Source: Chlorella sorokiniana (lineage: Eukaryota > Chlorophyta > Trebouxiophyceae > Chlorellales > Chlorellaceae). Taken from it: a stretch of DNA of 64,000 nt. Below are positions 1-64,000 of this stretch, in pieces. Positions within the stretch are counted from its first letter, which is position 1; the number at the start of each line of letters is the position of its first letter. The stretch lies in the NCBI GenBank assembly GCA_025917655.1, contig CP084616.1, forward strand, positions 1,302,001 to 1,366,000. Direction: 5' to 3'. Below the pieces are notes generated by a model. That model saw only the letters and a program-made list of their open reading frames with translations. It had not been told where the DNA came from and ran no database searches. Position numbers and translations under genes: made by a program.

Positions 1-37
1 AGTTTCTTCTCAATCGCGCCCCCTTTCCCCCCCGCCC

Positions 38-82
38 ACACACACACACCACACCACACACACCACCACACACACACACACA
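38..82. repeat. (CA)n microsatellite in FEN1 intron
   Basis: An imperfect CA/CCA dinucleotide tract lies at the left edge, inside the intron before the first visible FEN1 exon. It lies just upstream of the pyrimidine tract of the 3' splice site (AG at 99-100). Confidence 0.85.
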
Positions 83-100
83 CTCCTTCTTGCCCCGCAG

Positions 101-1629
101 GCCGGCAACGCAGAGGACGTGGAGAAGTACAGCAAACGCACGGTGCGGGTGACGCGAGAGCACAACGAGGATTGCAAGCGGCTGCTGCGCCTCATGGGCG
201 TGCCTGTGATGGAGGCGCCCTCAGAGGCGGAGGCGCAGTGCGCGCAGCTGTGCAAGGAGGGCCTGGTGGGGGCTGGGGCGGTCTGCTGGGGTGCCTGCTT
301 AACGCCATCGCCAGGGGGCTCGCTGTGCAGGCATCGGCGCTGGTTTGCTGACTCGACGGCATCCAGGCCCTGACACACGCCGCCTCACGCGCTGCTGGCT
401 GCCCGCTCGGCGCAGCCGGCGCTCCCTTTGCCACGTGCTGACACCTGGCGCTGCGTACCGCTGCGTACCGCAGGTGTACGGCATCTCCACCGAGGACATG
501 GACTCCCTCACCTTTGGCACCCCCAGGCTCATCCGCCACCTCATGGCCCCTGTCAGCCAGAAGCAGAACGCAATGGAGTTTGACCACGCCCTGGTGTGTA
601 TGCTGGGGAGCCTGACGCTGCTGCCCATGCAGGGGAGGCTGGGGCTGGCTGCTGCAGCTTGCTGGGCTGGGCAGGGCGGGAGCAGCCACTGCTTGGTGCT
701 GCGCCTCGCCTGCCAGGCCCCTTGCTGTGCTGCGGCGCTGCTGCTGCTCCTGCTTCCCCTGGAGCCTCTGCCTCCTCTGCAACCCGTGCCTCTCCGGCTT
801 CTGCCTGGGTCCAGGTGCTCAAGGAGCTGGAGCTGAGCGAGGAACAGTTTGTCGACCTGTGCATCCTGTGCGGATGCGACTACACGCCCAAGATCGGCGG
901 TGTGGGCCCCGTGCGCGCGCTGGGCCTCATAAGGAAGCACGGCTGCATGGAACGCGTGCTGGAGGCGCTGCAGGGAGGCAACTACCAGGTCCCCGAGGAC
1001 TTCCCCTACCAAGAGGCGCGGCGCCTGTTCAAGGGTGCGGGGGCGGGCAGGGCAGGGGCTGCCCCCGCTGCTGGCGGCTGGGCGGCTGCCTTTCGCGCCC
1101 ACGCTTGCGCGTGCATGTGAGCGCATGCAAGCCGCCGTGCGGCCCACACACCCGCATGCGCGCACATGCTTTGCTTGCTGCAGAGCCTGAGGTGCTGAAG
1201 GGCGGCGACATCCCGCAGCTCAAGTGGACGGCACCAGACACGGGTGGGCGCGCTTGGGCGAGCCGGCTAGCAGCAGGCGGGCATGCTGGGCTGCCAACCT
1301 GCAGTCCCGCGTGCTGCTTTCACTGGTCGCACGGTCGCACCCACGTCCCCACTGTCGTTCTGCTGCTGCGATACTGTAGAGGGCCTGGTGGACTTCCTTG
1401 TCAAGGAGAAGACGTTTGCCGAGGACCGCGTGCGCAAGGCGATAGAGCGCATTAACGCCGCCAAGAGCAAGGCCAACCAGGGACGCCTGGAAAGCTTTTT
1501 GGGCCCGCCAAGGTGGTCAGCAGCACCATGGGCAAGCGCAAGGAGGCGCCGGTGCCGGGAGGCAAGAAGGGCAGCGGCAGCGCGGCGGCCAAGAAGGGCA
1601 AGCTTGGCGGCATGGGCAAGAAGAAGTAA
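101..1629 (+). CDS. FEN1: Flap endonuclease 1 (3' part)
   Basis: Structure-specific nuclease that removes 5' flaps in Okazaki-fragment maturation and long-patch base excision repair. The N-terminal exons lie before the window. Five exons join in phase: 101-265, 474-593, 815-1034, 1184-1243 and 1380-1629. Metal-binding acidic residues sit in EAPSEAEAQ and [10 protein letters not shown], and the third cluster and helix-hairpin-helix in [15 protein letters not shown]. The PCNA-binding PIP box begins QGRLESF, followed by a Lys-rich tail ending GMGKKK. The frame changes at the T5 run 1496-1500: six T would read SFFGPAKVV, the normal PIP box and tail, whereas five T give a different C-terminus. This is probably a sequence error. 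Identity is certain; only the tail frame is in doubt. Confidence 0.95.
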
Positions 1630-1698
1630 TGACGGCTGGGCATCTGGCGCTGGCTGGTACCCAAGTTTTCCCCTGCATTGTGTACGCCCTAGCTGTTC

Positions 1699-1703
1699 TG
1701 TAA
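1699..1703 (+). terminator. UGUAA poly(A) signal of FEN1
   Basis: TGTAA lies 70 bases after the FEN1 stop. UGUAA is the usual green-algal polyadenylation signal. From here to about 2430 I see no gene; the stretch holds the FEN1 3' end and the 3' flank of the convergent antiporter gene. Confidence 0.6.
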
Positions 1704-2429
1704 CCCGACCATCCGTTTAGCAGTCGTTGGGTTGAGCTTCAAAATGGCTGCAGAAATGCCATAGGATGCATCATGCATGCTGGCCAACTTGCCGATGCAG
1801 CAGCTCCGCAAATGAATGCTGGCGCCCGCTCCTACCGATGTGATGGCGGAGAGTTTTGACTGCAGCCCTGGCTTACATGGCCAGGGTACAGTGTATGTGC
1901 TGCTCGCTAATACTGGGCCCAAGCCCACCCAGTCGTGAGCGAGGGCAGTTGGATAGGTGGAAATGACAGGGATGACACTGCATAGTGCGCGGCGCCACAC
2001 AACACCCTGTTGACTCGTCAATGGGCCCCACTGCTGGCAAATGTGCGCAGTCCTCCATGTACACAGCCTAAGCTACACGGAGACCGAGAGCCTCACTTGA
2101 TGTCGAGGTATTTATCGTTTTGGTTTCCTTGAAGCTAAATTGTACAAGTCTTGAAAGCTGCGAGCGTTGGGAAGGTGTGCACGTAGCAAAAGGCATGCAG
2201 GGAGGAAGGCTGAGCATGACCCCTCTCAAAGTGCCCAAGCTTCTCAAACTGCCGCGTCAGCAGGGGGCGTGGCGCCTGAGCCAGGACGTGTCAGACGACA
2301 TCGTCGGGGAGGCGGGGCGGCTGCCCGCATCGCTGCCACGGTGCGCGGAGCGCGAGGGGGCCCTGCGCAGACCATCATGCGAGTGGCGGGACTGCGTGCC
2401 GCCGTGCCCGCTGCCGCTGCCCTGGCGCG

Positions 2430-5400
2430 TCAGGCCAGCAGCGGCGCCCCGTGGATGATCGCTCTTTGCGCAGGCTGCCGCACCACAAAACTGCGTGCTA
2501 GGGCGGAGGCGGTGCGGAAGAGCTCGCGAACCGAGGGCTCCCGATGCTCCATGGCTGCCTCTACACGCTGCAGGCGCAGGTGGGACCAACACACCCAGCA
2601 GATGTCAGGTAGATGCCGCGGGTCATCGGCCTCATGCAGCTGCCGCAAGAGTCCAGGGCACAGCAGCGTAGTGCGCTGTGCAGCCCCCAGGCTGCCCCCC
2701 CCACACACACACCCCTTCCCCTCCCCGTCCCCACCTTCTGCTCCTCCAGCACCCTGTCGCTCAAGCGCACCAGGTCCGCCTTGGTCCTGCGGTCGTCATG
2801 CACTGCGGCGGTGAGCAGGCGGATGGCGTCCAGGTAAGCGGCCAGCACCTCGTGGTCGGGGGCCAGGGCCATGCCCTCCTGCATGGTGGGTGGGTGGGTG
2901 GGTGGGCTTGTTTCGAAGGGGGAGGGGGATGCAGCAGGATGGGCTCAAGAGAGCAGGAGGGAATCCGCACAGATCATTGCACCAAGAAAGATACTGTTGC
3001 ATGGGCGGTTGAGACGGGTGAGCTGGGCGGTACCTGCTCTGCCAGTGCTGCCGCTGAGGCACTACGCCGGTGGTGCATGCCTTGGTGGGGCCTGCCTGGC
3101 TCGCTCTCTGCCTCACCAAACACCGCACCGGGCAGGCGGGCACCGCTGTCCAGCTTTGGCGAGGCGGGCCGGCGCGGCTGGGCTGCCGCTTCAACCCCTC
3201 CCGCCTGCAGGTCAGGGCAGCAGTTGCGGGTTGAGGGGGCCTGGCACTGGGCAGGTCTTTCTGGCGTGAAACGTAGCCATTGTGTGTGCTCCCTGCCTTC
3301 CAAGCCGGGCTCAAGCAGATCCAGCGGGCACGGCCTCACGTGCAGCCTGTCCCCGGCTCCAGCTCATCCACCTCCGACGAGTCGTCGCCGCTGAGGGAGC
3401 CCTCGGCAGGGGACAGCAGGCGGGGGCGGACAGGTGGATGGCCAGCGTGCCCAGCGTGCCGCACACAATGATGGCAAAGATGCCGGTGACCTGCTTGGGG
3501 GCATTGGGCCCAATAAAGGGGTTGGGGGCTGACGTGCACCAAAGACGGCGGCAGACACCAGCCCAGGACAGGGCAGGGCATGCCCCCTGTATGACAGGAT
3601 CAGCGCAGAGAGCCCGCAACTGCTCGCCCTCATGCCGCGCGCACCAATATCTCGTTGCCCCACTGCAGCCACTCCTCGTAGTCTGGCTGGCCCACCTTGT
3701 ACTTCTCAATCAGGGCCAGGGGGCGCCTGCCGGGCGTTCGGGTAGGCACACGGCAGAGCCAGGCTCGGCGGGGCGATGCAGGGTCAGTGTTGCGCACTGA
3801 GACGCCACCTCCGAGCAGCCAGCGGCCAAGCAGCGCGCATTGAGGGCAGTGTGACCATGCACCCGCGACCGGCGCCCCTGGCCTGCCGCACCCGAACCGG
3901 CGCCCCTGGCCTGCCGCACCCGACAGCGCCGCCTGCACAGTGGCCTTGGGGGTCCAGGCCACCGCGTAGAACAGCTTCTCCCTCCACGTGTAGCCAAAGC
4001 CGGCCATGATGACGTAGGTGACCAGGGTGCGCAGCGTGACGCCGGAGCAGATGATGATGAGGGAGCGGGGATGATGCCGCTGTCCAGCGACTCAAAGTAG
4101 ATCGAGTTGCCGATGGTGACAAACAGCATCGGCTCCCACACCCAGTTCCAGAACACCGCGATGATACGCTCAACTGGGGTGGGGGGTGGGGGGGGACACG
4201 TCAGGGGTGGCCTTGCCGCGGTTGGTAAGAAGGGGCAAGGCAGAGGAGGTGGGGAGTGGGGCAGCGGCAGCACCGCTGTCTGCTCACGCTCAGGGGAGAA
4301 TGCGTAGGAGGCTCCCAGGGAGCCGCAGGCAGGGAAGCCCTTCTCCCAGGCGTTGGAGGCCACCAGCCCAATGAACAGCGCGCCCAGGGCACCGCCTGCG
4401 CGCGCCCCACAACAATGGCAGTGCGAGTGAGCCAGCAGGCTGGGCTGCAGCGCCTGAGGCAGCGCCTTGGGCCCTGGGTCCAGGCGCCTCCTGAAGCTAC
4501 GACGAGCTTCCCGCCTGGCTTGCCCTCACGCAGCAGCAAGGCGTGGGGTGCCAGGCGATGCAGGCGTGCACAGCAGCCCCGACCGTCGCCGCCCACCAGA
4601 GAGCAGGCTCCAGTACTCAAGGAAGTACATGAGCAGGAGGGCGCCGCCGTACAGCCCCACCAGGCGCTTGAGCCGCGAGGAGAAAAGGCGGGTGCAGCCC
4701 AGCAGCACGCCACCAATGAGGCCACCCAGGATGCCAAACACCACCTGGGATAGGGTGGGGAAAGGGGGGATGATGTGGTGCTGTGCGTGTGTGCCGCTGG
4801 CGTTGGCCACAGCCGGTAGTGCCATCAGGAGACGGGAGGCCAGCCTGCTCCTGCCCACCTGCAGCGGGCCCGACGCAATCTGCCAGGCCACGTTGGACTG
4901 GCCCGTGATGGCGATGGATGAGAAGATGGAGTAGCCGGTGATGGCCACAATGTCGTCAAAGGAGGCAGCAATGACGACGGTGGAGGGGATGCCTGGGTGG
5001 GGGGGGGGGGCTTTGGGTGGCCAGCAAACGGCGGAGGGTGGTGGCAGAGCGAGGGTAGGGGCCGCCAGGCCACGGAGCAGCGCTGCGCCCCCTCACCCTG
5101 GTCCCTGCCCCGCCCCCTCACCCTGGTCCCTGCCCAGCCCCGTCTTCTGCAGCTGGAACATGGCGGGCACCACCAGGCCTGGCCCCACCGCCTTGAGGAT
5201 GAAGCCCATGGTGAAAGCCAGCAGCACGGGCATGGAGAAGATGGCCACCGCGAGCCCGCCGTCGTAAAACGCCTCCACCTGGCAAGGGGCGGTGCAGGGG
5301 GCGGGGGGCGGGGAGAGCAGGTGAGCAGGAGCCCTCGCCGGCGCCACCATTCTCCCTTCCAGCGAGGAGCGCACTGATTGCAGCGGACACAGCGTGGTGG

Positions 5401-6289
5401 GGTGGCGCGCGCGGGCGCGCCCTCACCAGGCCGGGCACGAGGGCCAAGCGCATTGCGGGGTACTTGAAGCGCCGCATCGTCCCAAAGTCCAGCTCCAGGC
5501 CACAGCGCAGGAAGATGGTGGCCAGCGCCCCCGCCCGCATCTGGACGCCCCACTTGGAGGGGAAGGCGGTGGTGGCGTCCCAGGGGATGTTGCGCATCAG
5601 CATGCCCGCGCACAGCATGCCCACCACGCGCGGCAGGCGCAGCTGCCAGGCCACCCCAGCGCCAATCTGCGCCGACGCCCACAGCAGCAGCGTGGCCCAG
5701 GCGGGGTTGCCCGGCAGGAACGCCTTCCCCATGGAGAAGAAGAACACTGCAAACCGGGCAGGAAGGCGAGGGGCTGGGGCGGCGCGGGGGGGGGCGCCCA
5801 TGCGAGCGGCAGAAGCAGCTTGGGGCCAGCATGCGAGGCAGGCAGCTCACTGCTGCATGGTACCCGCCGTGATGGGCATGTTCAAGCAGCAAGCCAGTTT
5901 CGAATTGCAAGCAGGGCTGCGCACCTCCATAGGCCAGGGCCGCCAGCATCACAAAAGTGGCGTCCAGGCGGAGCTCTGCAGGCCACATGAGGCAGGCAGG
6001 CAAGCAGGCGTTTTGGGTCGTGAGTAGATGGGTGCCTTCTCGTGGTTTCAGTGAAACCGATTGAAGTTCAGGTTATGTGCTGCTGTGCTGACTGTTCTTT
6101 GACGGCAGGCGCACCTGCTGGCTGAGGGCGCCACACCCTGTCCACGCAGCGCCGCCAAGCCGGCGTCGTTGCCGTCTCGCTTGGCATGTTGCCTGCGACC
6201 CTAGCTGCCGAGCCATTCGCATTCTGAGATGGATGGTCTTCAATAGCGAACGCCTGCCCGCCTGCAGCGACTTTGGCTGGCAGCACCAT
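2430..6289 (-). CDS. NHA/SLC9B-type Na+(K+)/H+ antiporter with C-terminal extension
   Basis: Membrane cation/proton exchanger of the CPA2 family, closest in pattern to animal NHA2/SLC9B2. The first ATG in frame is at 6289 (MVLPAKV); the frame stays open upstream without an ATG. A first exon ending ..WRPQPA joins ELRLDATFVML in phase. The core follows: MLCAGMLMRNIPWD, LVVPAMFQLQ, the ion-binding double Asp in ASFDDIVAITGYS, GGLIGGVLLG, FWNWVWEPMLFV and WTPKATVQAALS. After the last membrane segment (IFAIIVCGTLGTLAIHL) the frame breaks at the G5 run 3422-3426 (C5 on the coding strand); one more C gives APRLLSPAEGSLSGDD, as in the family. Downstream exons near 3030-3230, 2755-2885 and 2430-2567 could form a cytoplasmic tail with helix-rich DAIRLLTAAVHDDRRTK. 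The 3300 junction phase is unresolved, so the tail could be a separate small gene. Confidence 0.85.
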
Positions 6290-6645
6290 GCGTGGGCTGG
6301 AGCCCGCTGGCAGTTGGACGCTCGTTTCTGTCTTTAAGCCTTCCCGGAAATTCGGAGGTTGCTGTTGGGCTTCTGAGCGCCTTCTCTTCGCCGCTGGGGT
6401 TTTAAGCGCCCTGTCCGGCCGTGGACGCGCACGGCCAAAACAGCTTCCAAACAGACGATTCAAAGCCCTGCTATCCAGGGACGATGCCCTCCACGGGCCT
6501 CGCTCAGCAGGCCCAGCAGACCAGGCGGCTTAGTGGAAATGCCATGGGCATTTCCGGCTGTTCTTCAATGCTGTGGTTCTTTTATCGATAGCTGATTGCG
6601 CGTCCTGATTGCAAGGCTTCGAAGCACGGTCAAGCTCGCCTAGCA
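6290..6645. promoter_or_regulatory. Probable promoter/5' region of the antiporter gene
   Basis: No conserved coding sequence. An open frame on the minus strand continues upstream from 6289 to about 6480 without an ATG (it reads RLFGSCFGRARPRP), so part of this may be 5' UTR or N-terminal coding sequence from an unseen start. I recognise no specific regulatory site. Confidence 0.4.
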
Positions 6646-7020
6646 ATGTCTCAGCTGCCTGCTCAAGCCCGAGGGGCCGCCTATGCTCACAGTACCAGAC
6701 GAGCTGCAGGTTTGGATACTAATTTAGCGAAGGCTGCCTCGAAAAAGCAGGCTTGCCAGGATGCGGCTGCGTAGCGGCCAGGGAGCTGGACGGAAGTCGG
6801 TTTCAAGCCAGTGCTTGTTGTTGGAGGACTGTGTTTGATTGTACTTGCAGGCTACCGAGCCTGCAAGAAGTTGGCCATCGTTTCTTTTCAGCAGGCTGGG
6901 GCGGTCAAAGCCAAGCCAGACCCACATTTATGGCCGCTCCCGGGTGGCGCTGAACAGGGTGGCAAGGATGGCACATTACTGCAACCTGGCAGCATACGGC
7001 AACCATGGGTTTTTGCTTAA
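6646..7020 (+). CDS. Possible small single-pass membrane protein (doubtful)
   Basis: I do not recognise this. An ATG at 6646 opens a 42-codon Ala-rich frame (MSQLPAQARGAAYAH...), ending at a TAG near 6772. Another frame, open from 6811, holds a convincing hydrophobic stretch (VVGGLCLIVLAGY), then RACKKLAIVSFQQ and a Gly/Pro-rich tail to a stop at 7020. If an intron or a base error joins the two, the product would be a membrane-anchored protein of about 110 residues transcribed divergently from the antiporter. The phases do not fit a simple GT-AG intron, so the gene is not proven. Confidence 0.25.
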
Positions 7021-8223
7021 GTTGTGTGGGGCTGGACCAATTCAGATTGCTGGGCCCCCAGGTCACGGGAAAAGTTGCAGCTCACCTGTGTCTGCTGGTA
7101 TTAGCACCGCACTGGGGGTTCACTGCCAGTGGCGGTAGGGCGATGGCGGCGACAGTGGTGCCACTGCCATGCTCACCGCATCCAGTCTGGCCTTTCCCAG
7201 ATATGTGCTGGCTCAAGGAGCGCTGCAGCTGGATCTGCGGGACAGGCCTTGGCAGTCCGTGTGCTAATGTGGTTTGGAGGTGGGCTGAGATGAGGCGCGC
7301 TGGAAGGGCGTAGGGGCAGGCAGGGTAGTGGGGCAGGTTGGGGTGCCAACACATGATGTGACTAGGGAGGCAAGGTGGCTGTACCGGGCTGCAGCCATGC
7401 TTGTAACCTTCACTGCAAGGCATAGGAAGTGCCTGAAGAGGAACTGGTGGCTTTTATCGTGCAACAGACAACGCAAGAGATGCTGAGGCAGCTGGCGTGG
7501 CTGCTCGATCGCTTCCCTTGCATGGCATCGCAGTGCATTGCGCTTCTGGCTGCCGGCCATAACCCCGCCCTCTTCCTATCAACGACACACGTGGGCAGCA
7601 GTGAGCGTTACACAAGTTATGCTTCGCTGCTAGATTTGCAACTAGCTAAAATGTGGCTTCCATTAAATCAGGCACCGTTGGGCAAAACTTGTTGGCATGG
7701 CGCTTCATCGCCAACGGACAGCTGGCGGACATCGATTTCAATGAAATGTTAAGGATGGGTTGGAAATGGAAATGTAACGGATGGCATGGGATCACAGCAA
7801 TATGCGACGATGACGTTTGGCAGCAGACAAAAGCAGATGAGGAACCAGTTTGGGATGGCAGGCTGGGCTGCGGAAGCAAACAAACCAATCACATGGCATG
7901 GTCATGGCATGGTCATAGAGCGTATGGCGCACATGGTTGTACGGTGCAGTGGCTACTGTCCGGCTACCAAAGGGAGAATGAGGATGTCAGGCTACTTTAT
8001 AATAACCAGCTGGTTGCTGCGCCCCAAACTAGTTGGCGGCAATGTCGTGATGCAGCCAGAGCTCAGGGACAGGCAAGTGATAGTGGAAGGGGAGAAAAGC
8101 CCTAAAAGCAGATGGAGGACTGATGTTGAAAAGTACATGACGTTCTGTTCGGGTATCTTGTCGTTCGAAGCGGCCCACAGGCCAAAGGAAGCAAGAGGCC
8201 ACAGCCACCCTAGGGCAGGCCTG
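7021..8223. other. No supported gene; 3' flank of quasi-RRM gene
   Basis: Base composition is lower in GC than in neighbouring exons and I find no conserved protein. An open frame at 7429-7752 (EEELVAFIVQQTTQEML) looks slightly helical but has no family match or splice partners. TGTAA occurs on the plus strand near 7407, and TTACA (TGTAA on the minus strand) near 7608. Confidence 0.5.
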
Positions 8224-11200
8224 CTACTCTACACATGCGCGTTTGGCAGGCGGCAGCAGCACATTTTCTTCTAAAAGGGCTGCATCGGGCACCTGGGAAC
8301 GCAAACGGCTTGGGTCTTTGGGAGGGATGGCCTGGGTTGGTTCCGGCATCTTGCTGGGGAAGTCTTGCTTCATGCCCGCCTCCTCGCTTTCAGCAGTGGC
8401 GACACCACCTTGCAACCGTGAGAAGTGGTTGGCGGTGCGTCTGCCGCCGCCTGCACTGGCGCCTCTAACGCCTTCAGGGCCGCCGTCAGCGCCGCTGCCC
8501 TCCCCGCTGCTGCCCTCCTTGCCCGCTGCGTCATCGGCGCCGCTGCCCGTGTCTGCGTGGCATTGGGAGCAGGCCATCGTCAGCACGTCACACTTGCGTC
8601 GAGCACGGGCACGTGAACTGTTGCTGTGCAGGACAGAGTTCAGGCACGGCTGAGTGGTCACCTGAGCCCTCGTTGCTGCCGCCCCCGCTGCCGTTGTTGG
8701 TGCGCCTTTCGTCGCCGCTGCCACCTCCCTTGTCCGGGCTGGCCTGGTGAGCATGGCGATGGCCGTCGCGATGGTGAATGAGCTGGCCATGGTGGTTGTG
8801 GTGGTGGTGGTGGCAATGGCTCAAGCTCGGCTTCATGGCCGCGCCCACGGCACCAGTCTGCATGCGACCAGAACTGGCATGAGGACAAGTTCCTGTGCCC
8901 GCCCTTCATTTCGGCGGCAGTGCAGGTGCGAGTTCTCACTCCGCACGTGTGGCATACAAGCACACCTGTCCACTCTGCCCGCTGCTGCCATTTCCATTGC
9001 AGGTGCCGTTGTTGTTCAAACCGCTGCTGCTGCCGTTGGTGTGCAGGGCGGCGGCGCTGGCGGCAGCGGCGCTGTGGCCGTTGCTGCCGTTGGCTCGCGG
9101 TGTGGGCAGAGCGCTGCCGGCCACTGTTTTGGGGCCATTGTTGTTTGCCGACAGCGTCACCTGCTGAAGCGCAACCAAAGCAGGACAAGCGGGTGTGCAG
9201 TTTGCAGTATGGGTAAGGCAGGGATAGGCGCCCTCGACCCCGCGCATCAGCCTGTGCCCTGGCAGTGGCAGGTTGCCCCTGAAGCGAAGCACCTGGGATC
9301 GCGTCTGCTCAGCGCCCAAAGTGGCAGCTCCAGTGCCCGCGGTGGCAGCCACCGAGCTGGTCATGCAGGCGGGCGCCATCCCGCCGTACCCGCTCAGATT
9401 GAAGCGAGGGTCCAGGAACACCCTTTGCCCAGTGGTCAGGTCCTGCAGTGTTTGGTTGTAATCCCGGGGGAGGGGAGAGCATGGGCAGGTTGAAGGCCAA
9501 TAAACGCTGTGGTAACTAAACGCCCCCTTGAAGTGAGGCTTGGCCCCTGCAAGCAGCAGCTGGCAGCTTGCAGAGAGCCCAGAAGCTGTAGCATGTGCAG
9601 ACTGCTGTCGGCTGCTGGCACTGGACTCCCACCTGCACCATGTAGCGGGCGGCAGCGGTGTTGCCCGACCAAGGCATTGTCATCCCATTCCATGCCAGGC
9701 CTGGCATGCCAGCCACGCCCGGCAGAGGCGGCGGCATGAAGGGGTGCACGTGGGCTCCTGCTGCCATGCCTGGGGCGGCATTGGCCAGCCCCCAGGCACA
9801 GGGGCCATGCCGTTTGGAAGCACGTACCCAGGCGGCAGCATCATGCCCCCGGCATTGGCGGCAGGCCATGCGTCATGAAGCCCGCAGCTGCAGCCGCCGC
9901 TGAGGGCAGCATGCCCGCGCCACCGTTGCCGCTGCTGCCGTGCGGGGGCTGGCAAAGCTGGTGGCGGCAGCAACCGAGGGTGTTGCTGTGATGTCCCCGT
10001 GCCGCCGCTCCTGCTGCTGGCGCCGCCGCTGGCGGCGGCGCCCTGCTGGCGCTGAAAGCGCAGCAGCTCCTCCTCAAACTCTGCTCGGCTGACCAGCTGC
10101 ATCAGGCAGTAGCGCTCGCCATAGGCGGCCCCGAACTTCTGGCGGTCCTTCTCCTGCGCAGAGCAAGGGTGGCTCCGTGGGTCGCGCTTGTGTGGGGACG
10201 GGGCCATGAGAAGGCGTGCATGCAAGTGAGGCAGGGTTTGGCAATGCAACCCGGGCTGCCAGCACGGCTTGCTGCTGTCTGCCATTGCCCAATCTCACCA
10301 TCGCGCGCACCGCCTCCTCGGCTCCCTCAAACTCCACCAGGGCCGTCTTAGAGTGTCTGTTCTCGCTAAAGGGCTGCACATGGACACCACCGGGCTTGAT
10401 GCGGTAGCCCTGCAAGGGCGGGGGGTGTCAAAGAATCGGGTCTGATCTGGGAGGGGAAGGGGCCCACAGGCATGCAGCAGGCGGAAGGGCACTAGTGTGT
10501 GCCAGGCGTGGCAGTCAGGGGGCAGCTGTCGGAGCTGGCCATCCCCTTGCAGCTGCATGATCGGTTCTGCGGCTGCCACAGCTGCTGCTCTGCTCATGAG
10601 CTGCCCAGCTACCCCCTCCCCACACAGCCCACCTGCAGGAACTGCAGCACATCGTCGGCGGTTGCCTTGACGGGCAGCGCCTTGAGCCGCGCGATACCGT
10701 CGCTGCCCTGCTGCTCCGCCAGCACTGCATCCCAGTCAGGCCTGGCGGCGCTCTGCCACAAGGTTGGGGTGGTGGATAGGGAGGGGGGACAGGTGGATGT
10801 CTGGCAGGAACAGGGACGGCAGCCAGTACTAAGATTCAAGGCATTAGAGATGCAGCATAGAGCCAACTGGGTGACCCGTCCGGCACACGGAGTGTGGGCG
10901 TGCAGCCCCGGCCCCACCCACTCACCCCTCGCCCACACCAACACCAGCACCGCCAGCATCCCCACCCACCCCCACCCTTGGGGGCCCTTCCTCCCCACCT
11001 GCACGCTGAGCTGGAACATGCCGGCAGCAGTGGTGATCATGGTGCCATTGCGTTGGGCCACCGCTGCTGCTGCCTGCTCTTGAGAACCAAAATCTAGGAA
11101 GGCCTGCAGAGTGAGCAAGGAAGGTGGCGGTCAGCCTGGATATTGAGCAGCTGTGCTGAGTGGCGCAGTCTTGCACCATCAGTACCCGGGTGCATGCACC

Positions 11201-12377
11201 GGCTGCTCAGAATAAGACTTGCGTGCGACTGGTTCCACCCTGCTGTGCCTCTTCCTCCCCATTCCACCTCACCTCCGTTCCAGCACCGGACTCTGCGGGG
11301 CGCACATAAGTGCCGCCCAAGCGCGCCTGCCAGCCCCAGAACAGCTGCAGCACTTCGTGCGGCTTGATGCCAGGTGGCAGCCCGCTGACCTGCGCAAGAT
11401 CAGAAAGAAGCCAGAGCCAGGCAGTGTCAGCTGCCCGCTTGTATTACGCAATAAAAGCGCATCAGGTCAGTGCAAGCGAGTGCGGCAGCGTGGTGGAGCA
11501 TCTCGCCCACCTTCACCACCGTATCCAGCGCCTGGCTGCCGCGCCGCGACCGGCCCGCCTGCAGTGTGGGCGAAGCAAACCCAAGGGAAGTGCGTTTGGC
11601 AGGCTCTTAGAATGAGCGCGCATCGCCAACAACAGCATGCAGGTGTGTGCACTCTCTCTTCTTCTCGCCTCCCCGTAGGGAATGGCACGCGCACCTTACT
11701 GCCGGTGGCCCCTCCCGTGGACAGCAGGTCGTCAGGGGTGACACCTTCCTCTATGGACACCCGCACGTAGCGATTGCTGTGCTTTGGGGAGAAGATGTCC
11801 TGCAATGGGCGAGGGGCGGCGTGGAGGTCAGGCTGGCATAACCAATCTTGGGGACAGCTGCCGTGATGGGCATTGCAGCCATTAATACAGCCAAGCATGC
11901 TGCCTTTGATGCCCCACCTTGTCCTTTGCGCAAACTTTGCGTGCCTCTTCTATGCTGTTAAAAAACACATAGGCCTGCAACGGGGCATGAAGGCAACGGC
12001 AGGTTGGCAGGGGGAGGGGGTGCAGGTAATCAGCAGGGCTGAGGCGCAGGCTTCCCTCTCTTTGATTTTGACCCGTAAGTGTCGCGGGTGTGCATTGTAT
12101 CGGGCGAGGCGAGCACCGGTGTTGCGTGTTGCCAAAAAGCGCAACATCGCCTTTTGGCCCCTTTGCGATGTGTGGCCATGGGACGCAACATAGTTTGATT
12201 GTTTGTTGAAACGTCGCACATAGCGCTCACCTCGCCGGCCGAGCGCCGCTCCTTGAACTGCAGGTGCACTTGCTCTGCTGTGAGGGTAAAGCCCTCGAGA
12301 AATGCCAGTACATCCTCCTTGCTTGTCTTGGTGGGCAGGCCCCGCAAGCGCACTACCACAGCGTCGACAGAGTTCAT
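8224..12377 (-). CDS. Quasi-RRM splicing factor (hnRNP F/H-GRSF1-ESRP type), His-rich C-terminus
   Basis: Likely nuclear RNA-binding protein acting in splicing or mRNA handling. The ATG at 12377 gives MNSVDAVVVRLRGLP. Three quasi-RRMs follow across many exons. The first holds VVRLRGLPTKTSKEDV, AYVFFNSIEEARKV and NRYVRVSIEEG. The second holds VSGLPPGIKPHEVLQLF and AFLDFGSQEQAAAAV. The third holds RLKALPVKATADDVLQFL, ALVEFEGAEEAVRAM and FGAAYGERYCLMQLV. RGLP at strand 1 and the 'RY' strand after it are typical of quasi-RRMs, which bind G-tracts through loops. The C-terminal half is low complexity: Met/Gly/Pro-rich (about 9650-10030), Asn/Gly/Ser-rich (8970-9160) and His-rich (8760-8830), ending PPAKRACVE. 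Between 9789 and 9998 four homopolymer frame breaks occur; adding one base at each gives a continuous Met/Pro/Gly-rich protein. Gene identity is firm at class level. Confidence 0.85.
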
Positions 12378-13392
12378 TCATTATGCAATGTGGAGGACAT
12401 TGGCGTGACCTATCGACGCAAAAAGGTCACAGAGCTAAGTTGGTTGCATGAAAATGAACAGGAGGGGCATGCAGCCCCTTAAGGCAGTTTTCAATGATTT
12501 GCATGGGGTACTTTGCGCCCTGAACTCGCGGTGCAGATTTGCCGAGCTTTCACAGGCGGCGGGGAAGGCTGCCGACCTTGTGAGGCAAGATAAACGCACA
12601 AATATTGTGGTCAGACGCTCTGCGTTGTCTTTAAGCCGCGCCAGCCCTTGCATCACAAGCCGCCAGCTTCTTTGCTGCTTCCAAGCTGCCGCCTGATTAT
12701 CGCAGTGTTGCTCACTCAATGCTCGCACCAATCAAGTCCCTGTCGAGCAATCATTCTGATTCATGGATACTGGGTTTCAGGGAATCTTGCATATTGATGA
12801 AACAAGCGAAGAGGGCAGCGGCCATCATCACGTCTCGGCTCCGCACCAGCGGGAGGGTATACCTGCCAGCCGTGCACACATGCAGCGCCTCATGCCAGGA
12901 GGGATTTGCTTACAGCGGGCATCTGCCCCTGTAGGGTCGAGGTGGCCCGCTTTCTGACATGGCGCGCTACCCACGAGCGTGTGCGTGCCATTGCGATGGC
13001 TGGCTAGCCGGTCAGTGCAGGAGCGCACGCTGACGCGCACCCTGACGCCTCCAGGCACGGCTTAAGCAACGCAAGGTGACGATCAGGGCCAGGCACAGCA
13101 AGGAGGTAGTAGAACTGGAACGCCAGCTGCGCCGAGGCGGTGCTCCCTGCCTGCATGCCTGGCGCAGGATGCCTCGTTTGCGCAGCTTGTCACAAAATTT
13201 TGGATTGTTGTGCACAGCAGCTGCATGTGTCAAGGCTGCAAAGATGCTGGTTTCTACAGAAGCATGAAATGGAAGCAGGACACAGTTTCGGCAAGAGGAG
13301 CAAAAGCAACAGGGGGTCAGCAACAAGGAAAGGAAGGGCAAGGCAAGGTGGGCAGCCGTGCTGCCAGCGACAGGCTGGCAGTGGCCGGCGCT
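12378..13392. other. Intergenic: upstream of quasi-RRM gene, 3' flank of ZMAT2
   Basis: No conserved protein in any frame. It should contain the promoter and 5' UTR of the gene starting at 12377 and the 3' UTR of ZMAT2, which ends at 13393. I see no distinct motif that I would name. Confidence 0.5.
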
Positions 13393-14482
13393 CTACTTCT
13401 TGGAGGTGCCGAAGCCGCCAAAGCCCATGAGGCTGGCCATGTCGGGGTCAATCTCCTCCTCGTCCTCCTCCTCACGGTCCGACCCTGCCCGCCGCCGCTT
13501 GCCCGCTCGCTTCTCCTCCTCCTTCTGCTGCTCCTTGGCCGCCAGCTGCTCAAACCCTGCAGCGAGGGAGTTAAAGCAGAGGTGGCAGAGCTTGAAGCAC
13601 AGCGGTTTCTGTCCTGCAGCATTTCACCACAGACCGGTGAAACAAACTCGCTGGCGGATGTATGGTTGGCTCACCATCTGGCGCCAGGTCTTCGGCGCTG
13701 GGTCCCTCCCCCTTAAGCTTGCGCCTCCTGGCCTCCTCCAGCCGCTGCCGCACCTGGTCCGCAGTGGACTTCTCCACACGCATGCTCATGCCCAGGGCGC
13801 GGTTATGCCACTTGCCTACAGCGGGCAGAAGGGGGGTTGGGAGGGGTCCATGGCTGAGGGCTGGCTGCACCAGGCAGCCGCAGCTCGGCCCTTCAACTGG
13901 CCTGTCTGCAGGCCCCCGTGCATCTCACCGTTGATATGATCCAGGTAGGACTGGCTGTCACGCAGGATGCAGTCGCAAACATTGCAGTAGTAGCCTGCCT
14001 GTTGGCTGAGCGGCATGGTCACCGAAACCATCTGCGGGCGGGGAGCGAGTGGTAAGCAGGTAAAAACAAACAGTGGTTAGCCGGCTGAGCTTCCCTGGCA
14101 GCAGCTCGCTGCTGCGTTAATAAGGCCAGCCTCAGCGACACCCACCTGCGACTTGTTCAGCTTGGCTGCCAGGTCAATCTGGTAGTCGCGGGCCTTGAGG
14201 TTGGCACGCGCCACAATCAGCCCCTGGTGCAGCGGGTCACGCTCCAGCCTCTTGCGCTTCTTGGCCTCCAGCGCCTCATCCTCCACCTTCTTCTCCTGTC
14301 AAGTTTCCCAGCACACAAGGCAGGCCTCAGCATTGCCAGGATGCTGATGGACGGGCACAGGCAGCACGCGGCTAGGGGCTGCCTTACCTTCTCCTCCCGT
14401 TCCTTTGCCTTTTCGAAAAACTCCCCTTGTCCCATGTCCGACGAAAGTCCACGTTGTTCACACCCTGGACGTTCTTGCTCAT
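13393..14482 (-). CDS. ZMAT2: ZMAT2/Snu23, U4/U6.U5 tri-snRNP zinc-finger protein
   Basis: Spliceosomal B-complex protein with one C2H2 zinc finger. The ATG at 14482 gives MSKNVQGVNNVDFRRTWDKG. Later exons read LERDPLHQGLIVARANLK, ARDYQIDLAAKLNKSQ, then the finger QQAGYYCNVCDCILRD...YLDHINGKWH (two Cys, two His), GMSMRVEKSTADQVRQRL, and an acidic/Lys-rich tail ending MASLMGFGGFGTSKK. This is nearly the full length of the human protein and matches it domain for domain. Exon junctions are in phase (for example HING/KWH across the intron at about 13816-13930). One frame break at the C4 run 14423-14426 replaces GEFFEKAKEREEK with a wrong frame; one extra base gives the family sequence. Confidence 0.95.
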
Positions 14483-14925
14483 GATGGCAGGCTGCTCGAG
14501 GTTGCGCGTCGCGGTGGCGGTGGCGCCAGAGCAGGGGCACCGCCTGCACCTGTCCGCACCCTGTCCTCCTTTGCGGGGCCTCTTACGCGGTGCTTACTCG
14601 TGCCAAAGATTTGCGGGGGCGAAACTGGGTTAAGGGCCCCGCCAGTGCAGGCGGCGACTGGGTTGGCAACCACAAGCACAGAGCGATGGATCAAGTTCCC
14701 TGTGATGCTGCACTGAAACAGCTGCACGAAAGAGACCCACGCGAGACTTCCTTAACACTCTTCACACCTGACAGGCTGTCTTGGCATGGGAGGCGAGGTC
14801 GGGATGCCTCTGAGCATTGAAAACGCCGTCTTCCTGTTGCAGTCGTTCGGTGTGATCCGTCAGCACTCTGATAACGTCCCAGCTCAGAGAGTAGTCCCTT
14901 GCCCAGTCCCTCCCTGCACTTCAGC
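14483..14925. promoter_or_regulatory. Divergent promoter region, ZMAT2 / IWS1
   Basis: A 443-bp gap separates two divergent start codons (14482 minus, 14926 plus). Both genes serve pre-mRNA synthesis and processing, so a shared bidirectional promoter is plausible. No TATA box or other element stands out. Confidence 0.5.
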
Positions 14926-17731
14926 ATGGATACGCATGACGATCTGTTCGGCAGCGATGAGGAGGAGCCACAACAGCAGCCAGAACCAGCCCCCGCAGCC
15001 CCAAAGGCCGACATGAAGTCCCGGCTTGCCGCTCTGGCTGCTGCCAAGCGCAAGGCTTCTGTGAGTCAGACCTAGAGGCCAAGTAACTGCAAGATTATCG
15101 CCAGCACAACCGCTGTTAGCACCTTGGCAAGGGCGCGCCACTGCTGCCGCCGCTGTGTGCAGGAAGAGGAGGCGCAGCAGCAGGCGGCAAAGAAAGCCAA
15201 GAAGCAGCCAAAGCCGGCAGCTCTGGTGGACTTTGGTGATGACGATGAGGAGGAGGAGGAGGAGGAGGTGGGGGACGGTCGGCGACCAGAGGAGGAGGAC
15301 GAACAGGAGTATGCGGGGAAGATCGGTGAGCTGGCAGCGCACGAATGTGCCCACACCAGGACACCCATGCTTCTGTAGAGGGTGGCCCGATCACCTCGCC
15401 TCGACGTCAATATCCCACAGGCACCACCGCACGTCGGCGCGCGCAGCAGGAGCGGGCGACAGAGCGCGCGGAGCGTGCCGAGGAGGCACCGCCGCCCGAG
15501 TTGGATGAGGAGGAGGAGGGCGCCCTGGCGGTGACCGACGCCGACCGCGCCTTCATAGACGACACGGGGGTGGAGGAGGAGGCGCGGGTGGACTTTGGGG
15601 AGGAGGATGAGGTGCGCGCTGGGCGTGTGCGGCGCTGAGCGGGTTGTGGCGGCGAGCAGCCGCTGCACGCCAGTGGTGGCATGGGCAGGCACCCGTCCTG
15701 GTTGCCCTCACCCGCCGCTGCTGCCCCTCAGCCGTGCCGCTGCCTTGCGACCCGGCTGTCTGCGGCCCTGGCCTGTCGCTGCGCAGGTTGGGGGTTACGA
15801 CGAGGCCGAGGAGGCTGGGGAGGAGGATGAGCTGGAGGCAATGTTCAGGTGGGGCCCTCCGCGCAGGCCTGGTCCAGCAGCCGCGCTGCTGCGCGCATCA
15901 TCCAGCGCCCGAGCGCGCATCTGGCTCCCCGCCACTGGCACCCTCTGCCTCTCTTGCCGCCCCACCCCTCTCCACATGCTTTGCCCTCCTTTGCAGCAAG
16001 AAAAAACAGCGTGGGGGCTGAGCGAGGCTGAGGCCAAGGCCATGGTGGAGAACGTGCTGGCCACCATGGAGGCGGCGGCAGAGGAGGACCTGAAGCAGTA
16101 CGAGCAGGGTGAGGCGCTTGTCGTCGTGTGCAGGGGGCGGGCTGTGCCCTGCGTCCCCTCATGCACCTCGGCATGGCTGGCCAGCTGCATAGACCACATG
16201 GCTCCGTCTGCTGCTGACGCGCGGCCCCCGTTGCAGGCGCCCCCGCCGTGTTCAAGCTGCGGGTGCTGTCCAAGGTGGAGGAGGTGCTGTCCACCAAGCG
16301 CCTGCACAGCGAGCTGTTGGATGCGGGGCTGCTGGGGGTGAGGGAGGGGCAGGGGTGTGGCAGGGTGCGGGTGTGGAGCCTTCGCTTCCCTGCGACTGCA
16401 GAGCGCTCTGGAGCCGGGCAGCCAGGCATGGCAACAATGCCCATGACCTTTATGTGGCACATGAGCATCTGCACAAGCCCATGGTGCATGCGTCGCCTGT
16501 CCTTGCTCTTCCACGTTTCCGCTGCACAGTGCTCAAGGCGTGGATTGAGCCGATGCCCGACGGCACGCTGCCCAACGCGCGCATCCGCGAGTTTGTGCTG
16601 CGCCTGCTGCACCAGCTGCCCGTGGACTGCTCCCTGGAGGACCGCAAGGAGCAGCTGAAGCGGTCGGGGCTGGGACGCGTTGTCATGTTCCTGTTCAAGC
16701 TGCCGGGTGCGCGCTTGCCTGGAGCAGGGGCTGGCGCCGCGCTCCGCAGGCGCTTACCAGCGCTTGCGGAGCTTGCTGGTGCTTGGGGGTCAGGAGTCCA
16801 ACCGGCATTCTGAACGTCAGCCGTGGGGCCCCGGTTCCTTGCTTCCATGCTGCCCCCGCCCCTGCCCTCCCACCTGTGCAGACGAGACGCCCTCCAACCG
16901 CCGCCTGGCCAAGGAGCTGGTGGAGCGGTGGAGCCGCCCAATACTGGCGCCAAACCGCGCGCAGGAGCTGGATGCGGAGGTGGGGCGCTGGTGTGGGAGA
17001 GACAGGGGCGGGGACAGGGTTGGGTCAACGGTGACGGAGGTGCACTGCCGCCTGTCAGCAGCCAGCTCTGTCATGCTGAGTGCCCTCTACCCTCCGACCG
17101 TCGCAGGAGCAAGAGCGCATCCTGGCGGCGCGGCAGCAGCGGCAGGCGCGCCTGGCAGCACAGAAGGCGGGGCGCAACGAGCAGCAGGTGGGCCTGGGAT
17201 CGCTGAGGAGCGTCTGTGCAGCACCATCCTGGCCTGCTGGCACGCCTGGATTTGCAGGCAGCTCAGCGGTGCATCTGCTTGTCCTGCCCGCAGGACGAGG
17301 ACCAAGAGGGCCAGCGGCGGCGACAGCCTAAGCCGGGCGAAGCTGGCTTCCGCTACCACGCCGCCATCCCGCAGGTAAAAGTGGTGGTTGCCATGTCGAG
17401 CCTCCTGCCCCTGCCCCACAGCTGAAACAGAGGCAGCACAGGCTGATGGAAAGGCCTGCCACAGGGCATCCCCCACACCGCCTCACAGCTAGCCCTAGGT
17501 GCCAACTCTGATCGTGCCCCCTCCAACCCACCCTCTTCCTCCCCAGCCTGCCTCCCTGGACTACATCAAGGCCCCCGCCAGTAGATACGCGCTGCCGGAG
17601 AAGAAGGCGGGGGCAAGGGCAAGGAGGAGCACAAGCTGGCCAAGAAGCTCAAGGGCATGGCCAAGGGTGGGCGGGCGGGGCGGGCAGCGGTCGTAAGCGT
17701 GGAGGGCCGCAATGTCACCATCCAGCACTAG
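14926..17731 (+). CDS. IWS1: IWS1/Spn1 transcription elongation factor
   Basis: Binds Spt6 and RNA polymerase II and couples elongation to mRNA processing and chromatin. The ATG at 14926 gives MDTHDDLFGSDEEEP. A long acidic N-terminal region follows (DDDEEEEEEEVGDG, ELDEEEEGALAV). The TFIIS N-terminal (LW) domain is spread over exons at about 16240-16930: FKLRVLSKVEEVLST, LKAWIEPMPDGTLPNARI, LKRSGLGRVVMFLFKLP and NRRLAKELVERWSRPIL. The C-terminus has PASLDYIKAPASRYALPEKK. Frame breaks occur at G5 16013-16017 (between KKKQRG and LSEAEAKAMVENVLAT) and G5 17609-17613; with one more G the tail reads KEEHKLAKKLKGMAKGG...VEGRNVTIQH and stops at 17731, as in plant IWS1. Other junctions are in phase. 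Confidence 0.93.
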
Positions 17732-17813
17732 CTGCGCAGCCCACCCCGCCTTGCTTCCTGGCACCGCTCATGCCCCGCCCCCCTCCTGCCGCTTGTTGCC
17801 TGCAAGTGATCAC

Positions 17814-17818
17814 TTACA
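17814..17818 (-). terminator. UGUAA poly(A) signal, APS kinase
   Basis: TTACA on the plus strand is TGTAA on the minus strand, about 212 bases beyond the APS kinase stop. It sits only 83 bases past the IWS1 stop, so the two convergent transcripts probably overlap. Confidence 0.45.
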
Positions 17819-18029
17819 TACGACTTGTGTCTGTCACTCGCTGAGCATGTGCGTGAAAATGTCTGTCAGGGAAGGTGGCTTGGCCGCATATTGCCAGCCC
17901 GATGCCAGGCCCCACGAGGCTTGCACGCCGGTCAAACAAACCATGATGAAGGTTCAATTTGCAAGTGGCGCCGCAGTTGGTCGGGCAGCCAAGGCTGTGT
18001 GCAGTATGTGGAACAGATCGCACAGCAGC

Positions 18030-19719
18030 TCACGCGGTGGCGGCCTGCGCGTCAGACGGCGCTGCACTGCTGGCCCCCAGGTATCCATGCTGCTCCAAGT
18101 AGCGCAGGATGTCCGCCGCCATGTCCTCTGCAGACTGCATGTTGCCGGCGGCATCCCGCGCGTCAACCACAATTTCAGGGCTCAGCGGCTCCTCGTCTGC
18201 ATGGGTAGATGACGGGGTTAGGCAATCATCCAACCGTACCAAAAAAGCCAGCAGATCCAAGCCCGCGCCCGGTTCGAAACCTGTCTGGCAACCTGATGGT
18301 CTCCAAACAACCCAGCAGCCCCCGCCCCCGTCCCCCCAGCCTGCCCCGCCAGTGCTCACAGGGATCGTCGATGCCCGTGAAGTTCTTGATCTTTCCGGCG
18401 GGCAGCCTTGTACAGGCCCTTGGGGTCGCGCTGCTCACACACCTGCGCCGCCAGGCGGGGAGGGGCACGTGTGTGGGACACGCTGAGGGGCAGCATGAAG
18501 TCCCAAGCCGGGCAGGCAGGGCAAGGGACGAGCAGCCCAGCAGGTGCTCTGCGTATTCTGGGGCACAAGCGGAAGCCACACCCCATCCTTTCCATGCCCG
18601 CCCCGCACATTCCCACCTCGATGGGAATGCGCATGTAGCACTCCAGGAAGTCGCCGGGGACCATGCGCGCACGCACGCTCTCCCTGCAGCACCACCACAA
18701 GGCATGGGCGTTGTGTGGGTCAACACATCAGTGAAGGAGTTCTTGCCCGTCGGCAGGACCAGCCAAAGTTTTCCATCCATGACTCACACAATGTGGAACA
18801 GTGCAGGCGTGTGCGTGCATGCAGGCTACCAGCTTAACGCAGGCTGCCCCTGTTCCTCCTGCCCCCACTGCCTCAGGCGCGCACCTGTCCTTGCGGTATG
18901 GAGAGATGAAGGAGGTGAGGGTGATAACGCCGCTCTCTGCAAACAGCTTGGACACCTCACCAATGCGGCGGATGTTCTCCTCGCGGTCCTCGGCTGCACG
19001 GCCATCAGCGGGGGGCGTGTTGATGGGATCGAAAGCGGCGCGCAGGACAGCGTTGACAGAAAACCAGGGCGCACCAGTCGAGCTGGCATCTGCAATCCAG
19101 GCAAGCCATACTCCCGGCTGACCTGGGCGGCTCACCTGTGAAGCCCAGGTTCTTGTTCAGGCCGTGGCGGACGTTGTCGCCGTCCAACAGCACAGTCATC
19201 CTGCCCCGCGCAGCCAGCGCGTGCTCCAGAGTACAGGCCACAGTTGACTTGCCGCTGCCGCTCAGCCCTGCAGCACTTGAGGGGGCCGCCTCTGAGCAGG
19301 GCGCTGCCGTTCACCCAAGAGAACGCTGACGTGCTGTGAGCCGCTGCCGCACCCGTGAACCACAGCACCACTCCCTTCTGGCCCAGCAGCTCCTCCTTCG
19401 TCTCACGGGGCACCATGCCATCGTGGAACTTGATGTTGGTGGCCTGCTTGGCACCGGAAGCAACAATGCAGAGGGAACAGTCCGGCTTGGCGGCATTTGT
19501 GGCGGCTTCAGTTGGCGTTCTGTCATGCGTGCAAGGACTCGTCGGTTCAATGGCCCAACTTCTACTCGTTACCTTGCCGACATTGTACACGGCACCAGCA
19601 GGTCCAGAGGTCGCAGCGGCAACCTGCTGTTGGCTGCCGCAAGCCAGAGCCTCCAGGGGCATCATAGAGCGTGCAGCCTGCTTCACAAACTGCTGTGACA
19701 TGCGACGAAGAGCAAACAT
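18030..19719 (-). CDS. APK: Adenylyl-sulfate (APS) kinase, plastid-targeted
   Basis: Phosphorylates APS to PAPS, the sulfate donor for sulfation. The ATG at 19719 opens a basic, Ser/Ala-rich leader ([18 protein letters not shown]), likely a chloroplast transit peptide. The kinase follows: [24 protein letters not shown] then the P-loop GLSGSGKST (phase-1 junction intact), [47 protein letters not shown], the lid [50 protein letters not shown] and a C-terminal helix with [13 protein letters not shown]. Near 18396-18402 the frame changes between KAAR and GKIK; two extra bases (a GC pair in a CGCG context) or one fewer base would join them, giving the family's ARAGKIK or ARGKIK. Full length for a plant APK. 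Confidence 0.95.
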
Positions 19720-19971
19720 GATGCAGTCCGCAATGAAGCGCTCGACTGGGCTTCTGTTGAGGACAGTTCGAGTGTGGCGGTGCTGTGTAGCGTCTCAGTG
19801 CTGCCAGCGGGCAAGTGCAGCTGCACACAGACATGTGTCAATCGTGCAGATGGTCGAGAATGTGTCGAAGTGTGCTTGTGCGGTACTTGCTGAGAAGTAC
19901 AAGAACATAGAACAGAGCAACTATCGCTAACCAGACGATTGCCTTGCCTCTGAACCGAATTCTGTGGCACA
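19720..19971. promoter_or_regulatory. Divergent promoter region, APS kinase / plastid membrane protein
   Basis: A 252-bp gap separates two divergent ATGs (19719 minus, 19972 plus). It must carry both 5' UTRs and the promoters. No specific motif recognised. Confidence 0.5.
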
Positions 19972-21135
19972 ATGGCGGACATGGTAAGTCGCCCGACACT
20001 GTCCTTCAGAAGCGTCTGCCGCGCAAACCTCAGCCCCTGCTACAGCAGGCGCTCACGCGTTGGGCTATCCTACAGATGGAGCATGCCAGCAAGCCGGGCA
20101 GCTCGGCAGGAGCAGCAGCAGCAGCGGTGGCGGCCTGTGCGGCGCCTTCTGGTTACCGCTCGTCGTGGCGGCAGGGACGACCGGGGCAGCCAGGGTCCAC
20201 GGCGCCAGCAGCCTGCACCCAGCCCCACCCAGCTGCTCAAAGAGTTTGGTCTGCCAGCGCTGGGTCTGCTGGCTGTGGGGTCGCTGATTGGTCCACTGGT
20301 GGGCAGCTTGGTGGTTGGAGCCCTGAGCCTGGGTGAGGTCAGCAGCACCGCTGTGGCTGCAGCCGACGTTGCCTGCGATCCTTGCCTCTTGTTGAGGATC
20401 TTGTTGCTTCCCGCATCCGTCGGCTGCTTTTGCTGTCCGTCGGCTGCTTTTGCTGTCCGCATGAGGCACCCCCAGCGCACGTGCCACCTGCAGGCGTCAT
20501 GATCGCAGCCGGGGCAGCCGCACTGTCCGTCAGCTCGGTGGCCCTGCCCCTCCTGGTGGGCGTGTTTGGCCTGCCGGCCCTCATGGCCGGTGGCATGGCG
20601 GCAGGTGGGGGCTGGTAGGGGACGGCTGTTGACCGTACTGGCGATATCTGGCCGGTTGCTATGCTTGGGCAAGTGGCAGTGGCAACGACGTGCTGGTGCC
20701 CCGTTGCTTGCAGGCGTGTTTGCGACAGCAGCAGCGGGCGCCCTGCTGCTGCCGGCCCTCATCCAGCTGGTGCTGGTGGGCGGCGGCCTGTGGCTGGGCG
20801 CCAGCGTGGCACAGCGCCTCTTCTACCGCGGCGGCGCGGGGGCAGGCAGCAGCATCAGCCCAGACGGCACAATCGATGTGGAGGCGCGCACCGTGGACGA
20901 CGACTGGCGGGAGGAGATGTTCAGGTGGGCGCGCCCATGCCTGCTAGGTGCGGGCTGCCAGGCGGCGCTGACCTGGACCGCGGTGAGCGCTGGGGCAGCG
21001 TGGCGCCACTGCCTCAAGCCCCTGCCCCCGGTCTGCTGCAGGGAGCAGCGGCAGCGGGAGGCCGAGCTGCGCGAGTTTGACGAGCTGCTGCGCCGTCGTG
21101 ACGAGTTTAAGCAGCGCGGGCCGCCCTACCCGTGA
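19972..21135 (+). CDS. Unknown plastid-targeted membrane protein
   Basis: I do not recognise a named family. The ATG at 19972 (MADMVSRPTLSFRSV) opens a long Arg/Ser/Gln-rich leader typical of algal chloroplast transit peptides. Three very hydrophobic Gly/Ala/Leu/Val-rich segments follow, each in its own exon: LPALGLLAVGSLIGPLVGSL, MIAAGAAALSVSSVALPLLV and FATAAAGALLLPALIQLVLV. The tail is soluble, acidic and helical: TIDVEARTVDDDWREEMFR, then EQRQREAELREFDELLRRRD, ending RGPPYP. All four exons join in phase with GTG/GTGG donors and CAG acceptors. The sequence ATG|GTAAGT near the start resembles a donor, but splicing there would put the hydrophobic core out of frame. Probably a thylakoid or envelope protein; function unknown. 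Confidence 0.8.
20417..20456. repeat. 20-bp tandem duplication in intron
   Basis: A 20-bp unit beginning CCGTCGGCTG occurs twice, head to tail and identical, in the first intron of the membrane-protein gene. It looks like a recent slippage or duplication event. Confidence 0.9.
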
Positions 21136-21237
21136 GGGCACAGGCCGGGCACTCATGCACCGGCATCGCACACCCTGCCTCGCGCCTGGGAATCGTGTGC
21201 ACCTCAATGTAGCGGGCTCCACCCTTGGGGCTGCTGT

Positions 21238-21242
21238 TGTAA
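21238..21242 (+). terminator. UGUAA poly(A) signal of membrane-protein gene
   Basis: TGTAA lies about 103 bases after the stop at 21135. The convergent TerC gene ends at 21433, leaving roughly 200 bases for its own 3' UTR. Confidence 0.6.
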
Positions 21243-21432
21243 AGTGAGCGATGCAAACCATCTTACGAGCGAGCTGCTGCAGTCACGCGGCAGGGCAGCA
21301 CTGGCCAAGATATTGCAGGAAGGCCACGCAATGTGGAATGGCAGTGAGGTCCGGGGTTGGTCAGCAGGGTAGGAATTGGCTGTCATGTTTTGATTGTCAG
21401 GCGCCAGGCATGCAGCCCGCTGGCGCTGCTGC

Positions 21433-23489
21433 CTACTTGCCGTCCGCATCTGCCGCCTCCTGGGCGCCAGGCAGCAGCAGGCTGGCCCCCACGCCCAGTC
21501 CCAGTATGCTGGCCACTACAGCCAGCGAGGCATCTGTGGGCACGTGGTACCCGCCAAAGTCGGCCAGGATCTTGCCACCCACGAAGCCCAGCACAAGCGC
21601 CACTGCAGGGGGAGGGGGTATCCACAGGGCAGCTGGACAGGCGCGCAGCCGAGGCGGAGCAGGCAAACTGCGATCGCCGAGCTCAGGCGCTGCTTGCAGC
21701 ATGGCCAACCATGCTGGCAGCACGCGCCACCCACCCGCTTTGTCCAGGTAGCGCAGCTGGCTCATGAACGTGGACACAAAGGTGTACAGTCCCCGCAGCG
21801 ACAGGATGGCAAAAAAGTTAGAGGTGTAGACGATGAAAGGGTCCAGCGTCACGCCAAACACCTGCAGGGCGGCACAACAAGGGGACGACAGGGAAAAGCC
21901 AGGCTGGATGAGCTGGAGCACTGCAGGGGTGGGGAGCCGCTGCGGCAGGCCCGGGTGCACAGCGCAGGCCAGGAACCCGCACTTACGGGCCCCCATCTGC
22001 ACAGCAAGGCTGCCAGGCCCAGCCACTCAGCCCACCGCGGGTATGGAGTCGACAGCAAACACGACGTCCGACAGCTCCACCACCAGCAGCACCAGCAGCA
22101 AGGGGGTCGCCATGCGCACGCCACCCTGGGGGGGGGGGGGGGGGGGCGCATGATCATTGCTTGCATGCAGGGAGTGCGCACGGCTCTGCATGCAGCCATG
22201 CAGCGCGCATGCCGCGTATGCGGGCGGGGGCCGGCGGGCCACGGACCTTCTCCGTGAAGAACTTGTCGCCGTCGTAGCTATCTGAGAAGGACATGAGCGA
22301 CTTGCAAAAGCGCACGATCCTGTTGTTGCCCAGGTCTTCCTCCTCATCATCCTCCTTGCCCGCGCTGCAGCGAGGCGTGGCAAATCAAACGCGGTGAGAA
22401 GCGCGCGTGCGCAGCCGCTGCAGCGCGCAGCAACCCTCCGAACAAGCCCCCTGCGCGCATGCAGCCCCTTTTAGGATCCCAACTACCCCCCACCCCCACC
22501 TCAAAAAAACCACACAGACTGCTCATGAAAATCACTCACAACAGCAGCTTGAAACTTGACAGCAGCAGGATGCCGGCAAACACGAGCATCACGGGCTCGA
22601 AGCGTTCCACTGCGAGGTGGGGGTGGAGGGCTGGCACTGCTTGGTCAAGTGGCCCGGCCGAAGAAGGTGAATGCTCTGGCGCGCGCGCACAAAGACAAAC
22701 TGGAGCAGGCAAACGCCATCGCTGGGTCCCACCGCCCTGCCACCCACCAATGTCCACGCCTGCCACGATGAGCACCAAGCGCAGAACCGCCGCCGTGACG
22801 ATGCCGTAGGTCAGCACCTTGCTCTGGTACTCCACGGGGTCTTGAAGTATTTGAATACCAGGATGAACACAAACAGGTTGTCCACTGCAGGGTGACGGGG
22901 GAGGGGGGCTTGCACCACAGCGGGCCAGCAGCAGCGCATCCTGCGCCACAAAGGCGCCAGTCACAGTGCCTCACAGCCAGTAAGATGCTGCATGCCCTGC
23001 GCGCTTTCACCAAGCAGCGGGCTGCCGAGACGCTGGTGTGCATTTCAAGCCGCGCCCAGCATGCCTTTGCCGAAGACCAGCTAATGGCAGCCGCATGGGT
23101 CGCCTCATTTGCAGGTAGCCGCATGCAGGCACGGTACCAGCACACACATTCAAGACAAGCATGGCTCGCCTCCCACCCGAAAGCGACTGCTCCAGCAGGT
23201 AGCCGGCGAAGAACTCTGCGCCCTTTTGCTCCCCCTCCACCACCCACACGCCCGCGCCAAACAGGATGGCAGCGATGACGGTGGCGGCGGCGCTCTCCGC
23301 CCGCTCTTCCACCAAAGGCTCCTCCACCTCCAGCTGCTGCATCACCACCTCATCCTCGTCCAGGCTGCGCTGCGGCGACTCATCCTGGCTTGCAAGCGTC
23401 TTGGGCCGCGCCTGAGCTCGCGCCGCCGCTTGCGATGTGGGCCGCCGCAGCCGCTGCACATGCACAACACGGGAGGCGATGACGGACAT
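21433..23489 (-). CDS. TERC: Thylakoid TerC-family membrane protein
   Basis: Chloroplast homologue of bacterial TerC; in Arabidopsis, TERC/PDE149 is needed for thylakoid protein insertion and biogenesis. I chose ATG 23489 (MSVIASRVVHVQRLRRP), which starts a basic transit peptide; an ATG at 23537 is also in frame. Then come an acidic linker (SLDEDEVVMQQLEVEEPL) and the hydrophobic TerC domain with LEQSLSVDNLFVFILVFKYF, GIVTAAVLRLVLIVAG, FEPVMLVFAGILLLSSFK, MATPLLLVLLVVELSDVVF, AVDSIPAVFGV, FFAILSLRGLYTFVS and VASILGLGVGASLLLPGA. The acidic residues in SVDNL and in ELSD/AVDS are the family signature. One frame break lies at the G4 run 22836-22839; with one more C on the coding strand it reads FKTPVEYQSKV. 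The C-terminus is EAADADGK. Confidence 0.95.
22128..22146. repeat. G19 run (C19 on coding strand) at a 3' splice site
   Basis: On the TerC coding strand this is a run of 19 C directly before the AG of the 3' splice site that opens the GGVRMATPLLLV exon. It serves as the pyrimidine tract. Long homopolymers like this are length-unstable and hard to sequence. Confidence 0.8.
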
Positions 23490-24360
23490 ACAGCTGCATG
23501 CACTAGTTTGGGCTGGTGATAGATGGAAGCCAGGCATCCCAGCACATCTGCTGCCAGTGTGGATGGTTTGGCAGCAAGATCATTCTTGCCCGCACCTGCC
23601 GAGCGGCACGTAGGCCATCCCGCCGCAAACATTGCTGCTTTGGCACCAAGTTGCTGTGCAGCTGGATGCAGTGTGCTGGATGTGCCAAATTCACATGCTG
23701 AGCGGCACGGGCTGCTGCCGTTGTGCGAGTAGGCGCTGCTGCCGAACCGCCTGCCGCCGTGGCGGAGCCACACCGCTGCAGGTTCATGAAGCTTTAGCTG
23801 AGTGTCGGTCAGCCCTGGCCTCCTCGTGGGACAGGTTGCGTGTGCTGCTGCTGCTTCGGCAGGCTGAACCACGGCCAGTCGCACTGCAAGTGGGGTGGAG
23901 ATGGGCGGCTGCAACGGCGCGATGGGGCGTGGTTGCAAAGCTTCAGATGGTAAGGCTTGGCAGAATTGTCGACGCTGGAGGTAACTGGTTGGTGCTGGCA
24001 GCTGCATGAGCCTTGGATGGACCCTGTACAGCGCATGGCAATGGGCGTTGGTGGTGATCCATGCGCTGCGAGTGCAATCAGTTACAAACCAATTGCAGTG
24101 TTGCAATTCCGCTCCCAGCAAGAAGAGAAACAGTAAACAGCGGAGGAGGCTCAGAAGGAGGAAGGGGGCTGCCGCCATGCAGGCCTCCCAGCCCCACAGC
24201 AGCCCGGCGGCCGGGGAAGACCGCTGGGAGCCGTGGCTCGGGCAGAGGGTGGGCTGGGAGCGGCACTGCATGCAACGCTGGCCAGGCTGGCGGCTGGGAA
24301 GGCGCGCAGCCCCTCCACCCCGGCCCTCCTGCGCACCACACCTGCAGGACACAGTCCCAG
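23490..24360. promoter_or_regulatory. Divergent promoter region, TerC / eIF4G
   Basis: An 871-bp gap separates divergent start codons. Long open frames cross it on both strands but code for nothing conserved and are a side effect of high GC. It should contain both promoters and 5' UTRs. No motif singled out. Confidence 0.45.
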
Positions 24361-27300
24361 ATGAACAAGAAGGGGCCCGAGTCGCACCCGCTGCCCAATG
24401 GTGCGCCTCCTAGCATGCCGGCACAGCGTTTTGTGCCCTTGATCAGCAGTGCAGCCTGCTTCCTATACCCTTCTCAACACCCCGCAGATTATATTGAGCG
24501 CCACACGGCGGTCTAGTGTGAACAGCAGCACGGTGCAGCCAACACCCGCCTGACATCCCTGCCGTTGCGCGCCTTTGCTGCCTGTGCAGGCACGCCATCG
24601 CCCACGCCAGAGCCTGTAGCACCTAGCGGCGGCATGTCCTGGGCAGCTCGCGTTGCCAGCGCAGCCAGCGCAAAGCCGGCACCGCCTGCGCCCAACGGGA
24701 ATGCAGCGGAGGGCCCCTTGGTGCCTGCCCCGCCCGCACCATCCGCTCCACCCATCGCGCCCCCTGCAGCAGCTCCTGCTGCAAACATTGCGCCCCAGAC
24801 AGCAGCTAGTGCTGGAGTGAAACTGCCTCCAGGCGTGGAAGGTGGGATTGCGTGCGCGCAAGGGCCACGGCAGGTGCTAATGCTCGGTGGGCCTTGGGCT
24901 GGTGTTGCAGGCGCCAGACCCCTACCCTTCCACCCCGTCTGACGGCTCTTGTGCTGCACCTGCAGGACGCCAGGCCTCCATCAAGTTTGGTGACATCGAT
25001 CCCACAGAGGTGGCGAAGGAACAGGCAGCGCCAGTGGCGCCAGCGCCTGCACCTCCCAAGCCTGCAGCACCCGCCGCGCCGGCGGCGCCCGCGCCCACCG
25101 CTACGCAGCAGCAGCCCGGACCTGCGGCGCCGCTGCCCAGCGCGCCCGCCGCAGCACAGTCGCAGCGGCCGGGCAGCTTTGCGGCAGCCGCGGCCACCGG
25201 CCCCAAGCCTTCAACGTCGGCCGCCGCGCCGGCCATGATGCCTCAACAAGTGCAGGGCATGGCGCAGCCTGTGCAGGCGCGGCAGCAGCATGGCTCCGGG
25301 ACGCGCGGCGGCCAGGGACGCGGCCTTGGCGGCCAACAGCAGCCTGGGGTGGGCATGAACCCCGCAGCCATGGGGATGTACGCTCAGCAGGTGGGATGTA
25401 CGCCCGGCAGCGTGCTTGCGCTGCGAGCTCGTCGGTAGAAACCGGACTGCACGGCTGCAGGCTGCGTGAACCTTTGCTCAGCAAACCTGCATGCCGTCCT
25501 TTTGTCCCCGCAGTATGGCATGCCTGCGGCGGCAGCGGCCTTCAGCATGAACCCGGGCGCCGCCACCTTTGGCCCCGGCGGCATGGTCTACATGCCGGGC
25601 GGCCCCGGCTATTTCACGGCGCAGCAGGGCTACCCGCAGCCCTGGCAGGGCGCGCAGTACCAGTACGGCATGAACCCAGCCGCCATGCAGGCTGGCGGCG
25701 GTGGCCAGCAGGGCATGCCCGCCTCCTCCGGCATGACGGGACCGCAGGCGTCGGCGTCTGCTGCGCCCTACCCTCCGACAGCGGGTGCCGCACCCAAGCC
25801 CACGACCGTCACCACCCCGGTCCGCGAGAAGAGGGTTCTGCGCCTGGAAAACCCCCTCACTCACGAGGTCATCGACCTGTCCAAGGTGGCAGCGGAGGGC
25901 AAGGCGCCCACGGCGGACGCCGCGGACGCCCCCGCACCCGCCAAGCCCGCCGACCAGAAGCCTGCGGCAGCGGAGGCCAAGCAGGCGGAGGTGCCCAAGG
26001 CAGAGGCTGCTGGGACAGGCGCCGCGCCGTCCAAGTCGGCTTCTGAGGCGGCGGCGGCTGAGGCAGCGGCGGCAGCAGCGCTGAAGCCAAAGGCAGAGGC
26101 TGCAGAGGCCCCAGCTGTCGCAGCCACTACACCGACAGCCACAGCCGCTGCCAACGGACCTGCGGCCGCTCCCCCGCCGCAGCGACGCCCGTCTCTACGT
26201 CGAATCTTTCGGATGCTCCGGCAGCTGCGCCTGCTGCTGCTGCAGCCGCCCCAGCTGCCGGTCCTGCGCCTGCTGCTGCTGCAGCCGCCCCAGCTGCCGC
26301 TCCTGCGCCTCAGGCCGCTTCAACTGCGGCGGCGGCGGCCCCCGCGGCCTCGAAGTGGGGCAAGGGCCCCTCCTTCAAGGAAAAGCTGATGGTGGACCCT
26401 GCTGAGAAGAAGCGCCAGGAGGAGGAGGCTCGTAAGAAGGCCGCGGAGGAGGAGGCTGCTCTCAAGGCGGCCGAGGATGCTAAGCGCAAGGTGGGAGCCA
26501 TTGTAGTGGGAGCCATTGTACTTACAGCGGCCTGGGCTGCGTGGATGTCGTGTGTTGCTTTCCCTCTTCTCTCTGGGGTTGGCATGTCTGGCACAAAGCT
26601 CTAACTAGGTATTTGTTGCTGCTGCACTGCAGGCCGAGGAGGAGAAGCAAGCCGCGGAGGAGGCTGCGCGCAAAAGGCTGCCGAGGACGAGGCTGCTCGC
26701 AAGGCGGCTGAGGAGGCCAAGCGCAAGGTAGGAGCCGCTGCTGCAAGGAGACGCAAGGAGCTGCCTGTGCTGCAGAACTTGTTGATCGTGTGCTGGTGTG
26801 TTGAGAGCTGGCTGCGGTGGTCCTGCGATTTGCAGGATGAAGAAGAGGCAGCCGCCAAGAAGAAGGCGGATGAGGAGGCTGCCGCCTTTGCGGCCAAGGA
26901 GGCAGCTGAGAAGGAAGCTGCGGCGAAGGAGGCTGCGGCGAAGGAGGCAGCAGCGAAGGAGGTGGCGGCCAAGGAGGCGGCGGCTAAGGAGGCGGCGGCT
27001 AAGGAGGCGGCCAGGGAAGTCGCAGCAAAGGAGGCAGCTGTCGCTGCCAACGCAGCTGCCGCAGCCAGCAAGGCCCCGGCTGTCAAAACACAGGCTGAGG
27101 AGCCTGCTGCAGCCCCCGCTTCGGATGGACCCAGCGTTGAGCAGAGCGAGGCAGCGATTGCGCCCGCGACGGAGCCGGCTGAGGGCAACGGCAAGCCTGA
27201 CATCTCCATGAGCCCCTTCAGCTCGGCTGGGATTGAGATGGAGGAGGGCGAGATTGTGGAGGAGGAAAGGGAGGAGGAGAGTGAGCCACCCACGGGTGAG

Positions 27301-30300
27301 CCTGGCATGCCTACGGCACATACTCATGTGGCTGGGCTGGTGCTGCCGTCATGCGCGCTTGCTCCACCCTTGGCTGGCGCTGAAGTTGCTGTCAGCATTG
27401 AATATACCCGCCCCGCCCCCCCCCCCCCCACAAATAACCAGGCTTCGAGAGTGACACCAGCGGGCGCAAGCGCTACGACTGCGCCTTCCTCTTTTACTAC
27501 GGCAACAAGTGCAGGGGTGGGTTCCGTATGCTGGGTGCTAGTCTCTCGCCTGCACCTGCGTGGCTGCCTCCCCCTGCGTTTGTGCACTGCGCCATCATGT
27601 GGCCGATGTCCTCCCCTCGCCTGTTTTGTGTTCCTGCAGAGGTGCCCAAGGGCATTGAGGCGGAGACCTTCAAGCAGCTGTCTCGTGAGAACGCGCCCCC
27701 GGGCCGCCCATGGGTGGCCGTGGCCCCGTGGTGGCGGTGCCGGCGGCGGCGGCGGTTTTGGCGGCGAGGAGCGCTGGCAGAGCGGGCGGATGCCCTCGGG
27801 GCCCATCCCCGGCCCGCCCGGCATGCGCGGCGACCCCGCATGATGGGGCGCCAGGCATCGGGACGCCACAAGGGAGGTGAGTGTCACGTGAGGCTGGCGT
27901 GCATGCAGGCAGCCGCGCACCTTTCTGGCGCTGCTCTCAATTGACGGCCCCGTCCTTGTCCTATGACTTGTGCTTGCCGGCTGCTGGCTGCGTTTGCACG
28001 TGCCCCCTCCCCCTGCGCTGGCGCCTCACCGTGCGTGACGCCCCTCTCCCCCGTGGCAGGCGTGGAGGCGGATCAGTGGGAGCGCGGCAAGCCGCTGCCC
28101 CCATGCCCGGCATGCCGCCGTACGACGGCCGCCGCGGCGGGCCACCCCTGGCATGCGCATGCCTTCAGGGCCCGTGCCGCAGCTGCACAAGACCGACAAC
28201 GCATACAAGGCAAGCCGCTGGGCTTAAATGCGCTGACAGCTGTCCAGCCGGGCTATCATCAAGCCGACAGCCAGACTTGGTGCGCCATGCCAACCTCATA
28301 TGACTGGTGCTTCGCCGCTTGCCCCCCTTTTCCTGCCCCAGGTGGGCGCTGTGCTCACCGACGACCCCGCCGAGGAGCAGGCCCAGAAGCGGCTGAAGTC
28401 CCTGCTGAACAAGATCACCAAGGACAACTTTGCCAAGATTACCGGGCAGGTGGGTGGAGGGAGGAGGGGCTGGGGGGCCGCCTGCCAAGGTGAGGTCGCA
28501 GGGCTGCGCTTCTCGGCCTCCCTGTGCTGTTGTGTGGCCAGTCTCGTGGCGCCTCAGGCTTGTCGAAAGCGCTGTCCGCCCCCGCGTGACCCATCTGTGT
28601 GCCTTGGTTGCGCGCCCCCCCCCCGGCCCCCGGCCGTACACGCATGCAGATTGTGGACGTGATCAACGAGCGTAAGCTGGCCAAGACGCTATCCGGCTTC
28701 ATCAACCAGATCTTCGACAAGGCGCTGACAGAGACGCACTTCGCGGAGCTTTATGCTGACCTGGTGGCCTCGTAAGCGCGCCGCGGCCCCCCCCGCAAGC
28801 ACCACTTTTTAGAACACCTTGCCGTGGTCAGTGCTGCCCATCAACCCTGCCCCCCACCCCCCCCACCTCCCCCGCCTTTCCCCTTTTGCGCAGTCTGAAT
28901 CCTGCCCTGCCGAGCCTCAAGGATGAGGAGGGCAACGACGTGCAGTTCCGCCGCACCCTGCTGAACAAGTGCCAGGAGGAGTTTGAGGCTGGTGCAACAG
29001 CCATGAAGGCCGTCAGCGAGCGCGAGAAGCATGCCAAGGAGTCTGGCGAGGCGCCGCCTGAGGATGGCCAGGTGGGTGGGCGGGGATGTGGGGGCGGGTG
29101 TGCGCGTTGCACGCTGCTGGAGGTGCGTCCGGCCAGCTAGGACTTTGAATGTGATCGCAAGCAGAGTTTTACTTGCAGGTGCATTACGATGCATCGCCAC
29201 CTGTCCTGCACTCTCACTTTCACATGCGCAGGAGGATGACGAGGACAAAGAGGAGGAGGAGAAGGAGGAGGAGAAGAAAGATGAGGAGGAGCTTGGCGAG
29301 GTGGATGAGGCCAAGGCCAAGCACGACGCGGGTGGGCTGGGGTGCATGGGGTGGTGGAAAACCACACGGCACCACCCGCGAAGCCAGGCGCCCAGCTGCC
29401 ATGGTGCACCCCGCGCTGACTGCGTGCACCGTCGCGTGTTGCTGCCGCAGAGGTGGCCGCCAAGAAGGCTGAGCTGGCGGCGCGCAAGGAGGAGCGGCGC
29501 AAGGCGCAGGCGGAGCTGCAGGCGCGCAAGCGCATGCTGGGCAACATCGTTTTCGTGGGCCAGCTGTTCAAGTGAGCTGCGGGCAGGGGTGGGGGAGCTG
29601 TGCTGCAGGCAGAGCGACGGCAGCTGCCCTCCGCCCAGCGTCAGCCGCCTGCTGTCTCCTGCGTGGTGGTGCGAGAACCCATGCTGAAACCCCATCCCCC
29701 ACCTTCCGCGCCCCCGCAGGAAGGGTGTGCTGACAGAGACGGTGATGCACACGTGCATCAAGCAGCTGCTGGAGGAGGTGGGCAGCCCCAAGCCCGAGGA
29801 CGTCGAGTGCATGTGCAAGCTGCTGGCCACGGTGGGCGGCATCCTGGACGCCTCCACCAAGCAGGTCAAGAACTTCAACAACGGCAAGCCCGCCAGCACC
29901 AAGGAGGTGATGAACGTGTACTTCGGCCGCATCGAGACGCTGTCCCGCAATGAGGCCCTGGACTCGCGCCACCGCTTCATGCTGCTGGATCTCATCGACC
30001 AGCGGCGCAACCGGTGGCGCCCGCGCAAGGAGGTGGGTGGGTGGATGGGTGGGTGGTTCTGTGGGAGGGGTGGGGCCCTGGGGAGAAGCGGTATGTTTGT
30101 TGGGGGGTGCGCAGCGCTTGTGGGGCATCTGCACAGCTGCAGCGCAGGGCACTGCAGCAAAAAGTGCGCAAGGTGCTGCATGCAGCCTGGCCGACTCGCG
30201 CCTGCGCCCTGACCGCCGCGCGACCGCCCTTTGCAGGCGGAGGGCCCCAAGACGATTGAGGAGATCCACCGCGAGGAGGCCATGAAGCGTACCCGCTCCG

Positions 30301-32352
30301 CCATGCTGGACCGACAGGCCTCGGGCGCGACTCGTTCCGCGGGCCACGTGGCGGCCCACCACCCGGGTGCGCTCCGGCTGTGTGGAGGGCGCGGCTGGGA
30401 GCTCCACGCGCAGGCTGTCGCCTGCTTGGCACCCTCCTTGCCGTCACCTGCGCTTTGATGTCGACCTTGCCCTTAGCTGGCTTTGCCTGCGCAACGCTGG
30501 TTGGTCGTCGTGGTTGTTCTCTGCGTCTGCTCAGAGGAGCGCTCAAATTCTGCCACTGCAGGCGCCCCCTTCGACAACCGTGTGGATGCGCCCATTCGCA
30601 CCATGAACCGGGTGGGGTCCAACGACGTCCTGGGTCCCGGCGGGCCGCAGAGCCTTCGCCCGGGCGGCCGCCCGGCCCCCAGCGCGGCAGCGACAGGTAC
30701 GACGCCAGTTAGGGCCTGCTTGCTGCCACTGCCGCTTTGCTGGCCTGCCTTGCGCCGCCTCACACGCAGACATTGTCAGGGTGGGGTGCTGCCCGCCACA
30801 GCGCCGCATCCTTGGGTTGTTATGCAAGAGCAGAATCCATGGCACATGGCACGCCGGTTGCCTTCCCCCTAGGCCCGCCGGTGACTTGCAGTGCAGGGAC
30901 ATCCCTTTTTCAGCATGCCTCATTGCACCCCCATGAGCTGGCCTGCGCTTGATGCCGTTGCTGACACCCCGCGCCTTTGCTGACCCGTGTGCACAGACCC
31001 GGCTCCGGCCCACCGGAGCGCCAGCCATCCTTGCGGCAGCAGGGCCCGCCCGCGCCGCCTTCAAGGGCAGATCGCGGCGCCGAGGCCCCCGCAGCGCCTG
31101 CTGCAAAGAGGAGCCCGCCTCCTCCGGCCCCCTGGATGAGGCCAAGTTGCGTAGCGAGGCCAAGTCGCTGCTGGTTGAGCTCTACAACAGCGGCGACGTC
31201 AAGGAGGGGGCCACCCGGGTCAAGTGAGCCCCTGCTGCCTCATCATTTGCCACGCTTTGTGTGGCTTTGTGTGCGATGTGTGGAGATGTGGGGAGAGCGC
31301 AGCATTGTTAGTAGGAGTGGTGCTTTAGCAGCCTTGCAAAGCACTTCACTTGCTCTCCAGCTCGCACAGCGGAGTGCTACACCCCATGTGGGCTGTTGGA
31401 GTGGCCCTGCCACTCAACGGCTGCTTTGAGCCCTGGCCTCCTCCCCTTCCGAGCAGGGAGCTGCTGGAACTGGGTGCCGAGGTGGCGCCTCTGTTCGATG
31501 TGCTGCTGATGGAGAGCCTGGAGGGCAAAGGGACCAACTGGGAGTGGCTGGGCGCAGTGCTGCGCTCTTGCGTGGAGCAGAAGCTGCTGCCGGTGGGTGC
31601 GGGGGACTGGCAAGGACCGAGCTGCACACACCGGGCGTTCACACCGCTGATGCCTTGCGTGCGTGCCGATACTTGCGATCATCACACACACGAGGCTCCC
31701 CTTCTTCCCGCCTCCCCCATCGCAGGCCGCCGACCTGGAGCGCGCCGCCCGCTCCCTGCTGGATGCGTTGGACGACCTGTCGGTGGATGTGCCCAAGGCG
31801 CCGCTGCAGGTGGGCAGCGTGCTCGGGGACCTGGTGGCGGCAGGCGGCGCAGACCTCAAGGCCCTTGCGCAACACATCCGTACCGCAGACGCCAACCCAG
31901 ATGAAATCCAGGTGCGCAGCGTGTGTGGGTGGTCGGCAGTGGCAGCCGCGTTCGCAGAACAGCGCCCTTCGTTGAGGGGCACCGGCCAGTTTGACGTGGT
32001 CTGCTCTGGTTGCTTGCCGGCTGGCCACGTGCCAACGCATGCTCAGCGACGGCCTCCAAGTTAGTTTGCTACCCTTATCCAAATACTTGTGGTGAGCTCA
32101 CTCAGCAATGCCGCTGGTGTTATTTTGCAGGAGGGTGAGGACACGATGCTCGTGTCTGGCGGCGGTGCGGCCAAGACGCTGGGCCGCCTGCTCCAGAGGC
32201 TGGTGGAGCTCAAGGGCGAAGAGGCGGCACGGGAGGCCTGGGCGGCCACCGGGGAGCAGTTGGCAGCCTTCCTGCCAGACGGGGACCGCGAGGATGAGGC
32301 CGCCGTCAAGGCGCTGGTCGACAAGTTTGGGCTGGCCTCTATAGGATGCTGA
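24361..32352 (+). CDS. eIF4G: Translation initiation factor eIF4G (plant type)
   Basis: Scaffold of the cap-binding complex eIF4F. The ATG at 24361 (MNKKGPESHPLPNG) joins exon 24590 (TPSPTPEPVAPSGGMSWAA) in phase. A long Ala/Pro/Gln/Gly-rich region follows, with SIKFGDIDPTEVAKEQ and VREKRVLRLENPLTHEVIDL. A Lys/Glu/Ala helix (26840-27060) contains repeated EAAAK units. The eIF4E-binding site is RYDCAFLFYYGNK near 27465-27510 (Y-x4-L-F). The MIF4G domain (about 28345-30035) runs from QKRLKSLLNKITKDNF through LLNKCQEEFE to MLLDLIDQRRNRW. The MA3 domain (about 31135-32350) runs from DEAKLRSEAKSLLVELY to DKFGLASIGC. Frame breaks at 26171, 26672, 27707, 27724, 27834, 28098, 28145 and 31128 all lie in short runs of C, G or A. 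The intron after NAYK (donor 28210) has a GC donor. Confidence 0.93.
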
Positions 32353-32622
32353 AGGCACGGGGGAGCGATCGCCGCGTGAGCTCCTGCCTCTGCTTCAAGC
32401 TTGACCTTGTTTCCCTGCTTCCCGCTCCTGCTTCCTTGTCCGTTGCGCAGCCTTTGCAGCTGCCTCTTCCCTTTCTTTTCTGTGCTTCCGCTGCCAGTTA
32501 GCTAGCTTTTATGAGCCGCCCCGTTCTTTCAACCAACCTTCCCAGTTTTGGTGCTGTTGAACTCTTCACCCGCCCCATTGGCACATTGCCAACACCGACA
32601 TGAAAGAGCAGCTTTTCATTCA
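32353..32622. other. eIF4G 3' UTR / flank
   Basis: Pyrimidine-rich and lower in GC, with no coding signal. The mobile-element nest starts just after it, so this is the boundary between single-copy host DNA and repeats. Confidence 0.5.
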
Positions 32623-32682
32623 GGCTACAGCAGGGATGGGCCCATGCAATCAGACGCGAATGGGCCCATTCCTGCTGTAGCC
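32623..32682. repeat. 23-bp inverted repeat (hairpin)
   Basis: Arms 32623-32645 and 32660-32682 (beginning GGCTACAGCAGG) pair over 23 bp with one mismatch around a 14-base loop. It sits at the outer 3' end of the minus-strand LINE-2 fragment. In the other LINE-2 3' ends (36750 and 46220) only one arm is recognisable. Confidence 0.8.
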
Positions 32683-33815
32683 GAAGCCAACAGACAGGAA
32701 TGGACTGGCCCTAACTGAAAACTCATCAGGCCAGCAGCACACGGGAGTCAAAGCCAAGGCCCGCGCACCCCATCGCGCCCAGGTGAAGATGCAAGATGCA
32801 GCAAGCACAAAAGATGGCAAGCAACCGTGCACACAAGCACGCTGACGAGGATGCAACGCAAGGAAACTGTGAAAGAGTCGAAAAAGGCAAGGAAGAATCC
32901 AACGCAAGCCGGGCAGGGGCGGCAGGGGCTGCGGGAACGGCGACGCAGGCCCACTCAAGCTTCGCTTTGCTTCGCCCCTGCGCTCGCCGTCGCTTCAGCG
33001 TCGGGGCTGGGGCTCAGACTCGCTGCTGCGGGTGTCGTCTCCAGCCAACGACAGACGGTAGCAATGGTGCACAAAGCTGGCCACCGCCACCGGATCCTGC
33101 TCAATGAACTGTGCCGAAGCTCCCTGCCCCGCCAACGGGCCGCTCGGCGGACTATGACCGACACCCCAAAGGGACTCACTGTAATCAATCCAAAACACTT
33201 GAGACGTAAGAGCGCCCCCTCAAAAAAAAAAAAAAAAAAATCAGTCCAAAACAGAAAAAAAGACTCACTGTAATCAGCCCGCAGGCGGGCATACTTTGGG
33301 CAGTCAAACACCTTGTGATGCTCGTCCTCCACAACACCCATCGAGCAATGGGCGCAGGTCCGGCTGGGCCTGTCCAACCCCTCACGCCTCCCAGTCTCCA
33401 CCCGCAACCAATGACAGCCCGTGCGGAACCTGGCCAGGCTGGCCATGTGCGCACAGTTGTCAACCTCGGTCAGATAAGGTTGCGGGCGACGGAAGTACTG
33501 AACACGCGTGAGGCCCCGACTCACATTAGCGCAGTAATACCGCACTTTGGGCTGGGACGGTGCTCCATGCAGGACGCCCTCGACGTAGGCCTCGTCAGTG
33601 AGGGCGCAAGCCTCGCCGACATCAACTTGGTAGGGCTCCCCACCATCAAGGGGACCCAAACCCAAGCTGCGAAGGTATCCTACAACCTGGGTCTCCCTTT
33701 CCCTGGCGCGCACGGCTGTGAGGCGGGCCCGCGTGGCCTCCAGCACGGCTGAGCACCAAGAACCAAGTGCGGGTGGGCCTTGATGGCATCCGACCAGCTC
33801 AATCTCCCCCATGCA
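32638..33815 (-). mobile_element. LINE-2 fragment, 3' part, minus strand
   Basis: The 3' portion of a second non-LTR retrotransposon family. The coding part (about 33818 down to 32955) ends ORF2 with YLTEVDNCAHMASLARFR, TGCHWLRVETGRREGL and a Cys/His cluster CAHCSMGVVEDEHHKVFDC, the zinc-binding tail common after LINE reverse transcriptases. The 3' UTR follows and shares long blocks with 36480-36870 and 46030-46290. It is 5'-truncated and interrupted by a short A-tailed insertion at 33188-33261. Lying tail-to-tail with eIF4G, its 3' UTR faces the eIF4G 3' end. Confidence 0.8.
33188..33261. mobile_element. Very short LINE-1 3'-end insertion with target-site duplication
   Basis: A 74-bp insertion into the LINE-2 fragment, flanked by a 15-bp direct repeat GACTCACTGTAATCA (33173-33187 and 33262-33276). 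Inside are TAAGAGCGCCCCCTC plus A19, which is the LINE-1 3' terminus, preceded by an inverted piece of the same 3' end (ACTTGAGACG). This is a retrotransposition product with extreme 5' truncation and a 5' inversion, as made by twin priming. Confidence 0.8.
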
Positions 33816-34308
33816 CACTCAATCGGTCAAGCACTCGCAGCGACACCGCCTTCCCTGGCGCGCACGGCTGTGAGGCGGGCCCGCGTGGCCTCCAGCACGG
33901 CTGAGCACCAAGAACCAAGTGCGGGTGGGCCTTGATGGCATCCGACCAGCTCAATCTCCCCCATGCACACTCAATCGGTCAAGCACTCGCAGCGACACCG
34001 CCTTCCCTGGCGCGCACGGCTGTGAGGCGGGCCCGCGTGGCCTCCAGCACGGCTGAGCACCAAGAACCAAGTGCGGGTGGGCCTTGATGGCATCCGACCA
34101 GCGCAATCTCCCCCATGCACACTCAATCGGTCAAGCACTCGCAGCGACACCGCCTTCCCTGGCGCGCACGGCTGTGAGGCGGGCCCGCGTGGCCTCCAGC
34201 ACGGCTGAGCACCAAGAACCAAGTGCGGGTGGGCCTTGATGGCATCCGACCAGCTCAATCTCCCCCATGCACACTCAATCGGTCAAGCACTCGCAGCGAC
34301 ACCGCCTT
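33690..34308. repeat. 152-bp tandem satellite, main block (about 4 copies)
   Basis: The landmark CTGAGCACCAAGAAC recurs at 33749, 33901, 34053 and 34205, exactly 152 bp apart, and copies are nearly identical. The unit includes TCAATCGGTCAAGCACTCGC and ends CAATCTCCCCCATGC. Its first copy is continuous with the 5' end of the LINE-2 fragment, so part of the unit is LINE-2 coding sequence read on the minus strand. Because 152 is not a multiple of 3, it is not a coding repeat. Confidence 0.9.
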
Positions 34309-35980
34309 CTCGGGTGTGCGCCCTCCTCCCCCTCTGTCCCCGTGTCTTTCTTGCAGATGAGCATGCCACTTGGGCCCCACCCGCCCGTCTTCGCCACGTG
34401 TGGGCACACCTGCGCACCGCTTACCTCTACGCTGTGTGGCAGATGCGCGGCCGGCGAACTCTTGCGGGCCAGCCCACCTCGCCGGCCAGCGTGTGCGGTG
34501 CCACGGTAGCAGCGGTGCTGGCTGCCATCAAGCGGGACTGGGCGCGGGCCACGCACAACATGCGCCGGCTGGACGGCACCTATGCTGAGTGGTTCCGTGG
34601 CCGCGACACCTCCCTCCGTATGGGCCAGTTCAAAGCGCGGTGGACCCACAGGGGCGCGCTTTGTGTTGTGGAGGCGGGTGCTATGCGGTTGCGCTTCAGC
34701 CTGTCCCACCCGGTGGCCGCGCCAGCGGAGGACCCTTCTGCGTCTCGGGTGCCTGCAATTGCCCCTGCGTCCTGCCTTGGTCCCTTGCCCCCTCCACGCC
34801 TGCAGCTCTCCCCTGCCTCCGCTCACCCTGGTGGAGCCTCACCTGCGCCTCTCCCTCTCGCGGGGCCGCTGCTGAGTATGGAGCGTGAAGGCGGGGCAGC
34901 CCCTTCAGGCGGCGGGGCAGCAATGGCACGGGCTGCTCCACGCGCGGGCGTCGGTTAACTCTCCGCCCTGCCCTTTTCTGGCTGGGGCCCTCCTCTTCTT
35001 TGCGGGGCGCTTTCCCACGGCCTCAGCGGCCTTCTTGTCATTTTTATACTCGACCGTGCTGCTTCCACTCCCTTTTGGGCCATGCGATACAGCCTGACTT
35101 CTGTTCATCTTTACATGCGCGCTGCTGGGGCTCCTTCCATTCCTGCAGGCGGCGGCAGTTGGGCGGCCGGCAGCGGCAGCGGCGATGGCGGCAAGTGCGT
35201 GTGTAGTGGCGCGGCGGGTGATGGGCGTTCGCCACCGTGTGTGGCAACGTGCCGGCGGGGTCCGCCGCCCCCCGCCCGGCTTGCCTTGCGGCACCCGCGC
35301 CGCCGGTCCTAGCGGGCCGGCAGGCACACCTGCGGAGCGCGTACATGCCCTTGCTGTCGGTAGTCGTGTGCCCGCTGGCCCTCGGCTTGCCCCGTCCTTG
35401 CTCTTTGCATCCATTGGTTGACGGTTCCCCAGCGCTCGCCTCCTGCGTTGACTTGTCCCTGTTCCCATGGCTCCCTCCAGCACGCTTCCACACTCGATTT
35501 CCTCGCCCCTTTCTGAGTGGCTTGCGCCTTCCCTTTCCATGGCCCCCTCCTTTTCTTAGCCTGCCCCCTCCTGGACGCCCCCTTCTCCCTGTCCCAGTAC
35601 GCCCCCCTTTTTTTTGTCTTGGCCTGGTTGCCTTTGCGTCTCTTCCGTGGTGGGTTGCTCCATCCTCGCCTCGCGTCTTTCAGTTCTTTGCCTTGCCCTG
35701 TTGTGCCGCTGCCTGCCCCAGTCTGGCGGTTGCCGGGATCTCGCGTTTCATCTGCCTTCACAGCGACATACCGAGCACACACACACACAAAAAAAAAAAA
35801 GAAAAATCTGCATACCACCCCCGTGACTGCATGCCACATCTTGCTGTCACATGCGCGTTCGCGCTGCTGTTTGGCTGCCTCATCGGTCATGATGCTTCGT
35901 GGCTTCGGCCTACCTACGCTTCTTGACATCCCCCACGTCTCAAGTGTAAGAGCACCCCCTCAAAAAAAAAAAAAAAAAAA
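34309..35980 (+). mobile_element. LINE-1 copy, 5'-truncated, about 1.67 kb
   Basis: Almost the same sequence as 44112-45787 (a handful of differences by eye, roughly 99% identity). It starts inside the C-terminal part of ORF2 (CGGGTGTGCGCCCTCC) and runs through the 3' UTR to GAGCACCCCCTC and an A-tail (about 35963-35980). It is inserted in the 152-bp satellite, which resumes at once after the A-tail. I see no target-site duplication; part of one satellite unit is missing across the junction. A recent copy. Confidence 0.88.
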
Positions 35981-36177
35981 GTGCGGGTGGGCCTTGATGT
36001 CATCCGACCAGCTCAATCTCCCCCATGCACACTCAATCGGTCAAGCACTCGCAGCGACACCGCCTTCCCTGGCGCGCACGGCTGTGAGGCGGGCCCGCGT
36101 GGCCTCCAGCACGGCTGAGCACCAAGAACCAAGTGCGGGTGGGCCTTGATGTCATCCGACCAGCTCAATCTCCCCCA
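35981..36177. repeat. 152-bp satellite, second block
   Basis: A partial unit plus one full unit (landmark at 36115) between the truncated LINE-1 copy and the LINE-2 fragment. It ends in CAATCTCCCCCATGC, exactly where LINE-2 sequence begins. Confidence 0.85.
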
Positions 36178-36874
36178 TGCCGGATTTGCCCCCACTGCTC
36201 GATGGGTGTTGTGGAGGACGAGCATCACATGGTGTTTGACTGCTCGAAGTATGCCCGCCTGCGAGCCGATTACAGCGAGTCCCTTTTTGGGGTCGGTCAG
36301 GGTCCGCCCAGCGGTCCGTTGGCGGGGCAGGGAACCTTGGCACAGTTCCTTGCGCAGGATCCGGTGGCGGTGGCTAGCTTTGTGCACCGCTGCTACCGTC
36401 TGTCGTTAGCTGGAGACGGCACCCACAGCAACGATTCTGAGCCCCAGCCCCACCGCGAGGCGGCCCCGGCTTGAGTGGGCCCACGTCGCCGTTCTCGCGG
36501 CCCCTACCAGCCCGTGCCCGGCTTGCGTTGGATTCTTCCTTGCCTTTTCTGACTCTTTCACAGTTTTTCCTTGCTCTGCATCCTTGTCATCATGCTTTGC
36601 GTGCATGCTTGCTTGCCATCCCGTGTGCTTGCTGCGTCTTGCATCTTCACCTCGGCGCGATGGGGGTGCGCGGGCCCGGGCTTTGACTCCCGTGCGCTGC
36701 TGGCCTGATGAGTTCCCGGTTTCGAGGGCCAGCCCGTTCCTGTCTGCTGCCTTCGGCTGCAGCAGGGGTGGGCCCATTTGCGTCTGAGTTGCATGGGCCC
36801 TATGCCCCGTCCGCGAGGGACAGTGATTGTCCCGAAGGCAGACGTTAAACACGTGTAACATAACATAACATAAC
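36178..36874 (+). mobile_element. LINE-2 fragment, plus strand, with (ACATA)n tail
   Basis: Begins at CCGGATTTGCCCCC and codes RICPHCSMGVVEDEHHMVFDC (the Cys/His tail), KYARLRADYSESLFG and on to a stop near 36473, then a roughly 380-bp 3' UTR. The 3' end is a short pentanucleotide repeat of the type ACATA (36856-36874) instead of poly(A). Lacking most of ORF2, it is a 5'-truncated insertion. It sits precisely between CCCCATGC and ACTCAATCGG of the satellite unit. Confidence 0.82.
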
Positions 36875-37180
36875 ACTCAATCGGTCAAGCACTCGCAGCG
36901 ACACCGCCTTCCCTGGCGCGCACGGCTGTGAGGCGGGCCCGCGTGGCCTCCAGCACGGCTGAGCACCAAGAACCAAGTGCGGGTGGGCCTTGATGGCATC
37001 CGACCAGCGCAATCTCCCCCATGCACTCTCAATCGGTCAAGCACTCGCAGCGACACCGCCTTCCCTGGCGCGCACGGCTGTGAGGCGGGCCCGCGTGGCC
37101 TCCAGCACGGCTGAGCACCAAGAACCAAGTGCGGGTGGGCCTTGATGGCATCCGACCAGCTCAATCTCCCCCATGCCGTT
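36875..37180. repeat. 152-bp satellite, third block (two copies)
   Basis: Two units with landmarks at 36959 and 37111, again 152 bp apart. The block ends in CAATCTCCCCCATGC, where the long LINE-1 copy begins. Confidence 0.88.
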
Positions 37181-37181
37181 C

Positions 37182-39038
37182 AGCGCTTTGCAGCTGTTGT
37201 GCAGGCGCAGCGCCTTACTGTGCAGGTGGATGACGTTGCAGTGGGCATTCCCGTCAAGTCTGTCCTTGGCTACCTCCCGGCGGACCATTGGGTTGTGGAG
37301 CTGCGCAGCCTGCCCTCTCAGTTCGTCGTGAGTGGCACCACGGAGGCCCTGCTGGCTGTTTTTGGATACGACGCGGCCAGCGGTGTCTCTGTTGTTCATG
37401 AGCGAGCAGGTGTGGCTGCCGTTGGGCCTGGGCAGGAGGCCCATTTGCCTGTTCTGGATATGATTGAGGCAGTGGTCCGGGTGCCTTATCCCCACGCGGG
37501 ACTGCCTCGCCTGCCGCGGGTGGTACAGGGGCTGGGGTGGTCTGCTCAGGTCGTCTTGCGTCCCTGTGTCTTTGAGGGGGGCGTGTTGTCTTGCGCCGCG
37601 TGCGGCCTGCATCTGGGCAGCAGCCAGACGCGGGGCTGCACCCAGGCGTGCGGCCCGGTATGCTCTCCGCGTTTTGGGACCGGCGGCATCACGCCGGCTG
37701 CTGCTGCCGCAGCCTTGGCGGCGCCTTTGGGCGGCGGCGCCCGGCCGCTGCCAGGGGGCAGCGGCCAGGTCTGGGCCTGGCGGATGTACCTGCTGCCCCC
37801 TTGGCCGCTGGGCCTGCTGCCGCCCCGGGTGGTCCCGTTGCCCCGCGGGCCCCTCCTCCCTCCCCTCCCCTTCCTGCAGAAGAACCCATGCCGCAGGCCG
37901 TGTTGGAATACGATCAACGTCCCTATATGGCACCACAAATGGGCACATACTAATTAACCTCCGGGTTGGCGCTTTTAACAGGTTATGGGCCCCAATGCGC
38001 TAGATGGGCGCGCTGTCACATACACCCACTGGTCGTGGGTTCGATTCCCATCACGGGACATCCAGGTTTCCGGCCTGTAAAACGTTTCTCCACTCGGAAG
38101 CGGGGGAGCAGCCCTGCCTTCACGAACGTGGTTAGGTACGAAGCGAGCATACGGAACGTTGCTCGGGGAGTGTTGGAATACGATCAACGTCCCTATATGG
38201 CACCACAAATGGGCACATACTAATTAACCTCCGGGTTGGCGCTTTTAACAGGTTATGGGCCCCAATGCGCTAGATGGGCGCGCTGTCACATACACCCACT
38301 GGTCGTGGGTTCGATTCCCATCACGGGACATCCAGGTTTCCGGCCTGTAAAACGTTTCTCCACTCGGAAGCGGGGAGCAGCCCTGCCTTCACGAACGTGG
38401 TTAGGTACGAAGCGAGCATACGGAACGTTGCTCGGGGGGAGTGTTGGAATACGATCAACGTCCCTATATGGCACCACAAATGGGCACATACTAATTAACC
38501 TCCGGGTTGGCGCTTTTAACAGGCCGCGCCCGCAGTGCAACGTCCCGAGGGAGAGCCTGGGTTTGATGTGGCTTGTGATTTTGTGGCGGAGGAGTTGGAT
38601 TGTTCTGCGGCCGAGGCAGAGCAGATTGTTCTTGCGGCTCGTGAGGCGCAGCCTGCGGTCTACAGAGATGCGGCCCACGCCTCTCGCCCGGGTGACTTGC
38701 CTCGTGCTTTCAGATTGGCTCTGCATGCCCAGGCTGTTGTTTTGTTGGGCGAGCCGCGGGCTGCGGCTTTGGAGGTGGCCCCGCTTGCGGATTCTGGGAG
38801 GCGGTGGGGGCGCCTGGGTCGTCGCGTCCTGCGGCCGCCCCCTCCCTCCTCTGCTTCCCCCGCCCAGGCCCATACCGCCCACCAAGCTCTGCCAAGCGTG
38901 GACCTTGGCAAAGGGCCCTGCTGGCACCCAGGGCCACCTGCCATCTGCTTCTGGCCCTCGCCGCTCGGCGCGTTTGTCGGCTCCAGCCGAGGCGGGTGCC
39001 CACAGCTGGTTGACAATTGCGACGCGGGCGGCGCCTGA
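37182..39038 (+). pseudogene. LINE-1 ORF1 protein
   Basis: Open from the left boundary: AVQRFAAVVQAQRLTVQ, VDDVAVGIPVKSVLGYL, HWVVELRSLPSQFVV and VLDMIEAVVRVPYPHA. A Cys-rich segment follows (LSCAACGLHLGSS...CTQACGPVC) that resembles a zinc knuckle of LINE ORF1 proteins, then a Pro/Gly-rich stretch. The TRIM cluster interrupts it at 37901. After the cluster the frame goes on with AEELDCSAAEAEQIVLAAR and ends TGA 39036-39038. The likely role, from the family, is nucleic-acid binding or chaperone. No ATG can be fixed. Confidence 0.65.
37901..38521 (+). mobile_element. TRIM-like miniature LTR element, tandem (LTR-int-LTR-int-LTR)
   Basis: Three 80-bp terminal repeats (37901-37980, 38171-38250, 38442-38521), each starting TGTTGG and ending TTTTAACA, separate two interiors of about 190 bp. 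The last bases before each following repeat are purine-rich (CGGGGAG, CGGGGGGAG), like a polypurine tract. The outer ends are flanked by a 5-bp duplication GGCCG (37896-37900 and 38522-38526), typical of LTR-type integration. The interior has a tRNA-like stretch with a perfect B box GGTTCGATTCC (38038-38048). It carries no protein. The repeats are near identical, so the insertion is young. It lies in LINE-1 ORF1. Confidence 0.8.
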
Positions 39039-40096
39039 GCGGGGCGCACGTCTGGACACGGTTCTTCCACCGGTTGCGGCAGCAGGAGCCGCAGCCGGCC
39101 CCGCAGATGAGTCGTTTTGATTGGCGGGCCGCTCGCCCTGCCCAGCCCTTGCGCCTCGTGGCGGTCAATGCTAACGGCCTGCGTGATGCTGCTAAGCGGC
39201 ACCAGCTGCTTGAGCGGTTCATTGCTGGTCCTTGGCATATGCTGCTTGTGTTTGAGGCGCATGCTGCCTCTGCGGAGGAGGTGGCAGGCTGGGCACGCGA
39301 GGGCACAGGGCGCGGCTCGCCTTTGCGGGAGCAGCTTTTGCTGCCCCGCACACTAGCTCTTCTGCTGGGGTGGTTGCCTTCATAAAGGCCACCGCCCCCG
39401 TGGAGGCCGTCACGCTGGCGGCTGTCCCGGCCCAGGAGGGCAGGCTTCTCCATCTTTCCTTCTCCTATGCAGGCCTTCCCTTTTCAATCCTTGGCTGTTA
39501 TGCGCCCACGGAGGCGTGCAACCGCCCTGCATTTTTCTCCAGGTCCCTTGCTGCAGCAATCCCCACCGACCGCCTTGTGCTCATGGCTGGCGATTGGAAC
39601 CACGTTTCTGATCCCTTGGACGTTGCCGGCGCTACCGCCCTTTCACGGCATCGATTTGCCGGCGCGGAGGAGTTTGCTGCGGTGGCGGCTCAGCGCAACC
39701 TGGTGGATGTGTGGCGGCGGCTCCACCCGGCGGCACGTGCAGTCACGCACGTAGCCTCCGGGGCTGCGGGCGGGCGCGCTTGGACCGTTGGTATGCGGCA
39801 GCGCCCCGCTTGCAGGGATTAGCAGCGCAGGCATCCTTCATGGCTTCCCTGGCGATCACCTCGCTGTGGATGTCCATTTGTCGCCCCCTTCCGTCGTCCC
39901 TGCTGGCCCTGGGCGCTTCCGCCTCCCTGACCACTTCCACTCCGACCCAGATTTTGTCGCTTTTGTCCGCCAGCACATCCACACCTTTGCAGAGGAGCAC
40001 CCCGTGCAGCCTGGCGCCCGCCGCGCTTACTGGGTTGCACTCAAGGCCCACCTCTCCACCCACGTCGTGGCATTCACTGCAGCCCGGCGGCGGCAA

Positions 40097-40716
40097 TGTT
40101 GGAATACGATCAACGTCCCTATATGGCACCACTAATGGGAACATACGAATTAACCTCCGGGTTGGCGCTTTTAACAGGTTATGGGCCCCAATGCGCTAGA
40201 TGGGCGCGCTCTGTCACATACACCCACTGGTCGTGGGTTCGATTCCCATCACGGGACATCCAGGTTTCCGGCCTGTAAAACGTTTCTCCACTCGGAAGCG
40301 GGGGAGCAGCCCTGCCTTCACGATCGTGGTTAGGTACGAAGCGAGCATACGGAACGTTGCTCGGGGAGTGTTGAAATACGATCAACGTCCCTATATGGCA
40401 CCACAAATGGGCACATACTAATTAACCTCCGGGTTGGCGCTTTTAACAGGTTATGGGCCCCAATGCGCTAGATGGGCGCACTGTCACATACACCCACAGA
40501 TCGTGGGTTCGATTCCCATCACGGGACATCCAGGTTTCCGGCCTGTAAAACGTTTCTCCACTCGGAAGCGGGGGGAGCAGCCCTGCCTTCACGATCGTGG
40601 TTAGGTACGAAGCGAGCATACGGAACGTTGCTCGGGGGGAGTGTTGGAATACGATCAACGTCCCTATATGGCACCACAAATGGGCACATACTAATTAACC
40701 TCCGGGTTGGCGCTTT
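40097..40716 (+). mobile_element. TRIM-like element, second tandem copy
   Basis: Same organisation: terminal repeats 40097-40176, 40369-40448 and 40642-40716 (the last slightly incomplete at its outer end), with interiors 40177-40368 and 40449-40641. It lies in the endonuclease-to-RT linker of LINE-1 ORF2. No clear target-site duplication, because the outer end is incomplete. It is very similar to the copy at 37901 and therefore of similar, recent age. Confidence 0.78.
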
Positions 40717-41157
40717 CGGCGAGCGCCCTACACGCTGGTTTCACATGTTGGACCGAGCTGCCTTACCAAACCAGCCCCCGGCGGAGCTCTTACACCCATC
40801 TTGGCGGCGAAGCAGACCAGCACACCCGGCCGTGAACTTGCCTCAACCCGGGCGGTGGCCTTCTTTCTGGGCCTCTTCCACTCGGAGGCTACCGACTCGG
40901 GGCGGTTGTTGGACTGGATGCCACCCTGTCCCCTGACGAGGCGGCTGCCACTCTAGGACCTGCTGGTGGGCGATGCCGAGGTGCAGGCTGTGTTTTGCCA
41001 CTTGGCACCAGCCCTGGCCTGGATGGTCTGCCGTATTCCTTCTACGTGACGTTCTGGTCTGAGCTGCGCCCGTTCTTCCCGGGCATGGCTGATGAGGCCT
41101 TGGCTGTAGCCTGGCCGCGCTGATGAGGGTAGCCTGGCAGCTGGGGTGGAGCCGTTC

Positions 41158-41508
41158 TGTTAAAAGCGCCAACCCGGAGGTTAATTAGTATGTGCCCATT
41201 TGTGGTGCCATATAGGGACGTTGATCGTATTTCAACACTCCCCCGAGCAACGTTCCGTATGCTCGCTTCGTACCTAACCACGATCGTGAAGGCAGGGCTG
41301 CTCCCCCGCTTCCGAGTGGAGAAACGTTTTACAGGCCGGAAACCTGGATGTCCCGTGATGGGAATCGAACCCACAATCTGTGGGTGTATGTGACAGCGCG
41401 CCCATCTAGCGCATTGGGGCCCATAACCTGTTAAAAGCGCCAACCCGGAGGTTAATTAGTATGTGCCCATTTGTGGTGCCATATAGGGACGTTGATCGTA
41501 TTTCAACA
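41158..41508 (-). mobile_element. TRIM-like element, single unit, inverted
   Basis: The simple form: terminal repeats 41158-41237 and 41429-41508 around one 191-bp interior, on the minus strand. Flanks share GTTC (41154-41157 and 41509-41512), a 4-bp and possibly 5-bp target-site duplication. It is inserted just before the RT domain of LINE-1. It looks whole for a non-coding element and defines the unit at about 351 bp. Confidence 0.8.
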
Positions 41509-44500
41509 GTTCCTGCCCTCTGAGGTTACGGCTGGCCTCATTGTCCTGCTGCCCAAGCCTGGCACCGCTGACGCCCGGCAGCTTGCCTCCCACCGCCCCA
41601 TCACCCTCCTGAATTGTGACTACCGCCTGCTAGCTAAGGTGTTGTCGGCCCGCTTCGCTGGGCCCCTTCTCTCCGTCATCGACCCCACCCAGACCGCCTT
41701 CTTACCCGGCCGTTGGATTGGCGACAATGTCCTGCTGCACCTTGAGGAGGTGGAGTACTTGAGAGAGCAGGATGCGCCTGGCTGCATCGTCTTCCTGGAC
41801 TTTGAACAGGCGTACGACAGGGTTGATCGCCCTTGGCTTTTTGATGTCATGCGCCGCATGCGCTTCCCGCAGCTTGCTGTGCGTTGGGTGCAGCTGATGC
41901 TGTCCGGGTGCACTGCCATGGTGTCCCTGAACGGCTATTACACCCCAGCCTTCCCACTAGCACGCAGTGTGCAACAGGGCAGCCCCCTTAGCGTTTTGTT
42001 GTATCTCATTGCTGCACAACCCCTCGCAGCTTCCTTGCGCCGTGCGCAGCAGCAGGGCGTTTGCAGGCCCCTGCTGCTGCCTGGGGGCTCCCCTGCTCCA
42101 ATCTCCCACCAACATGCAGATGATATCACCATCCATGTCTTGGCCCCGCGTGACGCGCACGCCGCCCTGGCGGGGCCTGTGGCCGACTTTTGCGCAGCCA
42201 CCCAGGCCAGGCTCAACCTGCGCAAGTGCAAGGGCATCTTGTTTGGCGATCAGTCCACCATCGACCCTGCAACGCGCTTGTGTGGCGTCACTGGCGTGCG
42301 CTTCCCTTCGCCGTCAGAGTCCATCCGCCACCTCGGCATTCACCTGGGCCTTGACGCCCAGGTGGCCACACAGGCAACCTTCCAAGTTCTCGTGGTAAGG
42401 CTGAGGGAGGTTGCTGAGCGTTGGGCGCGGCACGAGCTGTCCTGGCTGGGGAGGGCCCACGTGGCCAAGCAGGTGCTGGCGGCCATGGTGGTGTATCACG
42501 CCACCTTTGTGCACCCGCCGCCTGCCATGTGGCGCCGCATTGTTAGCGTCATTTTCTCTTTTGTGGGTGGCATGTCACCCTCTGATGTCCTGCGCGGTGC
42601 TGCCGTTAGCCACCCAGCCCGCCACACTGCTGCCTTGCCGTGGTTGGAGGGGGCATTAACTTGGTTGCCCCCGACGTGCATGCTGATTGCTTGCGTGCCA
42701 AGGTCACCGCCCGCCTTCTGCAGCCAGGCCGTCATGCTTGGAAGCTCCTTGTTGCGGCGCGCCTGGTGGATGCCGTCCCTTCCCTTGGGCCCGCCATTGC
42801 TGTTAGCGGGCTGCAGGTCACTACACGCCTCCTCCCACCCCGTCTGGCAGCTTATTTGAGCGGCTTCCAGCAAACGCTTCCACACCGCCTCCTCCCCCAC
42901 CGCGGCTCTCACACCACCAAGTCCTGGCGGAGCGCCTCTTCCACAACCGCCAGGTCCGCGGGCCTGATGGCGCCGTGCTCGACCCCGTCAGCCCGGCGTG
43001 GGAGCCGCTGGCCGCAGCTGGCATCTATACGGTGGGCCGCTTGCGGGATGCGATGCTCGCGGGGCCCACTCTGGCCTTGCATATTGCTTGGGGCTGCGTG
43101 CCTGCCTCCTGGCGTGCGGTGGCGGACCAGCCGCCGCCGGCGGGGTGGCAGCTTTGCCGCGACGGGGCGGCCGAGTGGGTGCGCCGGCAGTTGCCGGGGC
43201 TGCCCGGCCCTGTGCACTACGCTGTCCGGGGTGATGGCAGCCTGCGCCCCCTCTCGGCGGCGCCGGCCCTCCCGGCTGGCACCGTATGGCAGCCCTGCTG
43301 CGTGGTGGGGGCGGCCGCCCCATGCTGCTCGGCGCGTGGGATTCCGTCTTCGTGGACCCCACCGTGTGGGGCTTTGGCAGCGTGGACCTCTTGGGGTTCA
43401 CCGTTAAGGCAGCCACACAGCGGCGCATCCACCTGGCAGCCCGGCAGCGCTGCGGCCCGCGATACCTTCCTTCGGCGGGCTGCAGGCCAGCCCTGTGGCG
43501 GCAGCCTGCAGATGAGCCAGGCCCGTCTGCTGCCGCCTCGGGCTTGCAAGCGTTGGAGCTACGCTGGGCCTCCTCCTACGACACGCGGCTTCACGAGCGG
43601 GTCATGTCTCGCCGGCGGGCAGCAGAGTGGGAGGTGGATCTCCTGCCGTGTCAGCGCCCGGGCCTGCGGCAGCGCCTTGCCGTCTTTGAACGGGTGGCGC
43701 AGCGGCAGCATGCTGAGGAAGAGCAGTTGCAGCAGCTTCAGCCACAGCCGGCCCCACCACCAGCTTGGCCTTTGAGGGACGACACAGTGGATGCAGCGGC
43801 AGCGCCGGCGGGCCTCAATGAGGCTGCCCAAGCGGAGCGCGCTGCGGTGCGCGGTGTATGGCGCCGCCTGCGCGAGGCAGACCTGCCCCGTGAGCAGTAC
43901 ACTGTGGCATACCGCGTGCTGCATGGGTGCCTGTATGTGGGCGCCTTCCTTTGCCACATTCGGGTCGTGCCAGCGGCAGATGCGTTGTGCCAGCACGGTG
44001 ATTGTGCGGCAGCAGCGGATCCGCCCCTTGATGGGCTGACCCATGCATTCTTGCTCTGCCCCGCCGTGGCCGCTGCTGCCGAGTGGGTCTGTCGTGTCTT
44101 TGCGGCTGTCTCGGGTGTGCGCCCTCCTCCCCTCTGTCCCCGTGTCTTTCTTGCAGATGAGCATGCCACTTGGGCCCCACCCGCCCGTCTTCGCCACGTG
44201 TGGGCACACCTGCGCACCGCTTACCTCTACGCTGTGTGGCAGATGCGCGGCCGGCGAACTCTTGCGGGCCAGCCCACCTCGCCGGCCAGCGTGTGCGGTG
44301 CCACGGTAGCAGCGGTGCTGGCTGCCATCAAGCGGGACTGGGCGCGGGCCACGCACAACATGCGCCGGCTGGACGGCACCTATGCTGAGTGGTTCCGTGG
44401 CCGCGACACCTCCCTCCGTATGGGCCAGTTCAAAGCGCGGTGGACCCACAGAGGCGCGCTTTGTGTTGTGGAGGCGGGTGCTATGCGGTTGCGCTTCAGC

Positions 44501-45802
44501 CTGTCCCACCCGGTGGCCGCGCCAGCGGAGGACCCTTCTGCGTCTCGGGTGCCTGCAATTGCCCCTGCGTCCTGCCTTGGTCCCTTGCCCCCTCCACGCC
44601 TGCAGCTCTCCCCTGCCTCCGCTCACCCTGGTGGAGCCTCACCTGCGCCTCTCCCTCTCGCGGGGCCGCTGCTGAGTATGGAGCGTGAAGGCGGGGCAGC
44701 CCCTTCAGGCGGCGGGGCAGCAATGGCACGGGCTGCTCCACGCGCGGGCGTCGGTTAACTCTCCGCCCTGCCCTTTTCTGGCTGGGGCCCTCCTCTTCTT
44801 TGCGGGGCGCTTTCCCACGGCCTCAGCGGCCTTCTTGTCATTTTTATACTCGACCGTGCTGCTTCCACTCCCTTTTGGGCCATGCGATACAGCCTGACTT
44901 CTGTTCATCTTTACATGCGCGCTGCTGGGGCTCCTTCCATTCCTGCAGGCGGCGGCAGTTGGGCGGCCGGCAGCGGCAGCGGCGATGGCGGCAAGTGCGT
45001 GTGTAGTGGCGCGGCGGGTGATGGGCGTTCGCCACCGTGTGTGGCAACGTGCCGGCGGGGTCCGCCGCCCCCCGCCCGGCTTGCCTTGCGGCACCCGCGC
45101 CGCCGGTCCTAGCGGGCCGGCAGGCACACCTGCGGAGCGCGTACATGCCCTTGCTGTCGGTAGTCGTGTGCCCGTCAGCCCTCGGCTTGCCCCGTCCTTG
45201 CTCTTTGCATCCATTGGCTGACGGTTCCCCAGCGCTCGGCTCCTGCGTTGACTTGTCCCTGTTCCCATGGCTCCCTCCAGCACGCTTCCACACTCGATTT
45301 CCTCGCCCCTTTCTGAGTGGCTTGCACCTTCCCTTTCCATGGCTCCCCTCCTTTTCTTAGCCTGCCCCCTCCTGGACGCCCCCTTCTCCCTGTCCCAGTA
45401 CGCCCCCTTTTTTTTTTTTTTTTGTCTTGGCCTGGTTGCCTTTGCGTCTCTTCCGTGGTGGGTTGCTCCATCCTCGCCTCGGGTCTTTCAGTTCTTTGCC
45501 TTGCCCTGTTGTGCCGCTGCCTGCCCCAGTCTGGCGGTTGCCGGGATCTCGCGTTTCATCTGCCTTCACAGCGACATACCGAACACACACACACACAACA
45601 AAGAAAAACGAAAAATCTGCATACCACCCCCGTGACTGCATGCCCCATCTTGCTGTCACATGCGCGTTCGCGCTGCTGTTTGGCTGCCTCATCGGTCATG
45701 ATGCTTCGTGGCTTCGGCCTACCTACGCTTCTTTAGATCCCCCACGTCTCAAGTGTAAGAGCACCCCCTCAAAAACAAAAAAAAAAGAACCAAATGCGTG
45801 TG

Positions 45803-46290
45803 GGCCCCTGCCCGCCTGTGCCCGGCTTGCGTCGGATTCTTCCTTGCCTATTCTGACTCTTTCTTTTTCTTTTTTTTTTTTTTGAGGGGGTTGCTCTTAC
45901 ACTTGAGACGTGGGGGATCTTAAGAAGCGTAGGTAGGCCGAAGCGACGAAGCATCATGACCGATGAGGCAGCCAATCAGCAGCGCGAACTCTTATTTTTT
46001 TATTATTTTTAATATTCTGACTCTTTCACATTTTCCCTTACATTGCACCCTTGTCATCGTGCTTTGCATGCATGGTTGCTGCCATCCCGTATGCTTGCTG
46101 CAACTTGCATCTTCACCTCGGCGCGGTGGGGGTGCGCGGGCCCCGGCTTTGACTCCCGTGCGCTGCTGGCCTGATGAGTTCCCGGTTTTGAGGGCCAGTC
46201 CATTCTTGTCTGCTGGCTTCGGCTGCAGCAGGGATGGGCCCGTTTGCGTCTGAGCTTGTTGGGCCCTATGCCGTGTCCGCGAGGGACATT
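45803..46290 (+). mobile_element. LINE-2 3' UTR fragment, interrupted
   Basis: Matches the 3' UTR of the LINE-2 copies (CCCGCCTGTGCCCGGCTTGC, then CATTTTCCCTTACATTG, GACTCCCGTGCGCTGCTGG and GTCCGCGAGGGACA). It is split by an inverted LINE-1 3' end at 45864-46012. It marks the right boundary of the repeat nest. Confidence 0.75.
45864..46012 (-). mobile_element. Short inverted LINE-1 3'-end insertion
   Basis: A T-rich tract then GAGGGGGTTGCTCTTACACT, the reverse complement of the LINE-1 3' terminus, running on through its 3' UTR to about 45985. Flanked by a 15-bp duplication TATTCTGACTCTTTC (45849-45863 and 46013-46027). A severely 5'-truncated retrotransposition into LINE-2 sequence. Confidence 0.8.
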
Positions 46291-46472
46291 TGAGGGATGT
46301 AATCATTGGTTGTGCATTTTGAGTGACTGTTGACATTGTTGGATAAACAAGCGCCTGGGGTGCTTCGATCGTGAACCCTCCTGCTTTTCAACAGTCGCTG
46401 CTGCCCTGCAACGCATGCCGTTAAGACCGTCTGGCACTTTGCGAGCACGGGCTTGCAGCATGAGACGCTCGG

Positions 46473-46477
46473 TTTAC
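46473..46477 (-). terminator. UGUAA poly(A) signal of SF3B2
   Basis: TTACA on the plus strand (TGTAA on the minus strand) lies 60 bases past the SF3B2 stop, the expected distance. Unique host sequence resumes at about 46300. Confidence 0.6.
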
Positions 46478-46536
46478 ATCTCCAAATTACTGCAAGTTTG
46501 TAAGAAGTGCAACAGCAACCGTATTTGTCGGCTTGA

Positions 46537-49500
46537 TTAAAACTTGAACTTGTTCCGCTTGGCGTCTCCTCCTGCCTTCTCTGCTGCCTTGCGCTTTTGT
46601 TGCGCGGCCTTTGCAGCCACCATGTCTGCACAGCATGGGAAAGAACATGCTTATTGCATTGCAGCTTGATGTTGGCATGCAGCCGCTGCTTGCGCAAAGC
46701 AACGATCTTGCATGTCTCGCACCGACATGCTTTTGTGCTTGCTCACCTGAAAAGTCTTCCCGCCCTGCCGCTGCGCGCTGCTCGGCCACACGAATTTCGT
46801 AAAGGCTGCGCAGGGCCTCGTCATCTAGGTTCTCCAGCTCCTGAGGGGAAAAGAGGGGCGGTGCAAGTTTGCGGCAACCTGGCAGCTGGCGGTGCAAGCT
46901 GGCACCAAACTTCGCAAGCAGCACACAGATGTGACCAGAAAACAATCTGGAAGGGAGCGAGAGCATGTGACAGGAGCCATGCCATGAGCGAGAGCATGTG
47001 ACAGGAGCCATGCCATGAGCGAGGGCATGTGACAAGAGCCATGCCATGCCATGCCCTTACCGCAGGGTCGATGGACACGTCAACATCGCTGGGCATCTCG
47101 CGGCGCAGTGCCTCCAGCCGCTTCTGCAAGCAATATAACAAGGAATGGGTAACAAGCAGGTTGAGCTCTTTCATCGGAATCGAATGTGGAGGTGGTTGGA
47201 TCCCGGTCTCGGTTGCAGCGGCAACAGGCAGCAGCAACCATGCAGGCGCCCCACTCGCTTGCCTGGGCCGCGATGGACATTTTCTCCTTGCTTGCTGCTG
47301 GCATGACATATGTGTGCTCGCTGCCCATGAGCGTGCCTGCTGCAACCGATGCCTTCTGCTGCTCCAGCACGGTGTACAGCTGCTTGGGCCCCTCCGACGT
47401 CTTGCGCAGGTCAATCTCCGAGGGCGTCTCGATGCCGCTGGGCAGGCTGCTGGCCAGGCCTGACGCCACGCTGGCGTAGCCATCAGCCAGGCTCTCTGTG
47501 TCCGCCTGGTCCTGATCCTGCACCAGGAAAGAGGGGGAGGACTAAAGCATGCGCTGAGGCAACCCCAGACCGGTGAGCCTGCCTTAAGCGAGAAATAGCG
47601 TAACAGGCGGCGGGCCGGCCCACCTCTTCCTCCTCGCTCTCCTCCTCGTCTTCTTCCTCGCTCTCTTCCTCCTCGCTTTCCAGTTCTCCCCAGCGCACCA
47701 CCTTGTCCACTGCTGCCTCGTCCTCGTCGACCTCTTCCTCTTCCGTCCCGAACACGTTGCCATAGATGGGGTGCCAAACTCGTCAACCGGGGGCTTGCCC
47801 CAGCCGCCTGCGGGGTGGGTCGCGGCAGGAGATGCTAGCAACCACAATGTTGTGCACCAACGGTTCTGGCAGGTTCAAATGCACCTGGGTGGTATCCAAA
47901 CTGCGCGCCAGGCGGGATGGGGGCGTTGAGGCCCGGGATTTTAAGGGAGGGGTAGCTGGGAGGGGGGCCATAGCGCTGCGCCAGGGGAGACGGGGGGGGT
48001 GTCAATGCAACTTAGTACACAACAATGTGCTGTGCCGGCTGTCCAATCAACACCTATCCTTTTCACCTGCATGTTGACAAGCCAGGGCGGCGGGGAGCCC
48101 TCCGTCACACCAAGCGCCTCTTGAAGGGCCGGGCTCAGCACGCCTGCAATATGTAGGGGAGCAGGGGGCGCGTGTGGTCAACAAAGAGGCAGGGTGAATG
48201 GCCTGTTAACCAGTGCCAAAAACCTTTCCCTTGCACCTCCTGGACGTAACCATACCCGCACCGCGCCCAGCCCTCCCCGTCCCACCGCACCAGGCTGCGC
48301 ATGGGTGATGGCCGCCTCAAACTCTTTGCCCTCGTAGTACATGTCGCCCGGCCCCGATAGCTTGGGCTTGGTCTGGTACTTGAAGAAGGCGTCGTGAAGC
48401 ACCTGGGGTGGGGAGGACGGGGACATAAGGTTTGCAGGGCTGGAAGCACATGCAGGGGGCACTGCAAGCATTGCAGGCACGGCTGGCAAGTGGGAACCGC
48501 CCACCTACATCCAAACACACCAGCACCACTGCCAGAAACGCAGCAGTACACACCTGGTAGTCGATGTCCAGCTTGCCCATCTTAGGCTGCATGCGTTCCC
48601 GTGCCTTTTGCTTCATCTTCTGGCTCTCCGCCTTCTCCAGGTACGCCTGCCGCATCTCGCCTGCGGGACAGGGTGGTGGGGATGGGTGGGGAGTGATGCC
48701 GGGCAGGAACCCTGGCGGCAGCCAGCAAGGGCATACGTGAACCAGGCGGGACGAGAGAAGCATAAAGCAGGCACGGGGCAACCAGGCGGCGCAGGCGCGC
48801 AGCGCTGGCCCAAACCTGATGCCCGCCCCACCAATGCCGGTGGCCTCGATGAACTCGGGCAGCTTGAAGGGCGGCTTCTCCAGGCCACGTTTGCCCTGCA
48901 GGTACTTGCGCTTCTGGCTCCAATGCCGCGGCACCGCCACAGTGTTGCGGTACGACTGCGCCCACAAACAGGAGCGGTGGGCATACATGCACGTCATGCG
49001 CTGGGCAGCAAGGAGGAGGGCGATGGCAGGATGCCATGCAAGCCGCTTCACCTGCCCCCCATGCAGCCGTGCATGCGCAGCTCAGCCAAGCCTGTGCACG
49101 CGCTGGCCCCACCCCCCGCCCACACACACCACAAGTCCTCACCTTCAAGTATACCAGCAGCTTGGGGTCCTGCGCAGTGACGTCCCACACCTCCACCACC
49201 TCTGGCCGCTCGCACGCTTGCTTCAGCTCCGCAATTTTCAGCCGACTCGCTAGCTTGCGCTTCTTCCTAGACAGACCCGCCTCCTCACCCTCGCTGTCGT
49301 CGTCATCGCCGCCGTCTTTGCCCTCCGCCGCCCCCTCCTCCTTGCCCTGGCCCTCATCTTCGTCGCTGCCTGGCTCGCCGCCCTCGCCCTCCTCGCCACC
49401 CAGCAGCCCCTCCACCGTGCCAAAGCGCTGCAGGATGCGCTGGAAGTCCGCCGACGCCGACGGCTGCTGCTCCCCGCCCTCCCCTCCTGCGGGCGCTTCA

Positions 49501-50073
49501 GGTGTCACGCCCAGGCCCAGCCCACCGGCTTGCGGCATGACCTCATCGCCGCCGTTCTCCGCTGCTGCTGCGGGGCCCACCAGGAAGTCAAACTCAAGCG
49601 GGGCCGATACATATTCAATCTCCACCTCCTCCTCGCCATCCTGCAAATGATAATCAAGCAGCCGCTAGGCATGCCATGAGCTCGGCAGCAGCGTCAACAG
49701 GGAGATGCCAGCATCAGTGTGGGGAGCACAGGCCAAACAGCACTGGACAATACCTGCGGCTTAGAGGGCTTGGCGGCCTGCTCCTGTGCTTTGGCCTGCT
49801 GTATGGCAGCGAGCGCCTCCCTGTAGTTTGTGATGCCAAATGGACAACGGCATGCGCCGCTTGTGAGGGCAAGTGTCGAGGCGAAGGGTGCTGTCCCCCC
49901 CGCCCGCCACCGCAGCCCTCGTGGACAATGGCCGCGCGATCACCCCGCCTTGCTCGCGCCCACCTCTCTGCTCTCTTGTTTTGCTTGCGTTGTTTGGCCT
50001 TGAGCTTCTTCTTTTGTGCCGCAGAGAGCTTGGTGCCATTCTCCTGCGGGGCGGTCTCCCCGTCGGCCGCCAT
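46537..50073 (-). CDS. SF3B2: Splicing factor 3B subunit 2 (SF3b145)
   Basis: Component of U2 snRNP SF3b, which holds the branch-point duplex; it pairs with SF3B4. The ATG at 50073 gives MAADGETAPQENGTK and a Lys-rich segment; no SAP domain is seen, as in plants. Conserved blocks in order: VEIEYVSAPLEFDFLV, an acidic stretch, RLKIAELKQACERPEVVEVW, DVTAQDPKLLVYLK, VAVPRHWSQKRKYLQGKRG, LEKPPFKLPEFIEATGI, KMKQKARERMQPKMGKLDI, VLHDAFFKYQTKPKL, MYYEGKEFEAA, SPPPWLVNMQRYGPPSYP, LKIPGLNAPIPPGAQFGYHP, GGWGKPPVDEFGTP, VRWGELESEEEESEEE, SGIETPSEIDLRK, and a C-terminus with EDFSDMVAAKAAQQKRKAAE ending RNKFKF. One frame break is at the G4 run 47768-47771 (GTPIYGNVFGTEEEE with one more base). Confidence 0.95.
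46954..47046. repeat. Three 31-bp tandem repeats in SF3B2 intron
   Basis: A unit beginning GAGCGAGAGCATGTGACAGG occurs three times head to tail (46954, 46985, 47016), followed by CCATG slippage. It lies in the intron between the VDVSIDPA and ELENLDDEA exons. No spacers. Confidence 0.88.
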
Positions 50074-50389
50074 GGCTGCACGGCCTCAAACTGGCGGCAG
50101 CCGGCCTTTGCGGCGACCAATACGCCCTGCAGCCCCCAAGCAGCGAGTGATGCGGAAGTAGGCTGCACTACAGAGGGTTTCAGAGTTGCTCGCGTGCAGG
50201 AAACGCTGTACTTTAACGTTTGATGGTCACAGGATGCCTGCAGTGCCCAGAAGAGGGTACCACGGCCACGCCAGCGTGGGCTGCCAGGGCTCCAGCAGGG
50301 AGGGACCAACTTGCATTTGCCAACACGCGGATCGCCCATCTATTGAGCTTGTATCATGTCGCAGTGACCGCCAGCAGCGACGTAGGCCA
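50074..50389. promoter_or_regulatory. Divergent promoter region, SF3B2 / transportin-1
   Basis: 316 bp between divergent ATGs (50073 minus, 50390 plus). It must hold both promoters and 5' UTRs. No named element recognised. Confidence 0.5.
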
Positions 50390-53300
50390 ATGTCTGCTGG
50401 GGTGGCTGCTGCCTTCACCCCCAGCGAGGAGGGCGTGCAACAGATTGTTGGTCTGCTCACTTCCGTTCATCAACCGGGGGCCAACCAGTCAGAGGCAAGT
50501 GTGCTGCCTGCAGAAGATTGCAGGGACGGCTCAAGAGCCTGCCAGCCCCTTGTTAGCACTGCCCTGAATGAGGTAGAGCTTACAACGCATGCAGCTGCCG
50601 GTTGGCGCCAGGCAGGCCAGCGATGGAGAGTCCCGAGGGAAGCGGCGGCGCAGCACCCGGAAGTGTGCTGCCGCCTACCCTGCACCCTTACCCTGCCCTG
50701 CATCGCCGTTGCTGCTGCCATGCGCAGGTCTATGCGCAGCTGGACCGCTGCCGTGCATACCCCGACTTCAACAACTATCTGGCCTTCATCTTTGCCAGCG
50801 GCGAGGGCCTGCCCATCGAGGTGCGCCAGTCGGCAGGCCTGCTGCTCAAGAACAACCTGCGCGCACACTATGCCTCCATCGCCGAGGACTTCCGCGCCTT
50901 CATCAGAGCCGCGCTGCTGCCAGTGCTGGGCCACACGTCGCGCCCGCTGCGCCACACTGCTGGCACCTGTGCCGTGACCATCGTCAACCACACCGGCCTG
51001 GGCGCCTGGCCCGAGCTGGTGGCGGCGCTGGCTGAGGGGCTGGATGCGGGTGCTGATGCCAACCGTGTGGAGGGTGCCCTAGACTTGGTGTTCAAGGTGA
51101 GGGAGGGGGTTGCGTATGCAGCGCAGCCCTGCAGGCTGTCTGCCGGAGCACTCCGCATGGCAAGCTCTGGATGCCGTTGGACTCTGCAGCAGCCAAGCAT
51201 GCCCCTGACCCTGCAAGCACCCACAGCCCGCCCCTGCCGTGCTGCGCAGATAGCGGAGGACCAGCCGCTGCAGCTAGATGCTGCCATGCCAGGGGGCGGG
51301 GGCGCGCGGCCGACGTGCTGGTGCCGCGCGTGCTGGCACTGATGGGCGCCTCGGCCGCGGAGCTGCGTGCCCTGGCCGTGTCCACGCTCAACCAGCTGGC
51401 CAACATCATGCCAGCCGCCCTCATGGACAACATGGACAGGTGCGAGCCTGCCCCGTGTGCCGTAGGCTTCCGTGAGATGAGAGAGGCAGGCAGCAGCAGG
51501 CAGCGCAGCAGCAACAGCTGCTGGGCAGCGGCGGCGGTCGTGGCAGGAGGGGATGGGGGCGCTTCGCTTCTGGGTGCAGCATCTGTGAGCTGCCAGCACA
51601 CCTGCCGCCCCCCCTCCCCCCCCCCCGCGCCCCCCGCAGGTTCCTGCAGGGCCTCTTCACGCTGGCGCTGGACGCGTCGGCGGCGGTGCGCAAGGCGGTG
51701 TGCCAGGGCCTGGTGGCCATGCTGCTGGCGGTGCCGGAGCGTCTGGAGCCCTCGCTGCCCGACTTGATAGAGTACATGCTCAAGAGCACGCAGGTCGGCG
51801 CTGGTGGGGCAGTGTGTGTGTGTGTGTGTGGGGGCAGCATGGCTGATGCATGTTGAGCCAAGTAGGGCTGGGCACCTTCTATGAAACCCTGGGCCTGGCG
51901 CACCGCGCCTGCCAACACCACCGCCAGCGTGCCTGCCCTGGCCGCAGGACGAGGACGAGAGCATCGCCGTGGAGGCATGCGAGTTCTGGACCGCCTTCTG
52001 CGAGAGCGAGGTGGACAAGGACGCGCTGCGCCCATCCCTGCCACGCGTGCTGCCCGTGCTGCTCAAGAACATGGTGAGCGCCCAAGTCGCCCGCGAGGCT
52101 GCGCACCTGCGCCCGCGCTGTCCCCAACCACGCAGCCGCGTGGGTATGTCCCCTCTCCTCCCATCCTGGGCTGCCTGCGACCTGCGTCCCCATGCCCCTG
52201 CCCGTGCCGCCTTGCTCCCAGGCGTACGAGGAGTTTGATGAGGAGGTGCAGGAGGCGGAGGATCTGGAGGAACGGGCGCTAAAGGGGGCGCGGCGCAGCA
52301 GGCAGACCGCGACGATGAGATCAAGCCGTTTGTGCACAAGTGAGCGAGGCGGGACTCCAGAGAACAGCGGAGCGCTGGGGCACAGGGGGCTCTGGCTTGC
52401 GTTTGCTGCTTCGCAGCCAGCCTGCGTGCCCGGTCTGTCGCTCCCAGCTGGCGGCTGTGCCTTGTGCTGCTCTGCAGGGGCGCAGGCCACGGCGAGGAGG
52501 CTGCCGGGGAGGGCGAGGAGGACGACGAGGAGGGCGATGGCGTCGTGCACTGGAATCTTCGCCGCAGCAGCGCAGGTGTGGGGGTTGGGTGCTCACCAGC
52601 CCCTTAAGCTTGGCTGACCAGCGTGGGAGGCCCTGTTGCGCCTCCGCCCCGGCCTGCAAGCTGCACGGCGCCTGACGCTCTTACCTCCCCTGCTGCTCAG
52701 CCGGCCTGGATATGCTGAGCAACCACTTTGGGGACGAGCTGCTGCCCATCATCCTGCCCATCGTCCAGCAGCGGCTGCAAGTCGCAGACTGGCGTGCACG
52801 AGAGTCGGGTGTGTGCTGGGGCTGGCGCCCAAGAGCCCACAGCTGTTGCCCCGACGCTCTGGAGCCCCTGCTGGCCTTCTCAAGGCCCGGTGCAGCTGCT
52901 ATCGATGCATGCCAAAGCTGTCTTGGTCTGTGCATGCAGCCTTGGGCCCGAGCCCACACCCTCGTGCCCCTCCGCCCCCATGCAGCCATCTTGGCGCTGG
53001 GTGCGGTGAGCAATGGTTGCGCGACGGGGCTGGCTCCCCACTTGCCTGGCATGGTGGCCATGCTGGCGCCCACGCTGGGCGACGCGCGGCCCATGGTGCG
53101 CTGCATTTCCTGCTGGGTGCTGGGCCGGTACTCCAAGTGGCTGCTGGAGCGCGCCGACGGCGGACAGCGTGCGGAGCTGGACGCAGTGGTGGCGGGGGTG
53201 TGCGAGCGCGTGCTGGACCACAACCGTCGCGTGCAGGTGGGTGGGTGGGGGCATGGTTGATGCGCCGCAGCCAGGCTGCAGGGTGGTTGTTTGTTTTAAG

Positions 53301-55572
53301 GGTGATGGGGCAGTGCCTGCGCCAGGCGGCCTGGAGGTGACGAAAGCCCTCCGTCATCCTCAACAGCCTCCCCCGCTGCCCGGGCAGTGCCTGCACAGCG
53401 TGGACCCCTGACACCGGCCTCGCCCTGGCTTGCCTGCAGGAGGCGGCCTGCTCCGCACTGGCCACCATACTGGAGGAGGGGGAACCGGAGCGGCACATGG
53501 CGCCCTACTTTGCCGCTGTGCTGCAGACGCTGGCTGCCGCGCTGCAGGTGTGCTGAAGGAGATGGGGGGGGGTCTGTTGCCAAACAGCAGGCTCTTGCAT
53601 CCAGCCGTGGTGTGGCAGCTGGCTTTCAACTGCACCACCCTAACCACCGGGCTCCTCTCCTCCGCCGCCCCTTGCAGCGGTACGGCCGCCGTGCGATGCG
53701 CAACGCCTACGACACCATCTCCACGGCGGCGGAGCAGGCACCTGGTCTGCTGAGCCAGCCTGCCCACGCGAGCCTCATCCTTCCGCCGCTGTTTTCCAAG
53801 CTGGACACGCTGCAGGATGGCGACCGCGAGCTGCTGCCGCTGCTGGAGTGCCTCACAGCGGTGGTGGCGCGCGGGGCAGGCGGCGGAGGCCCACGCCGCC
53901 CACGCCTTCTTCCGCTGCGTGGGGCTGGCGGAACGCGCGGAGCAGGCAAGCAAGGCCGGGCGGCGCAGGGGGCTTTGCGGAGCGGGGCGGGGCGGGGCAG
54001 CAAGGTTGCAGTGGGGGCTGCATGGCCTGCCCTCCTGCTGCCCGTACCCGCTTCCGGCAGCAGACAGCGGGGCCCTCCGGGCTGTCACCATGCGCTGCGA
54101 GTCGTCAAGTTCAGCCAACGCCGCCCCGCATTGCCCTGCAGGCAGCCGCCTCGGGCGCCTATGACCCCGAGGAGGCCGCGGAGTTCATCGTGTGCGCCCT
54201 GGACTTCATCTCGGGGCTGGCAGAGGGGCTGGGGCCGAGCGTGGAGAGCCTGGTGGGGCGCAGCCCGCTGCGCGCCATGGTGGTGCGCGCGTGCGCCGAC
54301 CCCGACGCCGATGTGCGGCAGAGCGGCTTTGCGCTGGTGGGCGACCTGGCCAAGGCGTGCGCCCCCACATCAAGCCGGCGCTGGTGAGCGCGGCGGGGGC
54401 GGGAGGCGGGCCCATGCGAGGAGGGTGCGCGCTGGGCGACGCGGCGGCACGATGGGCTCTCGACCGGCTGCAGGCCCCCGCCGCGTGCACGGTCTGCTGT
54501 ACAACATATAACGGCAAGATGGCCACTTGTGGCCCCCACTCTTGGCTGTCTGCACCTGCTGAGCGCCATCCCCTGCCTGACCGCTTCGTCCCCCATGCGC
54601 ATGCCCCCGCCCGCAGGCCGACATATTTGGCTCCGCGCTGTACAACCTGCAGCCCCAAATGATCAACCAGCGCACGCTGTCGGCGTGCAATAACGCGGCG
54701 TGGTGCATGGGTGGGCAGCACCGCACTTGTAGCGCCTGCAGCGGCGTCCCCTGACTGCCTGTGCAGCAGCTGGCCAGCGGGGACCTGTGTGTCCTCCTGT
54801 ACTGAATCAAACCCACCCGCCACTGCCACCTCCTGCAGGCGAGCTTGCCATCAAATGCAGCGGCGAGGAGGTGAAGCCGTTTGTGCTGGGGGCGCTGGAG
54901 CGGCTGGCCACCGTTCTGCAGGTGCCCACAGGGGCCCTTCCGCGCAGCCTGGTGGAGAACGCCGCCATCACGCTAGGCCGCCTGGCATGGGTGTGCCCCG
55001 AGCCGCTGGCGCCCCCACGCCGCCGCCTTCCTGGGCCCCTGGTGCGCCGCTCTGCGCGGCATCCGCGACGACATCGAGAAGGAGCACGCTTTCCTGGGGC
55101 TGTGCGCGCTGCTCAGGCTCAACCCGCAGGTGCATACACGGCAGGCGCCGCGCTGCCTCGCTGCCAAGGCGCAACGCCCCACTCGCCAGCGTGCTTCGCA
55201 TGCGCGCTGCGGCACCGCGTTCCCCGTCCCCGCCTACCACCCACCTGCTGCCCTTGGGATTGTGTCGCAGGGTGCGGGCAATGGCTTCACCGCGCTGTGC
55301 GAGGCGATTGCCAGCTGGCGCCACGTGGGCTGCGAGGGCTTGCACAACGAGCTGATTCAGCTCATGCAGGCAAGCCACCGCGGCATGACCTGCGTGTGCA
55401 CAATCACCAGGAAGTGTCTGCGACCTGCGGCAGCTTGCCCGACTGCTGACGCCGCTGCACCTGCCTGCAGGGCTACAAGGCGCAGCTTACAAGCATGGGC
55501 CAGTGGGAGGCCGCAATGGCCAGCCTCACGCCGCCAGTACAGCAGAAATTGGCAGCCATGTGTCAAATCTGA
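50390..55572 (+). CDS. TNPO1: Transportin-1 (karyopherin beta-2)
   Basis: HEAT-repeat import receptor for M9/PY-NLS cargo such as hnRNP proteins. The ATG at 50390 gives [20 protein letters not shown]; the next exon reads [20 protein letters not shown], then [62 protein letters not shown], the acidic H8-like loop ([16 protein letters not shown]), [141 protein letters not shown] and a last exon ending [11 protein letters not shown]. Collinear with human TNPO1. Frame breaks lie at 51292, 52284, 53873, 54362 and 55012. Three introns have GC donors (50495, 53946, 55370). Confidence 0.95.
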
Positions 55573-56307
55573 AAGCCCAGTGGAAGCTCGTTCATCTGCG
55601 CCTTACTGTCACCCAGCAGCACATCGCCCATGCAGGTTCGAGGCTTGTTGCCTCGGAAATGCATTGCAGCCCCCAACAAACGCCAGCAGCCAGCCCCTTG
55701 TCAGCCACCTACCCTTGTCAGCACTGCAATATAGTTGAAGCGTTACTGCAGGAATCTCAGCGTGATGCCCTGCCAACAGCCTCGCAGCGCCGTTGTTCCG
55801 GAACATTAGCAGCACCTTGGATGCAGGCCCACACGCCTGTAGCAGTGCAATCACGGCTTTGGCCTATGTTCAGCAAGCAGCTACGCTTCCGCCTTGCCCA
55901 ACCGTGTCACACATGAATTTGCTAGCATAGGCATTCAACAAATGCAGCAAATTGCGCAAGGCAGCTTGAGTGCCTGATATGCGCCATTCCCAAGGAGCAA
56001 ACTGGTTTGCAGTGACCCGCTCTGGTGGAAAACTGGTTTGCAGTGCTTGTCATGGGACCCGCTCGCCATTGGTGAGGCCCCCAGTGCCCTGAACAAAGGT
56101 GGCATGCCCGGAAGACCTGCCGGCCGGTTCCTCTCCATTCATCTACATACACAACAATTGGATTTGAGCCGCGGGTCGAGCTCAGTTATTGGCGTGAGCG
56201 GACCTGTCGCTCGTCCTCTTCAACCACGACCACAATTTCCCTCGCACACCATCTGAGCGACCAATAAGCCGCTGTTGTGGGCCCAAAAGGGCCTACAGCC
56301 AGCGGCC
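55573..56307. other. Intergenic between transportin-1 and EF-hand gene
   Basis: Contains the transportin 3' UTR and the upstream region of the EF-hand gene. No conserved protein. A short imperfect duplication of AACTGGTTTGCAGTG occurs at about 55998 and 56030. Confidence 0.5.
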
Positions 56308-57137
56308 ATGTCAGGAAAACACAAAGTCAGCGAAAGGCAGCTCAAAGAGCTCCGTTCGGTGAGTGAGAAGACTGAAAGGCAGGGCAGCAGCATGCCTCAC
56401 TAGCCTGTGCGGGGGTCAGGCACCCCCGCCGCTGCCGCCCAACCTGCAAGTGCTTGCCGGCTGTGCAGGCCTTCAACATGGTGGACAAGGACGGCAGCGG
56501 CACTCTTGAAATAGGGGAGCTGAAGCAGGTCCTACGGGCGATGGGTCAATTCCCCAGCCCCAGCGAGCTGGCGGAGCTCATGGAGCGCATGGATGGAAAC
56601 GGAAACGGTGGGCAGCTGCAGCACGTGCCGCCCGACAGCAGGCGGTGCCGCTCGAGCATGCTCCTGTCTAGACACAGAGCACATAGTCGTCAAGCACGGC
56701 TCGGGTGAAGGCTGTGTTGCTGCCCTGCTGCAGGCGTGATCGACTTTGATGAGTTCGTGGAGGCGATGGCGTCTCAGCAGGAGGACGACGAGACCGGCCG
56801 CCAGCTTCAGGAGCTGCAGGATGTCTTCTCCCTGTTTGACTCGGACGGCTCGGGCCTCCTGTCTGCAGACGAGGTGCGTCGCGGACAGCGCGGCTGCTGC
56901 CATGGACGTGGCACCCTCATGACCAGCTTTGGCCTCCGCTCTCCCGCCGTGCAGCTGCAGCGCTCTGAAAATCCTGGGGTCAGCCTGTCGCGTGCCGAGG
57001 TGGAGCTGCTGATGCGGGAGATCGATGCCAATGGCGACGGGGAGATCAGCTGTGATGAGCTGCTGCAGTACGTGCTGGCGTTCGATGACGGCGACAGCGA
57101 GGTGGGCGGCGATGTGGAGCAAGGGCGCCGTCGCTGA
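56308..57137 (+). CDS. Four-EF-hand calcium-binding protein (calmodulin-like)
   Basis: Ca2+ sensor of calmodulin/centrin shape. The ATG at 56308 gives MSGKHKVSERQLKELRS, then in-phase exons. The four 12-residue loops are DKDGSGTLEIGE, DGNGNGVIDFDE, DSDGSGLLSADE and DANGDGEISCDE; all keep D at position 1, G at 6 and E at 12, so all four should bind Ca2+. The N-lobe and C-lobe are joined by QEDDETGRQLQELQDVFSLF, and the C-terminus is acidic then Arg-rich (GDVEQGRRR). The second half of the third hand follows an intron (56874 to about 56950, exon LQRSENPGVSLSRAE). The basic N-terminal extension and the linker differ from true calmodulin, so I call it calmodulin-like. No organelle signal. Confidence 0.88.
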
Positions 57138-57273
57138 GCACGCCCAACGTCGTCTTCTAGTTGCACTACCCTTTGCCACCTTATCGCAAAGTTTGTTTCA
57201 TTTTGGGGTTTCGCACTTGTATTTATGACATGAACCTGTTGCACCCAGACACTCAGCCATCCTTGTGTCGACT

Positions 57274-57278
57274 TGTAA
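57274..57278 (+). terminator. UGUAA poly(A) signal of EF-hand gene
   Basis: TGTAA lies 137 bases after the stop at 57137 and only 15 bases before the end of the convergent coiled-coil gene (57293), so the two transcripts probably overlap. Confidence 0.55.
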
Positions 57279-57292
57279 GCTGCACCAGCTGC

Positions 57293-57773
57293 TCAACGTG
57301 CAGCTTGCTCCACATGCTGCTCGATGCTTCTCAGTTGTGCCCGCAGGAATCCCAGGTGCTTTGCGTAGCGCTGGCGATCCACCTCCATTTGGCAGCTGGC
57401 CTCCTTCATCTCTGCTGCCAGCAGCTGCACCTGCTTCTGCAGCACGACGCCATCCTTGGCGCCACGGTGCGCTGCCGCTCGCAGGTTGGCGGCGGTGTGC
57501 AAGGCTGCTGATTCGCGCGCCTCTGCCTCAGATTTGCGTTTCATAAGATCTTCGCGGTCTGCACCAGCAGCAGTGAACGATAAAGCGGGAGAAGGAAGCA
57601 GCACTCAGAAGGGCCTCTCCGAAACGGGCCCCACCTCGCTCCAGCTGCTTCACCTCCCGTTCCACGGCTTCCAGGGCAGACTTTTCAGCGCTGAGAATGT
57701 GAGCGAGCTCACTGCTCTTCTGCTCGAACTCTGCGACTTGTCTGCGTGCTGCAGCCCAGAGGTCGACGCTCAT
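57293..57773 (-). CDS. Small coiled-coil protein, function unknown
   Basis: Not recognised. The ATG at 57773 gives MSVDLWAAARRQVAEFEQ. Two exons join in phase (..REVKQLER / DREDLMKRKSEAEARES). The whole protein, about 130 residues, is charged heptad-like helix: SSELAHILSAEKSALEAVER, KDGVVLQKQVQLLAAEMKE and MEVDRQRYAKHLGFLRAQL, ending HVEQAAR. Its shape (coiled coil, then a short RYAKHLGFLR motif) recalls kinetochore or ciliary coiled-coil proteins such as SPC25, but the globular C-terminal domain needed for that call is absent. It may be the C-terminally truncated end of a longer protein if a base error affects the stop. Confidence 0.65.
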
Positions 57774-58317
57774 GCTGTGCGTATCGCAGACGGTTAACAA
57801 GTTGCAAAGAACTAAGTATTCCCGGTGAGCAGCCTGTGCACAGGCAGGTACTTGAATGGGCGGGCAACCCAGAAGATTGCCACACAAATCAGCGCCGTAG
57901 TTGAAACACAGCCAGCTCCTGCCCTTCCCAAACTCAACATCCGACATCACACTTAGCTTATAGGAGATTACAGTCAATCATGCGTTGGCTCGCGGGGCGG
58001 CAGGAAACGCCACCAGACAGAAAAAGGGCATGCAAGCTGCAGGGCGTTATCGAGATGAGCAGCACGGTTTGCCAGAGTTATGTAGAGAAGCAGGGCTTGC
58101 AGCAGGAGTTCAGAGCGCCAGAAACAGTGTGTAGTTCCAGAAAGCGGGAAAAAGTTGGCAAGGGCAAAGCAGCGAATTGCAAAGAGCGGCGTGAAACCAA
58201 CGTTGAAGCTGCCGGCAAAAGAATGCGAATCTTTTGCTAAGGCGATGATGCTTGGAAATCAGCTTCCATCACTCTACTAAGAGAGGAAGGCACAGGACGT
58301 GTCACACGCACCGCATC
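57774..58317. other. Intergenic, lower-GC stretch
   Basis: Upstream region of the coiled-coil gene and 3' flank of the Mpv17 gene. A/G-rich around 58010-58200, with no conserved reading frame. TTACA (TGTAA on the minus strand) lies at about 57964, a possible but distant signal for the Mpv17 gene. Confidence 0.5.
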
Positions 58318-59739
58318 TCAGTCTTCCTTCAGAATCACTCCATCAAACACAACCTCGGCTGCCTGGTGCTTGCGTTGCGAGGGCTTGGAATAGTCGCCCG
58401 CCTGGGCGCGGGACAGGATGTAGGTGCCAAATATTGACACCACATTGGCGTACAAGATGCGCTGCAGGAAGTAAAAGAGGGACGACAGGAGGGGGGCGTG
58501 AACGCAGCACCCCGGGGGGGGGGAGGGGTGGGCGTTCATGGGCGCAGCGAGCTGCAAGCCGCCGCCACTGCCCACCGCCTCTGGCTTTTCTTTGGCCCAT
58601 GCACGCATGCCGTCTCGTGAAAGCCCGCACCTGACGGTTAGGCACCGTGGCAAAGTTGACTATGTGTGCGGGGACCCAAAGCTTCCAGCCAGCCATGACT
58701 GTGGGTATAAACTTCTCCTCCATTTCAGTGGCATACTCACTGCACAAGAATGGCAACAGGCAGATTTCAGGGCAAAGCCAATTGAACAGCCAAGTCATCA
58801 CAACTCCTATATGTGCAGGGGAAGCCACGCGCTGCCCACGGCTGGCATACTGTACTTGTGGTGGAGCGTGGCAGCATTCAGTCGACGTGGCAGCCGACGC
58901 ACCGTGGGCGACCCTCTGTGAGGCACTTGAAGGAGTAGAACACGGCGGTGCAGATGGGTGCAAACACCAGCTGGTCGATGAACAGCTTGGTGGCGATGGC
59001 GCGCGGCGACTTGGATGCGTGAGGCATCACGCGCTGGGGGTAGGGGGTTGGGGGAGGGGTGGCACAAGCACGTCAATGGCCAGTTGACGTGAGCGTGCCG
59101 GACCCATGCTGCAACATGCCTGCCCCAGAAGCTAGCCTGCCTCACCCCGTCCAGCACTCGGTAGTACTCGTGGCCAAACACGCCCATGCCGGCATTAAAT
59201 GCAGCCAGGCGAACCGTACGCGCCCAGTCATACCTGCAGCAGCGAGCACGGGAGGCATCAGGAATGCACTTGCAGCAGGAAGCTACCAATGATAGCCATA
59301 AAAGACGCGGCTTCAAAATCCTAGCTGGTTGATAAAGTGACTGATCCACTGGTGCCACACAGGTTTCGATGCACCCAGCAGAAACCCAGGCTGCCTCGCA
59401 GCCCCTGGCGCCTGCCGCGCTGGCGGCCTGGGCGCCGCCGAGCGTCAGCGGCGGTGCTGGCTGCGGCGATACTCACTCCCACTGTGTCTTGTCGCGATTG
59501 GAGATGTGCTGCGCCAGGGCATCGCCTGCAAGAGCTGCTATAACAGAGGTGAAAGACTTGGTTGTCCGGGGTTGCGCTCCAAGTGCCCTAAGTAGGCTCG
59601 CCAGACAAGCACTGGCGGCTGCACCAGCGCCCTGCTGATCGCCGCCGCAGGATTCATCTCCGCGGACGACGGGTGCAGCAGCAGGGGCCCCTAGAGCGCG
59701 CTCTAGAACCCGGTAGGCAAGGCTGTGTTTGGGCGGCAA
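58318..59739 (-). CDS. Mpv17/PMP22-family membrane protein
   Basis: Four-span protein of the Mpv17/PMP22 family, found in the inner membranes of mitochondria, peroxisomes or plastids; it is thought to form small channels. In order: LRALGAQPRTTKSFTSVIAA, LAGDALAQHISNRDKTQWE, YDWARTVRLAAFNAGMGVFG, HEYYRVLDG, SPRAIATKLFIDQLVFAPIC, FYSFKCLTEGRPREYATEME, EKFIPTVMAGWKLWVPAHIV and NFATVPNRQRILYANVVSIF, ending DGVILKED. The hallmark W..W-P..NF..VP is present. The exon joins CLTEGRPR/EYATEM and PNRQ/RILYA are in phase. The start is unclear: the first exon is open to about 59739 with a TGA just upstream and no ATG in frame, so an upstream first exon or a base error is likely. Confidence 0.88.
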
Positions 59740-60058
59740 TTCAATCGTTCAAGCTTGTGACAAAGGCACGAATTGCAAGGTCACTTCTGCCACAATCAGC
59801 GCCCCACCCCAGTCTTACCCCGCCCCGACACTTGGCTTCCGGGCAACTCCGCCGCATGCTGGCGCGCGAGGGACAAGGCTCTCTCAGCTTACTTTGCACG
59901 CCCCCACCTGAATGTCACAAGCGCAAGCGAAGCATATGGATAGGGCACATTAACCGCTCCACGAGGCTGCCACAAGCTTGCGCTGATGCTGTGGCTGCCC
60001 GACTCCCCAGAGCCAGGCTCCGGATGGTAGCCGCTCTCGCAGCTGGGCCCTGCCACCT
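59740..60058. other. Short gap between Mpv17 and B3-like gene
   Basis: Both neighbours run on the minus strand. The gap may hold the unseen first exon and promoter of the Mpv17 gene and the 3' UTR of the gene ending at 60059. No conserved sequence. Confidence 0.45.
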
Positions 60059-63000
60059 TCACAGCATGTCCACAAGCTGCAGGATGGCCTTTTCCAGCAG
60101 ATCCACCCGCCCAGCAGCCTGCAGCCGCAGCGCCACTTCCAGCATGCTCTCCGCCGGGTGAACCTCAAACGTTTCCACAGCTGCGCAGCAGGGTCCGGGG
60201 CAACCATCAAGAAACCAACTCGCATCGCTGCGCTGGCGTCGGGATCAGCAGCCCTTACAGCACAGGCCCGAGGCAAACCTGCAGCCCTGTGCAGCAGCTG
60301 CTGGAGCCATGCACTCACCCGCAGTCTCATGCTGCAGCGCTCCAAACTGGCTGAGGCTGCGGCTGAGCTGCACCGTGCTGCGCGTGCCGGCCTCCCAGCC
60401 CAGCTTGAGCGACGCTCCAGTGACGGTGCCCCCTCGTCCTGCATGGCCAGGCCACACAGTTATGCTGACAGAAACTTGCTAGCTTGTGGCAGCATTCAGG
60501 CAGACTGGCTGCGCCTCACCCGCAGCAGCTTCTTCGAGAGCAGCACAAGGGCCTCCTGAGGGGCCGCCGCCGCTGCTGCTCCTTGCGCCCGGCGGCCCCG
60601 CCTGCTGCCTGGTGCTGCTGCTGCTGCTGCTCAGCCACAGGTGTGGACGTCATGCCATCTGCCAGGCCGGCCAGGAAGTCCAGGGGGCATTGGTCGCCCC
60701 TGCCGCCCTCCCCCTTGCCGCTGGCGCCCGCGCCGCCGCCGGGGCGCGCCGCCGCGGTTGATCTTTATGCGCAGCACGTTGCGCCCCTCGGCCTCGCCCG
60801 TGCTCACCACCTGCGCCGTTGTCAGCTGCGGCGGCAGCCAGGCCGCCCCCGCTGCTCCTGTGGGCCGAGTTGGCGGCTGAGCCTGCATGGCGGCGCTGGC
60901 GTGGGACGTGGTCAGCATCATGGTCTGCGGCAGCGCCCAGCGGGAAGCAACGGGAGCAGCTCAGCTGATCTGGGAGGCATGAGAGCAGCGCATGTGGGAC
61001 ACTAGAGCTGCAGGCTGGCTCGCCAGGCAACAAGCCGCCCAGCTGCCTCACGCCGCCCATAGCCCACCCACCCGAGGCGCGCCCCTGCTCCTCGCTGTGC
61101 TGCGCCGCCGCGCGCCACGCCTCCTCCAGCCCCACCACAAACTCGTCCCCAAAATGGCGGCGCGTGCGCTGGCGGCTGCGCCGCCCACGCCGCTCCTCCT
61201 CGCTGTCCTCCCAGTCGTACCCTTCCGCCGCATCCGCGTCGCTGTCCTGCTGGGGGCGAATGCCGGAGCTTTGGAAATCCAAGGCCGACAGGCTCTGGAG
61301 GGGGCGGTCCCAGCTGGGGCACACCAAAGGGGCATGCGCGCAGCTCGTGGGGCGGGTGCACCCAACACTGCTCAGTCAGCTACCGACTTCCAGGTGTGGT
61401 TGGGCAGCAGCAGGCGAGGGCAGCATCCGACCAGGTCCGCCCCCGCCGCTTCAGCGCTGCGCATCCCACCAGCATGACACACGAGCGCCGCGCCCGACCG
61501 CCCTCGGGCTCCCCGCCCTCCCCCTGCACCCCGCACCTCCTCCTCAGCCTTCTTGCGCTTGACCTTCTTGCCCTTGGCAAGCTTTGCGCCCTTGGGCTGC
61601 TGCGCCTTGGCTGCTAGGCGGGCCTCCCGCTTGGCCGCCTGCTGCGCGGCCTGGGCCAGAATATGGGCAGCATGGGGATTGCGTGCTGCAGCGAAGGGGT
61701 GGAGTTTGGGGGGGTGGAAGCGGGGGGCAGAAAAGGCTGGCTGGCATGCAACACCAAGATCAGCCTGCCTCCCTTGCACCAGCTTGCAGCAAGCATGCCA
61801 GCAAGGCACGGAGGCCAACGTCCAGCGGCGGCGCACCGGCGGGGATGACGCCCAGGCGCAGCGTGGGTACCCCGCTCTCCTTGCTTGCCAGAGACAGCTT
61901 CAAGCCATCGCCGGGCGCCAGGCCCAGCACCCTGAACAGCCGCTTGGTCTCGCCTCCCTGTACGTAGTACTCGGCCTTCACATCTGCAGGGTGGTGGTGC
62001 GTATGTGTGTTGGGGAAGGAGGCCAGGGGGTCAAGAAACCGTGTGGGGAGGGATGCAAGGGGCAAGAGGGGCAACCGGCACGGAGGGGAAGCAGGGACAT
62101 GTCAAGAAGCGCAGTGGCTGAATGCAAGCTGGCACCGTGCAACCGGCTCCTGCTGAGGGCAAACAAGGCAGGGGGCCAGAAAGACGGGGATCAGTCATTG
62201 CAGGGCGGCGGGGCCCCTCACACTCGTACGCGTGCGCCTTGAGGAGGAAGGAGGCGGGGGTGCCGTCGGGTGTCTGGGTCCCCACCACAAACGAGGCTTG
62301 GTTGACGCCCAGCAGCGAGTCGTACCACTCGCCTGCGGCCCGGGGTGGAGGGAGGGGCAGCGCCAGCAGGGTGGAGGGGTTGAGGGGGAGCATGAGGTGG
62401 CAGGAGCGCCAAGCAGTGCCTGCTGCTGGGCGCAAGGGCCCGCAACTGTGGGCAGCGCAGGGTAGCACGGCAGCGCAGCGCAGGCGTGCCGGCAGCCTTC
62501 CAGGCAGCGGGGGCAGGCGGGGCTCACGGGCGCAGCCGCTTGGTTGAGCAGTCGCTGGGGGTTAGCGTGCACAGCAGGTAGCGGGTGACGTGGTAGGCGT
62601 CGCCGCTGTAGCCGCGCCGCCAGGTGGGTTTCATGGGGTGGCGCTCCTCGGGCGCCGTCGGCTGCTCGTAGTCGTCGGGGACGGGGCCCCACCGTGCCGT
62701 GAGCCCCGCCGGCCGGCGCTGCAGCCAACCCACCGGCCTGGGTAGTCTGAGCAGGTTGCAGGGCACCTGGCAAAGGCATTGGCTGCACATCTGTGGGCTG
62801 TAGGGATGGCTGAACGGCTGCAAAATCCACATCAGCAACTTCCAAGGGCGCAGGGCCGGCAAGCCCGGTACCGGTGGGCTGCTGCTGCCGCCCAACAGCA
62901 TCTGTTTGCTGCACTGCTACCACCGCTGTTGGCTGCTGCGCTGCTGGATCTTGCAGGCTGGATTGCATGCCAGATCTTGACTGGTCAGGGACAGCGGCAC

Positions 63001-63187
63001 GAGGGCTGTCGTCCACAGCTGTTGCCGGAAGCGGCGGCGGCGCTTGCGCCGGTGGCTGCTCCTGGGCGGGCACCTCTTGCGCATGTTCCTCGTTCAATAC
63101 TGCGGGATCTTCCCGTTTCTCCACGATTGCAAGGCCCGGGGCGGCAGGGACGCTAGGTGCTGTGAACTTGTGTTCTTGGGTCGCCAT
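60059..63187 (-). CDS. Possible B3-domain (plant-type DNA-binding) protein
   Basis: The ATG at 63187 gives MATQEHKFTAPSVPAAPG and a long Pro/Gln/Ala-rich, probably disordered region. A folded block follows over three exons: WRRGYSGDAYHVTRYLLC, TLTPSDCSTKRLRP, EWYDSLLGVNQASFVVGTQT, ASFLLKAHAYE, VKAEYYVQGGETKRLFRVLG and LAPGDGLKLSLASKESGVP. TLTPSDCSTKRL resembles the first strand-loop of B3 domains, and LAPGDGLKLSL their last strands; this is pattern matching by eye. Then a basic stretch (KLAKGKKVKRKKAEEE), acidic EGYDWEDSEEERRGRR, ILRIKIN-type exons and a helical end (MLEVALRLQAAGRVDLLEKA) with stop at 60059. Frame breaks are near 62683-62690 and probably 60420 and 60600. That it is one gene is well supported; the family is tentative. 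Confidence 0.5.
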
Positions 63188-63701
63188 TTGAAGGCCCGTC
63201 GTTCAGCTGACCGGTCGAATGGCCACACCACGTTCTCACCAAGCCCCGCCAACCGTCGGGCGCTGCGCACAAGCGCCGTTGACTGTTGCGGCGGCCTTGT
63301 GACAGCGGCAGCGGCACTGGCTCTGGCCTTGCTGCCCTGCAGCGTTTGGCGACGAGTTCGACACTATACGAAGGTGGACAAGCGAATTCCGTGGCAGAAC
63401 ATGCGCCTAGGAAGGTGCTAGCATGAGCACCACGCCGACCTGCGACGCAGGCCGCCACCTGGAAGTAGTGCCCAGGCCGCACAGGCCAGCTCTGACTTGC
63501 AAGATGGACAGGCTACCACCACGACATGTAGCAGCATCTAACCAAGAAGCTCTGTCAAGGGAGGAATCCCATGGCTTTGTACATCGACACACTGCCAGTA
63601 AGGCGCCTGTTCAGCCTGAGCGCCCGGTGAACCCGCGAACAAGCGGGTGGTGCAGCGGGTTGAGCCCCTTTTGGCCTCTAGCGTATGCTTGTGAGCGTCC
63701 G
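63188..63701. promoter_or_regulatory. Promoter side of the B3-like gene / 3' flank of next gene
   Basis: Upstream of the minus-strand ATG at 63187 and downstream of the minus-strand stop at 63702. No coding signal and no named motif. Confidence 0.4.
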
Positions 63702-64000
63702 TCAGGGCCGCTTCCGCTGCTGTTGCTGCTTGCTGATGCCGTCGAGCATCCTGCGGATTGCATGGGCACTCTTTGAGCTGTGGACAGAAGGATCACAGTT
63801 GTGTTGAGACCAAGAAGCGCGCTTCTGTGGCACAAACACAATGACCCGGGCATAGCAGCACCAAGCATCAGAGTTGAAGGCATTCTGCCGGCCGTCAAGC
63901 ACCTGCACCAGCTTGACCAGCCGGCCCCGCGCCTCATCGAGTGCTGCCTGCGCATCCGCCGCCTCTTTCACCCTGGCCTCCCGAAGTTCCCGCAGTTCCT
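63702..64000 (-). CDS. C-terminal end of a coiled-coil protein (partial)
   Basis: The gene enters from the right edge. The exon from 64000 to about 63912 codes charged helix: LRELREARVKEAADAQAALD, EARGRLVKLVQ. After an intron (donor GTGCTTG near 63911, or later after VLDGRQNAFNSDAW), a last exon codes AHAIRRMLDGISKQQQQRKRP and stops at 63702. Too little is visible to name it. Confidence 0.55.
   Translation of the reverse strand, partial: ELRELREARVKEAADAQAALDEARGRLVKLVQVLDGRQNAFNSDAWCCYARVIVFVPQKRASWSQHNCDPSVHSSKSAHAIRRMLDGISKQQQQRKRP

What the first reader, a model, noticed from the sequence alone, without database searches (positions are those of the whole stretch)
37901..41508. A TRIM-like miniature LTR element carrying a tRNA-like module in a green alga
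Five interiors of about 190 bp alternate with eight 80-bp repeats that begin TGTT and end AACA. A purine tract precedes each downstream repeat, and the first insertion has a 5-bp target duplication. These are marks of a terminal-repeat retrotransposon in miniature. Unusually, the interior contains a tRNA-like segment with a perfect Pol III B box (GGTTCGATTCC) right after the 5' repeat, mixing SINE-like and LTR-like traits. I know of no described algal family of this form.
Basis: partly seen in the sequence, partly recalled or inferred. Interest (0 to 1): 0.8.

Follow-up and report, generated by a model that had tools for sequence, protein, structure and literature searches.

The report
Tiny retrotransposon with a tRNA-derived interior
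Three copies of a 350-base "copy-and-paste" parasite, too small to code for anything, sit in an older mobile element; it has the landmarks of miniature Copia-type retrotransposons and, unusually, a degraded tRNA sequence right beside the site where its DNA copying starts.

Summary
In detail: 8 repeats of 80 bp (one cut to 75) and 5 interiors of 190-193 bp, in two LTR-INT-LTR-INT-LTR arrays (A, B) and one inverted single copy (C), in the region of an L1-like LINE. Array A has a perfect 5-bp target duplication, C a 4-bp one, B none (3' end truncated).

The TRIM reading is supported and sharpened. The first 12 bases of every interior are exactly complementary to nucleotides 28-39 of (human) initiator tRNA-Met, the anticodon-loop priming known from some Copia elements. 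With TG..CA ends, purine tracts and the 5-bp duplication, this is a Copia-type TRIM; its mobilising partner was not seen.

The tRNA-like part is real but degenerate. Its T arm is found by tRNA models, and the segment aligns over its whole length with human elongator tRNA-Met better than 500 of 500 shuffles. It does not fold as a tRNA, its A box is little better than chance, and default searches call no tRNA.

TRIMs with tRNA sequence are already described (Helenus, 2024), but with the tRNA in the LTR. Here it lies in the interior, against the primer site: a new variant of a known kind. Its role is unproven. Host unidentified; host genome not available.

The parts
37901..38521 (+). Array A, LTR-INT-LTR-INT-LTR (L3I2), complete
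   Evidence: Three identical 80-bp LTRs and two interiors
37896..37900 (+). Target-site duplication GGCCG, left of array A
38522..38526 (+). Target-site duplication GGCCG, right of array A
37901..37980 (+). LTR R1 (80 bp, TGTT...AACA; TATA at LTR base 24, TTTT at base 73)
37981..38170 (+). Interior I1 (190 bp)
37981..37992 (+). Primer-binding site GGTTATGGGCCC, complementary to human initiator tRNA-Met 28-39; present in 5 of 5 interiors and nowhere else in the window
37989..38060 (+). tRNA-like segment of I1, aligned end to end with human elongator tRNA-Met (interior bases 9-80); its first 4 bases overlap the primer-binding site
38031..38051 (+). Variable-loop end and T arm of the tRNA-like segment, with B box at 38038-38048
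   Evidence: Model R1, 17.4 bits, E 0.0043 over 64 kb
38165..38170 (+). Polypurine tract GGGGAG before LTR R2
38171..38250 (+). LTR R2
38251..38441 (+). Interior I2 (191 bp), polypurine tract GGGGGGAG
38442..38521 (+). LTR R3
40097..40716 (+). Array B, L3I2, last LTR lacks its 5 terminal bases; no target duplication
40097..40176 (+). LTR R4 (3 private changes)
40177..40368 (+). Interior I3 (192 bp), polypurine tract GGGGAG
40369..40448 (+). LTR R5
40449..40641 (+). Interior I4 (193 bp), polypurine tract GGGGGGAG
40642..40716 (+). LTR R6, truncated to 75 bp
41158..41508 (-). Copy C, LTR-INT-LTR (L2I1, 351 bp), inverted; 4-bp GTTC duplication at 41154-41157 and 41509-41512
41429..41508 (-). LTR R7 (5' LTR of copy C)
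41238..41428 (-). Interior I5 (191 bp) of copy C, polypurine tract GGGGGAG
41158..41237 (-). LTR R8 (3' LTR of copy C)
41456..42859 (+). Reverse-transcriptase reading frame of the host LINE (frame opens inside copy C; LINE sequence from 41509)
   Evidence: Pfam RVT_1, E 1.7e-25; LINE-1 ORF2 protein, E 4.3e-34

Best explanation
This is a TRIM: a non-autonomous, non-coding LTR retrotransposon of the Copia type, about 350 bp in its simple form, inserted three times in the region of one decayed L1-like LINE. Shown here: the LTR ends, the polypurine tracts, the exact 12-nt site complementary to the anticodon arm of (human) initiator tRNA-Met next to the LTR, and the target duplications (5 bp at A, 4 bp at C). 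Inferred: transcription from the LTR (a TATA motif is in 8 of 8 LTRs); first-strand priming by a 3'-truncated initiator tRNA-Met; plus-strand priming at the purine tract; integration by the enzymes of an unseen autonomous Copia element. The interior starts with a degenerate full-length tRNA-derived segment (best of four human tRNAs: elongator tRNA-Met) whose T arm and B box are intact. I think it was captured from a tRNA or a SINE head. Its most likely present activity is weak Pol III initiation, or none; it is not needed to explain the element's movement.
For: Anatomy. Primer site: GGTTATGGGCCC equals the reverse complement of bases 28-39 of the human initiator tRNA-Met printed in PMC8216282 (comparison), lies directly after the LTR in 5 of 5 interiors and nowhere else in 64 kb. 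PMC10886601 section 3.6 states that anticodon-loop priming is known from Ty5 and Drosophila Copia, and that fungal Helenus, most with anticodon-loop sites, and the Copia families similar to them at the primer site make 5-bp duplications. tRNA-derived segment: score 140 to human elongator tRNA-Met, 0 of 500 shuffles and 0 of 500 other window pieces as high (maxima 113 and 111); sequence-only tRNA profile E 0.0003 to 0.0014 and structure model E 0.0043 to 0.02 over the window, with the five units as the only 5 hits up to E 10 under default filters. TATA in 8 of 8 LTRs. Tandem arrays occur in 129 of 289 plant and algal TRIM subfamilies, L3I2 being the most frequent form in maize (PMC4717578 passages).
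Against: No autonomous Copia element with the same ends was found in the window, and no host genome is held. Copy C shows 4, not 5, duplicated bases; array B shows none. The initiator tRNA used was human, not the host's. The tRNA-like segment does not fold as a cloverleaf and is no more stable than shuffles; ARAGORN finds no tRNA by default; Rfam finds nothing at gathering scores and, in array A up to E 10, only 15-nt T-arm matches to a tmRNA family of the tRNA clan (9.6 bits, E 1); relaxed ARAGORN hits are as frequent in shuffles (191 of 300). The A box has 2 mismatches of 12, which 12.5% of random positions and 1 of 12 other B-box-like sites match at the same spacing.
Confidence: 0.87

Rival explanations
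1. A Pol III-driven TRIM whose promoter sits in the interior. The tRNA-like boxes would start transcription at about the LTR-primer-site junction (expected from recalled tRNA-gene rules), and the only TTTT of a unit, at LTR base 73 of the next LTR, would end it. One transcript would equal one INT-LTR period. That lacks the terminal redundancy needed for strand transfer from a simple copy, but read-through of a tandem array would supply it, so the L3I2 array would be the moving form.
For: Exact B box in 5 of 5 interiors; TTTT only at LTR base 73 within a unit; two of three insertions are L3I2. In both arrays the first purine tract is GGGGAG and the second GGGGGGAG. In array B the two outer LTRs share G at base 6 while the middle has A, as expected if the array was reverse-transcribed as a unit. 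Cassandra arrays give read-through multi-unit transcripts (PMC7215508 passages).
Against: The A-box match (2 mismatches of 12) is close to chance: 12.5% of random positions, 1 of 12 other B-box-like sites at the same spacing, 7 of 12 at any spacing tried. L3I2 arrays are common in TRIMs without small-RNA sequences. The LTR has its own TATA. The array variants are few and partly homopolymer lengths, and the outer LTRs of B differ by three changes private to R4. No transcript data.
Confidence: 0.2
2. A primer-capture mimic. The tRNA-Met-like segment beside the initiator-tRNA-Met primer site imitates tRNA-Met so that methionyl-tRNA synthetase or the particle protein delivers the primer tRNA, as the PBS-adjacent tRNA-like element of HIV-1 does with LysRS.
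For: Of four human tRNAs the segment fits elongator Met best, and the primer site fits initiator Met; a CAT lies at the anticodon position of that alignment; the segment touches the primer site. Precedent: PMC9315659 abstract.
Against: Isotype is not settled: among 209 tRNAs from viral contigs the top scores are Asp (160, 158), then Met (154) and Ala (152) (set biased, its loci were fetched by the T-arm 21-mer), and for the 5' half alone the best of that set is reached by 93 of 200 shuffles. U33 is not kept, and predicted folding is not a cloverleaf. In Helenus no complementarity was found between tRNA-like part and primer site.
Confidence: 0.1
3. A SINE or simple satellite rather than an LTR element.
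For: tRNA-like segment with B box, tandem units.
Against: TG..CA ends, 5-bp duplication, primer site, purine tract; the array ends in AACA directly before the duplication, with no A-rich tail.
Confidence: 0.03
4. A fragment or deletion derivative of a longer element of the same family that happens to hold a tRNA gene remnant.
For: Some TRIMs arose by deletion of part of the interior of an autonomous element (Figure 1 legend of PMC10886601).
Against: All three copies share the same compact structure and ends, apart from the truncated end of B; no longer copy in the window. Not testable in the genome.
Confidence: 0.15

Closest known systems
Helenus (TRIM with tRNA-derived sequence; Kojima 2024, PMC10886601)
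   Same: Miniature size (Helenus 311-1263 bp; here 351 bp), TRIM anatomy, tRNA-derived stretch with conserved GGTTC of the B box that rarely encodes a working tRNA; in fungal families the dominant primer is the anticodon loop of initiator tRNA-Met and duplications are 5 bp.
   Different: In Helenus the tRNA sequence is in the LTRs by definition; here it is in the interior, against the primer site. The only plant Helenus reported there is from Selaginella (120-bp LTR, 85-bp interior).
Canonical TRIMs of plants and algae (Gao et al. 2016, PMC4717578)
   Same: LTRs, small size, L3I2 tandem arrays; reported in Chlamydomonas reinhardtii and Volvox carteri (passages).
   Different: No tRNA-derived segment is mentioned ('trna' occurs 0 times in the main text held).
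Cassandra (5S rRNA TRIM; PMC7215508)
   Same: Small-RNA-gene-derived Pol III-type sequence in a TRIM, tandem arrays (passages).
   Different: 5S, not tRNA; in the LTR, not the interior; different primer-site sequence (TGGTATCAGAGC).
Retrozymes
   Same: Short non-coding non-autonomous LTR elements.
   Different: Retrozymes carry hammerhead ribozymes (title in the reference list seen; placement in the LTR recalled); none found in array A.

Membership tests
TRIM | Two direct LTRs with TG..CA ends around a short non-coding interior, total under 1 kb | tested here: met
   80-bp LTRs, 190-193-bp interiors; last LTR of B truncated
TRIM | Primer-binding site next to the 5' LTR | tested here: met
   12-nt complement of human initiator tRNA-Met 28-39 in 5 of 5 interiors
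TRIM | Polypurine tract before the 3' LTR | tested here: met
   5 of 5
TRIM | Short target-site duplication | tested here: met
   A 5 bp, C 4 bp, B none (truncated): 2 of 3
TRIM | Interspersed copies and solo LTRs in the genome | not testable with these tools
   No host genome held; three insertions and no solo LTR in the window
Copia-mobilised element | 5-bp duplication and anticodon-arm priming | tested here: met
   Array A and the primer site; copy C has 4 bp, array B none
Copia-mobilised element | Autonomous Copia partner with shared sequence | not testable with these tools
   No further copy of LTR or interior in the window; no genome
Helenus | tRNA-derived sequence located in the LTRs | tested here: not met
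   The segment is in the interior, bases 9-80; the default-filter model hits fall in interiors only
TRIMp3 (Pol III-promoter TRIMs) | Functional Pol III promoter | tested here: inconclusive
   B box exact, A box close to chance; no transcript data
SINE | No LTRs, LINE-type tail, longer variable duplications (recalled definition) | tested here: not met
   LTR ends and 5-bp duplication
Retrozyme | Hammerhead ribozyme in LTR | tested here: not met
   No ribozyme hit in array A up to E 10, none in the window at gathering scores

The most novel reading that the evidence does not exclude
The tRNA-Met-like segment is a working primer-capture device: an LTR retroelement carries, touching its initiator-tRNA-Met primer site, a tRNA-Met mimic that recruits the Met-tRNA machinery. 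This would be an independently arisen counterpart of the PBS-adjacent tRNA-like element of HIV-1.
Probability: 0.1. Interest if true: 0.75.

Novelty: new variant of a known kind. Interest (0 to 1): 0.42.

Why it matters
In the work seen here, TRIMs with Pol III-type sequences have the small-RNA sequence in the LTR. An interior version beside the primer site asks whether the tRNA piece acts as a promoter, a primer recruiter or a relic. Its position makes these separable: an interior Pol III start cannot give a terminally redundant RNA from a simple copy, but can from a tandem array. The published Helenus survey screened LTRs (section 3.1), so interior cases may be overlooked in other genomes.

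Tried and rejected
Looking for copies elsewhere: exact patterns from the LTR and interior gave 0 stretches in viral contigs and 0 in genome contigs; the 621-bp array A gave no match in plasmids or phages. By their descriptions these collections hold viruses, bacteria, archaea and plasmids, so this says little about an algal nuclear element. A 16-mer across the LTR-primer-site junction gave one viral contig, which on reading and by repeat search shows no such element; I take it as chance.

Relaxed ARAGORN gave tRNA calls in all five interiors, but 191 of 300 shuffles and 123 of 300 window pieces gave them too, so I dropped that line. RNA folding of four stretches gave no cloverleaf and no excess stability. 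The A box was checked after the draft report and proved close to chance. A hammerhead-type origin was dropped.

Rows dropped before the tRNA models: ARAGORN gave 209 tRNAs from loci L002-L026; 140 distinct ones of 71-78 nt other than Leu, Ser, Tyr and Sec remained and 69 were taken, at most 4 per type. Of these, 21 were left out of A2: 10 that hold the exact T-arm 21-mer used to fetch the loci (count checked) and 11 that I dropped by eye as oddly aligned (the four Cys and seven others). The models thus rest on 48. With filters off over 36000-43000, 24 weaker matches follow the five units, the best at 9.8 bits, E 0.13.

Pfam on 37 reading-frame submissions (35 distinct), out of 94 frames of 200 aa or more in the window and some shorter ones, found RVT_1 in the LINE, DUF382 in two overlapping frames (once below its cut-off) and a Med26 match just below its cut-off, and nothing in the others, including the frames that by eye look like the LINE's endonuclease region.
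Full report
What is there. The window holds eight copies of an 80-bp repeat (one cut to 75) and five interiors of 190-193 bp. They form three units: array A at 37901-38521 (three repeats, two interiors), array B at 40097-40716 (the same, its last repeat 5 bases short) and copy C at 41158-41508 on the minus strand (two repeats, one interior). Repeats begin TGTT in 8 of 8 and end AACA in 7 of 8. The three repeats of A are identical, as are R5, R7 and R8; R4 has three private changes. Array A is flanked by an exact GGCCG duplication, copy C by GTTC (4 bp), and array B by none. Blastn finds no further copy in the rest of the window. If three insertions were placed at random in the window, their starts would lie within 3257 bases in 0.76% of 200,000 trials.

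Where it sits. The frame that begins in copy C and runs to 42859 matches Pfam RVT_1 (E 1.7e-25) and the LINE-1 ORF2 protein (E 4.3e-34) better than R2-type proteins (E 1.3e-10 and weaker), so the host element is an L1-like LINE. With copy C and one 4-bp duplication taken out, the flank is open for the 16 codons before the junction and runs into that frame; with array A and one 5-bp duplication taken out, two of three frames stay open. That arrays A and B also lie inside the LINE is my reading of its pieces by eye, with frameshifts between them; Pfam found no domain there. A second copy of the 3' part lies at 34308-35993, 98% identical to 44109-45806.

The LTR-element anatomy. Directly after the LTR, 5 of 5 interiors start with GGTTATGGGCCC, which occurs nowhere else in the window on either strand. 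It is the exact reverse complement of bases 28-39 of human initiator tRNA-Met, and the only exact complement of 7 or more bases between the LTR-INT-LTR unit and that tRNA (sequence from PMC8216282, passage seen; a zebrafish anti-initiator-Met probe in PMC11417395 holds the same 12 bases, passage seen). Section 3.6 of PMC10886601 says that priming at the anticodon loop is known for Ty5 and Drosophila Copia, both Copia superfamily, and that Copia families with primer sites like those of fungal Helenus make 5-bp duplications. A tract GGGGAG to GGGGGGAG precedes the downstream LTR in 5 of 5. LTRs carry TATA at base 24 in 8 of 8 and TTTT at base 73 in 7 of 8. This is a TRIM of Copia type. The enzymes that move it were not seen.

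The tRNA-like segment. The B box GGTTCGATTCC is exact in 5 of 5 interiors; GGTTCGANNCC occurs once elsewhere. Models built from 48 tRNAs of viral contigs that lack the exact T-arm 21-mer (checked) find the five units and nothing else up to E 10 with default filters: with structure 17.4 to 15.3 bits (E 0.0043 to 0.02), sequence only 17.1 to 15 bits (E 0.0003 to 0.0014); with filters off over 7 kb the next match has 9.8 bits, E 0.13. E-values of these models are rough. Only the variable-loop end and T arm (21-33 model positions) match. Against the four human tRNAs printed in PMC8216282, the interior aligns with elongator Met over the whole tRNA (score 140; 0 of 500 shuffles, 0 of 500 window pieces), with initiator Met 100 (4 of 500 shuffles, 18 of 500 pieces), Lys 96 (17, 7) and Asp 65 (217, 193). 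The other four interiors score 131 to 145 with elongator Met. The 5' half alone scores 61 with elongator Met (8 of 2000 shuffles), initiator Met 58 (188), Lys 31 (1687), Asp 31 (1395). Results against: default ARAGORN finds nothing; Rfam finds nothing at gathering scores and in array A up to E 10 only 15-nt T-arm matches to a tmRNA family of the tRNA clan, E 1 (overlapping weaker clan members are not shown by that tool); folding shows no cloverleaf; relaxed ARAGORN is uninformative; the A box has 2 mismatches, as do 12.5% of random positions at that spacing, though only 1 of 12 other B-box-like sites; among 209 tRNAs from viral contigs the best scores are Asp (160, 158), Met 154 and Ala 152, and for the 5' half the best of that set is reached by 93 of 200 shuffles. 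So tRNA descent is likely, on the strength of the 3' half above all, and the isotype is open.

How it probably works. Inferred chain: transcription from the LTR, priming by a truncated initiator tRNA-Met, plus-strand start at the purine tract, integration by a Copia enzyme. The role of the tRNA-like part is open. As a Pol III promoter its start would fall near the LTR-interior junction, giving an RNA without terminal redundancy from a simple copy; read-through of a tandem array would supply it. Hints that arrays move as arrays: the same order of purine-tract lengths in A and B, and outer LTRs of B that agree at base 6 while the middle one differs. Both rest on few variable bases, R4 has three changes of its own, and tandem TRIM arrays are common without any tRNA part. 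As a primer-capture mimic it would resemble the HIV-1 tRNA-like element next to its primer site, which binds LysRS (PMC9315659, abstract). As a relic it would need no function.

Comparison with what is known. Seen of PMC10886601: abstract, passages, sections 3.1 to part of 3.6, section 3.6 in full, the Discussion. Helenus are TRIMs with tRNA sequence in the LTR; the screen there was of LTRs (section 3.1). In PMC4717578 (passages only), TRIMs are reported in Chlamydomonas and Volvox, and 129 of 289 TRIM subfamilies have tandem arrays. In PMC7215508 (passages only), Cassandra arrays and two array-forming routes, recombination between LTRs and template switching, are described. My paper searches showed no TRIM with a tRNA segment in the interior; apart from the papers named I saw listings only (20 of 124, 6 of 6, 20 of 21, 15 of 94, 1 of 1 and 12 of 16 papers), and the library holds open-licence PubMed Central papers only. 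The element fails the Helenus definition by position and is best called a new variant of that kind.

Limits. No host genome, so no copy number, no partner and no host tRNA set.

Noticed in passing
33699-34309; 35979-36180; 36873-37176: A 152-bp tandem repeat (4.0 copies) with further nearly identical copies downstream, next to the LINE 3' part.
   Followed up: no
34308-35993 and 44109-45806: Two copies of the LINE 3' part, 98% identical over 1.7 kb.
   Followed up: partly
32638-33186 / 36800-36268; 45666-45989: An inverted pair of about 550 bp (83%) around the 152-bp repeats, and a 324-bp stretch that is 81% identical to its own reverse complement.
   Followed up: no
48317-49078 (-): DUF382 domain, E 5.5e-30, weak and below its cut-off in the overlapping frame 48582-49661: probably exons of a eukaryotic gene.
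   Followed up: no
37981-41428, interiors: In both arrays the first interior ends GGGGAG and the second GGGGGGAG; copy C ends GGGGGAG.
   Followed up: partly
38076-38080 and the same place in the other four interiors: TGTAA, which I recall as the poly(A) signal of some green algae, occurs once in the interior of each unit and not in the LTR; the 5-mer is not enriched in the window against six other 5-mers counted.
   Followed up: partly
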